Source of the DNA: Cladosporium sp. IMV 00045
Lineage: Eukaryota; Ascomycota; Dothideomycetes; Cladosporiales; Cladosporiaceae
DNA: 64,000 nt
Assembly: GCA_001931905.2 (NCBI GenBank)
Contig: MSJI02000708.1
Coordinates: forward strand, 15,746 to 79,745
Direction: 5' to 3'
Positions 1 through 64,000 of this stretch are shown one piece after another (position 1 is the stretch's first letter; each line of letters begins with the position of its first letter). A program made the translations under genes and the position numbers. The notes beneath the pieces were generated by a model that was not told where the DNA came from, made no database searches, and saw only the letters and a program-made list of their open reading frames with translations.

Positions 1-900
1 GGTTCCGATGATGGCGTCCTCCACACGGATGTAAGTGGGATCAGCGTCACCGGTCAAGACCTGGACGCTTTCTGCGGTGATGGAGTAGGCGATAAACTCG
101 TTTGCAGTGCGAATACCGGCGAAGGTGATGTAGTCACCGGCCTTGAATGGTGTCATGGTCAATGGGTCGGGAACCTTGAAGTTGGCATCCGGGCGGTTGT
201 TCGACGGGCACAATGCGTCTGTAGCGGATCTTGGAACACACATAGGGAAACCGCTGAAAGCTGGTTTGAAGGTTAGTCAGTCTGCGCTCTTGCATGTTGT
301 AGCAAAATTAGAGGCTTACCCGTGATGCTTGGGTTCTCGTCATCGGCGGTGAAGGCAGGTTGGGAAGTGTAGCCAGCTGAGTAGACCGCGTTCGGGTCAT
401 TGATCCTAACAACCTGGCCACTTTCAAGGGTGATGGCGCCATCAAAGGCGAGGCTCTTGATCACACCCTGGTTGCCACCGGCGAGGACCTGAGAGATTGA
501 CACCAGTCCAGCAATTGCTGTGCCATCAACGTAGTTGCCGTAAATCTGATGGAAGTTTAGCCCATGTAAGAAGGAAGAGTGCTTTCAATAGACTTACGGA
601 GACTTCATTGCCAGTGTATTTTCCGGCGGCGATCTCCTTGAAGGGAACCCAGGCAGCAGAAAACTGGAATTGCAAGTTCTTTGGAATCGTGATGGTTGCA
701 CCACCGACTGTAATTTTTCCGCCGGTATTGTAATCAGCGTTATCGGCGGTTGCACTGTCATCTGTCAGTTGATGTTCAATTGATTGCTGGTGAATATCGC
801 TGACTCACCTATCCATTATTCCATCGAGAGCAAATGGAACCACTGCTGCCAGAAGCAAGCAGGGTAGGAAAAGTATTAACGAAAGTAATTTCACAAACAT
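1..900 (-). CDS. Secreted fungal protein of unknown function, C-terminus beyond window
   Basis: I assembled this gene from four exons on the minus strand: 900-809, 754-598, 545-320 and 253-1, with GT-AG introns that keep frame. About 242 residues are visible. The start MFVKLLSLILFLPCLLLAA is a clear signal peptide, so the product should be secreted or wall-associated. The rest has few charged runs and includes VCPRSATDALCPSNNRP and a segment ending YIRVEDAIIGT at the window edge. I recall this Cys-Pro-Arg / IRVEDA pattern from uncharacterised secreted ascomycete proteins, but I know no function for it. The exon structure is seen in the sequence; the secretion call is inference from the N-terminus. 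The C-terminus is missing because the window begins inside the gene. Confidence 0.72.
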
Positions 901-2574
901 AGCGAATGTTTTCTGTCAGCGTTAGACAGTAAGTGTGAAGAAGTGTTAGAAGTTGAGGTGATGAAGAGAAACACTTTCAATCAACTGGTTCATTGAGAGG
1001 TTGATATATGTTTCCATCAAGACGACAGTCTTGGTCTGGACGATGTCCACGGTCCAAATTCGTAAATCCAGGCAAACATGATGTTCGACAAGAATTATTG
1101 GAAGCATAATTACGCCTCGTAGACAGCCTTCAGCCAGGGACAGAAGCATGGCCAGACAGAGGACTGGATTCCAGAACACAGTGAAGTCGAACAGTTCAAT
1201 CCCACGTGGTCGGCGTTCAAGTGTGCATTGTGTTCAGCGTGGCAAAGGTAAGCGAAGAGGCCATGCATAGAGGACCAATCAGACTGGAACAAGGCTTGAC
1301 AGATAGCCAGGGATAACATGCACAAGTCCCTTGGCGTCGATATCGTGGCAAAGTCATTCTCGCATGCAAATGTGAAAAAAGAAAATGTGGCGTGGCCGAT
1401 AAGCAACGAGGCCAAGACGCCGCATCCAAATTCATGGACGTGAAAGCCACAAAGTGACTGTTCAGTGGCGAGAGGGAGTCTTGAAGTATGGTTTTAGCAA
1501 ACCCGGGAGTCTGGGCTCGGGAATCTCGCGTGCTGGTAGATATACTTCAAGCTAAGGACACGATCAGGCTCGAGAACTGGGGTTCAAGAGGACGCGGGGA
1601 AATAGACTTCGAATGCGACGCCGTAGATGCAGATACTCCATTGGATCAGTCGGTGTCTCGGCCCTTGTGCCAAGAACAACAACCGTATGGCGGTGGTCTG
1701 GTGCCTCCTTTGGTGCTGCAAGATCCTGGCTGTGATGGCATGACGGTCAATCTGGACAAGCAACATCTTGGCTATCTCCAAGCAACAAAGTCAAGACATT
1801 GGCAGATGTAATTTTTCCCTTCATAGCAGAGGCTGTAAGGAACCAAGAGCTTGGTGAGCTTGACAGGATCGCCATCACGCAACAATGCATCTCTGTGTGA
1901 AGCTTCTGGACGCCTTTGACAGGAAGGCTTCATTGAAGCGATGGATGGTGTTACTGTTAAGTCCTGAGAGAAATGTCAAGCCGAGTCGCGCAGATCTTCG
2001 AAGTCTTTGGTCCGCAACGGCTTTTGCCAGTTGAAGCATCTAGATCATCAACACTTGCAGTAGTTGTAGAACAAAAAGTGGATACATTCTCACCTCGCGA
2101 GCTATCACCAATGTGTCCAGTGCAACCTTGCTAAGGTAGATACTAGTCAGCATACATGATGTTCAAGCCGCAGTGGATATTGCGGGAGGTTAACAAGTCT
2201 CTGCCAGAACCTCGCAAAAGCTCGTAAAGTCTGCGAAAGTAGTCACGAGATGCTGATGTCGTCTAGATCCTGTGGCACTGTCGTGAGAAAGACCGCATCC
2301 TAGGACGGTACAGGGAAGTGATGAATCTATTGCCATCATTCAGAAGTCTTGCTTCGAAAGCAGCAGCCCCTTGCGATGTTGAGAATAGGATTTCTTGTTT
2401 CGCGAGTCTCTTGCTGTGAGAATGCCAGAACTTTGTCGTTGTCAGAAAGACGTCCCGGCATTCTGTGGAAGTTCGAATTTGGCGAGTGCAAGACCGAAGC
2501 CTGGCGTCGTCGCTCGTGAAGCAAAAAGCTCACTCCTGGCCATCTCAACATTCGACAACAAAAACAAAAAAAGA
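901..2574. other. Gene-free stretch
   Basis: About 1.7 kb between the secreted-protein gene and the tRNA gene. Only short, unrelated open frames occur (the longest is 107 codons at 1488-1811), with no recognisable domain and no convincing splice extension. I see no RNA gene or repeat. The right end holds the Pol III terminator of the tRNA. Confidence 0.5.
2566..2572 (-). terminator. Pol III terminator (T7) of the initiator tRNA gene
   Basis: Seven A on the plus strand, hence seven T on the tRNA strand, start two bases after discriminator base A73. This is the expected position and length for RNA polymerase III termination. It supports the tRNA being a transcribed gene and not a decayed copy. 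Confidence 0.8.
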
Positions 2575-2610
2575 TAGCTGAGAATGGTTTCGATCCATTG
2601 CCCTCCGGGT

Positions 2611-2630
2611 TGCTTCGGAGTGTTATTTCC
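2611..2630 (-). other. Canonical 37/38 tRNA intron (20 nt)
   Basis: This sequence lies between loop positions A37 (2631) and A38 (2610). Removing it restores a seven-base anticodon loop and a fully paired five-base-pair stem. The position is that used by the eukaryotic tRNA splicing endonuclease. Confidence 0.8.
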
Positions 2631-2641
2631 TATGAGCCCGG

Positions 2642-2724
2642 CTTTTTTTCGGATTAGTAATCATTCGCATGTTTCCATGTTCTCGATATCTTGGGAGATA
2701 TCAAGTTGGATGGTGTATGCTTAC
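2642..2724 (-). other. 83-nt GT-AG insert between tRNA positions 26 and 27
   Basis: On the tRNA strand it starts GTAAGCATAC, contains GATTACTAATCC about 15 nt before its end, and closes with AAAAAAAG. These are a 5' splice site, a branch-point-like box and a 3' splice site at normal fungal spacing and length. It also folds: GATATC-TCCCAA-GATATC with three flanking pairs (one G-T) makes a 9-bp hairpin, and CATG-GAAA-CATG makes a GNRA-capped hairpin. It lies between the A and B boxes of the Pol III promoter. The structure is seen; a spliceosomal nature is inference. Confidence 0.65.
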
Positions 2725-2749
2725 CGCGCTTCCGCTGCGCCACTCAGCT

Positions 2750-3086
2750 GAGAGACGTCTTAATCACGTGATGATGCCAGAACAGATTACCCAAATATAT
2801 ACCCCCAATATTAATGATTTGGGAATCAATGTTGAAGATGGGTGACATCTTCGTTATAATGCGGTCAAAAAGTTTGGCGATCGTCAGGCTTTGGCAGCTC
2901 GCTCACAGCCCTCCGCGTTTCACCAGTTCCATCAGGGTGCCTATTGTTCGGACTTTCAACAATAGAGAGAGACAATAGGTGATCTAATTATTCGATTCTG
3001 TATTTCTTCTCAATTTCTGGCTCTCTCTCCTGATCTCCACAACTTTCCTACACCCATCTTCGACAAGCACAAGAAAACACACAACC
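2750..3086. promoter_or_regulatory. Divergent 5' region of tRNA-iMet and the Gemin2-like gene
   Basis: A 337-bp region between two outward-facing starts. It has a CACGTG E-box palindrome near 2765, an AT-rich patch (about 2790-2830), and a CT-rich stretch just before the downstream ATG that is typical of fungal core promoters. No further feature is seen. Confidence 0.4.
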
Positions 3087-4355
3087 ATGGCCAAACGCAG
3101 AAGAGAACGCGACAGGCCAAAGGCTGGACCGGACGCCAACTACAACCCACACAAGCGCGTACATCTCAGCTACGGAGACGACGATGAAGTTGAAGAAGAC
3201 TCGACCACACTGGATCAGCCTCTACCCATCAACTACCCAGCCGCAGCGACAGCATCCGCGCCAGCCTCAAGCGCGCATTCAAGCGCAGCACCAGATGAGC
3301 AAGATGCTGAAGACGAATCCTCAAAAACACGCTCAGATCCTCCACGCAAATCAGACAAGTCTAACGACTCGCGAAAGAAATCAAACGCGCACCCTGGCAA
3401 AAACGAGGCCACAAACCAGAAGCCTGCGCTAGGGTCGCTGTCATATCAGTGGGAAGGAGATGACGATGATTCGGAATACGTTAGCGAGGAAGATGAGGCT
3501 ATGGCATACTTGAGGGCTGTGCGATCTGAAAGACAGGGCATGCCTACAGTGCTGCGTGCTGCGGACGGGAACAGCGACGAAGACATCTACAAACTGGGCG
3601 ACAGCCGCGGATACATTGTGGAAGACTGCTATATCGCCCGGCCGGTCCTTCGCCCTGAACCACCAAAAAAAGAGGCCGTGACTGCCAAAGAAGCACATAC
3701 GGAAATGCTCAAGCTTCGGTTCGAAGCAATGCGCTCGCGTTTCAGAGAGCCGCAATTGTCACCCAGGCCAGAAACTCAGGTCGACAGCAACAAACCTCTA
3801 CCACAACCGAACGGCGGCATAGAAGAATACACAAAATGCGTGGAGCTGGTACAGAATAGTTCACCATCGCCAACTCAACTCCAAGCCCTGGACCAGGAAG
3901 ACACCCTTGCCATGCTGGAGCTGATACAAACGAACTACTTCAAGCGAGGTGAGACACTGGCAAAGAACACCAGCACCTGGCTCTGGGCCTTGCTGGCGAG
4001 ACTCGACGACGTCGGCACAATGAACAACGACGAGGTCTTCGTGCTACGAGACCTGGGTAAGCGGGCTCTCGTCATTCAAATTTCATTCAACAACGCCGCT
4101 ATGGCTGCACAGCTGGAGGACCTCTCGCGCGCAGAGGCCGCGTCGGAGGGGAACGACAAGGGCACTTCGCCTCAACGTGAAGGGCAAGGAGAAGCGAACA
4201 CTAGCAAGACTGATACTGCAGGTTCGACCGTAACTCAGCAGCTGGACCCAGAAAACACGCTTGCTACGCTTGACATGATCGTGACAATCGTAGGCGAATT
4301 CTTCGGACAGCGAGATTTGCTTGACTCGAGAAGATCTTGGGATCCGGAAGTGTGA
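3087..4355 (+). CDS. Gemin2/SIP1 (Brr1-like) family protein, snRNP assembly
   Basis: Single-exon frame of 422 residues. The first 130 residues are charged, disordered sequence starting MAKRRRERDRPKAGPDANYN. A conserved helix follows (YLRAVRSERQGMPTVLRA, about 146-163), and the second half has the SIP1-family signature STWLWALLARLDDV ... VLRDLGKRAL (about 297-330). Gemin2 family proteins work with SMN in loading Sm proteins on spliceosomal snRNAs. The family call rests on the WLWALLARLDD/LRDLGKRA pattern and overall architecture. The region between the two conserved parts is long and Glu/Ser-rich. The C-terminus (SRRSWDPEV) is short but ends at a clean stop. The start ATG has ACC before it (acaaccATGG), a good context. 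Confidence 0.68.
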   Translation: MAKRRRERDRPKAGPDANYNPHKRVHLSYGDDDEVEEDSTTLDQPLPINYPAAATASAPASSAHSSAAPDEQDAEDESSKTRSDPPRKSDKSNDSRKKSNAHPGKNEATNQKPALGSLSYQWEGDDDDSEYVSEEDEAMAYLRAVRSERQGMPTVLRAADGNSDEDIYKLGDSRGYIVEDCYIARPVLRPEPPKKEAVTAKEAHTEMLKLRFEAMRSRFREPQLSPRPETQVDSNKPLPQPNGGIEEYTKCVELVQNSSPSPTQLQALDQEDTLAMLELIQTNYFKRGETLAKNTSTWLWALLARLDDVGTMNNDEVFVLRDLGKRALVIQISFNNAAMAAQLEDLSRAEAASEGNDKGTSPQREGQGEANTSKTDTAGSTVTQQLDPENTLATLDMIVTIVGEFFGQRDLLDSRRSWDPEV

Positions 4356-4731
4356 GTGTATTTGAGTCGTGTCGTCTTTCGCCATCTCTTCTTCTCGTCA
4401 GTTTACCGCGATGTTACCCGACGGCTGGATCAAAGTGCGGAGACTTGCCCGCGAAGCTTCAACTTCTCCAACCGAATCCATTCGCCGCGGCTATGGCGGA
4501 GGCTCGCCGCCAGAGTGGAGTTGACATCACGCATGGCGCCGATTGTGCAGTTGTACTCTGTTTTATTATCTGCTCGGTAGGTAGAGTCATTAATTCCTAT
4601 CTCGTTCGAGCCACCATTGTCCAAGAGTTACGTGTTTCATCGCAGTTGAATTTTACTTAAAGAACAAGACTCCCATCCGTCTCAAATCGTCAACCATCCA
4701 TATCCTCAAACAGTGCACCATCAATTCAATC
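4356..4731. other. Intergenic region
   Basis: A 376-bp region holding the 3' end of the Gemin2-like gene and the promoter of the amidohydrolase. A pyrimidine-rich, CA-rich leader (about 4660-4731) precedes the ATG. I see no separate gene. Confidence 0.4.
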
Positions 4732-6197
4732 ATGGCCACCATCTCAGACCTCGCCAACAAACACCGCCCAGACCTAGACAAATACACCACTCTCTACAAA
4801 CACTTCCACGCCAACCCCGAGCTCTCCAACCAAGAAAAAGAAACCGCCGCCCGCATCGCTTCCGAGCTACGCTCCATCTCGCCCGACTTCGACATCAGAA
4901 CCAACATTGGCGGGCACGGCCTCGCCGCCATCCTCACCAATGGCAGCGGCCCCACCGTCCTCCTGCGCGCGGACTTCGACGCCCTCCCCGTGCAAGAGCG
5001 CACCGGCCTCCCCTACGCCAGCACCAAGCGCATGGTCGACGCGGACGGCGTGGAGAAGCCCGTGATGCACGCGTGCGGGCACGACATGCACATCTCGTGC
5101 ATGCTGGGAGCTGCCGAAGCGCTCGTGAGCGCTCGCGAGAGTTGGTCCGGCACGCTGGTGTTGGCGTTCCAGCCGGCGGAGGAGAGGGGCACGGGAGCCC
5201 AGGCCATGGTCGATGATGGTTTGTATGATCCGAAACGCCACGCTGTGCCTGTGCCGGATATCGTGCTGGGAGCACATGTCATGCCGCATCGGGCGGGGGT
5301 TATTGGCACGAGGAAAGGGTTGATTATGAGTGCTGCTGATAGTATGCGGATTACGCTGCATGGAAGGGGTGGGCATGCTTCTATGCCGCATAGGCTGGTT
5401 GATCCGGTTGTAATGGCTGCTAGTACGGTGATGAGGTTGCAGGGTATGTATCGCGTGGTGGCAATTGGGACGATTTTGAGAGTGATGTTGACGATCTTGC
5501 AGTATGATTGAAAATAGTCTTTATCGTATCGTGGAGTGACCAATCCGCTAACCAAATGCTAACAGACCATCGTCAGTCGCGAAGTCGACCCGTGAGTTCC
5601 ACATGAATTACTCGTACAGAAACGACAGACAAACTAACACCCAAACCCAGCTACGACACAGCCGTCGTAACCTGCGCATCCATCCAAGCCGGCGACGCCG
5701 AAAACGTAGTCAACGACGACGCCCGCCTCGCTCTCGACGTACGCACCACCTCACCCTCAACCCGCAAACGCACCCTCGCGAGCATCAAACGAATCGTCGA
5801 CGCCGAAGCTCTCGCCGGCAACGCCGTCTCGCCCCCAACCTACCAAACAACCCGCTCCTTCCCGCTCACGATCAACGACGCGAAACTCACCGAGAAGCTC
5901 GAAGGGTCTTTCAGCGCGCACTTCCCGCTCGACAGGCACGGGTACGTGACTGACGTGGCGCAGCTGGCGGGGAGTGAGGATTTTAGCGTGCTGGCGAGTG
6001 CGGTTGGGAAGCCTTATAGCTTTTTCGTGTACGGTGGCACGGATCAGGGGAAGTGGGATAGGGCGGAGGAGGAGGGGAGGTTGCATGAGGATTTGCCGGT
6101 GAATCATAGTGGGTTGTTCGCGCCGGTTGTGATGCCGACGCTGCAGGTGGGAATGGATGGGTATGTTGTTGCGGCGTTGACTTGGTTGGCGAAGTAG
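4732..6197 (+). CDS. M20D-family metallopeptidase / amidohydrolase
   Basis: Three exons: 4732-5442 or 5443, 5566-5591 and 5651-6197, giving about 427 residues. Family motifs are clear. They include LLRADFDALPV, the metal-binding HACGHDMHISC (about 123-133), FQPAEERGTGA with the catalytic/metal Glu pair, HGRGGHASMPH (dimerisation/lid domain), TIVSREVDP and the C-terminal GSEDFSVL. M20D enzymes cleave amide bonds of N-acyl amino acids (hippurate or indole-acetyl amino acid type) using two metal ions; the substrate here is unknown. No signal peptide is seen, so it is probably cytosolic. One oddity: the conserved protein needs exon 1 to end after CAG at 5442, but the sequence reads CAGGGTATGT. 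The only GT donor therefore adds a G and shifts frame into an early stop. This looks like a one-base insertion, real or a sequencing error. Confidence 0.85.
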
Positions 6198-6421
6198 TTG
6201 GTGAGTGTGAGGTTTGAGTGTAGTCTAGATGTCTCAGTAGGTGATTGATTTGAAGTTGAATAAATCATGCTCTCTAATCTCTCGCGTCCAAATCTTTCCG
6301 TCTATATCTCTGCTTTCTAATCAAGTAACTCAGTAATCCACCGAGCAGAAAAAAGAAAAACCCGCCCCCAGCTCATAACAATCGTACAGTACACATCGAC
6401 ATAACAACCGTCATCTCGCCA

Positions 6422-7940
6422 TTACTTCGACTTCTTCTCGGTCTCCGCAGTATAAGGGTGCTTGATAGTCAAGCACCAGATGTCCAGATAATCGCAAATG
6501 CTGACAATAACATCCACGACGAAACTTCCATAAACACCGACCGCCAGGCCCAAGCAGGAGAACATGAAAGCGACCTGGTAGACGCCATAGCCCAGCACAC
6601 TAGGCCAGCCGAGACCGACGTGATCTTCCAAGAAAGGACCCAGAGTGTCGAGGATGCCGAAGAGCAGCGGCAAGGCGAGGATGTTCTGGTACGGGAAGGG
6701 AGATTTTGTCAAGTGGGCGGTGATCATTTGGCCGACGGAGTAGGCGTTCATGAGACCGACGAGGAAGACGAAGGGGACGAGGTGCTGGTGCAGAATCTCA
6801 GGGTGCAGGCCTAGGTAGACGACGATGAGGGCCCAGGCGCCGAAGAAGGGCGCGAGGCCGAGGAGGGCTTCGTTGGCGGGCTCGCCGCGTTCGCGTCGCG
6901 CATTGAGGACGTTGCGGATGCTCTCGACGGTGTTGAAGACGAGCACCAGGCCGCCGTACAGCATGTAGAAGTCGCCAAAGTCCATGGTGTAGGCTGCTTT
7001 GGGGAGGGCGTCGATGTAGGGGAGGCCGAGGGCGGGGAGCATGGGTTGTTGCCAGTAGGAGCCGCCGCCTTTGACGGCTGTGATGCCGTAGACGATGCAG
7101 AGGGTGAGGATGCCCTCGACGGGACCGGAGACCAGGCCGAGGGTCAGGGTGTGAGTGTGGTACTCATCCCAGGTCTGGACGTAGAAAGTGAGGAGTGCTA
7201 GCACATGGTTAGCAATGCTCGGAAATTCATAGTCGTAGGGGAAAACTTACAAGCAAACAACACAAGCACAGTCTTCCAGCCCTGACCGAAATTCATAGCC
7301 GCAGAGAAAAGCAAGACTTCCAAGCTAGTGTTCAAGGCATCAACACCATGGTCGAAGAGTTCACCAAGGGGGCCAGACTGCTTGGTTCGTCGTCTGCGAA
7401 AAGTCAGTCTTCACTCACAACACCTAATCAGCGTAAAGAGAAGGAGGGCAAAAAACTCACGCCTGCGACCCATCAACCGCATCAAAAGTCTGATACAAAA
7501 ACAGACCCACAGCCCAAGTCCAATAGACCCAAGTCGGACAATCCTGATCCATATTGGGCGAGTAGTAAAGCATGGTAGCAACATTGGCTACCACGAAAGC
7601 GAAGCCGGACAGGGTGATCTGCATACGTTCGTCTTGTCAGCCACCTAGCCTTTGTCTTCCTTTTCCCGTGAGGGGAAGGCAAAAGAAACTTACAGCATTC
7701 GGCGCCATCCACATGGGAAAGAGATTGATGACCTGACTCCACCAGTACGGCTTGAGGACGTAGCGGGAGAGGAGGCTGTGGTCGACGGCTACATGAAGTC
7801 AGTAAGAGACTTCCGGTCAAAAGTTCCTTTCTCACAGATGGACAATGAGATTCGAAGGAGTCCTAGATAGAGGCATGAAACGTACAAGAGTATTTGTACT
7901 CCTTCAGCTTCGGAAGCTGGGATTGGCGGATGTAGACCAT
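6422..7940 (-). CDS. EPT1: CDP-alcohol phosphotransferase (choline/ethanolamine phosphotransferase)
   Basis: Five exons on the minus strand (7940-7886, 7788-7694, 7618-7461, 7393-7251, 7197-6422) join in frame to 408 residues. The family signature DG-x2-AR-x8-G-x3-D-x3-D is intact as [23 protein letters not shown]-type sequence spanning the exon 3/4 junction (about residues 99-121). Many hydrophobic segments follow, as expected of a polytopic ER/Golgi enzyme. It transfers phosphocholine or phosphoethanolamine from the CDP carrier to diacylglycerol, the last step of the Kennedy pathway. Starting at MVYIRQSQLPKLKEYKY matches the usual short cytosolic N-terminus. It is convergent with the amidohydrolase (224 bp apart). 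CPT1 versus EPT1 specificity cannot be decided here, because one dual enzyme is common in filamentous fungi. Confidence 0.9.
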
Positions 7941-8870
7941 TTCCGCTGATGTTTTCAGGCCTCTGGTTTTCTTTTCTTTTCTTTTGTCTTTTTGCTCGCG
8001 ACTTCTCGTTCAGAAGAGTCTTGTTCTGCTGTTATAGAAGTCCAGAAGAAATCCCAGTAAGAAAAGCTTGTCGTTGTTCCTTATCGGCAGCGCGTTTTGA
8101 AAAGTTTCCCCAAAAGAAACGTGTTTCTTTCTGTTTTACTCTCGCGTTTGCTTGAGGCACTAATAAACAGACAGCCAAGACCACCCCCAAAAAGAGCAAG
8201 AAGTCCTCCTGCTTCCCTTTCTGACTCGACGAGTGAGTGAATAGACTCAACAAGAGACGCGTGAAAGAGAGATACTTTTCGCGAGACGAGGGAGAAAAAA
8301 CGCGTTGTCAAAGCCGCGGCGTTCGGTGTTTTGAAAAAGCGTGGAGTTGGCCAAACTGGAATTCTGCATGACGTCAAATGGTCAGTCGTCTCTGCACGTG
8401 TTTGTGGTCAACTGGTGCTCTCACTGGCATCAAATACCACCTTCACAGTTTCGGTGCATGTGAGTGCTTCATTAACTTGGTTGACGAAAGAGAACAGGGA
8501 GACGTAGTGCGATTGTGGAAAGTGGTAATTGTCCATATCCATTGTCATCCTATGAGCTATGCAATCTAACATTCCCTCCTCACTTTGACAATGACGACGA
8601 TAATGCTGCTAATGTGAACAAACGCCCTTTCCTGACCCTTCCTTGTCCATCCCATTTCCACACCTGCCCAAGGTGGTCTCATTTCAGCAACACACTAGAC
8701 GACCCATACTGATCTTGCCGTTCGAGACCATGTCAAAAATCGCAACACAGTGCTGCGTCCCTTATCATCTCATTCCAGTTCCATGTACAAACGAACCTCT
8801 TTCAAGAGGGAGGAGTGCTCTGTCCCGGGTCTGCTCCTGATCTTCCAGCGGCGCCGAACTCGAGCGACGC
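7941..8870. other. Intergenic region: promoter of EPT1-like gene
   Basis: A 930-bp region between the EPT1-like start and the NIPSNAP stop. It contains a T-rich tract at about 7965-8000 (purine-rich in the EPT1 leader) and a TGACGTCA palindrome at 8369-8376. I see no gene. Confidence 0.4.
8369..8376. promoter_or_regulatory. CRE/ATF-like palindrome TGACGTCA
   Basis: A perfect 8-bp CRE palindrome about 430 bp upstream of the EPT1-like start. It is the consensus of bZIP factors of the Atf1/CREB type. Function is unproven, and one such site could occur by chance. Confidence 0.3.
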
Positions 8871-10228
8871 TCAACCGACAGGACTCCAGGGCATGGGGAC
8901 CATGATGCGGGATTTCATTTCTTGGATGAGAGGGACGGTGCGGTGGACGGTTTCGGCCCAGCTATTGGAGGGGAATTGTTAGTGACTTGCTCGCAATTGA
9001 ACTGGGAGAGAAAGGAAGGAATAGAGAGAGAACATACCCAGAAACGCCCCAGCTCTGCTCACGCCTGGCCCTGCGCTCCTCCAGATCGGGGAACTGCCAG
9101 AGGTGGTGGACTTCGTTCAGGGCGCCGATTTGGACGAACCCTGCGATTGAAAGTTAGCACAGCGAATTTCACATTGAGTAGTAGTGTAGGAAGAAAAACT
9201 CACAAGCTCCAACACCCTCCATGACCTCCTTCCTGGCCTCGAGGCCCTTACGCCAGTGGTGCTCCCACTCGAGCAGGTTGCCGGGGTGGAGGGTGTAGGT
9301 CCTCAGCTCGAAGACGCCGCCGAGCTTGCGGGGCGAGGTGGTGGGCCAGAAGCTGAACTCCTGCATCAGGCTGTTGCGCTTGGTGCGGATGAGCTTCTTG
9401 AGCTTGCGGTCGAACTCGGCGAACTCCGGGTGGTTCTGGATGGCGTTGAGGGATTGGTGGTAGCCGGCGTAGCGCTGGTACTCCCAGATGTGCACGAAGG
9501 TGTCGCAGTCGCCGACTTCTGTGCGCCAGGAGCCGACGAGGTGGACCTGTGGTTGCTGTGTCAGATGCAGTTCTACCATGGATTTCTTGGCCATAGACAA
9601 GAAGACTTACCTTGTTCTCAGGCATGTTGGCCATACGCGGGTACCAATTGCCAACGAGCTCGACGTACTCGTCCACCTTACCGGGCTTGACTTCGTGGAA
9701 GACGATGCTGTGCACATACTTGCCGCGGGCCAGGACCTGGGAGAAGCTGCGCTCGATGTCCTGGTCCATCTTCCTGCCCTCCTCGGTGCCATAGATCAAC
9801 TTGGAGAAGGGGCCGGTGCCGACCTTCTTCTGCTTGGGGTCATTTTCGGACGCGGCGGCGGTGGAAGTGGACTGTGTCTCTGCTGCCTGTGAGTTCGTGC
9901 CCCCGGAAAGCGAGGAAGACGACGAAGAAGAAGCAGTGTTTGGGGAGGAGGAGTGCTTAGCCTCGGCAGACGCTCTAGCAGCAGACGCGGACTGACTCTC
10001 GTGTTGCTCGCGCTCTCGACGCACCCGCTCGGCCTGCTCTTTGCGGAATTCCTGCGTGCGCTGGTCGAAGACGTGGGCCTTGTCCGGGGTGACGTCGGCG
10101 AGCGCGGGACTCTTTTCACGTTCACGCAGTGCCCATTGAGTGGAGGAGAAGGGACGGACGGCGGCGGCGGAGGCGGTGTTGGTGGGAGCGAGGGTGGATG
10201 CCCTCTGAGCGAGGCGACGGGTAAACAT
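8871..10228 (-). CDS. NIPSNAP-domain mitochondrial protein
   Basis: Four exons (10228-9611, 9546-9204, 9140-9038, 8961-8871) join in frame to 384 residues. The N-terminus MFTRRLAQRASTLAPTNTAS with RPFSSTQ is a typical mitochondrial presequence. Residues 75-150 are Ser/Ala/Glu low complexity. The NIPSNAP domain fills the rest: HSIVFHEVKPGKVDEYVEL, then DCDTFVHIWEYQRYAGY, then FELRTYTLHPGNLLEWEHHW, WFVQIGALNEVHHLWQFPDL and the tail KSRIMVPMPWSPVG. NIPSNAPs are mitochondrial proteins with dimeric alpha-beta barrel folds, linked in animals to mitophagy; the fungal role is unclear. A longer upstream reading frame exists, but the presequence makes the ATG at 10228 the better start. Confidence 0.88.
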
Positions 10229-11791
10229 GACGACGGTAGTGATGTTGCTGTGAAGAAGAGCAAACGACGTGTATGTGCAGAGAGAGAGTGGTGTTGTTGC
10301 AGTCAGAAGTCTAGGCGACAGTATAGATGTTTTGAGGAGCGAGGCGTGGTAGGAGTGGTAGGTCGGTAGCGAATCACAGAGCTCGAAAGGTGGGATAAGC
10401 TTGTATGCAGCGAGGCAAGCAAGCAGGCAAGTCAACCTCGGGTCAGGTGAAGCGTGGTCCAAGAAGTTCCACGGAGTCGCGTGCAAAGCACCGTCGAAAA
10501 TGGGCAGGTCCCGTTGTGAGGCGTAGCGCGGAATGCAAGAGAGAGAGCTTGAGCGGAGAGTAGAGAGCTATGAGAGGCGGATAATCAGTCTTGCGTGCGT
10601 GTGTGCGTTTGCAGCGTCGGGCGAAGACCGAGGCGCCTAACAGGTGAAGGTAGAGAGAAGTAGGGGTAGAGGTACTTTCTTGGTACCTCGTGAACGGATG
10701 AAGAAGCGAGGAAGAGATGCAGAAGAGAGCACAGCTTGCAAGAGAGAGACAGAAAGACCAACTCCGCGTGCCCGTTCGTTCATCGATCGTCAATCCGATG
10801 GCACAGAGCATTGGTCTCCACGCGCTAGACCCCAATCAATGCTCCACTTCCGACCATCATCGCCCCGCAGAAACACCACGTCACCACATACGGCCACGGG
10901 CCAGGTCGTGGTCCAAGGAATGGAGTAGTTGGTTTTGGGGGCTTGCTGCCTCGTCATGTGATTATGTTTTTGGCGAGATATCATGCCTTGGTAATGGTCT
11001 AGGGGCATGGCTTGATGGATATCTTTGCAGTCATACGGCCGCATTCATGGCCATGTGTCCAATGATACTGTCGATTTCGAGGGACACACAACTAGCGAAT
11101 ACACACCAAAACATTGGAAAGCTTCTCTCACTTGTGAATCTCAAAACATCTCATTTTCCATTCGGACCTGCTAGTCTCTTCCTCTCGCACTCCAAGTCAA
11201 GCCTCTCACCAGAGAAACAGAAAAGAAGACCCATAGGGAATCCCTACCGAACAATAAGAGAAAAATCCCACCCGCCTTTCCACATCCCATCCCATTCCCA
11301 CTCAAGAGAATAAAATTAAAAACGAAACAAAACACCATATGCCCCGATCCTGATCCCAGACCTCTGAAAAGAGAGAGAAAATTTCGGGCGCTTTCTTCCC
11401 TTTATGTACAAAATCACAAAGAAGAAGGGGTTAGAATCGAAGAAGGCAAGGAGAAAGAAGCTGGTTGGTGATTGTTGTTGTTGTTGACAAAAAGGGACAA
11501 AAGAGATGTTTTCTCGAAGTGACATGAGCTTTTGCGCTTGCTGCTCGGTTTGCTTGGTTTGCAATAAAAGTTGTGTTCTTTTCTTTTTCTGGCGTGACAC
11601 ATCCGTCAAATATTCGTAGGGGTTTGGGCGTGTGGGTATCCAAAAAGAGAACAAGATGCGGAAATGCGAGCGGCGGGAAGGGATGGCGGGTCTGGATATG
11701 CGTGAAGTGAAGCGTCGCCTGCGCCTTGTATGCTTTTTGGCTTCTGTATGAGCGGCGATGGCCGGGGGTTTCAAGTAGCGAGAGGCCTTGC
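10229..11791. other. Intergenic region
   Basis: A 1.56-kb region between the NIPSNAP start and the stop of the FHA gene (both minus strand). It holds the NIPSNAP promoter and the FHA gene 3' UTR, with a short TTG microsatellite near 11474-11486 and purine-rich tracts. Open frames here are short and unconvincing. Confidence 0.4.
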
Positions 11792-14079
11792 TCATCGCTC
11801 CATTCTGGGCCAACTGTTCATCCAGCCCATCAGACAGACACCCAACACGACCACCAATGCCGCGCCTGTAAGTGGTCGGCCGTGGTATGTCAGCGCATTG
11901 TCGTGAGGTGCGCTTAGAGTGGCAGTCCCTCCCTTGCCTTCTACGGCGGTATTGGCTGCACCCAGCACTTCTTGGTTGAGGAACTGCTGTAGAATGCGGG
12001 CCTGCTCTGATGTGATGACCTGACCTTCTTGTAGGTCGGCTTTCTCTAGAAGTTTAAGTGCGCTCTGCGCAGGTGCTAATGCGTGTCCATTGAGGCTTTC
12101 GGTTTTGCTGTTACGTGGTGGTGATCGCGTTTTCGACGAACCGCGGCGTGATCGGGATCTTGCACGAGCTTCGGCTGCAGCGTTTTCAGCACGCTTTTGT
12201 TGAATCATCTCTTCCAGCGATGTTCGCGCTTCATCGCGCTCGCTTTCGGCAGTTTCGGCGCGCAATTTGTAGGCTTCCATTTGATGCTTCATCTCGTCCA
12301 TGGTTGTTTGGAGACGCTCAAGTTGGGTTTGAAGATCAGGCACTGCTTCAGTAGCATCGCTGGTGGTTGAAGTCGTCGTTGGTGAAGGCTGATCCTCCTC
12401 GGCGGCAGTGGACTCAGGAGCATCTTCTGCCTTGTCACTGCTTTCAAGTTTCTGTGCACGTGACTCTGCGGTTTCTCTTGCAGTTCGCTCATGTGCGAGT
12501 TGGGTTTCAAGACCTTTCATACGCTCAGCCTGACTACTGAGCTCGCCCTTCGCCAGCTTGAGTTCTTCACATAATCTCAAGATGTCTCCAGAATGATCCA
12601 TCCTGGTAGGAGAGCTGTTCGCTGACGATGGTCGGGTAGACTCAGCACGTCTAAGAAGAGGCTGAATGATGGGATCCGCGAGTGCCTTTGCCACATCTGG
12701 CTTCGCAGGCAGAGGCGCCTGCGGTGGTGGTGCGGGAGGATCAGAAAATTGAGCTTTGATCTCCGATTTTTGTTTAATCGGCGAGGGACGAGCCTTTTCC
12801 GAAAGCTTCTTGACTTCTCGCTCCGCAGGTTTCGCTTCGCCTCCAAGCATAGCCTCGATGCACTTGCGTGCCCGCGCGAGGTCCTGAGATTGCTGCATGG
12901 CGAGCTTCATCTCAGCCTGGTAGAAGTTAGCATTTGGCGAACATGATTCCATCTTCAGCAACTCACGTTCAACTTTCGCACAATATGCTCAGTGGTGATG
13001 GGATTCAGCCAGTTCCTCACATGTGCAGGCTGGCCCATGGCTTGCCCATTCATCGCAGCAGGTCCTTGCATGTTGACTGGTGCTCTTCCATTCAGACTGC
13101 CCTGACTGCCATTCCTCTTCATGTTGTGTCCATTCTGCATCATACCTCCGCCAGCGCTGGGGTCCAGCTCGCCAAAATTAAGAGCGTCATTGCTTTGCAC
13201 GTACGCGCCAGCATGTTCCACCTTGGCGGCAACTTTGTGATGCACGACGGTCTTCTGGTCCTCGCTCACAATGTCGATACCCAATTCTAGAACGTCTTGT
13301 TCCCGCAACTCCCGCGGCTCGGACTCCTTGTTCTCCTGACTCAACCGCATGCCGTTGACAAACGTGCCATTGCTACTCTTGACATCCTTGATGAAAATGC
13401 GTCCTTGGCGATCGGCGTACACCTCGGCATGCTGGCGTGATAGAACTTTCGAGTCAAAATATCCGTTCAAAGCGGTCGGTACGGTCTTCTGGTTGGTTTG
13501 CCGGCCGATTCGGAGGACATCCGGGTAATAGGGTACAGTGATGGTCTTCCGATCAAAGGTGCCGTTGATGGGGAGCAAGTGCAATATGGCGGGCGGGTCT
13601 CCTTGCTGCTGATTTCTTAGACCGCCATTGGCTTGGCCGTTTCCGTTGGCCATTTGCTGCGAAGGCAGTATCGGAGCGTGCAGTGCAGAGATGGCGGACG
13701 AGGCGGAAGCGCCAGACGTCGCGGAGCTGACGGGTTGCGGTCTCGCAGTTGTGATACCAGTCGCGGGCTCAGCTTTACCAGGTGGCCAGAGTCCCCTTGA
13801 TGGCTTTTTCCGCACCGCCCAGCTGCCAGACTCTCCGGACGTGACGTTGTTGCCGTTTGTTTGCGTGGAAGACGCGGATATGGTGGATGTCGATGAATTG
13901 TTGGAGGCGAGGGAGGATGATGAATTCTGTCTCTGGGCTGTTTTGCGCGGGCCAGAAGCGAACATCTTAGTGCCCTCGTCGTTGTTCATGCCGGCGTAAC
14001 CGTTCTCTTCAGCCGCGCTGCCGTTCCATCCTATTTTCCCGTTCTGCTGAAATGTCAAGGGCGGAGCGACAGCCGTCAT
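11792..14079 (-). CDS. ham-4: FHA-domain, coiled-coil, tail-anchored protein (SLMAP / HAM-4 / Far9-Far10 type)
   Basis: Two exons (14079-12967 and 12916-11792) give 745 residues. Order: a disordered Ser/Asn-rich N-terminus; an FHA domain at about 175-280 with RIGRQTNQK, SRQHAEVYAD and SSNGTFVNG, the phosphothreonine-binding loops; a second half with a long coiled coil (LQTQLERLQTTMDEMKHQ and following heptads); an SR/RS basic patch; and a C-terminal membrane anchor GAALVVVLGVCLMGWMN. This is the architecture of SLMAP-like STRIPAK subunits (HAM-4 in Neurospora, PRO45 in Sordaria, Far9/Far10 in yeast). These sit on nuclear-envelope/ER or mitochondrial membranes and act in hyphal fusion and signalling. 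I chose MTAVAPPLTF as the start over an upstream ATG at 14211. The symbol follows the domain order, not an alignment. Confidence 0.8.
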
Positions 14080-15039
14080 TGGAAGATGCCCGTGGCAGGA
14101 GTGAGGTCGTGGTGATGGGTGCGTTAGGAGTCGAGGCTTGCTTGTTTTTTTTATTTGTCTCGGCGCGCGATACACTCGCTCCGCAATGCACCTGGCTCGC
14201 AAGAGTTTCAAAACAGGATTCGGTTATGATGCCACGCCCACAAAAGGTCGAGTAGCTGGCTGCATGTGCCAATCGCGTGGTAATGCGCGAGGGCTCACGC
14301 CGTGTGGGCACGGATCACGTGTCTCGAGATGCGGCGTGAGGCGGAGGTGAACGGGCGGTCTGTGGGCGGGCTAAGGGTCGATGGAGGGTTCGGTGGTGTG
14401 GCAGCGATGGAAGGTATTACAAGGAGGAGGAAGCGGTGATGACGGCGGACTGACGGGGGAATGAATCGACGGGACGAGCAAAAAGGTGGCAGAACAGCAG
14501 CAGTGAAGTCGGACCCGGGCAGAGCGTCTTCAGGGCTGAAAGGAGAGCGAGATGCTTGCTTGCTTTGCTTAGAAGCCGCACCCACGCACGGGCAGAGGCA
14601 GGCAGGAGGCTCGCTGCAGATAGACCAAGGTGACTTGGTGACAAAGCTGCTGCACAAAGAATCGCTCGGGCGGCTAGACCACCAGTGCCGGCCGGCCACA
14701 CTGCATGATTGAATTGATGGTGATGATGGAGGATAGGAATAGTAGGCAATACTGGTAGTGGATAAGACAGAATACGAGGCTTTGCCCGGTCGTGTAGATG
14801 GTTATTTCCTTTCTCTCTCCCTATCCCACCTTGGGCCTATTTTGCTGCTGGCCGCCCTCTCGTCCTGCCTTTGCTCTTTGCCCGTCGCGTGAACTCAAGA
14901 CTGCTTCTCCACACCTTGGCGGGCGCTCAAGCAAGCCTCGGCCGTCGACTTCACTCAGACTGTCTGGCAGCAGAACGCGCTTTTGACTGGCGAGAATCGA
15001 GTTCACTCACGCTTGACACATCATATAATCTCTGCAAAC
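14080..15039. promoter_or_regulatory. Divergent promoter region, FHA gene / MGR2 copy A
   Basis: A 960-bp divergent intergenic region. A CACGTG palindrome lies at 14316-14321. From 14580 the sequence is repeated at 18222, which marks the left end of the duplicated block. No gene is seen. Confidence 0.4.
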
Positions 15040-15558
15040 ATGCCTCCCGTCGCAGCTAGTGCAGGTGGTGCCGGTGGCCAGTCCACCTTGGACAAGAGTG
15101 CGCATCCTCCGACTGCAGCAGGCAGAATGACAAAAAGCTAATGCCTTCACAGTGAAGATGGGCGGCATGATGGGTGGCTGTAAGTACTGGCGAGAGTGCG
15201 CATATTGTAGCTTTTGACTGACTTCTTTCCAGCCGTCGGTCTGATCATCGGCTTCATCTTTGGCGCAACAAACATCATTCGCTTCGGTCCCGGCCCTAAC
15301 GGCATGATGAGGACGCTGGGCCAGTACATGCTGGGCTCTGCTGCCACTTTTGGGTGAGTTGTGTGGGGGAATTCTTCCTTAGTAATTACATGCGCTGACA
15401 CCTTTCACAGCTTTTTCATGTCCATCGGCACAACCATCCGAACCGAGAGCTCACCTATCCTTACCCAAGCCTTTGCTCGGGCTCAGGCTAACCACGGCCC
15501 TCCTGTCATCATGAAGAAGCAGTGGCAGCAGAGGATGAAGCAGGTCCGGGAGGAGTAA
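15040..15558 (+). CDS. MGR2: Mgr2/ROMO1 family TIM23 subunit, copy A
   Basis: Four exons (15040-15097, 15153-15179, 15233-15353, 15411-15558) give 117 residues, close to yeast Mgr2 (113). The sequence has the family's two Gly-rich membrane segments: MKMGGMMGGSVGLIIGFIFG with a GxxxG pattern, and LGQYMLGSAATFGFFMSIGT, followed by a basic tail. Mgr2 is the lateral gatekeeper of the mitochondrial inner-membrane TIM23 translocase. Exon 2 is only 27 nt. The first donor, GTGCGC, is unusual, but it is conserved in copy B. Copy B (18677-19195) differs by one residue (R versus Q in QAFA-R/Q-AQ). Confidence 0.9.
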
Positions 15559-16108
15559 GAAGTTCACACAACAGAAAAGCAAAGCAAAAGGCCAAGGCAG
15601 GATACCATTGTATAAACAGGAAGATATCGGAGAAAGCGATTGGAGCGTGGGTTAGAGGGTGTAGGAGAAGCGTGTAATATATTACGAGAACTGAGAATGA
15701 TTTGAAGAAGCTCTGTCAGGAAGTGCAGCAGTCCCTGAGTTGAGTAGACCAAATCATAGCATGATCACAAGCAGGGAAGAACCTGACCTTCAACTGAGCG
15801 GGTCAGAGCATAGCATGATCACAAGCCATACTATCACCTCACCTAGCCTTGATTTCAATTTTGATCATTCTCGTCACTATCTACCTGTCTTGCTCAGCAC
15901 TGCACAGTAAGCTCACCGGTTCACTCGCAGCTTTGCCCCTCCAACGCGCCTTCCTCATATTCACGACAGGCAACGCTCTTGGCATTTCCTGGTCAATCAA
16001 TAATCAAAACATCAGCTGACGCACGTCCGGCGTTCTCAAGGCTACTCGTCTTTCGCCTCATTCCAGCACCCACACCATCATTCTATACCAGTTCCAGATT
16101 CTTTACAA
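15559..16108. other. Intergenic region with a short direct repeat
   Basis: A 550-bp region between MGR2-A and the coiled-coil gene. The only structure I see is the repeated 17-mer listed separately. Confidence 0.4.
15755..15825. repeat. 17-nt direct repeat CATAGCATGATCACAAG, two copies (also in copy B)
   Basis: Perfect 17-mers at 15755-15771 and 15809-15825. The same pair is kept in copy B at 19392-19408 and 19446-19462, with the same 54-bp spacing. Each unit contains the palindrome TGATCA. They lie downstream of MGR2 and upstream of the coiled-coil gene, so they may be an operator or a 3'-end element. Confidence 0.6.
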
Positions 16109-17358
16109 ATGGCAGGGCGCAGAGCATCAATGGCGCGCGGCCGGGGTGGCAACTCCATCCCCACTCAAGATACAACCATCGAGGAGCGCTTGACGCGCCT
16201 CGAGGAGAGAGGAGAGGAGATCAGAAGGGTGCAGCGTGAACTCGGGATTGGATCAAACGACATATGGCATGAGCTGTGTATGACACAGGAGGATTTGGCA
16301 AAGTCAAAGGCAGAAGTCGAGTATGGGGACCCCTAACCATTCTTGCCTCATGCGCAGTGAGCTAACACACTTTCAGGGCACTCAACAAGAAGCACGACGA
16401 GCTCAGGTAATGATCAAATCTTCCTATCACAACCCATGAGCGACACACTGACAAGGTTTACAGGGCACTCGTGGAGCGCGCAATAGCGGGAGGCAATGAG
16501 ACAAACAACAATCGCAGACGCTCTGATCTGTTGTCATTTCTTCCCGGCGAGCAGCTAGTCAATGACTCCGAGATCGACAATGGGCAGAAATCGGCCGAGC
16601 CTGCGCCGTCTGCACTGTCTGATATGATGGACGCGCTTGTCCCATCTTGGCCCAAAGATGGCCGTATGTCACCGCAGAAGCAGAAGCACCAGCAAGAAGA
16701 TCAACAGCCGCCGGATGACTCGCTACTACTTGCGCCCGACCTTCCAAAAAGCGCGCGTGTTTCCACTAGCATCGAGGATTCTGGCGTGCAGCAAGAGCAA
16801 CAGCAACAGCAACAGCCGCGTGTCGACTTTGCACCAGTGAACAGGAGGAAGAGTGTCCGATTCAAGAGCCCTGACGAAACCTTCCATGACCAGGCTCAGG
16901 GCGCCTCTACATCATTAGCTGCTCACCTGAGCTCTCCTGACCCTCTGAGCACTGCACTTCCACTTCGCCATTCAGCGACATCAACTCCCAAAGCTGCTGG
17001 CCCAAGTGCTGCTACAGCCACTCAGCAATCAAATAGATTGCAGCGAGCTCAGCGTGCTAGCAGAGGTGGAAGAAGTCTCACAGCGGCACTGGGCTTGGTC
17101 GAAAAGGGCGAGCTGAACGACGACGACAACAACAAGATCTCATACCCAGAGCTGACGACGAAGGCTCCACGCGACTCGCCCTATGTTTCGGTATCAGAAA
17201 AGGAGTCTTCGTCTGCTGCCATTGCTATACTCCATGCCGCAGAGGATAGCGATACTATTGCAGTTGCTCCGAGGAAGTCAACTCGGAAGCGTGTGACCAA
17301 GGATTTTGGAGATGTTGAGGTACATGGATGGCCAAAGAAGCAGAAGAGCGCGAAGTGA
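16109..17358 (+). CDS. Fast-evolving coiled-coil protein with PP1-docking-like motif, copy A
   Basis: Three exons (16109-16320, 16377-16406, 16464-17358) give 378 residues. I do not recognise the family. The N-terminus MAGRRASMARGRGGNS is basic. Residues about 22-90 look coiled coil (EERLTRLEERGEEIRRVQRE). NRRRSDLLSFLPGEQLV follows, then a long disordered part with poly-Gln. The best conserved spot is NRRKSVRFKSPDETFHDQ, containing KSVRF, a match to the RVxF docking motif for protein phosphatase 1. The C-terminus is basic (KKQKSAK), possibly nuclear. Copy B has the same exon plan but a very different coiled coil. Cell-cycle or chromatin adaptors with PP1 docking look like this, but a function is not established. 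Confidence 0.75.
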
Positions 17359-18124
17359 TGAGGACTTGGTTGCGATGTTGGGAGCAACGATTGTGAAGTG
17401 GGATCAGGTTCATCAGATTGTGTTTCGGCGATGTTTTTCTTTGTTTTTACTTCGAGTAGCACTTTGAAGCTTGCCAAAGTGAATTAGCACATTGCAGCAA
17501 CGAAAACGTTGTTTGATGACGACGAGAAAATGTGCACAGCATCGGAAGAACAAATGAAATTGAATTGCAATGTTGGCAGGTCGGTTCATTCACAGACACA
17601 TCATATGTGTACATGTAGTGAAGTCTCACGCAGCGTTTCCATTCGATCACCTTCTCTGACGTTGCCGGGCCCGTGCGAGCTCAATCGACTCTCCAATCCC
17701 AAAAATCGCATCTACACGCCGTGCACGCGACCCTATACCCACCACCCAAAGCCTGCCACTCGTCCTCCTACTCGCGGTCGCTGTAAAAGACGACTCGCCA
17801 GTACTCGACGCTGCTGCGCCATCTTGGACTCCCACTTCCACCTTCGAAACAACCACCCAGCGTCGTTGCTGACCAACGCGCGCTGTCTTTTCGCACCACC
17901 CCAAGCAAGCAAGCGCTTCACCAGCCTGACTGCCGCTCTCCGCATTATCTTGTTGCACGGCCGACGACATCCTCCATCATCGCCGCGCGCTCTATCAATG
18001 TTGCCTACCGAGCTGGGCCTGCTCAACAACACCTCCCCTTCTCCCCCGGCCGCCCTGGTCTAAACGCCAGTGTTGCCAGGCAGGAGCTCGCCATAGCTCC
18101 TGCGACTCGCCGCATCGTCTCGCT
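17359..18124. promoter_or_regulatory. 3' region of coiled-coil gene A and UBP3 leader, copy A
   Basis: A 766-bp region. From about 17650 to the UBP3 ATG at 18125 it is almost identical to 21330-21801 of copy B, much more so than the region before it. This suggests a conserved promoter/5' UTR with short upstream ATGs. No protein is supported. Confidence 0.45.
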
Positions 18125-18201
18125 ATGAATCACCATCTGGGCCCGGGCAGTCACTCCATGCCCTCGGCCATTCCCTACCACGAGCAGTCGCGCCGCCAGC
18201 A
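18125..18201 (+). CDS. UBP3: UBP3-like deubiquitinase, copy A, 5' fragment cut by assembly gap
   Basis: Starts MNHHLGPGSHSMPSAIPYHE and breaks at RRQQ where 20 N begin. The continuation of the same copy is at 30417, after the inserted segment B. By comparison with the intact copy (21802), 71 bases are missing between 18201 and 30417. It should be annotated as one gene with 30417-33133, not as a separate truncated paralogue. Confidence 0.85.
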
Positions 18202-18221
18202 NNNNNNNNNNNNNNNNNNNN
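18202..18221. other. Assembly gap, 20 N
   Basis: Exactly 20 N. The left flank is UBP3 exon 1 of copy A; the right flank restarts at the sequence found at 14580. A fixed-length gap is a scaffolder convention and not a measured distance. Confidence 0.98.
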
Positions 18222-18676
18222 ACCCACGCACGGGCAGAGGCAGGCAGGAGGCTCGCTGCAGATAGACCAAAGGTGACTTGGTGACAAAGCTGCTGCACAA
18301 AGAATCGCTCGGGCGGCTAGACCACCAGTGCTGGACGGCCACTCTGCATGATTGAATTGATGGTGATGATGGAGGATGGGAAAAGCAAGCAATACTGGTA
18401 GTGGATCAGACAGAATGCCAGGCTTTGCCCGGCCGTGTAGATGATTATTTCCTTTCTCTCTCCCTATCCCACCTTGGGCCTACTTTGCTGCTGGCCGCCC
18501 TCTCGTCCTGCCCTTTGCCCGTCGCGTGAACTCAAGACTGCTTCTCCACACCTTGGCGGGCGCTCAAGCAAGCCTCGGCCGTCGACTTCACTCAGACTGT
18601 CTGGCAGCAGAACGCGCTTTTGACTGGCGAGAATCGAGTTCACTCACGCTTGACATATCATATATTGTCTGCAAAC
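18222..18676. promoter_or_regulatory. MGR2 copy B upstream region
   Basis: A 455-bp region matching 14580-15039 of copy A with small differences, including a short deletion in the Pro/Ala-coding-like GC-rich part. It contains no gene. Confidence 0.4.
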
Positions 18677-19195
18677 ATGCCTCCCGTCGCAGCTAGTGCA
18701 GGTGGTGCCGGTGGCCAGTCCACCTTGGACAAGAGTGCGCATCCTCCGACCGCAGCATGCAGAATGGCAAAAAGCTAACACCTTCACAGTGAAGATGGGC
18801 GGCATGATGGGTGGCTGTAAGTGCTGAGAAAAGTGCGCATAATGTGGCTTTTGACTGACTTCTTCCCAGCCGTCGGTTTGATCATCGGCTTCATCTTTGG
18901 CGCAACAAACATCATTCGCTTCGGTCCCGGCCCTAACGGCATGATGAGGACGCTGGGCCAGTACATGCTGGGCTCTGCTGCCACTTTCGGGTGAGTTGTG
19001 TGGACGAATATTGATTTAGTAAACACACGCGCTGACATCTTTCACAGCTTCTTCATGTCCATCGGCACAACTATCCGAACCGAGAGCTCACCCATCCTTA
19101 CCCAAGCCTTTGCTCAAGCCCAGGCCAACCACGGTCCTCCTGTTATTATGAAGAAGCAGTGGCAGCAGAGGATGAAGCAGGTTCGGGAGGAGTAA
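18677..19195 (+). CDS. MGR2: Mgr2/ROMO1 family TIM23 subunit, copy B
   Basis: Four exons (18677-18734, 18790-18816, 18870-18990, 19048-19195) give 117 residues with the same junction phases as copy A. Only one residue differs (QAFAQAQ instead of QAFARAQ), whereas the introns and silent sites differ at many positions. That is the pattern of two functional copies under strong purifying selection. The role is as for copy A: a small inner-membrane subunit of the mitochondrial TIM23 preprotein translocase with two Gly-rich membrane helices. Confidence 0.9.
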
Positions 19196-19761
19196 GAATT
19201 TCACGGAACAGAAAAGTAAAGCAAAAGGCCAAGGCAGGATACCATTGTATAAACAGGAAGATATCGGAGAAAGCGATTGGAGCGTGGGTTAGAGCGTGCA
19301 GGAGAAGCGTGTAATATATTACGAGAACTGAGAATGATTTGAAGAAGCTCTGTCAGGAAGTGCAACAGTCCCTGAGTTGAGTAGACCAAAGCATAGCATG
19401 ATCACAAGCAGGAAAGCATCTGACCTTCAACTGAGAAGGCCAGGGCATAGCATGATCACAAGCCAAATATCACCTCACCTAGCCTTCATTTCAGTCTGAT
19501 TACTACCTACCGTCTTGCTCATCACTACAAATTAAGCTCACCGGTTCACTCGCAGCTTTGCCCCTCCGTCGCGCCTTCCCTTGATTCACGACGGGCAACG
19601 CTCTTGGCATTTACCACTCCAAAACACAAGCATCAAAACATCAACAAACCAGATGACGCTCTTCCAGGGTTGGAACAGCTGCGTGTCTTTCGCTTTCGAA
19701 ATCAATGCCTTGCCTCCAGCCTCCACACCGTCATTTTGTACCCATTCAGGGCTAATCACAA
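19196..19761. other. Intergenic region, copy B
   Basis: A 566-bp region between MGR2-B and coiled-coil gene B. It holds the conserved pair of 17-mers (19392-19408, 19446-19462) and is otherwise noticeably diverged from copy A. Confidence 0.4.
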
Positions 19762-21025
19762 ATGGCAGGACGCAGAGCATCAACGGCACGTGGCCGTGGT
19801 GGCAACTCCATAACAACTCAAGATGCAAACATCGAAGAGCGCCTGGCGAGCCTCGAGGAAAGCAGCGCAGAAACCCAGCAACTCTGGGCTCAGCTGCAGA
19901 AGATGCAGGTAAATTTGACAAAGACACAGATGGATCTAGCAAAAACACAGACGGATCTGGAAAAGTCGAATGCAAAGGTCGGGTATGGGATCCCTCAACC
20001 ATTCTTGCTTTATGCGCAGTAAGCTAACACACTTTCAGAGCGCTGAATAAGAAATATGATGACCTTAAGTAATGATCAACCACCCTAGCACACTTTTGGT
20101 GCAACACACTGACATGATTCTTAGGGCAATGCTGGAGCGCACGACAGCGGGAGGCCATGATGCAGACAGCAACCGCAGACGTTCTGATCTGTTGTCGTTC
20201 CTGCCAGGCGAGCAGTTGGTGACTGACTACGAGGTCGACAATGGGCAGCAGCAGTCGGCACGTCCTCCGTCGTCCGCACTGTCTGATCTAATGGACGCAC
20301 TCGTTCCAGCGTGGCCCAAAGATGGCCGCATGTCGCCGCAGAGGGAGCAGCAGCAACAAGACCATCAGCCACTGAGACACTCACTGCTGATTGCGCCCGA
20401 GTTTCCAATGACTGCACGCATCTCTGCCAGTTTCAAGGAGTCCAACGTGCAGCAAGAGCAACTGCAACAGCACCAACCGCGCGTCGAGTCTGCGCCAAAG
20501 AACAGGAGGAAGAGCGTGCGTTTCAAGAGTCCTGACGAGACTTTCCACGATCAGGCTCAGGGCGCTTCCACATCGTTAGCTGCTCACCTGAGCTCTCCTG
20601 ATCCTCTGAGCAGTGCACTGCCACTTCGCAATTCAGCGACTTCAACTCCCAAAGCTGCTACCGCAAGTGCTGCCACTTCTACCAAACCATCAAACAGACT
20701 GCAGCGTGCTCGGCGCGCGAGCAGGGGAGGAAGACGTCTTACGGTAGCACTGGGCTTGGTCGAAAAGGGCGAGCTGAACGACGACGACGACAATAACAAC
20801 AACAATTACAAGATCTCATACCCAGATCTTACGACGAAGGCTCCACACGACTCGCCCTATGCGTCAGTGTCACAGCAGGAGTCTTCGTCTGCCATTGCTG
20901 TCCTTCAAGCCTCGGAGGATAGCGATACTATTGCGGTTGCTCCAAGAAAGTCGACAAGAAAGCGCGCATTGAAGGATTTTAGAGACGTGGAGGTTGGGTA
21001 TCCAAAGAAGAAGAGCGCAAAATGA
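19762..21025 (+). CDS. Fast-evolving coiled-coil protein with PP1-docking-like motif, copy B
   Basis: Three exons (19762-19982, 20039-20068, 20125-21025) give 383 residues with the same intron positions as copy A. The basic start MAGRRASTARGRGGNS, the NRRRSDLLSFLPGEQLV stretch and NRRKSVRFKSPDETFHDQ (RVxF-like KSVRF) are kept. The coiled coil differs: it has heptad-length repeats around KTQMDLAKTQTDLEKS (about 19915-19970) encoded by near-repeated 21-mers, whereas copy A has a single unit. Poly-Gln is replaced and a run of D/N (ELNDDDDNNNNN) is expanded. No family is recognised. A charged basic tail (KKKSAK) suggests a nuclear location. Confidence 0.75.
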
Positions 21026-21801
21026 TGGAAACGTGATTGCAAGAATCACGAAGAGACAATGTTAGGCGGAATCAGCTGCATCAAATTGTGTCTGGGCAAT
21101 GTTTTTTTCTTGGTTTGGTTTGGTTTCTACTTCATGAGCTAGATGGGTTGCACTTTGCAGCCTGCCAAGGTGGATAAGCGAGTTGTAGCAATGCGAAGAT
21201 TTTTTGATTACGATAGATGTTGTGCAAAAGCATTAAGAGCACAAATGAGATTGAATTGCAATGTTGAGAGGTCCATCAATTCACAGATACATGTAGTGAA
21301 GTCCCACACGGCGTTTCCATTCGATCACCTTCTCTGACGTTGCCGGGCCCGTGCGAGCTCAATCGACTCTCCAATCCCAAAAATCGCATCTACACGCCGT
21401 GCACGCGACCCTATACCCACCACCCAAAGCCTGCCACTCGTCCTCCTACTCGCGGTCGCTGTAAAAGACGACTCGCCAGTACTCGACGCTGCTGCGCCAT
21501 CTCAAACTTCACCTCCTCCCTCGAAACAACCACCCAGCGTCGTTGCTGACCAACGCGCGCTGTCTTTTCGCACCGCCCCAAGCAAGCAAGCGCTTCACCA
21601 GCCTGACTGCCGCTCTCCGCATTATCTTGTTGTACGGCCGACGACATCCTCCATCATCGCCGCGCGCTCTATCAATGTTGCCTACCGAGCTGGTCCTGCT
21701 CAACAACACCTCCCCTTCTCCCCCGGCCGCCCTGGTCTAATCACCAGTGTTGCCAGGCAGGAGCTCGCCATAGCTCCTGCGACTCGCCGCATCGTCTCGC
21801 T
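21026..21801. promoter_or_regulatory. 3' region of coiled-coil gene B and UBP3 leader, copy B
   Basis: A 776-bp region whose last ~470 bp is almost identical to 17650-18124 in copy A, except for a short replaced patch near 21505. It is probably the UBP3 promoter and long 5' leader. No protein is supported. Confidence 0.45.
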
Positions 21802-24666
21802 ATGAATCACCATCTGGGCCCGGGCAGTCACTCCATGCCCTCGGCCATTCCCTACCACGAGCAGTCGCGCCGCCAGCAACAGTACCACAGCCACATGTAT
21901 GGCCCGCCGCCGCAGTCGCCCATCCACGCAAACCCTTACGCCTTCCACCATGGCCCGCCACCGCCCTTCTACCCGCAACAGCACCCTCAGCAATACCCGC
22001 GATGGCAGCCAATGTACAACCCGTACAGCCACATGCCGCCAATGCCGCAGCAGCAACCGCAGCATGTGCCTACCTACCCGCCGCGCTCGCCCATGGTCGT
22101 TTCCTCGCAGCCTCACATTCAGCCAGTGAATGCGCCGTCCATGACACCTCGACAAGCACCCATGCACACCCATCAGCCTCCGCAACCTCTCCAGCATACC
22201 CATGTAGCATCACACTCGCCTCGCCCGGTCTCTCAGCACATGTCTTCCTTCACGCACAACACTGTTGGCCTGCCTTCGCCGGCGCCAACCCCTCCTAAGC
22301 GCGAACAAACACCTCTCGAGCAGCTCCCGCAACAGCTGCCGGTCCAGGAAGATACTCGATCTATGTCCATTTCTGATACTGCTTCTGCTCCGTCTCGCCG
22401 TCAATCGACTACTGTCACGAACGTCCTTCTTCTGCCACCGGAGACCAGGACGCCTTTCTATCCTTCGGTAAGCATTGATTTCCATGAAAAGTAAGTAGTA
22501 GCACACGACTGACCAAGCATCACAGCTCCCATGGTACTCGCCTACTGCTACCGCTTCTGCCTTCCCGAGACGCGCAACCGCAAGGAGAAAGCGTCAAAAC
22601 CTCACCAAGTCGAACGACCAGGTTGCCCTGCCGCATCTTTCTCACGCATCCACCCAAGCACAGCAAACTCCCGAGCAAACATCGAGCAAAAAGACTGAAG
22701 AGCCTCCGTCGGAAACCTCAACTGTGGCTGCAACATCTGCGCGTGAGACACCTGCTACATCCCAGGCGCCTTCAGAAAGCGACTTCACCCAGGTCTCCAC
22801 ACCTATCACACCTGCTCAACCCAACGCATCCTCGCCCAAGTCTCAGCAACACGCTCGCAAAGACACAAGAACGGCCATTGCTATTCCCAACATTGGTGGT
22901 CTGCCAAAGGCCAAGGCAGCACCGTCGACCACTGAGAAGCAGACTCATCAGCCATCTGGTGAAGCTGTCACTTCTCAGCCTGAGCAAAAGCCAGCGGAGA
23001 GCGCTACCACAGAGAACACTGCACCGGCAGCCGAAGCACCTCAATCACCCCCTAAGCCTGCTGTTCCCAAGTCATGGGCGGACTTGGTTCGCCCGAACGA
23101 GGTCAAGACCGCGTCTGCCCCCAAAGTCAACGGCACGCCGGCCCCGAATGGCGTGCAGGGCGTCCCGAAGAGCGCGTCTCTTGCGGAAGCACTGAAGCAG
23201 CACTCTGTCACAAATGAACACCTTTCTTTCTTAGAGCCCAGAGGGCTGGTAAATACTGGAAACATGTGCTATATGAACTCTGTAGGTCCACGAGCCATGC
23301 ACATTCCTCGGATCTCACTAACATTCCGCAGATCCTTCAAGTTCTTGTATTCTGTACTCCTTTCTACGATTTCCTCGATCAGGTCCGCCAACGTACTGTT
23401 CACTCGATGAAGAGTCAGACTCCTCTCGTGGACGCCATGATCATGTTCATGAGAGAGTTCAAGGTTTTGGCCGATGGTGAGAGTGCGGAGAAGCTCAAGA
23501 AGCTCTTGAGACAAGAACAATTGGAGCAATATGGCGAGCCCATCACCCCTGAATACGTCTACGATGCCATTCGATCGCTGCCGCGCTTCCAGGGTATGAG
23601 GCGGGGACACCAGCAGGATGCCGAGGAGTTCCTTGGTTTCTTGCTCGAAGGTCTGCATGACGAATGCGTGGGCGTTATTCAGAACATGGCAAACGACAAG
23701 GCGAAGGCCGAGTCAGCAAATGGAGAAACTGAGAACGGAGACGGCTGGCTCGAAGTCGGTCCCAAGCAGAAATCTGCTGTCACTAGGACTGCCGGACAGG
23801 AAGACATCCCTTCTCCCATCACCAAGATCTTTGGTGGTCACCTGCGCTCCGAGCTTCGCGTGCCGGGCCAGAAGGATTCTGTCACGCTCGAGCCTTACAA
23901 GCCTCTTCAGCTCGACATCGGCTCTCCTCAGGTCAACAACATCGTCGATGCCCTCAAGGGATTGACTCACACTGAGGCTCTCACTGGCGACTTTGGCGGT
24001 CGTGGAAATGTCACTGCCAAAAAGCAGGTCTTCATTGACACCTTGCCTCCAGTACTCATCCTGCACCTGAAGCGCTTCCAATACGAGAACGCTTTGGGTG
24101 GAACTCAGAAGATCTGGAAGAAGGTCGGCTATCCCCTCGAATTGGAGATCCCGAAGGACGTCCTCCCGCCTTCCAAGCGTGGCGGCCTGGCTGTCAAGGG
24201 CGGCCTTCCCAAATACCGCCTCATCTCTGTTGTCTACCACCACGGCAAGTCCGCCGCTGGTGGCCACTACACAGTCGACGTCCTCCGTCAAGACTCCAGC
24301 GAATGGGTCCGCATGGACGACACGGTCATCCGTCGCGTACGCCCGCAAGACGTTGCAGAGGGTGGCGCCGAGGAAGACCCCAAGCTTCTCGCCAAGGCAC
24401 TGGAGCAGCACAAAAACGACGCAGACCTTCAGAAGCAACGTAACATGTACGAAGGTCTCGACGACGACGACCGGGAGCAAGAAGAAAAGCCCTGGTCCGA
24501 AGTCAACGGCAGCGCAACCAGCTCGGCCAAGAAGCTCGCCCAGCAGAGCAACGGCACCGCCACGCCGACCAGCACGGCCGGAAAGCGCACGCCTACGACG
24601 AGGCGCGAGGGTGTCAAGGATAACAAGGTCGCTTACATCCTGCTGTACGAGCGTATCCGATCCTGA
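21802..24666 (+). CDS. UBP3: Ubiquitin-specific protease, UBP3/USP10 type, copy B (complete)
   Basis: Three exons (21802-22467, 22526-23281, 23332-24666) give 918 residues. The first ~450 residues are Pro/Gln/Ser-rich and disordered. The USP catalytic domain begins with the Cys box GLVNTGNMCYMNS, interrupted by intron 2, continues with ILQVLVFCTPFYDFLDQV, and ends with the His box AAGGHYTVDV and a final VAYILLYERI. HLKRFQYEN is also typical. USP10/Ubp3 removes ubiquitin from cytoplasmic targets and acts in COPII coat recycling, ribophagy and stress responses. Copy A differs by a single residue in the whole 444-residue third exon (TPTT versus TPTA), despite many silent changes. The start is supported by identical 5' sequence in both copies. 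Confidence 0.92.
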
Positions 24667-26138
24667 AAGGATCCTGCGCCTAGACCACCAAATGAAGTGG
24701 AACTGAAAAGCAGACCGCACGCGTAGCTGGAAGTCGACCGAGCAAGCAGTAAGCAAAAGGCATGTCACCAATTTGACATTGCCAAAATAACTACGATTTG
24801 CCACGCCAGGGCACGCAACGTCTTTGGCTGAACCGAGAAGAAGCAAGAAGCAAGAAGAGAGAAGAAGGCGCCACCCAGCGCTGGTGGGGATGTGACTAAA
24901 TGAAAGACGACGGAGAGAACAGAGAATCAGGAAGAAAAGCAGGGTCGATTGCGGCCCCCAGCTAACATTTCTATCAACGACAAAAAGCCGACAGGGAGTG
25001 TGGCTGGTTAGGACGAATTTGGGTGCTGTAGAAGTTGTAGATAGAGAGAAACAGGTGTGCCACGATCTATGCCGGAGAGAGAGATCGAAGAAGAATGTAA
25101 AAATATCCTTTCACGACTACTGAGTACATGGAGATGAGACGATCAGATGATGATAACGACTATTCTTTGTCATAGTAGTGTATTAGTCGACATTTTTGAT
25201 CATTCCTCTTTTCATCAATTGAAAACAGCTTGCGTTATATATTTACAATGTATTATGTAGGCAGGCTCTGATGAGGCTTGATATGTCCTCATCCGACTTC
25301 CGAGTTCCGATCTGACTTCATCATTCCATACTACTGCAGTGGATCTGACGACCTCATCTTCAACGACAAATGTCCAAGAAATCGAAATGCCGTGAAGACT
25401 TACCGCAACTCATCCGCTATAACTACACTGCATCTGCGGGCTATTTCCGTCTATTCCCATAACACCTCGACTATACCAGTTTTAGTCACGTTCGTCACAC
25501 CTCTCTGTCCTCTTTACTTCCCCGCTTCGAGCTCATCTCAGCTCCACTTCAGAAAGTCCCACGCCGTCCGTGTAAAGCCGAAGCCTTCCTACCTGAGCCA
25601 CGGCATGATCGGAACAGCTCCCTCTGCCCTTGACTCCGTGGCCTATTGCTGGTGCATAGTCATTAGTGAAGTATCTGGGAGAGACCATCCGCGCACCCAA
25701 GCCCCCGAAGCTGGCTCTGGCCCTGGCCCTCGAAGTATCCACGCGTACCACATGCCCTCGCCTTTCTGCCAATGGTGGGTCTTGCGTTTTCCGTGACCAC
25801 TTCTTACGATCTGCGTGTCTCTATGTGAACCCTTTCTCTCGCTCTATTCCGCGCTGGACTTAGTCAGCTTGCTCTATTTCTTCCGAGCAGTAACATCACC
25901 TCTTCCTGCTTCTATATATCCTTTCGTGAAAGGACTCGTTCTTTGTCTTGTGTTGTCATAACATACCTGTTGATTACTACTCTAACACACCCAGTCGGAC
26001 ACTCTCCTCCTCGTCCTATACTCCATCAAGGACTTCTTCATTTCCCCGCCTCCACACCAGAACCATCTACGTTTCCGTCCCGGCAAGAGCGACAACAATA
26101 GTTCCAGCGACGTCAAAAGCCCTTCGCCACCCGCCACA
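24667..26138. other. Intergenic region, copy B, with a conserved island
   Basis: A 1.47-kb region between UBP3 and the dioxygenase. The first ~400 bp matches the UBP3 3' UTR of copy A. Then there is diverged AT-rich DNA, and at 25623-25852 a ~230-bp island that is nearly identical in both copies (separate entry). The last 200 bp are CT-rich dioxygenase leader. Confidence 0.45.
25623..25852. other. Highly conserved ~230-bp island upstream of the dioxygenase (copy B)
   Basis: By eye only two substitutions separate this segment from 34065-34294 in copy A (at about 25749 and 25825), while flanking intergenic DNA is much more diverged. Reading frames stay open on both strands in both copies, for example MKYLGETIRAPKPPKLALAL on plus. 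I recognise no protein, tRNA, 5S or snRNA. It could be a small coding exon, an ncRNA or a regulatory element. Confidence 0.5.
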
Positions 26139-27282
26139 ATGTCCCTGCAACCCGACGAAACGCTCAACCTCGTCCCGGACTCCTCGGGGCCAAGCGTGGC
26201 TGCCAACGGAGGAGGGGCCTCCTCTTCGACAACGAAGGCTTCGAGGTTCAACCCCAAGTTCACCGACGCCGTAATCGCCGCCACAGGCCCCAAAGCGAAT
26301 CCCAGGCTGGCGCAGGTCATGCCGAGCTTGCTGAAGCATCTGCACGATTTCGCGAGGGAGAATGAGATTACGGTCGATGAGTGGATTGCTGCTGTTAATA
26401 TGGTGAGATTTCTTGTTGGCTTTCTTTTTTGGTCTTGTTGAAAGTTGGATCGTGCTGATGTGATTTGTTGTGAGTGATAGGTCAATGAGGCCGGACGCAT
26501 GTCGGATGAGAAACGTAATGAGGGCCAGCTCCTGCAGGATATCCTGGGTATGGAAACGCTCGTGGATGAGATTACTTATACCCTTGCCAATGAGGCGCAG
26601 GACCAACCTACCGCCACTGCTGTGAGTATCTTGACTTCCTCTTCTCTCAACACAAGCCCCCAGAAGGCAACACTGACAGCGTCCTTAGATCCTCGGCCCC
26701 TTTTGGCGACACGGCGCCCCCAAACGCTCTCTCGGCGACTCCATCGTCGACAAAGACCAAGGCGGCGACAAGACGCACATGCACGGCCAAGTCACCGACT
26801 TCACGACCGGCCAACCCATCGCCAACGCCGAAATCGACGTCTGGCACACGGCGCCCAACGGCCTGTACGAGCAGCAAGACGCCTCTCAACCAGACATGAA
26901 CCTCCGCGGCCGCTTCTACACAGACTCCCAAGGCAAGTACAACTTCTACTGCCTACGCCCAACCTCCTACCCAATCCCCGACGACGGACCGGCGGGTAAA
27001 TTGCTCGGCCTCCTCGACCGCCACCCTATGCGACCGGCGCATATTCACTTCATCATCTCGGCCGAGGGGTATAAGCCTATCGTCACGCAGATTTTCGACA
27101 GGAGGGATAAGCATATCACGGACGATTCGGTTTTTGCGGTCAAGGATAGTTTGGTTGTGGATTTTGAGCCGTTGGAGGGGGATCCAAAGGCACAGTTTGA
27201 TCTGCCATATGATTTCAAACTGGCAAGTTTTGAGGAGGCGAGGAAGAGTGGGATGAAGGGCGCTACGGAGGTTGCGCCTTGA
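26139..27282 (+). CDS. Intradiol ring-cleavage dioxygenase (catechol/hydroxyquinol 1,2-type), copy B
   Basis: Three exons (26139-26402, 26481-26621, 26689-27282) give 332 residues. After an N-terminal helical domain (VNEAGRMSDEKRNEGQLLQD) comes ILGPFWRHGAP and then the non-heme Fe(III) site. The ligands are Tyr in HTAPNGLYEQQD, Tyr in RPTSYPIPDDGPAGK, and the two His of RPAHIHFIIS. These enzymes open catechol or hydroxyquinol rings between the hydroxyls, feeding the beta-ketoadipate route. The SYPIPDDGP...RHPMRPAHIHF spacing resembles hydroxyquinol 1,2-dioxygenases more than classical catechol enzymes, but substrate is inference. There is no signal peptide, so it is intracellular. It is convergent with the Gal80-like gene (189 bp between stops), an arrangement kept in copy A. 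Confidence 0.9.
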
Positions 27283-27471
27283 GCTTGAGGAGGGTAGGAA
27301 AGGGGTTGGTGGGAAGTTGTTCTTGTGAGTCCTTGTTGAGAAGGGTTTGGTTTTCTGTGAGTTGGAAAGGAGGGAATGTTCAAAATCGATTCATCATTTG
27401 GCGCTCTTCTTTAGATTGCAAGCAAATCATGTATGACAAGACGCTCTCGTAGGCCATATCAAACACCCTTC

Positions 27472-28572
27472 CTACGAGCAAACCACCCTTCTCCCAATCC
27501 TATCACTCTCATAAACCGCCTCAACCCAAGCATGCCTCTTCACCGCCAACTTCCAATCCGCAACCCCCTCTCCATCCGCAAAAGCCTCGTAACCCCTCCC
27601 AACATTCCCCGGCGGGCCCGGCCTGTCATCCCCAACCTCCACAAACCTCACCTCCCCCGTCTCCAAATCGTGCACTCGCACCTCCACCTCCGCGACCGAC
27701 ATGCTGACAGAAAACGCATGCTTACTCCGCACGTCCAGAACCCCTTTCTCGCCTTCCACGCGCCACACGAGACCGGGCTCTTCGTTCAGCGGACCCCGCC
27801 CGAGCACGAGAGCGGTGCTCGGCACGCCGTTGGCCAGTAGGCCGGAGGTCGCGATGCGGTCTGCCGCTGTGCGCTGGATGGTTCTGACGACCTTGCCCTC
27901 GGCAGATTTGATCGCCACGTCAGGCCGCTGCACGGAAAGCGTGGCGCTCACGCTCTCCTGCTCGCCGAGCACAGTGCTGATGCTATCGTGCAAGTGGCCG
28001 AAAGGGATGGTCAGGACGTTGCCCCCGTACTCGACGAGGTTGAGGTACTCCAAGTGCTCCGGCGCTTCGGCGGTTGCGATCCCAGTGGCGAGCTCGACAT
28101 GGCTGCTGAGCACTTTGCCGATGGCGTTGGAGGCTAGCAATTCCTTGATTCGTGCAATGGCGGGGTGGAAGCGTCCCTGGAAACCAACGATGGTGCGCAC
28201 GCCTTTGCGCTCGGCGAGCTCGAGGAGTTCCGTGGCTTGCTGCAAGTTTGACGCGAGCGGCCATTCGACGAAGCAGTCCTTGCCCGCTTCCAGGGCGGGT
28301 TTGAGGGAGGCGTAGTGTCTGTCTACGCGCGTGCTGACGACGACGAGGTCGATGTCGGGGGAGGCTGCGAGGTCGGCGACGGAGCCGTAGGGTTTTGTCG
28401 TGGTTGGTGAGAGGGCGTGGGCGGAGATGGCGGCGGTGGAGGAGGCGAGTGTGGAGTTGCACACGCCGGTGATTTGGTATTTGGGAGAGGATGTGAGGTA
28501 GGGCAGGTGGGCTGTTACGGCCCAGGAGGATGTTGCTGAGAGGCCGACGATGCCGACGCGGATGGGAGGCAT
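27472..28572 (-). CDS. Gal80-like Gfo/Idh/MocA family oxidoreductase, copy B
   Basis: Single exon of 366 residues starting MPPIRVGIVGLSATSSWAVT. The Rossmann dinucleotide-binding N-terminus (VGIVGLSATSSWA), LVVVSTRVDRHYASLKPALE and DCFVEWPLASN (normally EKP in catalytic members) follow the Gal80-like subgroup, in which the catalytic Lys of the EKP motif is replaced by Trp (EWP). Family members bind NAD(P); Gal80 itself is a regulator without enzymatic activity. In filamentous fungi the role is unknown. It faces the dioxygenase tail to tail in both copies. A longer upstream frame exists, but the ATG at 28572 begins the conserved domain directly. Confidence 0.85.
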   Translation of the reverse strand: MPPIRVGIVGLSATSSWAVTAHLPYLTSSPKYQITGVCNSTLASSTAAISAHALSPTTTKPYGSVADLAASPDIDLVVVSTRVDRHYASLKPALEAGKDCFVEWPLASNLQQATELLELAERKGVRTIVGFQGRFHPAIARIKELLASNAIGKVLSSHVELATGIATAEAPEHLEYLNLVEYGGNVLTIPFGHLHDSISTVLGEQESVSATLSVQRPDVAIKSAEGKVVRTIQRTAADRIATSGLLANGVPSTALVLGRGPLNEEPGLVWRVEGEKGVLDVRSKHAFSVSMSVAEVEVRVHDLETGEVRFVEVGDDRPGPPGNVGRGYEAFADGEGVADWKLAVKRHAWVEAVYESDRIGRRVVCS

Positions 28573-29968
28573 GACTGTCTTACTTCTTGTGTTCTTTCTT
28601 TTCGAATTGTTTTGCTTGGTTGGACGGGTCGATGGTTTATTGAACCTCGTTGGATGGTCGCTTGTAAAACAAAATGAGAATGTCGATAATCTCGTCGAGC
28701 GATGCGCGCCCTGTAACCCCAATGTTAGATGTCTCGTCTACCGGTAGATGATTGTTGCGGCATATAGGATTAGCCAACGAAGTTTCCTCTTCGAACAATA
28801 TGTATATCATTCATATGTGGATTTGTAATTGCATAATTACTGGATTAGGTAATTTTGTGCAGTCGTCAGGAAGCGGAGTCGTCTTTGCTTTCGCGGGCTC
28901 CGAAGAATCCAAACTTCGCGTACATTTGTGCACATGCGATGATACTTTCATAAAACGTGATTAGCAAAGCTCAACTTAGGGCATGTTTCGATTTTAGAAT
29001 GGATTTCTATCGTCGAGTTAGGATCAATCGACGTTTTCACGAGTCCTCTCGGGCTTTGCGTTTCGCAAACTCTGGCGTAACGACCCGTTGTCTGGCGTGA
29101 TTCAGTGATTTGGTGATTAGATGTAGAATCGAAGAGTCGAGTCGACGTCCAACGATTGCGTTCAATTTCATCACGAGACTTGTGCTTCTGTCAACCATAA
29201 AATGTCTTGCTTCTGTGGTCTGCAACTAAGTTGCATACACGGTGCAAAGAAGGCGAAACTGACAGACATCCAACAGTCGTCAAAGCACCAAACGTCTCAA
29301 GAGAAGCTCGAATACCGTGGCCCATTGACATTGCGAGGACTTAGTAAGCCTTCGAAGTCTGAACCTTTCGGCGTAAAGATGGCCTTGAATTCAACTCTAT
29401 TCGGTATGTCGATGAGAAGCTGGCTCCACTGAGATATGTTTGTGAGATAGCGCAACAGAAAGGGAGGGTTGGCCTCGGATTTGGTTTTGCGTATTGCTCG
29501 AAGAGTACAGTCTCCCATGTTCTGTTGAGGTCATGGTCATCGTGGCCAGGAGCAGTAACTTGGTGGCGGTGTGCGGGTTCCCTACGTCTTTGATATTTTT
29601 CTCTGATGCATGAAATTCATGTTACGACCTTAGTCTCTGACTGCGTCTTGAATTGGACCCTGATCGTCTCAAGGTGATGGTACCATTTATAAAGGGAAAT
29701 CAACAACAAAAAGTCTCTCATTCTCCATCTTGCGGTTTTCCGACATGGACATCTTGGAGGTAGGTAGGTGAAGAGGAATCGTAGTCTCGCTGTGAATGCG
29801 GTATGGGATGAAAAGAAAATAGTAAACTTGAACGCTAGATCATCATGGAAAACAACAATAAACCCGCCTTTTGAAAACCGTACGTCACCAAGAATGCACT
29901 TTACCTCTCGGTCTGTACGGCCTGGACGGACCGTAAATCAGCCAGTCTTCGTCGCTGTCTTGATCTGG
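28573..29968. other. Intergenic region, copy B; homology to copy A ends near 29189
   Basis: About 1.4 kb. The part to about 29189 matches 37024-37626 of copy A imperfectly, with many small indels in AT-rich sequence. Beyond that the two copies share nothing I can see. No gene is supported in this stretch; short frames are broken between copies. Confidence 0.45.
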
Positions 29969-30396
29969 TCACCAAGCGTTACGGTCCCAATTCGGGTCTA
30001 GTATCATGCAGTCAGCAAAACCTACCCTCAACATAGACAGGAAAAACCAAGAGAAAAGAAAAACATCAAGATCTCACCCTGCACAAAACCACCCAAAACC
30101 CTACTCCCCGTCTGCAACAGCGGGTGTCCCACGACGATCTTGAGGAAGCGCTCCAGCCCCCTGCGCCTCTCCTCTATCACGCTGTCGTCGAAGCGGTTGA
30201 GGTAGACCTTGCCCGGCAGCGTGGGGATGGAGACGCGCGCGCTCTCGCGCTCCAGCAGGTCGCGGAAGACCTCAAAGTCCGAGTAGCGCCGGCGCACTTC
30301 GGAGCGGCGCAGCTTGAACGCCGGGATGTTGGTCGACAGCCGGATGAGGTAGGTCGTGTAGCGGCTTGAGGGCGAGGCGGTCGGTTGGTGTGTTTG
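29969..30396 (-). CDS. SNX3: SNX3/Grd19 sorting nexin, 5' part lost at assembly gap
   Basis: Two exons are visible: 30396-30078 (open at its 5' side into the N gap) and 29997-29969. They join as [12 protein letters not shown] and stop. The PX domain is unmistakable: [78 protein letters not shown]3/Grd19 binds PI3P on endosomes and works with retromer to recycle cargo to the Golgi. Roughly the last 115 residues are present and the N-terminus is missing. No second copy of SNX3 occurs in the window, although its neighbours are duplicated. Confidence 0.9.
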
Positions 30397-30416
30397 NNNN
30401 NNNNNNNNNNNNNNNN
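30397..30416. other. Assembly gap, 20 N
   Basis: Exactly 20 N. The left flank is SNX3 of segment B on the minus strand; the right flank is UBP3 exon 1 on the plus strand, corresponding to position 21950 of copy B. The two flanks are unrelated, so this join is not supported by sequence. Confidence 0.98.
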
Positions 30417-33133
30417 ATGGCCCGCCACCGCCCTTCTACCCGCAACAGCACCCTCAGCAATACCCACGATGGCAGCCAATGTACAACCCATACAGCCACA
30501 TGCCGCCAATGCCGCAGCAGCAACCGCAGCATGTGCCTACCTACCCGCCGCGCTCGCCCATGGTCGTTTCCTCGCAGCCTCACATCCAGCCAGTGAATGC
30601 GCCGTCCATGACACCTCGACAAGCACCCATGCACACCCATCAACCTCCGCAACCGCTTCAGCATACCCATGTAGCATCACACTCGCCTCGCCCGGTCTCT
30701 CAGCACATGTCTTCCTTCACGCACAACACTGTTGGCCTGCCTTCGCCGGCGCCAACCCCTCCTAAGCGCGAACAAACACCCCTTGAGCAGCTCCCGCAAC
30801 AGCTGCCTGTCCAGGAAGATACTCGATCGATGTCCATTTCTGATACTGCTTCTGCTCCGTCTCGCCGTCAATCGACTACTGTCACGAACGTTCTTCTTCT
30901 GCCACCGGAGACCAGGACGCCTTTCTATCCTTCGGTAAGCATTGATTTCCATGAAAAGTAAGTAGTAGCACCGGACTGACTCGGCATCACAGCTCCCATG
31001 GTACTCGCCTACTGCTACCGCTTCCGCCTTCCCGAGACGCGCAACCGCAAGGAGAAAGCGTCAAAGTCTTACCAAGTCGAACGATCAGGTCGCCCTGCCG
31101 CATCTTTCACACGCATCCACTCAAGCACAACAAACTCCCGAGCAAACATCGAGCAAAAAGACTGAAGAGCCTGCGTCGGAAACCTCAACTGTGGCTGCAA
31201 CATCTGCGCGTGAGACACCTGCTACATCCCAGGCGCCTTCTGAAAGCGACTTCACCCAGGTATCCACACCGACCACACCTGCTCAACCCAACGCATCCTC
31301 GCCCAAGTCTCAGCAACACGCTCGCAAGGACACAAGAACTGCTATTGCTGTCCCCAACATTGGTGGGTTGCCGAAGGCCAAGGCAGCACCGTCGACCACT
31401 AAGAAGCAGACTCAGCAGCCATCTGGCGAAGCTGTCGCTGCTCAGCCTGAGCAAAAGCCAGCGGAGAACGCTACCACCGAGACCACTGCACCGGCAGCCG
31501 AAGTCCCTCAATCACCCCCTAAGCCTGCTGTGCCCAAATCATGGGCGGACTTGGTTCGCCCGAACGAGGTCAAGACTGCATCTGCCCCCAAATTCAACGG
31601 CACGCCGGCCCCGAATGGCGTGCAGGGCGTCCCCAAGAGCGCGTCTCTTGCGGAAGCACTGAAGCAGCACTCTGTCACAAATGAACACCTGTCTTTCTTA
31701 GAGCCCAGAGGGCTGGTAAATACTGGAAACATGTGCTATATGAACTCTGTAAGTCAACGAGACATGGTCATTTCTCGGATCTCACTAATATCCCGCAGAT
31801 CCTTCAAGTTCTTGTATTCTGTACCCCTTTCTACGATTTCCTTGATCAGGTCCGCCAACGCACTGTTCACTCGATGAAGAGTCAGACTCCTCTCGTGGAC
31901 GCTATGATCATGTTTATGAGGGAGTTCAAGGTTCTGGCTGATGGCGAGAGTGCGGAAAAGCTCAAGAAGCTCTTGAGACAAGAACAATTGGAGCAATATG
32001 GCGAGCCCATCACCCCTGAGTACGTCTACGATGCCATTCGATCGTTGCCGCGCTTCCAGGGTATGAGGCGGGGACACCAGCAAGACGCCGAGGAGTTCCT
32101 TGGTTTTCTACTCGAAGGTCTGCATGACGAATGCGTGGGCGTCATTCAGAACATGGCAAACGACAAGGCGAAGGCCGAGTCAGCAAATGGAGAAACTGAG
32201 AACGGGGATGGCTGGCTCGAAGTCGGTCCCAAGCAGAAATCTGCTGTCACTAGGACTGCCGGACAAGAAGACATCCCTTCTCCCATCACCAAGATCTTTG
32301 GTGGTCACCTGCGCTCAGAGCTTCGCGTGCCGGGCCAGAAGGATTCTGTCACGCTCGAGCCTTACAAGCCTCTTCAACTCGACATCGGCTCTCCGCAAGT
32401 CAACAACATTGTCGATGCCCTCAAGGGATTGACCCACACTGAGGCTCTCACTGGTGACTTTGGTGGCCGTGGAAACGTCACTGCTAAGAAGCAGGTCTTC
32501 ATTGACACCTTGCCTCCAGTGCTCATCCTGCACCTGAAGCGTTTCCAATACGAGAACGCTTTGGGTGGAACTCAGAAGATTTGGAAGAAGGTTGGCTATC
32601 CGCTCGAACTGGAGATCCCGAAGGATGTCCTCCCACCTTCCAAGCGTGGCGGCCTGGCTGTCAAGGGAGGTCTCCCCAAGTACCGCCTCATCTCTGTTGT
32701 CTACCACCACGGCAAGTCTGCCGCTGGCGGCCACTACACAGTCGACGTCCTCCGTCAAGACTCCAGCGAATGGGTCCGCATGGACGACACAGTCATCCGC
32801 CGCGTGCGCCCTCAAGACGTCGCGGAGGGTGGCGCCGAGGAAGACCCTAAGCTTCTCGCCAAGGCACTGGAGCAGCACAAGAACGACGCAGACCTTCAGA
32901 AGCAACGCAACATGTACGAAGGTCTCGACGACGATGACCGGGAGCAAGAAGAAAAGCCCTGGTCCGAAGTCAACGGCAGCGCCACCAGCTCGGCCAAGAA
33001 GCTCGCTCAGCAGAGCAACGGCACCGCCACGCCGACCAGCACGGCTGGAAAGCGCACGCCTACGGCGAGGCGCGAGGGTGTCAAGGACAACAAGGTCGCT
33101 TACATCCTGCTGTACGAGCGTATTCGATCCTGA
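30417..33133 (+). CDS. UBP3: Ubiquitin-specific protease, UBP3/USP10 type, copy A, main part
   Basis: Continuation of the fragment at 18125-18201. Exons are 30417-30934 (starting at the second base of the codon for His in HGPPPPFYPQQ), 30993-31748 and 31799-33133. The Cys box GLVNTGNMCYMNS and His box AAGGHYTVDV are both intact, so the enzyme should be active once the 71-bp gap is filled. Exon 1-2 differences from copy B are mostly conservative (for example KKQTQQ versus EKQTHQ, and KFNG versus KVNG). Exon 3 differs at one residue. Function is as for copy B. Confidence 0.9.
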
Positions 33134-34584
33134 AAGGATACTGCGCCTGGACCACTGGAAGAAGTGGAACTGAAAAGCAGACCGCACGCGTAGCTGGAAG
33201 TCAACCGAGCAAGCATCAAATAAAGGCATGTCACCAGTCTGACATTGCCAAAATACCTACAATCTGCCACGCCAGGGCACTCAACGTCTTTGGCCGAATC
33301 GAGAAGAAAGAAGAAAGAAGAAAGCGCCACGCAGCGCTGGTGGGGATGTGACTGAACGGAAGACGGAGAGAACAGAGAATCAGGAAGAACAGCAGGGTCG
33401 ATTGCGGCCCCCAGCTAACATTTCTATCAACGACAAAAAGCCGACAGGGAGTGTGGCTGGCCAGGAAGAATTTGGGTGCTGTAGAAGTTGTAGATAGAGA
33501 GAAACAGGTGTGCCGCGATCTATGCCGGAGAGAGAGATCGAAGATGAATGTAAAAATATCCTTTCACGACTACTGAGTACATGGAGATGAGACGATCAGA
33601 TGCCTGGGTAACGATTATGATTATCTTTGATGTAGTGTATTAGTCATCATTCTCACTGTTTTGAATCAAAGGCAGCTTGCGTTTTATTTATATTTACAAG
33701 TATATCATGTAGGCAGCCTGATGAGGCTTGATATGTCCTCACCCGACTTCCGAGTTCCGATCCGACCTCATGATTCCATACTACTGCTGTGGATCTGACG
33801 ACCTCATCTTTTAACACTTGTCCAAGGAATCGAAATGCCGTGAAGAGCTACCGCAATTTCTCACCATTACTACCTTACTAGCTACTCGCTCGTTTGCGGC
33901 CCATTTCCGCCTATTATTCCCATTCGTAACCAAGAGAGTCACCATCGTCACACACTCTGTCCTCTTTACTTCCCCGCTTCGAGCTCGTCTCAGCTCCACT
34001 TCAGCGAACACGCTGCCCGTAAAGCCGAAGCCTTCGTGGTCATGGCATGATCAAAACAGCTCCGTCTGCCCTTGACTCCGTGGCCTATTGCTGGTGCATA
34101 GTCATTAGTGAAGTATCTGGGAGAGACCATCCGCGCACCCAAGCCCCCGAAGCTGGCTCTGGCCCTGGCCCTCGAAGTATCCACGCGTACTACATGCCCT
34201 CGCCTTTCTGCCAATGGTGGGTCTTGCGTTTTCCGTGACCACTTCTTACGATCTGCGTGTCTCTATATGAACCCTTTCTCTCGCTCTATTCCGCACTGCT
34301 TTTAGTCAGCTTGCTCTGTTTCTTCCGAGCAGTAACATCGCCGCTTTACTGTTGCTCTCTGCCGTCTTTGTGGAAGGACTTGTACTTCCGTCTTGTCCTG
34401 TCATAAAATACCTATTGATCTATCTCTCTAACACACCCAGTCGGACACTTTCCTCCTCGTCCTATACTCCATCAAAGACTTCTTCATCTCCCCGCCTCCA
34501 AACCAGAACCATCTACGTTTCCGTCCCGGCAAAAGCGACAACAATAGTTCCAGCGACGTCAAAAGCCCCTCGCCGCCCGCCACA
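33134..34584. other. Intergenic region, copy A, with a conserved island
   Basis: A 1.45-kb region corresponding to 24667-26138. Its outer parts match UBP3 3' UTR and dioxygenase leader, and the middle is diverged apart from the island at 34065-34294. No gene is recognised. Confidence 0.45.
34065..34294. other. Highly conserved ~230-bp island upstream of the dioxygenase (copy A)
   Basis: Counterpart of 25623-25852, with two substitutions by eye. It lies about 290-520 bp upstream of the dioxygenase ATG in both copies. Confidence 0.5.
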
Positions 34585-35733
34585 ATGTCTCTGCAACCCG
34601 ATGAAACGCTCAACCTCGTCCCGGACTCTTCGGGGCCAAGCGTGGCTGCCAACGGAGGAGTGGCCTCTTCCTCTTCGACAACGAAGGCTCCGAGGTTCAA
34701 CCCCAAGTTCACCGATGCCGTAATCGCTGCCACAGGCCCCAAAGCGAACCCCAGGCTGGCGCAGGTCATGCCTAGCTTGTTGAGGCATTTGCACGATTTT
34801 GCGAGGGAGAATGAGATCACGGTTGATGAGTGGATTGCTGCTGTTAATTTGGTGAGCATGTCTTGTCCAAGTTTCTTTTGGGTTTTGTTTAAGGTTGGGT
34901 TGGGCTAATGTGATTTGATGTGAGTTATAGGTGAATGAAGCTGGACGCATGTCGGATGAAAAACGCAATGAGGGCCAGCTCCTGCAGGATATCCTGGGCA
35001 TGGAAACGCTGGTGGATGAGATTACTTATACGCTTGCCAATGAGGCGCAGGACCAACCTACCGCCACTGCTGTAAGTTTCTTGACTTCCTCTTCTCCCAG
35101 CACAAGTCCCAGACGGGACAACTAATAAACGCCTCCCAGATCCTCGGCCCCTTCTGGCGACACGGCGCCCCCAAACGCTCTCTCGGCGACTCCATCGTCG
35201 ACAAAGACCAAGGCGGCGACACGACACACATGCACGGCCAAGTCACAGACTTCACGACTGGCCAACCCATCGCCAACGCCGAAATCGACGTCTGGCACAC
35301 GGCGCCCAACGGCCTGTACGAGCAACAAGACGACACTCAACCAGACATGAACCTCCGCGGCCGCTTCTACACTGACTCCCAAGGCAAGTACAATTTCTAC
35401 TGCCTGCGCCCAACCTCTTACCCAATCCCCGACGACGGACCGGCGGGTAAATTGCTCGGCCTCCTCGATCGCCACCCCATGCGACCGGCGCATATCCATT
35501 TCATCATCTCGGCCGAGGGGTATAAGCCTATCGTCACGCAGATTTTCGACAGGACGGACAAGCATATTACGGACGATTCGGTTTTTGCGGTCAAGGATAG
35601 TTTGGTTGTGGATTTCAAGCCGCTGGAGGGGAATGAGAAGGCCAAGTTTGACCTGCCGTATGATTTCAAGTTGGCGAGTTTTGAGGAGGCTAGGAGGAGT
35701 GGGATGAAGGGCGCTACGGAGGTTGCGCCTTGA
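34585..35733 (+). CDS. Intradiol ring-cleavage dioxygenase, copy A
   Basis: Three exons (34585-34851, 34931-35071, 35140-35733) give 333 residues, with the same phases as copy B. All four iron ligands are kept (Tyr in NGLYEQQD, Tyr in SYPIPDDGP, His-x-His in RPAHIHF). Differences from copy B are about a dozen scattered residues, mostly on the N-terminus and surface (QQDDTQ versus QQDASQ, FDRTDKH versus FDRRDKH, KPLEGNEKAK versus EPLEGDPKAQ). Both copies therefore look functional, under weaker constraint than UBP3. Confidence 0.9.
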
Positions 35734-35916
35734 TGGGTGAAGAAGAGAGGAAGGGGGTTGATAGGTAATTGTTCTTGTGTTGTTGAGGAGAGATAGGTTT
35801 TCCACGAGTTGGAAAGTAGGGAAATGTTGATGATCGATTCATTTGGTTCTCTTCTTTGGATTTCTCGCAAATCATGTATGAAACGACGCTCTCGTAGGGC
35901 ATATCAAACACCCTTC

Positions 35917-37023
35917 CTACGAGCAAACCACCCTTTTTCCACTCCTGTCACTCTCATAAACGGCCTCAACCCAAGCATGCCTCTTCACCGCCAACTTCCA
36001 ATCCGCAACCCCCTCTCCATCCGCAAAAGCCTCATAAACCCTCCCAACATTCCCCGGCGGGCCCGGCCTGTCATCCCCAACCTCCACAAGCCTCACCTCC
36101 CCCGTCTCCAAATCGTGCACTCGCACCTCAACCTCCGCGACCGACATGCTGACAGCGAACGCATGCTTGCTCCGCACATCTATGACCCCCTTCCCGCCTT
36201 CCACGCGCCACACGAGCCCGGGCTCGTCTTTCAGCGGGCCCCGCCCATGCACGAGAGCGGTGCTTGGCACGCCGTTGGCCAGAAGGCCGGAGATCGCGAT
36301 GCGGTCTGCCGCCGTGCGCTGGATGGTTCTGAAGACGGTGCCGTCGGCCGATTTGATCGCCACGTCGGGCCGCTGCACGGAAAGCGTGGCGCTCACGCTC
36401 TCCTGCTCGCCGAGCACGGTGCTCATGCTATCGTGCAAGTGGCCGAAGGGGATGGTGAGGACGTTGCCCCCGTACTCGACCAGGTTGAGGTACTCCAGGT
36501 GCTCCGGCGCTTCGGCGGTGGCGATTCCGGCGGCGAGTTCGACGTGGCTGCTGAGCACTTTGCCGATGGCATTGGAGTCTAGCAGATCCTTGATGCGTGC
36601 AATGGCGGGGTGAAAGCGTCCTTGCAAACCGACGAAGGTTCGCACACCCTTGCGCTCGGCGAGCTCGAGGAGTTCCGTGGCTTGCTGCAAATTCGACGCC
36701 AGTGGCCATTCGACGAAGCAGTCTTTGCCCGCTTCAAGGGCAGGTTTCAAAGAGGCGTAGTGTCTGTCCACGCGCGTGCTGACGACGACGAGGTCGATGT
36801 CGGGGGAGGCTGCGAGGTCGGCGACGGAGCCGTAGGGTTTTGTCGTGGTTGGTGAGAGGGCGTGGGCGGCGATGGCGGCGGTGGAGGAGGTGAGGGTGGA
36901 GTTGCACACGCCCGTGATTTGGTATTTGGGAGAGGATTTGAGGTAGGGAAGGTGGGCTGTTACAGCCCAGGAGGAGGTGGCTGAGAGGCCGATGATGCCG
37001 ACGCGGATGGGAGCCATGTTCAT
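35917..37023 (-). CDS. Gal80-like Gfo/Idh/MocA family oxidoreductase, copy A
   Basis: Single exon of 368 residues from MNMAPIRVG, or 366 if the second ATG (37017) is used, which aligns with the start of copy B. It has the Rossmann fold VGIIGLSATSSWA and the same EWPLASN motif in place of the EKP of catalytic members. It is convergent with dioxygenase copy A (183 bp between stops). No frameshift is seen, so both copies appear intact. Confidence 0.85.
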   Translation of the reverse strand: MNMAPIRVGIIGLSATSSWAVTAHLPYLKSSPKYQITGVCNSTLTSSTAAIAAHALSPTTTKPYGSVADLAASPDIDLVVVSTRVDRHYASLKPALEAGKDCFVEWPLASNLQQATELLELAERKGVRTFVGLQGRFHPAIARIKDLLDSNAIGKVLSSHVELAAGIATAEAPEHLEYLNLVEYGGNVLTIPFGHLHDSMSTVLGEQESVSATLSVQRPDVAIKSADGTVFRTIQRTAADRIAISGLLANGVPSTALVHGRGPLKDEPGLVWRVEGGKGVIDVRSKHAFAVSMSVAEVEVRVHDLETGEVRLVEVGDDRPGPPGNVGRVYEAFADGEGVADWKLAVKRHAWVEAVYESDRSGKRVVCS

Positions 37024-38248
37024 TGGGGTTGGGTTGTTAGGTTTGGTCGATTTGGTGGATGGTTTGTTGAACCTCGTTTGGGTATTGGTTGTTAATCAAT
37101 GAGAGTGTCGATAATCGTCTCGTCGAGAAATGCACTGCCTGCAACCGCAGTATTAGATGTCTCGTCTACCAGCAGAGTGTCGTTGAAGTATATAGTGTTA
37201 GCCAATGGAGTTTCCCCTTCGAACAACATATATATCATTTATGTGTGGATTTGTAATTGCATAATTACCAGGTTAGGTAATTTTGCTTCGCCGATAGGAA
37301 GCGGAGGCGTCTCTGCGACCGAAGGCTCCGACGTAAACTAAACTTCGTACATTTGTGCACATGCGGATGATACTTTCATAAAACGTGATTAGCAAAGCTC
37401 AACTTAGGGCGTGTTTCAACCATGCAATGGGTTTCTGTGATCGAGTTAGGATTGATCGATGCTTTCACGATGCCTTTAGATTTTTGCGTTTCACAAACTC
37501 GGGCAGACGATCCATTGTCTGGCGTGATCCATTGAATTGGCGATCAGATGTAGAATCGAAGAGTCGAGTCGACGTCCAACGATTATTGATTCATGCGTGC
37601 AAATTCATCACGAGATTTGTGCTTTTTATTATTGCCCATCATTGGTGGCGCGCTTTCTCTGGAAACCTTGACCGGGGCAGGCACTCATGAACAATTCTAA
37701 AGCGAGGGTGTCCAGCATCAAATGATTGCGCTTCTTCTCCGGTCAGAGCTTGGCCGAGATTGCAACCTTGCAACCAGATGAGCACTGTTCATCCGACAGT
37801 GCAATAATCGCTACGAAGAATCGATCATAAGCGGTACGCCAGTGCAATAATGGTTTTCACGTGATTTAGCAGTGATTCGTTGGTCCAAGGCAGAGCTCGG
37901 TAGAAGTAATGACCGTCAAGAGAGTTGGTTGATGCGATGAATCTTTCCGAGCGCTCTCGAGAACAGAAGTGCAGAATTTGCTGGCTTGGTTTTCAAGAGG
38001 CAAATAAGGACATGTGAAAGCAGAGTGATACGCATTCTAGAGGAGTCTTAGAAGCATGGAGTTCTGGTTGATGCCAGCTTCTGCCTCAGGCAAGAGTGCA
38101 AACTCTAAAAGTTACCTCCGAGTCGGGTCCCGGCTTGGCGGTTCCCACCTCGCTCGTTGCGAATTTCCAGCGCAGCGCTCGACTTTGAAGGTTTTGCTCT
38201 GCACCACGACCATCGACCCCGACAAATCGACCATCGACAAACGCCAAA
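37024..38248. other. Intergenic region between Gal80-like A and RPL18
   Basis: A 1.2-kb region. The part to about 37626 is homologous to 28573-29189; the rest is unique to copy A and leads into the RPL18 promoter. An open frame at 37385-37690 is not conserved in copy B and is not supported as a gene. Confidence 0.45.
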
Positions 38249-39060
38249 ATGGGTATCGACGTTGTGGACAAGAGGCACACGACGTGAGTACAATACGAGC
38301 TTGGAAAATACACAGAGGGTGGCGCTGGGATCAAAGGCGCGCCCGGCGCACAAGATAAAACCAGACACTGACAACGACTATAGCAATGGTCACCGCAAGG
38401 CCCCGAAGTCGCAAGACGACTATCTTCTTATTCTGCACAAGCTCTATAGCTTCTTAAGTCGGCATGTTGCATCAGAAGAAAAGTACACAAAATGGAAGTG
38501 ATTTGCTGACATTTCGAAAGCCGCACCGACTCCAACTTCAACCAGGTTGTCCTCCGTCGTCTGCGCCAGAGCAAGACTAACCGGTGCGTATCCAGGCGAG
38601 TTCATGTGTTTTACATGAGCGTCCATTGAGCCTGTAGTCTTCTGAAGACTAACAACCTCCAAGCGCCCCGGTTTCCCTCTCCAAGATCGCTCTTCTTGCC
38701 AAGAGGCCCACCTCCAACAAGGAGTTCGAGGGCAAGACCATCGCCACCGTCGCCAAGGTCACCGACGACTCTCGTCTCCTCGAGGTTCCCAAGCTCTCCG
38801 TCTGCGCTCTGGGTTTCACCGCCACTGCTCGCGCCCGCATCATCAAGGCCGGTGGTGAGTGCCTCACTTTCGACCAGCTCGCCACCCGTGCCCCCACTGG
38901 CTCCAACGTCATCCTCATCCGTGGCCCCAAGAACTCCCGTGAGGCTGTCAAGCACTTCGGCTTCGGTCCCCACACCAACAAGAAGCCCTACGTCGAGAGC
39001 AAGGGCCGCAAGTTCGAGCGTGCCCGTGGCCGCAGACGCTCCAAGGGTTTCAAGGTGTAA
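38249..39060 (+). CDS. RPL18: 60S ribosomal protein L18 (eL18)
   Basis: Four exons (38249-38283, 38384-38461, 38521-38583, 38664-39060) give 190 residues: [20 protein letters not shown], then [40 protein letters not shown] and the basic end [11 protein letters not shown]. It is a structural protein of the large cytosolic ribosomal subunit. Intron 2 needs a GC donor: only CG|GCATGT (38462) with AAAG| at 38520 restores the conserved [12 protein letters not shown], whereas the nearby GT at 38458 breaks the frame. A good branch site (GCTGAC) lies before the acceptor. The length is near the usual 185-187. Confidence 0.93.
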
Positions 39061-39661
39061 ACTGTCTGAGCATATATCAGACGAGCGGAAATGGATCAAG
39101 TACGGCAATGCGGCTTCTCTGCTGCTGGCCTACTTATCTGAAAGATGGTCAGAAAAATGGGTCTACTTTGCGATCAGTCCTAGTACCCAGCAAGGTACAT
39201 GGCGTTGCATTGAGACTATGCAGGAGTCGAATGAAAATGCTTGCAAGATTCCCCAACAGTTCCAAATCAAACAAAGGCATTTCCAAGTCTTTCGTTGTAT
39301 GTTCCGATTTTTCCCAGTGATGTCTTCAAGCCGTGCAGTGTCTGCTGCCCTACCGGTTGTATGTGAATATGTATGCGTATCTTGTAATTTGATATGAACG
39401 ATCATGAACATATGACCAGTAACCAGTGCAGATCAGTTCTCTTGAGCGAACTGCTGCCCATCTCTTAGCATAACTGTCTGGCGCGGTGGGCGGAAATTTT
39501 TGACTTCGCACGCGCAAAGTTAAGCTTAAACTTCAAAAACCGACTACACCCAACTAAATAAGTGCATTACCGGGCTGCGTAGAGTCACAGCTTCTTGACA
39601 ATTCAGAATAAATCATATCTCCCCCTACAACCCGCACTTCTTCGACTGCACATCAGTCACC
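39061..39661. other. Intergenic region RPL18-ADE2
   Basis: A 600-bp region with the RPL18 3' UTR and ADE2 promoter. Open frames across it are extensions from RPL18 frames. No gene is seen. Confidence 0.4.
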
Positions 39662-41368
39662 ATGGAAAAGACTGTTGGTGTCCTCGGCGGTGGCCAATTG
39701 GGCCGTATGCTCGCAGAAGCCGCAAACCGCCTCAATGTGCAGGTCAACTTTCTGGACGCAGCGGGGTCATCTGCAAAGCAGATCACAAACCACGATGGAC
39801 ACGTCGAGGGTTCTTTCAAGGACTCAAAAGCAATTCAAGAATTGGCTGCTCAGTCAGACGTAGTCACTGTCGAGATCGAGCACGTCAACACCGAATTTCT
39901 GGAACAGATCTCTGCGAAAACGGATGTGCAGCCAAGCTGGAAGACCGTCCGCACTATCCAGGACAAGTACCTTCAGAAGGAGCACCTGAAGAAGTACAAT
40001 GTTGAGACTGCTCAATCCATTCCTCTTGCTTCCGCCACCAAGGATGAGCTGGCTAAGGCTTCTGAGACGCTTGGTCTGCCTTTGATGCTCAAGTCCCGCA
40101 GAGAAGCATACGATGGCAAGGGCAACTTCCCCGTGAAGACTGAGGCCGACTTTGATCCTGCCCTCCAGGCTCTGGGTGCCAACAAGGACCTTTACGCCGA
40201 GAAGTGGTCCGACTTCAAAATGGAGCTGGCCGTTATGGTCGTCAAGACCAAGGACGATGTGCTCTCCTTCCCTACCGTGGAGACTGTTCACGAGAACAGC
40301 ATCTGCAAGCTCACATACTCCCCCGCGCGTGGTGTCTCGCGGGCGATCAACGAGCAGGCTCAGGCCCTGGCTCGCAAGGCAGTCGACTGCTTCTGGGGCA
40401 AAGGCGTTTTTGGCGTTGAGATGTTCTTGCAGAAAGACAACACTCTTCTCATCAACGAGATTGCTCCTAGACCTCACAACTCTGGCCACTACACTATCGA
40501 GGCTTGCCCGCTCTCGCAATATGACGCCCATCTGAGAGCTATTCTGGACCTGCCCATTTCCCAGAAGAACCTGAGATTGCGCGAACCTTCCATCATGCTG
40601 AACATCCTTGGCGGCGAATCTCCCGACTCTCACATCCAAGCCGCTAAGAAGGCCCTCGAGCTCTTCGGTGGTGAGGGCGTGCATCTTTACGGAAAGGGTG
40701 CAGCTCGCAAGGGCAGGAAGATGGGTCACGTCACCATCACCGCACCCACAATGGCTGAGGCAGAGAAGACTATCCAGCCTCTCGTTGACTTCATGGACCA
40801 AGGCAAGGCCAGTGCATCAGACAGTCCCGCAAGGCAAATCAAGGAGCAGCCCGTCGTCGCCGTGGTCATGGGCTCCGACTCCGACCTGCCAGTCCTGCGC
40901 CCCGGCCTTGCCATTCTTGACAAGTTCTCCATCCCCTACACCACCCGCATCACATCTGCCCACCGCACACCTACCTGGATGGCCGAGTACGCCACCGCAG
41001 CAGCAGACAACGGCATCAAAACCATCATCGCCGCGGCCGGCGGCGCAGCACACTTGCCCGGCATGGCAGCGGCACACACTCCGCTGCCCGTCATCGGTAT
41101 CCCTGTCAAGCCCACCATTGGCGACGGCACCGACAGCTTGCTCAGCATCTGCAACATGCCCAAGGGCGTGCCGGTCGCCACCGTCAGCGTTAACAACAGC
41201 ATCAACGCTGCGCTTCTCGCCGCCAGGATTCTGGGCTCCAGCGATGCGGCTGTCAGGCAGCGCGTCGAGCAGTACATGCGCGACTCGGAGCTGGAGGTTA
41301 GGGAGAAGGACAGGAGGCTCGACGAGATGGGCGCGGAGGCGTATGCTGAGAAGTACTTGAAGAAGTAG
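39662..41368 (+). CDS. ADE2: Phosphoribosylaminoimidazole carboxylase
   Basis: Single exon of 568 residues. The N-terminal PurK-like part starts KTVGVLGGGQLGRMLAEAAN, followed by the ATP-grasp domain (MLKSRREAYDGKGNFPV, FGVEMFLQKDNTLLINEIAP, RPHNSGHYTIEAC). The C-terminal PurE-like part from about residue 396 has VVAVVMGSDSDLPV, ITSAHRTPTWM, AAAGGAAHLPGMAAAHTPLP and a Ser/Asn-rich active loop. The fused enzyme converts AIR to CAIR in purine synthesis. Both domains are complete and the length matches the fungal enzyme (~570). The ATG follows CACC, a strong context. Loss of this gene gives red adenine-requiring colonies in yeasts. Confidence 0.97.
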   Translation: MEKTVGVLGGGQLGRMLAEAANRLNVQVNFLDAAGSSAKQITNHDGHVEGSFKDSKAIQELAAQSDVVTVEIEHVNTEFLEQISAKTDVQPSWKTVRTIQDKYLQKEHLKKYNVETAQSIPLASATKDELAKASETLGLPLMLKSRREAYDGKGNFPVKTEADFDPALQALGANKDLYAEKWSDFKMELAVMVVKTKDDVLSFPTVETVHENSICKLTYSPARGVSRAINEQAQALARKAVDCFWGKGVFGVEMFLQKDNTLLINEIAPRPHNSGHYTIEACPLSQYDAHLRAILDLPISQKNLRLREPSIMLNILGGESPDSHIQAAKKALELFGGEGVHLYGKGAARKGRKMGHVTITAPTMAEAEKTIQPLVDFMDQGKASASDSPARQIKEQPVVAVVMGSDSDLPVLRPGLAILDKFSIPYTTRITSAHRTPTWMAEYATAAADNGIKTIIAAAGGAAHLPGMAAAHTPLPVIGIPVKPTIGDGTDSLLSICNMPKGVPVATVSVNNSINAALLAARILGSSDAAVRQRVEQYMRDSELEVREKDRRLDEMGAEAYAEKYLKK

Positions 41369-42630
41369 ACGGAATGTTCTTTACCGATTAGACGAATGAT
41401 AAAAGAATGATTATATCTGTGGCTACATGTCTTTGTGGACTTTGACATTCTGTGTGGCCATTCAAATGCTTTATCAGCCAGCACAATGGCTGACTTGACG
41501 TCTAGCTGATGAAGGATAATTGGAAATGCTTGCTTATCAACTACATGAAAACAACTCCGTTCTCGAAGCGACCGAGTACAAGAGTACTTAGAAGCGTTGG
41601 GACGGCCAGCCACAGCCCTGCAGACGTGGCAATCGGTAATGCATCATGCATCCCAAGCTGACATGCCCGGGCCGGAGAAGCGATAAGTTACAAGTCTTCA
41701 GACTATCTTGTAAATACGTCTATGAATCGAAACTTTCCTTTCCACGCTAGCACCTGGAAGCGTGGTCCAAAAAGCAAGAAGAAAATTTGCACACAGCTCC
41801 AAGCTATCGTGTCGCGTTTGCTTGCGTCGACTGGTGGACAAACCTGCAAGGTTTTGCAGAGTTGCCAGAGTGTCGCCGGAATGCTGCCTCCAGTTTAGCC
41901 AGCGGCCAGCTCACGTCACCGGTTGCGCTGGTGCGATCGTTAGCGCGTACCTTATCGCTGCGATGGAATGCTGCATGGGGTTGATGCGATGAGAGTGATT
42001 TATTGCATTCGATATATTATGAGGCTGGAATAGAATGAGTACGCATATATCGATCAAATCGCTTTAATGCAGGAGTAGAAGGCAAACTTGAAATATAGCC
42101 TGCCATTATTATAATCATTATTACATGTATGATTGCCGTGCATGTAACAATCCCATCATCGGCCTTATCTATGGCGACACCTTGTTCGTCGTGTGCTGCA
42201 CCCCAGAGACAAACTGGCTTTCGCTGGCTCTGCCGCATCCTCCCCACTCATCACCACCTTAACTCGCCCTCGTGATCTCTGCTACACCTCATCAACTGCT
42301 CCTTCTCCTTTGGCCACAGGATCATCGGTCGGCCTTCGCTGGACAACGGGCAACAATCATCCTGCTCCCACCTGCGACACTTGCACCACCCTCTCCTACT
42401 GGATCACCTATCATCAACCACTCTCTCTTCTACCCGCTTGCTGCAACATCCCTGCCGCGCAACTCACATGAGATCACCGTGACCGCACGCTACACTGCCC
42501 TGGTACAACGCTGAAGAAAACCGACTCACGTGTGACACGGCCGAGCACAAGACCGCTCTCGCCCTGGCGGCGACGGTCATAGAGCAGCACTAATCCCAAT
42601 AGACCGCCCTTCGCGGCGACGACCACTAGC
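41369..42630. other. Intergenic region
   Basis: About 1.26 kb between ADE2 and the next gene, with AT-rich ADE2 3' DNA and a long CT/CA-rich leader (42230-42460) before the downstream ATG. Short open frames have no recognisable content. Confidence 0.4.
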
Positions 42631-44436
42631 ATGGCCTTCCAACAGCCCCAGCAACGACCGCCAGCGGCGCGGCAAATCTCCATATCACGACCGGCGAATG
42701 AAACACAGGCTCCCGCTTCACCATCTCGAAAGAGGACGCTGGACGAATCACAGGAGTGGATCCTGTTCGCACCCGGCCAGAATGCGGACTCTGCTTCCCA
42801 CACGTCGCAGACGCCGCGGACGGCGACGCATCTGTCCGATCTTGGATCGTTAGAGACGCATATTCGCTCGCAGCCTATCACTAGCACCGCGGAAGAGGAG
42901 GGCGAAGGGACATGTCAAGGGACGGAGGCCGAAGATGACGGCGCGGAATTGGATAGCTTGGACGATGGACTGCGTGCTTTTCAACACGATCCGTTCTCGT
43001 CTTCTCCATACCAGCTTGATCAGTCTGGTGGGACACTACTGCCAACGCACGATGGGCTGGGAACGTTCACGTCATCGGCCGGTCTGCAAGAGCAATTGTG
43101 GCAGTTTGAACGGTACAATCCACATCGACGAAGGCATGTCAGAAGAAGGAGTAGTCTGCAGAAGAGGATTGACGAGGTCGAAGAGGAGCAAGAGTTAGAC
43201 CCTGCGGATGAGAAGATGGCAAGGATTGAGAAGTGGAGGCTTGAGCAGAGCAAGGCGGTCGTCGATGAAATCGAGCGGGAGACCAGACGGAGGCAGAGAC
43301 GCATGAGTAGGATGAGTGGCATCACGCGAGCGACGGAGACATCTGCTATGCCCGAGAGCTTCGTTGCTCAACCCTTACCGTCTGAAGACTCTGTCATCTA
43401 TGAAGAGCCGGAGATGGTCAAGAGCGAGGAGCAAGAGCCTAGCGAGTCTTGGTGGCAGCGTATCACACGGAGAGTCATTCAAGATCTGATCGGCCTTGAC
43501 GAGAACACGCTTTCGGTGATCTTTGGTGAGGAGCTGGCAGGTGGTCCAACACCTACTCTCACCCCTCAGCAGCCTTCGCCACTCGCTGCAGCAGCTTCGG
43601 CGGAATCCAGAGTCACCTTCCATGATCACGATCATTCGTGGGAAACCAAGTTGATGGAGCGAATTGCGAAGGAGCTTGGCGTGCTCGTGCATCAGTTGTC
43701 CGAACATGACGGTGCATTCAGTAGCTATAAACGAATGCAGCAGCAATCGAACGACTATGCAGGCATTCCAATAGCTCAACACACGCCACCGAAACAACCC
43801 AGCCTTCGTCAACAACGCCGCAAACTCAGCACCCGGCCGTCGGACAAAACCCTCTCCGACTTCCACTTCGAACCGACAATGGCTCAGCAACCCCTCTCCT
43901 CCGAACCAGACACCTCCCTCTGGGGCATCGAAGAAGAACCCACGCCCATGTCCGCCGCCGAAGCCGCGCGCCAGCAGCAAGAGCGCGAGTACTGGGAGCG
44001 CGACATCGACGTCAGCATGATCTTCTCCTACCTCCGCCGCCGCTTCGCCTCTTCTGGCCCCACCACCACCCAGCAACCATCTGCTAACCCACACTCTCCT
44101 CCCACAACCGGCCCCCTCCCCGCCTCCTGGGCAACTTCCACCGACTCCCAACGCCGCGCCGAGCAAATCCGCCGCCAACACCCTCTCGTCTCCCGCGCCA
44201 CGGAGCGCGCCTCGGCTGCCTCACAAGCCAAGCGCCGCGACTCCCTGCTACGTCGCAGGCAGATGCAGAAGGGCAGTAGCAGCTGTGCATCGCAGAGCAC
44301 CAAGCGCAGCCGACGCAGCAGAGACGCCGGCAGTTCGAGACATTATTGGGATTTTGGGCACAGCGCTACTGGTAGTGTGGTGACCAGTGGCGGCGGGTAC
44401 GGCGAGAGCGGCGTTGGGGGTTGGGGCGAGGTTTAG
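42631..44436 (+). CDS. Conserved fungal protein of unknown function, mostly disordered
   Basis: Single exon of 601 residues. The N-terminus is disordered, with a conserved-looking DESQEWILFAP patch (about 38-48). A basic/charged helix region follows (RRRHVRRRSSLQKRIDEVEE; KMARIEKWRLEQSKAVVDEI), then WWQRITRRVIQDLIGLDENT-LSVIFGEELAG (about 271-302), YWERDIDVSMIFSYLRRRF (about 451-469), and a Ser/Arg-rich tail. I have seen the EWILF and WWQRITRRV patches in uncharacterised Pezizomycotina proteins, but know no function. There is no signal peptide or membrane segment, and basic clusters would allow a nuclear location. The long open frame, codon use and a start in a CATGG context support it as a real gene. 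Confidence 0.72.
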   Translation: MAFQQPQQRPPAARQISISRPANETQAPASPSRKRTLDESQEWILFAPGQNADSASHTSQTPRTATHLSDLGSLETHIRSQPITSTAEEEGEGTCQGTEAEDDGAELDSLDDGLRAFQHDPFSSSPYQLDQSGGTLLPTHDGLGTFTSSAGLQEQLWQFERYNPHRRRHVRRRSSLQKRIDEVEEEQELDPADEKMARIEKWRLEQSKAVVDEIERETRRRQRRMSRMSGITRATETSAMPESFVAQPLPSEDSVIYEEPEMVKSEEQEPSESWWQRITRRVIQDLIGLDENTLSVIFGEELAGGPTPTLTPQQPSPLAAAASAESRVTFHDHDHSWETKLMERIAKELGVLVHQLSEHDGAFSSYKRMQQQSNDYAGIPIAQHTPPKQPSLRQQRRKLSTRPSDKTLSDFHFEPTMAQQPLSSEPDTSLWGIEEEPTPMSAAEAARQQQEREYWERDIDVSMIFSYLRRRFASSGPTTTQQPSANPHSPPTTGPLPASWATSTDSQRRAEQIRRQHPLVSRATERASAASQAKRRDSLLRRRQMQKGSSSCASQSTKRSRRSRDAGSSRHYWDFGHSATGSVVTSGGGYGESGVGGWGEV

Positions 44437-44788
44437 ATCGGTACATGATATGATGGACTGGGATCTGATATAATACGAATTTTTATATGTCATTATTAGG
44501 GGAGTGTGCGGGATACACCTCTTTGGGCTTTGGGTTGGGGGATACTACGATGTTTTATTTTCAAGGTCGGTTTTCCTTTCTGCTGGTTAGATATGAGAAA
44601 TGCACCTCCATTCATCTCCCTGCTTTGTTGGTATGTTCGACTTGTGATATGTTTGATACGAGCTTTGCGATGTCCCAATGTTTAGATCATCATCAAGAGG
44701 CTGAAAATGCTGGATACTGAGCGATATAGTATGTACAAAGATTGTCTATTCCTATACAACTGAAAACGTGACAACAAAAAATTCTTTC
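44437..44788. other. Convergent 3' intergenic region
   Basis: A 352-bp AT-rich region between two convergent stops. It carries the two 3' UTRs and nothing else I can see. Confidence 0.4.
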
Positions 44789-45631
44789 CTAAACAGGCTC
44801 ATCGGCATAAGCCTCGGGCATCGCCTCCCGCTCCGCCCTCGCCTCTTCCGCAGCCCTCTCCTCCTCCTCAATCCTCACCGCCCAAAGCGCCGAGCCAGCC
44901 GCCGAAGTCAGCAAGAAGAACATGCTCAGCACGGGCACCAGCTGCAAGACCATGTACACGGTGCCGAACCACATGTACTCATACTTGCGCTTCTTGGACT
45001 TGATGAAGACTTTGCGTTGCTGCTTGCTGAAACCCTTCAGCGTGAAATACCGCCAGTTGAGCAGCGGGCCTGCGCGGTAGCCAGTCAAGAGGAGGAAGAG
45101 CGGGACACCGACGAAAGGGACGAAGTTGAGCGGCAGCAGGATGGCGAGCTCGATGAGTTGGCGGAAAGAGAAGGGGGCGAAGATGGCGCCTCGTTCGCGC
45201 GCGCCAAGGCGTTTGACCGGGTCACTTTCGTCGTAGTCCTCTGTGACGGGGCGGCGGGTTTTCACAAGATCCTCGTAGCCTTCTGCAACGACGACGGCGT
45301 CGAAGATGTCGACCTGGGTGGCGTCCACGAAGAGCGCTTCGAACAGCAGCGCGATCAGCAGGTTGCCCGCGCCTAGCAGGAAGAAGGTGGCGTTCACCCA
45401 CGCGCTGCCTTTGATGTGGAAGAGGGCCAGGAAGGCTACGAGCGGGATGTAGGCGGTTAGGAAGAGGATGGCGAGGATTGCTGTTGAGAGGACCGTGAGG
45501 GGGATGAGGCGGCTGCGGAGGAGGGGGTGGAGGGACCGGTGGGTGAGGAAATAGTAGATCCCTTTGAGAGGGTATATGAAGGCTGGTGTGAAGTTTGCGC
45601 GCAGGAAGTTGGAGGCTGTTTGTGGTGGCAT
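44789..45631 (-). CDS. RRT8: RRT8/LDS-type EI24-family membrane protein
   Basis: Single exon of 280 residues with about four to five membrane segments: PLTVLSTAILAILFLTAYIP, a second near 80-110, LIELAILLPLNFVPFVGVPL, and YMVLQLVPVLSMFFLLT. Conserved patches PLKGIYYFLTHRSLHPLLRS near the N-terminus and FVPFVGVPLFLLLTGYRAGP are those of fungal Rrt8/Lds1/Lds2 proteins, which in yeast are lipid-droplet/outer-spore-wall proteins. The tail is Glu/Ala-rich and cytosolic. The symbol is by family resemblance. Related EI24 proteins include sulfate transporter CysZ in bacteria, so a transport role is possible. Confidence 0.78.
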   Translation of the reverse strand: MPPQTASNFLRANFTPAFIYPLKGIYYFLTHRSLHPLLRSRLIPLTVLSTAILAILFLTAYIPLVAFLALFHIKGSAWVNATFFLLGAGNLLIALLFEALFVDATQVDIFDAVVVAEGYEDLVKTRRPVTEDYDESDPVKRLGARERGAIFAPFSFRQLIELAILLPLNFVPFVGVPLFLLLTGYRAGPLLNWRYFTLKGFSKQQRKVFIKSKKRKYEYMWFGTVYMVLQLVPVLSMFFLLTSAAGSALWAVRIEEEERAAEEARAEREAMPEAYADEPV

Positions 45632-46116
45632 GTTTGGTGGTGGTGTTGTCGGATCCGATGTTGATGTCGTTTAGGCACCCTCTTGAACATGCGGTTTAAT
45701 TTATCTGCCGCAACTAAGCAGAAAAAGCAATGCAACTCCAGTGATTGATTCTAGTTCTCTCTCGGCGTCGTGATGGTATACAATTCTTTCCTTGTGTAGT
45801 AATAAGTGTCTTGGTACATAATTGGTACATACATGCAAAGATGTACGTTATCTTGTTGCCTGCATGCCCACTCTGCTCTTGAGACTCTGACGTCGCTGGG
45901 CTGGACCATCAAGTCCCGCGTTTCTCCAAAGCCATTTGATGCCTCAGGCTTCAATTCCAAACGGTCGCTCCCGCCGCTAGATTTTCCCAAACTGAACTTC
46001 TCTGCCAAGGCCACACTCCTCGCAAATTGGGGAACATCGCGCGCTGAACGACGACGACGACCCGACTGCAGGCGAACAACTAACCCACAGCGACACTCCC
46101 GGAACTCCCAGACAAG
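45632..46116. promoter_or_regulatory. Divergent promoter region, RRT8-like / RPL27
   Basis: A 485-bp region between outward-facing starts. There is no clear motif that I would name beyond CT-rich tracts close to the RPL27 start. Confidence 0.35.
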
Positions 46117-46713
46117 ATGAAGTGTATGTATCACTGAATGCGCGCGACGAATTATTATGCTGACAATTTTTGTATAGTCCTCAAGACTGGCCGTGTGGTA
46201 CGAATTGACTTGCGATATATCCGAAATCTCGAAAACCCATACTAACCGCCAAAAAAAGGCCATCATCTCCCGTGGACGCTACGCCGGCAAGAAGGTCGTC
46301 CTCCTCATGCCCGTCGACAACGGCTCCAAGGCTCACCCCTTCCCCCACGCCATCGTCGCCGGCATCGAGCGCTACCCGTCCCACGTCACCAAGCGCATGT
46401 CCAAGGCCCGCCAGACCAAGCGCTCCAAGGTCAAGCCCTTCATCAAGGTCGTCAACTACAACCACCTCATGCCCACTCGTTACACCCTTGAGCTTGAGGG
46501 CCTCAAGAACACCGTCACCTCCGACACTTTCAAGGAGGTCAGCCAGAGGGAGGACGCAAAGAAGACTGTCAAGAAGACTTTCGACGAGAGGTACCAGAGC
46601 GGCAAGAACAGGTGGTTCTTCACCCCTCTGAGTGAGTACACCCCCGAAGAGAACAACGGACATGCTCGGAGATATTGGTACGGTATACTGACTGTCTTTC
46701 AACAGGATTCTAG
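46117..46713 (+). CDS. RPL27: 60S ribosomal protein L27 (eL27)
   Basis: Four exons: 46117-46123 (7 nt), 46178-46197 (20 nt), 46259-46631 and 46706-46713 (8 nt including TAG). They join as [20 protein letters not shown] ... [11 protein letters not shown], 135 residues, one less than yeast L27. Conserved core: [59 protein letters not shown]. It is a component of the large cytosolic ribosomal subunit with an N-terminal KOW-type fold. The coding ends lie in tiny exons, so a plain open-frame search misses both the start and the stop. The last intron contains several in-frame codons that would give a wrong longer protein. Confidence 0.94.
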
Positions 46714-48093
46714 AGGTTGCGCGCAAATGGATGGAATGCAAACAACAGCTGGGATGCGGTTCGGAGTTCACTGTGCGCTAGCGGAAGTCTAGCTTGAATG
46801 CAAAGCCTTTCTTGCCACGTCAATACCTTTATGTCGAACCTCCCACAGCCTCAATTACCTATCTTATGAGCGTTAACGGACAGACCTTTTTGTCTCCATG
46901 ACCGTCAAAAGTTTCTTTCATTTGTATCTCTTAACCTGTGCACTAGGCTCGTCGACTTCCTTCGAACACCCACTACCGAATCTTCATCCGAAACTCGTCA
47001 CATTCTGGAGGCGACTCCCAGCAAAGCCATCTTGCAGACTATTAGCCACTATGGTAGATTTTGAAAGCGAAAGCGCCAAAAGGTGGACTGCACTCTCTCA
47101 GCATATTCACGTTCAAGTCGGTCGAGGGATTGGATGGGGGCTGTCTGCTTTGAAGAGGTACTACGGGATGCAAATGGCATGGTCGATTGGGGGGCACCCG
47201 GGGTGGCTGTTCTATGGCGATGCTGCTGGGTGGGCTTACAGCCGTGGAGAAAACTGCGCCTGATGCCGTTCAATCGTTCATGTTGCATGCGCCGTCCTCT
47301 TTGGGGTCAGCAGAAGCCTTGATGGCCACGCACCTTTAACTTTTGGACACGTCATGAGGAGCATTCGGCATTTCAGAGCAACTGCTGGCACCGCCATGCT
47401 CCTGACAATCCTCATTGCTTTGACTGTACCTTCGAGTGATTGCTCTACGGCTGTGGGAATACTTACACTTTTTGCACCGCCGTTGCTCTCGAAGTCATTC
47501 TTAATCCCTCCACCAAATTAATTCAGCAGTGAGGGATAGGAAGCTTCCATCAAAACCGCATCACAGCATTGGATGCTAGTATCCGCTCAAGACGAGACGC
47601 CTTACTACACGTGATACATCTACCTTCCCGACTTGGCGACATGCACCTTGAGATCAATACGACTGCTGGTATGGGGACTGCTATACCATCAAGAGTGTAT
47701 TCACAAATTGAATGTCCCCCACGTTTACAGACCGGCTGAATCAGTGCAAGATGTAGTGCTGCAGTCAAACTGAAGTATAAACTGCTTACGCTAGGCCAGC
47801 TGGGATCAGAAGCGATACCCCGCCCAAAAGCAACTCGTACTACTGTCAGCCACAGGACACACAACCACTCGCAACTTCCACGAGCTGAGCGACCAGCAGC
47901 CTCGGCCGGCCATTTCCTTGACGACTGCACACGAATGCAATGTCAGATGCGGGGTCATTTCATCAGTTTCGTCGCCTCACTTGTATATAAGAGCATACAA
48001 TGAAGATGCTTTCCCGCATGCACTAAGCCCATCTACACTCAAAGTCGGAAACAACAAAATCCTGTACCTCAAGAAACCCAACAAGAAGCAAAC
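46714..48093. other. Gene-poor stretch between RPL27 and ADH
   Basis: About 1.4 kb. A 121-codon frame at 46898-47263 begins with a possible signal peptide, but it has no recognisable family and poor context, so I do not call it. The last 100 bp has a TATATAA-like box near 47984-47992 and a CA-rich leader before the ADH start. Confidence 0.4.
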
Positions 48094-49399
48094 ATGGGCC
48101 TTCCAGCGAAGCAAAGAGCCGCGATCAAGTCCGGATCAGGACATGAAGCCAAGGCACCCGTGCAAAGTGTTGCTGTTCCGCAAGAACCAGGTCATACTTG
48201 AAACATCTCAAAGTTCCTACACCCTCCACTGACAATGCCACCAGGCCTCGGCCAGATCCTCGTCAAAATCAACTGGACCGGTCTCTGTGCCTCTGACAAA
48301 TCACTGCTGCACGACGAATGGTCTGCGTTCGGCGTCAAAATGCATGACGACTCGTGCGGTATCGCTGGCCACGAGGGTGCCGGCGAGGTTGTCGCCGTCC
48401 ACCCGGACGTGCAGGACTTGTGGCAACAGGGTGACAGAGCCGGCATCAAGTGGGTTGCGAGCACGTGCAAGCACTGCGAGTTTTGCCTGAACGGCACCGA
48501 CGAATTGCATTGCCCCAAGCAGAAGAACTCCGGTTTCACCGCCCCAGGCACTTTCCAGGAGTACTGTCTTACCGATGGGAGATATGCTACTAGGTAAATC
48601 GTGGGCTCATGTTGGCCGTTTTTGTGTTACGCCTTCTGATGCATCTGTAGGATACCCGAAGGCGTGTCCGACGAAGAGGCGGGCCCCATCATGTGCGGCG
48701 GTGTCACCGCTTACGTTGCTTGCAAGCGCAGCGCCGTACGTCCTGGTCAATGGCTCGTCGTCACCGGCGCCGGTGGCGGCCTGGGACACCTCGGCATGCA
48801 ATACGCGAAAGCCATGGGCATGCGTGTGATTGCCGTCGACGGCGGGGAGGAGAAGGGGAAGCTGTGCAAGGAGTTGGGCGCTGAGGAGTACCTTGACTTC
48901 ACGACTGTCAAAGACATGGGTGCTGAGGTCATGCGCATCACCAAGTACGGCGCTCAAGGCGCGATCGTCTTCGCTGCTTCCAGGGAGAGTTATGCCGCTG
49001 CTCCGGGCTTCTTGCGTCCTGGTGGTACGATGGTCGCTGTGGGTTTGCCTGGTGATGCTACTGTGCTGGCTGGCGCTCCGCCGGTCATGTTGGCTTTGAA
49101 GAGGCTGAATATCGTCGGAAGCGTGACGGGGACGCTGAAGGTTCGTTGCTGTCTCATATCCGTCTTACTCTTGATCGTGCTGACGTGCTTTGCAGGAAGT
49201 CGAAGAAGCGTATGCGTACCACGATTGAGTCCGTTTGAGAGCTTACATTGCTGACTTGATCGATAGCCTCGATTTCACCGCAAGGGGATTGGTCCGCCCG
49301 ATCCTCACCAAGGGAACGTTGGATGATGTGGACAAGTTCATTGAAATGATGATTCAAGGGAAGTTGCCGGGCAGGGCTGTGCTGAAGGTTGCCGCTTGA
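48094..49399 (+). CDS. Zinc-dependent alcohol dehydrogenase (ADH1-like)
   Basis: Five exons (48094-48190, 48245-48593, 48651-49140, 49196-49209, 49267-49399) give 360 residues. Catalytic zinc site: Cys in TGLCASDKSLLHDEW, His-Glu in GIAGHEGAGEVV, Cys in PIMCGGVTAY. Structural zinc site: C-x2-C-x2-C-x7-C in TCKHCEFCLNGTDELHC. The NAD-binding fold is VVTGAGGGLGHLGMQYAKAM. It matches fungal tetrameric ADHs for interconverting primary alcohols and aldehydes; the exact substrate is open. Exon 4 is only 14 nt (EVEEA codons) and is needed to reach the conserved C-terminus (GKLPGRAVLKVAA). No targeting peptide is evident. A Zn2Cys6 regulator follows on the same strand 862 bp downstream. Confidence 0.9.
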
Positions 49400-50261
49400 T
49401 AGGTTGAGACTTGAGCCACTTCGTAATGAGTTGGCTTTGACGACTGTGTATCTTGGCAGCAGATGGCGGGTTGGCAGGTTATGGTGTCGGGGAGAGACAC
49501 TGAGACTGTATCATTCGCATGGTGTAGGAAGCTCGGGGTGACCGCGGTGATAACGACAATGCGCAGTCACGGCCTGTCTATGGTACGCTCATATCCTGTT
49601 TATTGTTTTTGCAGCATCAGCGGAACATCTGAGAGCAATGACATGATCGTCCCATCACTTTCACAGTCGATCACAAGACGAGCAAATATTGAGACTTTTG
49701 TCAGCCTTCTAAGGAGTCGATGGTGTATGATGTCGGATTTCTCGATTCTTGAAAGTCATCCGGAATCACGACTACCCATCCCAGGGAGCATTCGCCGAAA
49801 AGGGTTGGCATTTTGCCAAGTGAGGTATAGGGTTAGGGTTGAGGTTAGTTGCGATCAAGTCGAACCAATGACACCTGCTTCTTTCTGCTGCAATACCCTA
49901 TATTAATGATCTAGTCATGGACTCTCATTCTGTTGATCATTTATTGAACGGAAGATCCGGCTCCCAGATCTTGGTTCCGGTGCTTCTTGCAATGGCTTCC
50001 AATGGCATAGCCACGAAAGCGGTGCAGCGAGCAGTCGGTTCACTCGCACGGCTCTCACAGCGGAAAGGGTCCGGGTGACAAACCGCAGCCGTACAAGTTA
50101 CCGACATTACAATATACACACAATTACCCATATAGCCGTGGCAGTGTGATGTAAGTCGCCTCCGACCGGAATGTGTATAATGGTCTGCAAAATGGACCAC
50201 CTCGGGCTTATGCCCTGCTCAAACGGTAGGCATACGACTCGCGTTCCCCATTCACGACACC
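49400..50261. other. Intergenic region ADH - Zn2Cys6 regulator, with a short telomere-like motif
   Basis: An 862-bp region. At 49828-49848 it reads TAGGGTTAGGGTTGAGGTTAG, two perfect and about two degenerate copies of the TTAGGG unit. No gene is supported; the frame at 49463-49906 is unremarkable. Confidence 0.45.
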
Positions 50262-52280
50262 ATGCCAGAACCAGCAGTACGACAGAGAGCATCGAAAGCA
50301 TGCGTCAGATGCAACAAGCGCAAGCTCAAGTGTGATGCAGTTCAGCAGAATGGCCCTTGTAGCCGCTGTCGCATGGATCGCATAGAGGGTTGCGTGCTGG
50401 GAACATCTCGCCGCGGCACATATATCCGCACTCGCAAACATCGAAGCAAAGATTCTCATTTGGACCGTGGCTCGTCATGCGATCAAGAGGCCCAGGAGGA
50501 CTCAAATGCCTCGCTCGTCACGGCGCAAGACTCTCAAACTGGCACCGACAACTCACCGCGAACAGACATCTCCGATGGCGACAGACCGGAGCGATCAATC
50601 TCCTCCATGTTCGAGAGCTTTGTCGAGGCCAACGACCATGACCAGCACAGAGCAGCTGCTCAACTGGGAGTCATGCTTCTAGGAGAGCATTCACCCCTGA
50701 CATTTGTGCTCAAGGAAACACATTGCAGCCAGCGAACAGATCTTCACAATGTCAACATCGATGTGTCGAGGAGCAGGACGCCGAACGAACATTCGCGAAA
50801 GTCTCATCCTAAGCACCTCTCTTCGCAGGACATCGACTACCTCACGTCGCGAAAAGCCTTCCAGACCCCCGATCCAGGCCTGGAGAAATCACTGGTTTCG
50901 GCGTTCCTGGAGAGATTCTACCCACTGTACTCAATAGTGGATAGGGAGGAGATACTGCGACGACACCAGAACCAAAGCATCCCATACATCCTACACCACG
51001 CGATATGTTTGATCGGTGCTACGTTCTGTGATATTTCAGTCATCCACAAATATGGATTCGACTCTAGGCTTCAAGCACGGAGAAGCTTTTATGATAAGGC
51101 CAAGATCTTGTTCGATCTGGAGTATGAAAGAGATCGGATCGTTTTACTGCAGACAGTAATCATGCTGTCGTTCTGGGGCCCGCATATGGACAGTCCCTGG
51201 AACCCGTGTTCTTGGATCGGATTCGCGTGCACTATTGCAGCATCCCTTGGATTGCACCGATCTACTTCAGGGAGCTACGCTACTGTCAAGGACCGAGGCC
51301 TTATCAGACGTCTTTGGTGGACATTATTTGTACGGGACTCTTACTGCGCTGCATTGATGGGGAGGCCTGCTCGCGTAGACTTATCTCAATGCGACGTCGA
51401 CCCGTTGAGCATTTGCGACTTTGCGGAGACCGCTCAATCAACCGGCGACCCTCCAAATCACGCACTCTATCAAATACAGGTTGCCCGGCTATCGATGATC
51501 CTCCGTCAAATCATAGCCAAATGTCCGATGGCGGATGTCCACCCAAACCGCTCAAGCCACCTCTACCAGATGCTGAGCCAATGGTTAGCCCAGGTGCCTG
51601 CTGCCATCGCCTTTGATCCAGGAACGACAGGACATGGAAACTTGTTTGCAACATCTCTGAAGCTTCTATACCATTATCATGTTCTCTTTATTCATCTGAA
51701 GTGGCCAGAACAAGAGCTTCAAGGTCCCGAATGTGGTGCGAACATGAATATATCCGCAGCCACACTGGCAGACTCATCTGCACAAGTGCTATCATCGACA
51801 GCATCGATTCTGGTCACAAAGAAGGTTATTGCGCAATTACCTCACGAATTGTTCACAGGCTTCTTCATGGCAGGTATCGTGTTTTATCGCCAACTACGAC
51901 AAGCCAACAGCTTCAACTCTCACTCCGCTCGAGCTTCTCTCGACAACTGTCGATTATTACTCAACGAAGTCCGCGAAATCTTCGATCCTACAAACTGGGT
52001 TATGAAAATATTCGGTTTCCTCCTCGCAAGCAAGACCGATGAAGATCGCGCAAGACCTTCCCCAGAAGAACCTCAGTACGAACACGATGACCAAATGGCC
52101 GCCGAAACGCCCAATCTCATTTACGGTACGGGGGTCAACCATTTTCACAATGCCGGGGCGTCAATGCCAGACAATGTGTATGATCTGTTCTCTATGGACT
52201 GGCAGCAGCTTCCTGACGACGATGTCCTCAACAGTTACAGCGACATGTGGCTCACGCCGGATATGCTGACTGGAATTTGA
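50262..52280 (+). CDS. Zn2Cys6 transcription factor with fungal-specific regulatory domain
   Basis: Single exon of 672 residues. The binuclear zinc cluster is at the N-terminus: C-x2-C-x6-C-x8-C-x2-C-x7-C in ACVRCNKRKLKCDA and CSRCRMDRIEGC, followed by a basic RRGTYIRTRKHR linker. The middle domain has the Fungal_trans signature FLERFYPLYSIVDREEILRR, SWIGFACTIAASLGLHRS, RRLWWTLFVRDSYCAALMGR and PARVDLSQCDVDPLS. The acidic tail (WQQLPDDDVLNSYSDMWLTP) looks like an activation region. The middle domain resembles cutinase-factor (CTF1) type regulators. It may control the adjacent ADH, which lies on the same strand, but that is inference from position only. Confidence 0.9.
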   Translation: MPEPAVRQRASKACVRCNKRKLKCDAVQQNGPCSRCRMDRIEGCVLGTSRRGTYIRTRKHRSKDSHLDRGSSCDQEAQEDSNASLVTAQDSQTGTDNSPRTDISDGDRPERSISSMFESFVEANDHDQHRAAAQLGVMLLGEHSPLTFVLKETHCSQRTDLHNVNIDVSRSRTPNEHSRKSHPKHLSSQDIDYLTSRKAFQTPDPGLEKSLVSAFLERFYPLYSIVDREEILRRHQNQSIPYILHHAICLIGATFCDISVIHKYGFDSRLQARRSFYDKAKILFDLEYERDRIVLLQTVIMLSFWGPHMDSPWNPCSWIGFACTIAASLGLHRSTSGSYATVKDRGLIRRLWWTLFVRDSYCAALMGRPARVDLSQCDVDPLSICDFAETAQSTGDPPNHALYQIQVARLSMILRQIIAKCPMADVHPNRSSHLYQMLSQWLAQVPAAIAFDPGTTGHGNLFATSLKLLYHYHVLFIHLKWPEQELQGPECGANMNISAATLADSSAQVLSSTASILVTKKVIAQLPHELFTGFFMAGIVFYRQLRQANSFNSHSARASLDNCRLLLNEVREIFDPTNWVMKIFGFLLASKTDEDRARPSPEEPQYEHDDQMAAETPNLIYGTGVNHFHNAGASMPDNVYDLFSMDWQQLPDDDVLNSYSDMWLTPDMLTGI

Positions 52281-53023
52281 GATGCGAATGAGAGCTATAT
52301 TGCACATCAGCGGTGCTTGCAACTTTCACCTCATTGTTCATGGGAACAGCCTTTCTTCGCCTTCCTTGTAAAAAAGTAGTCTAGTCCTTATTTTGCATAG
52401 TTTACAAAAAGCAAGCATTTACCTGAAGGTTCTGGAATTTTGCCAGCCGCCTACTGATTTAGAGAATTATCTGTCAGGCTACAAGGCGACCAGAATCAAT
52501 CTGCAATACAGACTTTCATCTCTAGACAACCTTGTATTTTAATAAATATATCGGCTGAGGTGCTTTTTGTTGTCGTGAAGTGTTTTATGTTCTCATTGCT
52601 ACGTTCATCACTTGCTTCGAATTTATCAGATGCTTGCTCCTATGTGGTATGAATCGGCCGGTTGTGCTCCCATACGCTCGAACATGCACCGCACCATAGT
52701 AGGCTAGCAAAATACATGTACTGTAAGTGTAGCTAATTTTGCCTTTCCCGTGGTTGCATTCCTTGGGCATCTCATCACATGCCGCGCTTTCTAGCGGGGA
52801 CTTTGGATGACGTCGGTGGCCCGCCTGCTTCCTGCCTTCCGGCACCGATAGAAATCGACGAGCAAGAATTGTTGCTCTACTCTCTTGTCCTGGAATACCG
52901 ATTAATCTAATCCTTGTCAGCAAATTACGAAGCACCACAGTTCTATCTGAAACCCTGCAGCACGCAGACGTCTGCACAGAAGATCGTCATACCCAAAAGC
53001 CGATCACACAGACCCTTTCCAAC
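52281..53023. other. Intergenic region
   Basis: A 743-bp AT-rich 3' region followed by the promoter of the eisosome gene. A TGACGTCGG half-palindrome lies near 52807. No gene is seen. Confidence 0.4.
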
Positions 53024-54184
53024 ATGTGGGTAAACAATGATGCACATCGGTAGCAACATACTGCTTGGGCACCGTTCGTGTACTTTCGTTTCCTCCGGCA
53101 GATGACTGAACTAGAACAGGAACATCGGCCGCTCTCACTCTGTTCGCTCGAAGAACAGCACGTCCTCCGGGGCCACATCAAGCAAGCCGCATTTCTCTCT
53201 TGCCTCGCTGCGCGGTGTCCAACAACCGGAACTCTCCAAGCGCCTTTACCGACTGATCAAATCTGAGAACCATGCTATCAGTGCTTATGAGAACGCTTCC
53301 AAGGAGGGTGCCTCCATCGCTGGACAACTGAGCGACTGGGGCGAGAGCACCGAGGATGAAGCGCTGAGCGACATCAGTGACAAGCTGGGTGTGCTATTGG
53401 CCGAGATCGCAGAGCAGGAAGATCTCTTTGCGCAGGGCTTGGAGGACAGCAGGACTGTCTTGAAGCAAATCCGTAACACGGAGAGCTCAGTGCAGCCCAG
53501 CCGTACTCACAAGCAGAAGGTAAGACCGGCCGACGTATGAGCACCAGCGGTTGCCACGACTGCTGACACAGCAACCTTCAGATCCAAGATGAAATTCAGA
53601 AGCTCAAGTACAAAGAGCCTGAATCCACCAAGCTTGTGACCCTCGAGCAGGAGCTCGTCCGCGCCGAAGCGCAATCCCTCGTCGCCGAAGCACAGCTCAC
53701 AAACATCACCCGCCAGAAGTTCAAAGAAGCATACGACGTCCACACCGCTGCGATCATCGAGCGAGCCGAGAAGCAAATCCTGCTTGCCACCCAAGCGCGC
53801 CAGCTCATCAACATGCTCGACGACACGCCGATCGTGCCAGGCGAAGAGCGCCCCTCCTACGACGCCGCGGAAGCCGCGAGGCAGACTCTCAACGACGCCG
53901 AGCAGGGCCTGAGATCGTGGCAGCCGAGCCACCAGAGGATCAACATGCAGAGCGGCAAGCTGGGCGCGAACGCCATGCCCGGCCAGCCAGGCGGTGATTC
54001 CGAGGTCAACGCGGTGACCGGAAGCGCCAACGTCATGCCCCCGAACAACGAATATCTCAGCGAGGAGCAGCGCATTGAGGCGATGGAGAGGGCGCAAGAG
54101 GAGGCTTCCAGCACGGCGCCTTACTCGAACGTCACCAGCTCGGTGCGGTCGGAGAGTCCTGTTCAAAAGCCCTCTGTCGCATGA
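53024..54184 (+). CDS. PIL1: Eisosome core protein Pil1/Lsp1 family
   Basis: The secure exons are 53115-53519 and 53582-54184, about 335 residues. The start is uncertain: I suggest a mini-exon ATGTGG at 53024-53029 joined by GTAAAC...CTAG to NRNIGRSHSVRSKN. The BAR-like domain is clear: PHFSLASLRGVQQPELSKRL, SENHAISAYENASKEGASIA, LSDWGESTEDEALSDISDKL, RNTESSVQPSR, KYKEPESTKLVTLEQELVRA and EAQSLVAEAQLTNITRQKFK. Pil1/Lsp1 assemble into half-cylinders under plasma-membrane furrows and respond to sphingolipid signalling through Pkh kinases. The C-terminus is Glu/Ser-rich and variable, as in other members. Confidence 0.86.
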
Positions 54185-54497
54185 GGGCTGGGAAGATGAT
54201 GGCGCCTTTTATCGCGGTCTCTGAAATCTCACCTTTTGCATTTAACGTTTTCAGTGTCTTATGTCGATGCGTTCATACGGATTATGACGAATCTTGTATA
54301 CAGTAGCTTATGTCCAACCTGCATGAGACCTTCTTCCTAGTGTCACACAGCGCAAACAAACACAACGCCACGTTATGCGAATCTGCCAAAAACCTGCTCT
54401 ACTATTCAGTGCTTCCCATGTCGCCAGAGACGCATATCAGTCCCAGTCGGCCGTGCCTACTCCAAGCCAACACTTCCCTCCGCGAGATCAATCGAAT
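54185..54497. other. Convergent 3' intergenic region
   Basis: A 313-bp region between the eisosome stop and the stop of the minus-strand gene. Nothing else is seen. Confidence 0.35.
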
Positions 54498-55268
54498 TCA
54501 CATGTACTTCTCCCTAGCGTCATAGAAAGCCTGCCTCATGAATTCTTCCATGGCATCGGCGCTTCGGAAGATGTCCATTTCCTGCTCGAACATCTCCTTG
54601 CCGTTGAAAGAGGCGCCTGGTTGGGTGTCTTGGGGCAAAGGAACCGTGCGAGCAGACACGTGCGTTCCTTCTGCTGTTCGGCCGGGGTCTTTGCTAGGTC
54701 CGTAAATGTCTCTAGGAGGCTGGATGGTCTTGACATTTAGGATGTCGTCAGAGTCTGATTCGTGTCCGGTGGTGGTAGGTCGTGCATTTTCAGAGGCCAT
54801 GCTGGAGGCTTTGGAGGGCCGTGGGTTTGTGCGGTCTGCTGGTAGAGTTGTCCGCTTCTTAAGGCGATGATGTCCCTGCTGATGTGCATCGAAGCCGCGT
54901 TCTCGTATGTGAGGGTGTCTGGTCGGTATCCGTGAGTTGGGGGGAAGGCTTGCTTGTTGCTCTAGCAATAGCTCGTCGATTGCAGTCTCGATTCGCAGAA
55001 AGCGCTCTGCTGTATCCGGTGGGCCTAGCAATTGTGTATCCTTTCCAATTGCCTTGCCTTCCTTCAGATCACTTTGACACGCTAGACTCTGTCGCTGATC
55101 TTCGTCCAAAGCGGCCTCCAGCCGTGAAAATGCCTCAGCAGTGTTTGGAGGATCGAGAAGGTCCTCCCTGCTGGCCCTGATATTGCGAAGAAATAAGCGA
55201 GAGGCTGTGGGCTCTGCAAGCGGCCATGGCTCGTCGCGGGCGCCGGTCGAATGTTCCGATTTATCCAT
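54498..55268 (-). CDS. Protein of unknown function with an internal repeat
   Basis: Single exon of 256 residues, family not recognised. It contains two related segments of about 25 residues: DLLDPPNTAEAFSRLEAALD (about 36-55) and QLLGPPDTAERFLRIETAID (about 79-98), sharing LL-x-PP-x-TAE-x-F-x-R-[LI]-E-[AT]-A-[LI]-D. The remainder is polar and disordered. The tail FEQEMDIFRSADAMEEFMRQ looks helical. It has no signal peptide or membrane segment. The length and clean open frame in a gene-dense setting support it moderately. Convergent with the eisosome gene. Confidence 0.6.
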   Translation of the reverse strand: MDKSEHSTGARDEPWPLAEPTASRLFLRNIRASREDLLDPPNTAEAFSRLEAALDEDQRQSLACQSDLKEGKAIGKDTQLLGPPDTAERFLRIETAIDELLLEQQASLPPNSRIPTRHPHIRERGFDAHQQGHHRLKKRTTLPADRTNPRPSKASSMASENARPTTTGHESDSDDILNVKTIQPPRDIYGPSKDPGRTAEGTHVSARTVPLPQDTQPGASFNGKEMFEQEMDIFRSADAMEEFMRQAFYDAREKYM

Positions 55269-56313
55269 GGCAGAATCTGTTTGAAAGAGTCTAACAAAAA
55301 CTCAGCAAAAGAGTTACGAACAGCCTGAGCGACCTTGTGTAATCCTCAGGGTGGGCGGTACAAGAAAATATTGCTGGAAGCAATGCGTTTAAGGTCGCTT
55401 CGATGACAGGCGAGCCATTTTGTTTGTCCAAACTCATTCCCAGTGACTGACGGGGCAAGCGTGGTGAGTTTGCAGAAGGACTCATCTACGTCATCTCTCC
55501 AGGACATGAGAACGGGCACATGAGCATGTGATTGTGTCAAGGCCGGCCAGCAAGCACACAATGTCTAGTGCGTGCTGTGCTTTGATGGCGATCATGCTCT
55601 ACGGGTAGAGCTTATGGCGTCGAGGTCTCATTTTTGGCTATGCATCTTCTGCGCTGCTAAGCTGAAGAGGGCCACGGAAGACATGAAGAGAACCAGGTTG
55701 TAGAACTACATATATGCAGGATCAGTATATATGTTCCCCACGTATTCTATGATTTAGCGAGCCTACAGCGTTTCGAGAGTATGCACTCTCCTCGGCATCA
55801 GATCGAGCCTCGACGAAGAGACGACGCAGGTTTGGTAAATTCGAAGCCTGCGAGCCTTTAACATAAGCAGTGTTCTCTACACTTCATCGATCCGTATACA
55901 TACCATGGTGTTTTTATGTTTCAGATCGTATTCTTCTGCAGAGCCGCGTGTTTCGTCACTAGGTGAAGTCGAAGCGCCCCATCATGCAGCCTCTTGGCGC
56001 GCCCGCTTCGTCGAGCGGCCAAAGCTTACCATCACCATCCCGTCAATGGGGAATGTGAGTGAGGGTTGACACGAGGCGGCAACTTTACCACTCCTCTGGG
56101 CCAACATCTCCTGTTCACCACATACACCTCTTGTACAGCGCTTTGACATCTTCCACCAACTAATAAACGAATCGCATACGCCGAGCCTCTGACGCAGCGA
56201 CCGCCGAAATAGGACCCTGGGAAACCCCCCATTCCTTAAATACACCTTACGAACCTGCGACGGTGCACACAACAACACCTTGCTGAACGATCCGATAAGA
56301 GAACAACAACGAC
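55269..56313. other. Gene-free stretch upstream of AP-1 beta
   Basis: About 1 kb between divergently transcribed genes. It contains AT-rich DNA around 55690-55760 and a CA-rich leader (56260-56313). No further feature is recognised. Confidence 0.4.
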
Positions 56314-58610
56314 ATGGCGGTCAACAGATTGCGAAGCGCTCTCGCAGCGCCCAGAAAAGGCGAGACATTCGAACTCCGATCCGGTCTGGTCTCCCAATAT
56401 GCATGGGAGCGCAAGGAGGCAATCCAAAAGACGATTATGTCCATGACTCTGGGCAAGGACGTCTCATCGCTCTTCCCTGACGTGCTCAAGAACATCGCTA
56501 CGCAAGATCTCGGACAGAAGAAGCTGGTCTACCTCTACTTGATGAATTACGCCAAGTCGCATCCGGATCTTTGTATATTGGCGGTGAATACCTTTGTACA
56601 AGACTCGGAGGATCCTAATCCTCTTGTAAGAGCTTTGGCTGTGCGAACCATGGGTTGCATTCGGGTGGAGAAGATGGTCGATTACATGGAGGAGCCGCTG
56701 AGGAAGACGCTCAAGGACGAGTCACCATATGTACGCAAGACGGCTGCACTTTGCGTCGCGAAGCTGTTCGACTTGAACCCGGTGCTTGCTGTTGAGGAGG
56801 GCTTCATTGAGACTCTTCAGGAAATGATTGGTGACAGCAACCCGATGGTCGTTGCGAACGCTGTGACTGCTCTTGCGGAAATCCACGAATCCGCACCCGA
56901 AACGAATGCACTGGTAGTGACGAGCACGATTCTGAAGAAGATGCTTCTCGCATTGAACGAATGTACGGAGTGGGGACGTGTTACTATCTTGACGACGCTG
57001 GCAGATTACCAGGCACAAGACACCAAGGAAGCAGAACACATCTGCGAGAGAGTAAGCCCACAGTTCCAGCACGTCAACCCTTCCGTCGTCCTAGCAGCTG
57101 TCAAGGCTGTCTTCATGCATGTCCAGCGTGTCGAGGACCCCAAACTTCATCAACAATACATCAAGAGGATGTCACCTCCTCTGGTCACTCTCGTTTCGTC
57201 CCAACCCGAAGTGCAATACGTCGCACTCAAGAACATCGACCTCTTGTTGCAGAAGCAGCCCGGTATTCTGGACAAAGAGATGCGCGTGTTCTTCTGCAAG
57301 TACAACGATCCGCCATACCTCAAACTCACAAAGCTGGAGATCATGGTCCGAATAGCAACTCACAACAACGCCGACCAACTGCTTAACGAGCTGAAGGAAT
57401 ACGCGCTGGAAGTCGACATGGACTTTGTAAAGAAAGCTATCCGCGCGATCGGTCAAGTGGCGATCAAGATCGAAGAGTGTGCCGAGAAGGCGGTCAATGT
57501 GCTGCTTGAGCTTATCAACACCAAGGTCGGCTATGTGGTGCAGGAAGTGATTGTTGTCATCAAAGATATCTTCAGACGGTACCCCGGTTACGAAGGCATC
57601 ATCCCCACGCTCTGCCAGTGCATTGATGATTTAGACGATCCGGATGCGAGAGGCAGCTTGACCTGGATCGTGGGCGAGTACGCCGAAAAGATCTCGAACG
57701 CCGGCGACATTCTCGCAGGCTTTGTGGACGGTTTCGGCGAGGAATTCACACAGGTCAGTGATATAGTATCTTCAGGCTCTGACAAATTACTAACAACCAA
57801 CAGACCCAGCTCCAAATCATCACGGCAGTCGTCAAGCTGTTCCTGAAGAAACCAGACGAGTCGCAAGGCCTCGTGCAGAAGGTGCTGCAAGCAGCCACAG
57901 CAGAAAGCGACAACCCCGACATCCGCGACAGGGCCTACGTATACTGGCGTCTGCTGTCGTCCGACCCCCAAGTGGCCAAGAACGTCGTCCTCTCCACCCG
58001 CCCGCAAATCACCAGCACAATACCCGTCCTGCCCACGCCTCTCCTGGACAACCTCATCCCTCACCTGTCAACTCTCGCATCAGTCTACCACAAGCCCCCC
58101 GCCGCTTTCCTCGGCCAAGGCCGCTCTTCCGCCCTGCAAGCCGCCGCCATCGAAGAAGCCAAGCAAAACGCGCGAGAGAACCCCATCGCAGCGGCCGCCG
58201 TCTCCGCCGCCGTCGCAGGCGTCAACTCCAACCCAGCGCCTCAGTCCAACACAGAAAACCTGCTCGACATCGACTTCGACGGCGCCGCTCCCGCTTCACT
58301 GCAGAAAGAACCCACCGGCGGTTCGGGTCTGGAAGGTCTTGCTGGCACGCCACAGCGCGTTGCCAGCCCGAGTGTCACTTCGCCTAGCGTGCCTAGTGGT
58401 GGGATGGACGATTTGATGGGCATGTTTGGCAACACGAACGCGCCCGGCCCCGCGAACGGCGCTGGTGGTAGTGCGGATCTCATGAATGGGTTCGCCGGCA
58501 TGGATCTCAATGGAGGCCAGCCGCCGGCGCCTCAAGCCCAACTTGATGCGAGTGCAGGCGGTGCAGGCGAGCAGAAGAAGACGAATGAGGATCTGCTCGG
58601 TCTGTTTTAG
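56314..58610 (+). CDS. APL2: AP-1 complex beta-adaptin
   Basis: Two exons (56314-57753, 57804-58610) give 748 residues. The adaptin trunk of HEAT-like helices starts [20 protein letters not shown] and includes [60 protein letters not shown] and [14 protein letters not shown], all characteristic of beta1/beta2 adaptins. The hinge carries a clathrin box LLDID, and the protein ends DLLGLF after a Gly/Asn/Pro-rich stretch, without the C-terminal ear, as in many fungi (yeast Apl2 is about 726 residues). It is the large subunit of the clathrin adaptor at trans-Golgi and endosomes, binding dileucine cargo signals. AP-1 versus AP-2 cannot be separated with certainty by eye. Confidence 0.93.
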
Positions 58611-59515
58611 AGGAGGAAGTGAGTGGTTGATTGAGTGGAAGGTGGTGCGAAATGAGAGCGTGAGATGAACATCTGCCTGTTTTTGACGAAGCGAGCCTTA
58701 GCATTGTAGTAGGGAGGAAGCGATTTGATGGGCATAGCCAGCTGTTGTGTGAGGCTCTCGTAGAACATTGAGAAAAACAAACGACGATTTGAACAGCATT
58801 TCTTCTGTGGCATTATCGCTTCCATATTCCCTTGATTCTCTATGATGTGAGTAAATCAACCTACCACTACAGTTTGATCCCAAAAATTGCCCATTGCATC
58901 ACATCAATCGCATGCACGCATGCAAGGAAGCTCTAGCAAGATCGACAAGCTTCATCATTAAGAACGGGTACCTGGCCTTTCCGCCCGCTAGGAGCTGCCG
59001 CTGCCCGCTGGACTTCTTGCCAGCTGGAGCTTCGGGGGAGAGAGATAGAGACAGATAGCCAGCCAGCCAGCCAGCCAGCCAGCCAGAAACTCCATGATCG
59101 ATTGCGGAGAGGACAGTTGATCGAATTATCTCCAACGATCCTCCCTTGTTGACACCTTCCTTCTTTGTGTTCAACGACAACAGGTCGAGGTCGCTCGATT
59201 TGACCACCGAATTTACTACGAACTGCTTGAGATAGGGCGCGGTCTCTCGACGACTCTCTTTTAACTGGCATAGGTGTTGACGTTTACCCGACGTTCGATA
59301 CCTTACTCTCGACTGGGCCGGCCTTTCGTTTTTGTTGGCTATTACCTTAACGATGCAGCACTAGGATTACACGCACGCACGCAAGACCGATTCTCGAATC
59401 ACATGCTCCGATAAAAAGCGCAGCGGCTTGAAAGCGACTCGCATCGAATCAGACCAACTCCATTGAACCCGCCAACACCACCAACCTACCAACCTCCCAA
59501 CAAAAAACAACAACC
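58611..59515. other. Intergenic region AP-1 beta - ER DnaJ
   Basis: A 905-bp region that includes the (CCAG)n microsatellite listed separately and a CA-rich, A-rich leader before the DnaJ ATG. No gene is seen. Confidence 0.4.
59058..59086. repeat. (CCAG)n microsatellite, about 7 copies
   Basis: 29 bases of uninterrupted GCCA/CCAG tetranucleotide repeat about 430 bp upstream of the ER DnaJ gene. It is probably polymorphic in length between strains. Confidence 0.9.
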
Positions 59516-60748
59516 ATGATCGCCCGCCTCGCCCTAACCCTCCTCATCCTGCTCCCCCTCCTCGCCCTCGCGGCCGAGGACTACTACAAGCTCCTCTCCG
59601 TGCCCAAAGACGCCGACAGCCGACAACTGAAAAAAGCCTACCGCAAGCTCTCCAAGCAATTCCACCCGGACAAGAACCCCGACGACGAAACCGCGCACCA
59701 GCGCTTCGTCGAGATCAGCGAGGCCTACGACGTCCTCAGCGACGACGCCCTGCGCCGCGTGTACGACCAGTACGGGCACGAGGGCGTCAAGCAGCACCAG
59801 CAGGGAGGCGGCGGAGGGGGTGGAGGGTTCGGGCGCGATCCGTTCGATGTTTTCAGCCAGTTCTTCGGCGGCGGAGGGCATTTCGGCCGCGGACGCAGGC
59901 ACGGGCCGGACATGGAGGTGAGGGTGCACATGCCTTTGAGGGACTTCTACGTCGGCGCCGAGCACGAGTTCCGCGTGGAGAAGCAGGTCATCTGCGAGAA
60001 GTGCAGCGGCAGCGGCAGCGAGGACGGCGAGAGGGAGACGTGCGGGAAATGCAAGGGCCACGGCATGGTGGTGCAGAAGCACATGCTGGCGCCGGGCATT
60101 TTCCAGCAGGTGCAGATGCAGTGCGACGCGTGCGGCGGGCAGGGCAGCACGGTCAAGCACGCGTGTCCGGCGTGCGGCGGCGCGCGCGTGGTGCGGGGCG
60201 AGGAGGCGTACGATCTGCACATCGAGCCGGGCATGAGGAAGGGCGCGAGGGTGGTGTACGAGAACGAAGCGGACGAGAGCCCGGACTACGAGGCGGGCAA
60301 TCTGGTCGTGACGGTGCTGGAGAAGGAGCCCGCGGTGGCGGAGGACGACGAGGCGTTCCGCAACGACGGGGCGTTTTTCCGCCGCAAAGAGAGGAACTTG
60401 TTCTGGCGCGAGGCGCTTTCGCTGCGCGAGGCGTGGATGGGCGGGTGGACGCGGAACCTGACGCATTTGGACGGGCACGTCGTCAGGTTGGAGAGGAAGC
60501 GCGGAGAGGTCGTGCAGCCCGGTGCGGTGGAGGTGCTTGAAGGCGAGGGCATGCCGGTGTGGAATCACGAAGGGGATGGGCCGGAGTTCGGCGCGCTGCA
60601 TGTCGAGTACGTCGTCGTCTTGCCCGATCAGATGGAGAAGGGGATGGAGAAGGACTTCTTCGAGCTGTGGGAGAAGTGGAGGCTGAAGAAGGGCGTGGAC
60701 TTGCATAAGGACTCTGGTCGGCCGGTGGTGCAGCATGATGAGTTATAG
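59516..60748 (+). CDS. SCJ1: ER-lumenal DnaJ co-chaperone (Scj1/ERdj3 type) with HDEL
   Basis: Single exon of 410 residues. The signal peptide MIARLALTLLILLPLLALA is followed at once by the J domain (EDYYKLLSVPKDADSRQLKK; HPD in QFHPDKNPDD). Then come a Gly/Phe-rich linker, a zinc-finger region with CEKCSGSG, CGKCKGHG, CDACGGQG and CPACGGAR, the substrate-binding C-terminal domain, and a C-terminal HDEL, the fungal ER-retrieval signal. It stimulates the Hsp70 Kar2/BiP in folding and ER-associated degradation. The segment is GC-rich, with strong third-position G/C bias compared with neighbours. All zinc motifs and HPD are intact. Confidence 0.95.
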   Translation: MIARLALTLLILLPLLALAAEDYYKLLSVPKDADSRQLKKAYRKLSKQFHPDKNPDDETAHQRFVEISEAYDVLSDDALRRVYDQYGHEGVKQHQQGGGGGGGGFGRDPFDVFSQFFGGGGHFGRGRRHGPDMEVRVHMPLRDFYVGAEHEFRVEKQVICEKCSGSGSEDGERETCGKCKGHGMVVQKHMLAPGIFQQVQMQCDACGGQGSTVKHACPACGGARVVRGEEAYDLHIEPGMRKGARVVYENEADESPDYEAGNLVVTVLEKEPAVAEDDEAFRNDGAFFRRKERNLFWREALSLREAWMGGWTRNLTHLDGHVVRLERKRGEVVQPGAVEVLEGEGMPVWNHEGDGPEFGALHVEYVVVLPDQMEKGMEKDFFELWEKWRLKKGVDLHKDSGRPVVQHDEL

Positions 60749-61323
60749 TGGTCTGATGATGCGTGATGGTAGAGAAGATAAAGAATCTATTTCCTGGTTG
60801 ATATCAATGACGAGCCGTGTCATGGGAATATTCAGGACTTGACTTGTACCATGTCGCTGATGTGAAACTATGAATCCATTCGAATGGTGTAAAAGCTCAT
60901 ACATTTGTAGTTCCACTGTGATACATAGCCAAGCGACAGATATAACACCACGCGAAGGCCCGAAAGAACGAAGCCAGGAGAGAGAATAGGTAGTAAGCGT
61001 AAAACGTACAAAAGTTGCGCGAATCGACTTTGCCTAGTAATAATAATATTTCACAAACGTACATACATACACCCTGCGTCTCTATCGAGTCTCTTCGCCA
61101 AAGATCAAACCACCCAGATCGAGAGAACCACATATCTCTCTTGAGAAAAAGTGATCGAATAAAGCGAAGCAACGGACACTTTTCGTCCCAGTGACATCCA
61201 TTTGTCCCAATCCCAGTAAGCAGCATAATAATAAGTCCCTAAACTTCAACGCCAGGCTGAACAGCAATTAAAACACCATAACTTCTTCTGAACATTCATT
61301 TTCCCTTTCACCATCTAACACCT
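60749..61323. other. Convergent 3' intergenic region
   Basis: A 575-bp AT-rich region between the DnaJ stop and the stop of the minus-strand regulator. A frame at 60897-61226 (minus) is low quality and is not called. Confidence 0.4.
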
Positions 61324-64000
61324 TCAGAGACTGTGCCCTGGCATTCCAGCAGGGTGGGCTTGCTGCTGCTGCGCCGCAGCATTGCTGTTACCCCAAAGAA
61401 TCGTGTTCAAAACCGAGTAAGGCGAGTGCTCGTCACCCGAGCCCGGGAAATCCGAGTTCGGGGTGTTGTACATGGTGGTGCCGTGCTCGAGTTTCAGCGA
61501 ACCGTCGGCGTCGAGAGCCACGCCCGCGTCATTAAGGTGCGCCTCGTAGCGGGCGCCGCCGGGGACTTCTTGGATGTTCAGACGGCGCAGGGCGGAGATG
61601 CCGCGTTGTAAGGGGGCGGCGATCTCTGACGGGTCGATGTTGGTGGTGATGTCGTGGATGGCGCTGATGAAGCGGGCGAGGAGGTGGCGGGCGCGGTCGT
61701 TTTTGGTGTGCTCGCCGAGGATGCCGAGGAGGAGGGCGGAGCCGAGGCCGCGGTGGATGGCGGCCCAGGATTGTCGGGCGTAGGCGGTGATGTTGTTGAG
61801 ACCGAGGAAGGCTTCGACGGTGTTGGTCAGATTTTCGACGCAGAGAGGTTTGTATGTGGCTACTAGCTCTCTGGTTGAGTAACGATTGCTGATGGCTGGA
61901 CGGCAGAGCTCTGAGAGAGAGTATGATGTGTGAAGATACAAAGCCCAGTGCTCGAGGGTTTGCTGAGGCGATGTGCATTTCCTTGAGTCCCGAAGGTATT
62001 CGGCCGAATCTCTCATGAGCTGGCTGATGGTCTCCCTGTGCGTGGCAATCTTCTCATGTAATTCATGAGGGCCCAACTCGTTGATCCTTTCGCGATCACG
62101 AACAATCTCAAGTCCGACCTGAACCAATGGATACATTGTCTTGTGGTACTCTGATATGGGTCCGTAAGCCATTGGCATCGGCATTGTGGTCTTTGTCGCG
62201 GTTGTCGGGCCTGAGGCACGGTCGTAGATGATCGAGAGTAGACTGTCCTGCCAAACAACACCCCACCAAAGTTTCGATCGGGGAAATACCAGTTCTGTTG
62301 GAATGCTCGGAGGACAAGGTTGGTGAATGCCGAGGCCTTGGGCCAATCTGATAGTCAGTCCATGCATTGCCCAGGCGGTGGCAGCGTTCATGTTGTTTGT
62401 CAAGACATTTTGTATGATAAGCAGGGTTTGTACTGTTTCCAGACGGACTTGAGAAAGGAAGTTGACTATTCTCAAGCACTCCATGGCGCAGCAAACTGAT
62501 CTTGGTTAGCACATCTTCTACAAAGCCAATTGACATTCAACTTACTGTAAACTTGAGACGTCAACTCTCGCTCCTTGCGCTGCATCTGAGAGCTCTGAGC
62601 TCCACTCGCAAGAACAGCAAAGAGTAGACCAAGCCAATGGAAGTCCTGACCATAAATCTGCTGCTCAGTGACGCCATCTCCAGAAGGATCTGACTCTGCG
62701 CGAACAACCAAGAATTGACTTAGCTCCTCTTCGAACAGCTCTAATTGCGCAAGACCAGGATATATCACGAAAGCCATGTCGCGATAGTACCGGAAGAACG
62801 ACAGCGCTTGCGAGTCTGTGGGCAGTCCTTTGGCGAGCTCTTGAGCTCTCGCGAGCGATCCATGAGGCAGACCCCACAAGTCGACGAAGGGATATGTCGC
62901 AGATTCATTGTCCAGGCCAAACATTGGCAGAATAGATTTGCCGAGAACTTCCTGCGCCTCGTCCAGATTCGTGTTACCGCCGTTTCGCATAGCGATGAGA
63001 AATGCTGGTATTGAACCAGCGCCAAAATGTACGACTTGGCCCTGACAGAGTCTTAGCCATGGGAGAATCCTGAATAGAAAGGGAGAGAAAACAAACCTGG
63101 TCGTTCTTCGCATGGATGCCATGCATCGCAGCGTGCCTTTGGAAAAGCTGCGGCGCTTTACCATCGCCATTAGCCATCTGGCCGCCTTGGTTATCAATCG
63201 CATTGGCCTGAACCTCATCGCCTCGCGAATACATAGCAGTATCTGCAATTTCGCTAATGCTCTGCCTGTTAGAATTTCGCGCGATTTCGTTCCGCAGCTC
63301 GGCGATCGAGTTCTCCAGCCCATGCAATTTATTGCACAGCATGTCGAACTGGGCTTGACTGAGGGTAACATTGCCTGGGACTGTTGGAGGAACGCCGGAA
63401 ACCGCATAGCCATCTTCGGACCTGGGCATGGGAACCGGGGGCGCGGCTTGATCGGCATTCTGTCGCTTATTGGGGGGATGATATGAGCAGAGCTCGGGGT
63501 GATCTCTATCTCGACAAGTCTGACAAGGCCGGGAGAGATCGCATCTAGAGAAAGTTGGTCAGCAATCAATGAAAATGCGCACCCTACACTATGTCAAATT
63601 TGAGAAACAACGGGGGCGCGAAGATAAGGCTGAAATAAAAACGCGAAAAACAAGAAAGTCAAAGAAGACAAGATCGCAGCAAGACATACTTCACCTTCCT
63701 CTGCCTACAAGGATAACAAGCCTTGTGCTCTCTGGCCTTGCGCTTCTTGCGCAAGAATTCATCGACATCGCTTTGCGGCGGCATGGCGCCTTCCTGCACG
63801 GCGGCGGGGACGTTCATGGCGGGAGGCTGCTGCTGCTGCTGTTGAGGGGGCGGAGGAGGATGCGAGGGCATCGGCGCGTGCTGGTAGGCGTCCATGTTCG
63901 GCTGGTGCGGTGGATGCTGGTGGTGCGGATGGTGGGATTTCGAGTCGCCAGCGGCGTCATCGTAAAGCGAAGGGTCGAGGGAGAAATTGCTGTTGCTCAT
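61324..64000 (-). CDS. Zn2Cys6 transcription factor with Fungal_trans domain
   Basis: Four exons (64000-63690, 63544-63097, 63041-62546, 62495-61324) join in frame to 808 residues. The N-terminus is His/Pro/Gln-rich. The zinc cluster is split by intron 1: CYPCRQRKVK joined to CDLSRPCQTCRDRDHPELC gives C-x2-C-x6-C-x5-C-x2-C-x8-C. A short coiled region (FDMLCNKLHGLENSIAELRN) suits dimerisation. The Fungal_trans-like middle has SFFRYYRDMAFVIYPGLAQL, WLGLLFAVLASGAQSSQMQR, AATAWAMHGLTIRLAQGLGI and FPRSKLWWGVVWQDSLLSII. The tail is Gln/Ala-rich. The ATG is the last codon at the window edge, so an upstream exon cannot be ruled out. Target genes are unknown. Confidence 0.9.

Follow-up and report, generated by a model that had tools for sequence, protein, structure and literature searches.

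Can a nuclear tRNA gene carry an intron of the kind that the spliceosome removes from mRNA? tRNA splicing is regarded as a world apart from mRNA splicing, each having enzymes and substrates of its own, and the question is raised by an initiator tRNA-Met (iMet) gene in a 64,000-nucleotide stretch of DNA from Cladosporium sp. IMV 00045 (the window, meaning the whole stretch analysed), in which an 83-nt insert with GT and AG ends stands beside a canonical tRNA intron. The available parts of two sources describe mRNA-type introns in fungal U6 genes (PMC10484740, PMC5832005), and the same portion of the U3 survey states that, among small structured RNAs, frequent interruption by an intron is known for U3 and U6 alone (PMC5832005). 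In the literature searched, mRNA-type introns were found for fungal U6 and U3 and no precedent in a nuclear tRNA, most subscription papers, which could hold one, being outside this scope; the string "spliceosom" is absent from the available text of a review of tRNA introns (PMC4090602). As judged from sequence comparison, the 83-nt insert is probably a spliceosomal (mRNA-type, GT-AG) intron inside an iMet gene of RNA polymerase III (Pol III), the precursor of which would need two splicing machineries.

Structure of the focal gene

The gene for initiator tRNA-Met(CAU) occupies 175 nt at 2575-2749 of the minus strand, to which all its features given below belong, and includes two inserts. Exon 1 (2725-2749, tRNA positions 1-26) is followed by the 83-nt insert (2642-2724) at 26/27, then by exon 2 (2631-2641; 11 nt, positions 27-37, the anticodon included), by the second insert of 20 nt (2611-2630) and by exon 3 (2575-2610, 36 nt). 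The 20-mer lies at 37/38, the canonical position of a tRNA intron, and the 83-mer does not. Exons 1 and 3 are identical across the five insert-bearing copies described below (M1-M5), exon 2 is identical across M1-M3, and the 20-nt intron is identical in M2. Box A (2732-2742) starts at gene position 8 and lies entirely inside exon 1, box B, GGATCGAAACC (2586-2596), starts at gene position 154, and a run of seven T 3' of the gene (2566-2572) is the predicted Pol III terminator; both boxes and this terminator are intact, as the first-pass annotation had it.

When both inserts are cut out, the remaining 72 nt are called tRNA-Met(CAT) by ARAGORN, which bears out the earlier description of an iMet gene with an 83-nt GT-AG insert and a 20-nt canonical intron. 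The full 175-nt gene receives no tRNA call, while removal of the 83-mer alone gives a misread Ala(CGC) and removal of the 20-mer alone a misread Gly(GCC). Features of the joined 72-mer that fit an initiator are A1:T72 at its ends, three G:C pairs next to the anticodon loop, and A54/A60. Over the window, ARAGORN made no call at the focal locus, and an Rfam scan gave no match there, nor did 2400-2900 yield one when E values as high as 1 were admitted; as ARAGORN is also blank at the unspliced tRNA-Leu gene discussed below, tRNA finders can miss such genes and similar cases may hide elsewhere.

The element CATCATC is found upstream of the gene at 2770-2776, and related CATCA/TCATC motifs stand at a similar distance in M2-M5. 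Of 104 distinct tRNA upstream regions of the assembly, 13 have TCATCA in the interval -45 to -8, most commonly at -23/-24; it is possibly a Pol III start element. Elsewhere in the window, 21950-36138 contains a direct duplication with a spacing of about 8.45 kb (98, 96 and 94% identity in three 300-nt stretches), within which lie near-identical 466-aa open reading frames at 23266-24666 and 31733-33133; a second, older direct duplication (16673-16972 and 20334-20633) is 79% identical at a spacing of 3661.

Initiator tRNA genes of the assembly

The search covered the window's own assembly (G000; 49.87 Mb, 954 contigs) and gave iMet matches at eight loci, in agreement with pattern searches, which found the 3' half eight times without a mismatch and the 5' half six times with at most one, and which would miss strongly diverged copies. 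Six of the loci are intact, and five of these six carry an mRNA-type insert; the canonical 37/38 intron is present in the same five copies and absent from the other three loci. The focal copy, M1 (L001, contig C705), has inserts of 83 nt at 26/27 and 20 nt at 37/38, M2 (L002, C745) of 69 nt at 26/27 and 20 nt, M3 (L003, C594) of 58 nt at 26/27 and 17 nt, M4 (L004, C272) of 56 nt at 23/24 and 12 nt, and M5 (L005, C908) of 56 nt at 23/24 and 10 nt. M7 (L007, C174) is a clean, intact 72-nt gene with a T-run and no inserts. M6 (L006, C454) and M8 (L008, C102) have 71 nt, no inserts and an altered D arm (CAGCAAAAGGCGCC vs CAGCGGAAGCGCGCC of the intact gene) in which GG18-19 is lost; the two agree at every one of 9,968 bases and may represent a single locus that entered the assembly twice. 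The focal insert is therefore no lone oddity. The first-pass annotation had named several intact iMet genes elsewhere, with no reads across the 26/27 junction of this one, as an argument against its own reading, and one intact intronless gene (M7) does exist, but the other four intact ones carry inserts.

As to the history of the family, the 23/24 and 26/27 sites are 3 nt apart, so that, speculatively, one intron slid or two were gained. In M6 the sequence AAAAG/GCGCC resembles the 3' border of the M4/M5 insert; it could, again speculatively, be a remnant of imprecise intron loss, and two transitions with a 1-nt deletion explain it equally. Just as speculatively, reverse transcription of a fully spliced tRNA could have produced M7, which has neither kind of intron.

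Age and conservation of the copies

The 10-kb neighbourhoods of the copies (7.5 kb for M4) pair up at 90.5 and 91.9% identity for M2/M3, 87.1% for M4/M5 and 91.9% for M6/M7. The compared regions are two-fold, with 8-13% divergence, as might be met with in a hybrid or a diploid; for the region of M1, contig C493 matches only query positions 1-645 and ends 355 bases past the match. Since both members of M2/M3 and of M4/M5 carry the insert, it predates the divergence of each pair. In all five insert-bearing copies the joined exons give the same 72-mer (72/72), and a simple power law gives all 72 nt a probability of staying unchanged of about 8e-4 in M2/M3 (90.5% identity) and about 4e-5 in M4/M5 (87%). 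Gene conversion from M7 would be an unlikely cause of this identity, because the inter-intron exon of 11-14 nt is unchanged while the introns that flank it differ. Between the M4 and M5 inserts there are differences at 5 of 56 sites, all outside GTAAGT, CTAAC and AG, and the inserts of M1-M3 have the block CGAATGATTACTAATCCGA in common and little else alike besides the 5' end.

Splice signals of the inserts

The 83-mer starts with GTAAGC (2719-2724), carries TTACTAAT, whose branch A lies 12 nt before the 3' end (motif TACTAAT at 2653-2659, predicted branch A 2654, within the block common to M1-M3) and ends with AAG (2642-2644); the GTAAGC start, the TACTAAT near the end and the terminal AG reported at first pass are thus all present. 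From M1 to M5 the 5' splice sites are GTAAGC, GTATGT, GTATGT, GTAAGT and GTAAGT, the branch sites ACTAAT in M1-M3 and ACTAAC in M4 and M5, and the distances from the branch A to the insert end 12, 12, 12, 11 and 11 nt. The GT and AG ends are flush with intact exons in all five iMet inserts and in the tRNA-Leu insert described below, as in U2-type introns. According to the available part of the fungal U3 survey (PMC5832005), the introns there have a GTRWGT 5' site, an RCTRAY branch site 6-36 nt before the acceptor and a YAG acceptor in all cases but one. GTRWGT is matched by four of the five iMet inserts and by Leu, the last base of the focal GTAAGC being off; RCTRAY is present at such a distance in all five iMet inserts, and CCTAAC of Leu lacks the purine. 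The acceptor departs from YAG, being AAG in M1, M3, M4, M5 and Leu and TAG in M2 only. In composition-matched shuffles the joint chance of GTRWGY, terminal AG and CTRAY near the end was 1.7e-6 to 2.5e-6 for M1, M3, M4 and Leu, a figure to be taken as indicative because the motif was set after the inserts had been seen.

The introns of mRNA used for comparison were five, placed by Cladosporium proteins, with four in a phosphotransferase gene (91% identical to C. halotolerans) and one in a beta-adaptin gene (96% identical to Cladosporium sp. NU13). The acceptor is YAG in all five and in the U6 intron of the same genome. TTTT occurs in none of seven inserts (five iMet, Leu, U6) vs four of the five mRNA introns, numbers that are small and partly come from related copies. 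An AAG acceptor with an A-rich tail was seen in five of the six tRNA inserts (L001-L005, L088), and such a tail would avoid the T-runs at which Pol III transcription ends. Collection of mRNA introns by means of joined open frames was rejected as a source, since GT..AG gave 99 clusters where three pairs of decoy dinucleotides gave 106, 101 and 90.

Similar inserts in U6 and tRNA-Leu(CAA)

With 47 of 2,535 candidates scored, a single U6 match exceeded the cut-off. It is on the minus strand of contig C83 (L051, G000:C83:41000-42200) and carries a 59-nt mRNA-type intron, GTAAGT..GCTAAC..CAG: GGTCAATTTGA is followed by GTAAGT...CGCTAACCAACTTCTGCAG and directly by AACAATACAGAG. A spliced Pol III transcript is therefore expected in this cell. 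The U6 intron also contains a box-A-like TTAGCCCAGTGGC.

The second tRNA gene with such an insert is a split tRNA-Leu(CAA) (L088, C488:48425-48648), in which GGTGGCCGA is followed by GTAAGT...TTCCTAACATTCTCAAAG and then by GTGGTTATGG. After removal of the 55-nt GTAAGT..CTAAC..AG insert, ARAGORN calls a tRNA-Leu(CAA) with a 32-nt canonical intron, and it makes no call on the unspliced gene. The insert site, 14/15, presumably falls in box A, which the first bases of the intron would nearly rebuild. The assembly yielded neither a further copy of L088 nor a partner region for it.

The wider frequency of such inserts was sampled at 132 loci with a box B, which comprise 42 of the 51 GGTTCGAATCC matches (the other 9 were already among the tRNAs previously covered) and 90 of the 188 GGTTCGABTCC matches (100 were taken up, less 9 previously covered and 1 located at a contig end). 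tRNAs were called by ARAGORN at 91 of the 132 loci (82/120 and 9/12), and a few of the calls look misassigned; besides these 91, one locus, the split Leu, has an mRNA-type insert. Two tRNA isotypes and U6 thus carry such inserts, and most sampled tRNAs do not. Two odd calls were noted, a tRNA-Ser(CGA) with a 69-nt intron that includes a T-arm-like stretch (L043, G000:C717:16200-17000) and a tRNA-Leu(CAA) call that places a 90-nt intron at position 41 and is not clearly a tRNA (L156, G000:C444:351-568). For DNA of relatives, two exact-pattern scans of viral contigs gave 0 matches.

Alternative explanations

The strongest counter-argument to splicing of the inserts is M7, which is intact, has no inserts and could supply the initiator tRNA alone. 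The insert-bearing genes would then be silent or non-productive and their inserts old disruptions, an account that is judged unlikely; its basis is the 72-nt sequence and the T-run of M7, together with the statement, in the available part of the tRNA-intron review, that eukaryotic tRNA genes with short insertions in the D or T arm are for the most part presumed to be pseudogenes (PMC4090602). Silent disruptions should decay, however, and the iMet copies are undecayed: the decayed exons or promoters of a tRNA pseudogene are not seen, the exons being 72/72 in five copies, the inter-intron exon included, at the low chances of no change given above, while the splice motifs are kept and box A, box B and the T-runs are intact. 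The suggestion at first pass of a disrupted copy is disfavoured accordingly. There would be no reason for mRNA splice motifs to persist if the insert were instead a non-canonical tRNA intron and the tRNA splicing endonuclease cut it out. Non-canonical tRNA introns at 22/23, 25/26 and other sites are described for Archaea, nucleomorphs and Cyanidioschyzon in the available text of the review (PMC4090602). In a coarse test for the bulge-helix-bulge motif, the iMet inserts formed 1, 1, 1, 1 and 2 of 4 central pairs vs 3 of 4 in four canonical introns, although this control stayed below 4 and the Leu insert also reached 3; cleavage by the endonuclease is held to be very improbable.

That an introner-like mobile element placed a copy of itself in the gene, with splicing signals of its own, is the least likely of the accounts considered. 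Introner-like elements are reported in Dothideomycetes (PMC4457414, from its available part), and the focal 83-mer does fold stably; yet the fold is a single nested, interrupted stem-loop (-17.5 kcal/mol, z -4.99) rather than the two strong hairpins originally described, and none of the five further inserts that were folded shows it (z -1.40 to -0.05). Hairpins conserved across the inserts were accordingly rejected, the focal one alone of six being significant. A search of the assembly (49.9 Mb) for a recurrence of the 83-mer, as had been proposed, returned only its match to itself at a low sensitivity that also missed the related L002 and L003 inserts, and the presence of the insert in both members of M2/M3 and M4/M5 makes it older than their divergence. 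At that sensitivity, the resemblance to introner-like elements that had been pointed out gains no support as a sign of origin.

The reading of the iMet inserts as spliceosomal introns is favoured because they occur in five of the six intact genes and at two sites, because the joined exons are identical in all five despite surroundings that diverge by 8-13% (M2/M3, M4/M5), because GT, CTAAY with the branch A 11-12 nt from the end and AG fall in the fungal ranges of the available survey text (PMC5832005), and because the M4/M5 differences spare the splice signals, U6 has an intron, a Leu gene is split and TTTT is absent. It is weakened by the AAG acceptors in four of the five iMet inserts and in Leu, by the GTAAGC of M1 in place of GTRWGT, and by the single such insert (Leu) besides 91 ARAGORN calls among the sampled box-B tRNAs. 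On the whole, the earlier proposal of an mRNA-type and a canonical tRNA intron within one iMet gene has been strengthened.

Proposed maturation and relation to known introns

With box A, box B and the T-run intact, Pol III would read from the leader through all three exons and the two introns as far as the T-run. A U2-type spliceosome would recognise the 26/27 insert as a short intron and remove it, and the tRNA endonuclease and ligase would take out the 20-nt intron at 37/38. Once the exons were joined, the D arm would be whole again and positions 26 and 27 contiguous, and the spliced product would work as an initiator.

The closest likeness is to the U6 introns of fission yeast and other fungi, where a short GT-AG intron with a branch site also interrupts a Pol III gene for a structured RNA, as in the U6 of this genome; unlike them, the host here is a tRNA that also bears a canonical tRNA intron. 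Reverse splicing near the catalytic nucleotides is the origin proposed for U6 introns (PMC10484740). Fungal U3 snoRNA introns are similar in being normal GT-AG introns of a small structured RNA that vary between the copies of one genome, as the accessible survey text has it (PMC5832005), but their host is no tRNA and their acceptors are YAG in all but one, whereas the iMet and Leu inserts mostly have AAG. The 20-nt insert is like the canonical eukaryotic tRNA introns at 37/38, and the 83-nt insert at 26/27 with mRNA motifs is unlike them. The non-canonical tRNA introns of Archaea, nucleomorphs and Cyanidioschyzon resemble it in lying in the D-arm region, sometimes with two introns per gene; however, the review, in its available part, ties them to a bulge-helix-bulge or to an unknown excision (PMC4090602), and that motif was not evident in the iMet inserts by the coarse test. 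The introner-like elements of Dothideomycetes share with the focal insert that they are introns of related fungi and that a stem-loop is present, and differ in that the low-sensitivity search turned up the 83-mer just once and the other inserts lack the stem-loop.

Implications

A broader reading of these sequences, tentative and somewhat doubtful as a whole, is that nuclear tRNA genes of this lineage may host spliceosomal introns, so that most iMet genes and a Leu(CAA) gene would need both the spliceosome and the tRNA endonuclease. The inserts would form a class adapted to Pol III (no T-runs, an A-rich tail, AAG), copies such as L007 would come from spliced tRNA, and initiation would be coupled to spliceosome activity. 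If the inserts are spliced, the initiator tRNA carries both kinds of intron, the spliceosome works on a compact Pol III tRNA precursor, the capacity for protein synthesis is tied to that of the spliceosome, and a handle is gained on the invasion of non-coding RNAs by spliceosomal introns.
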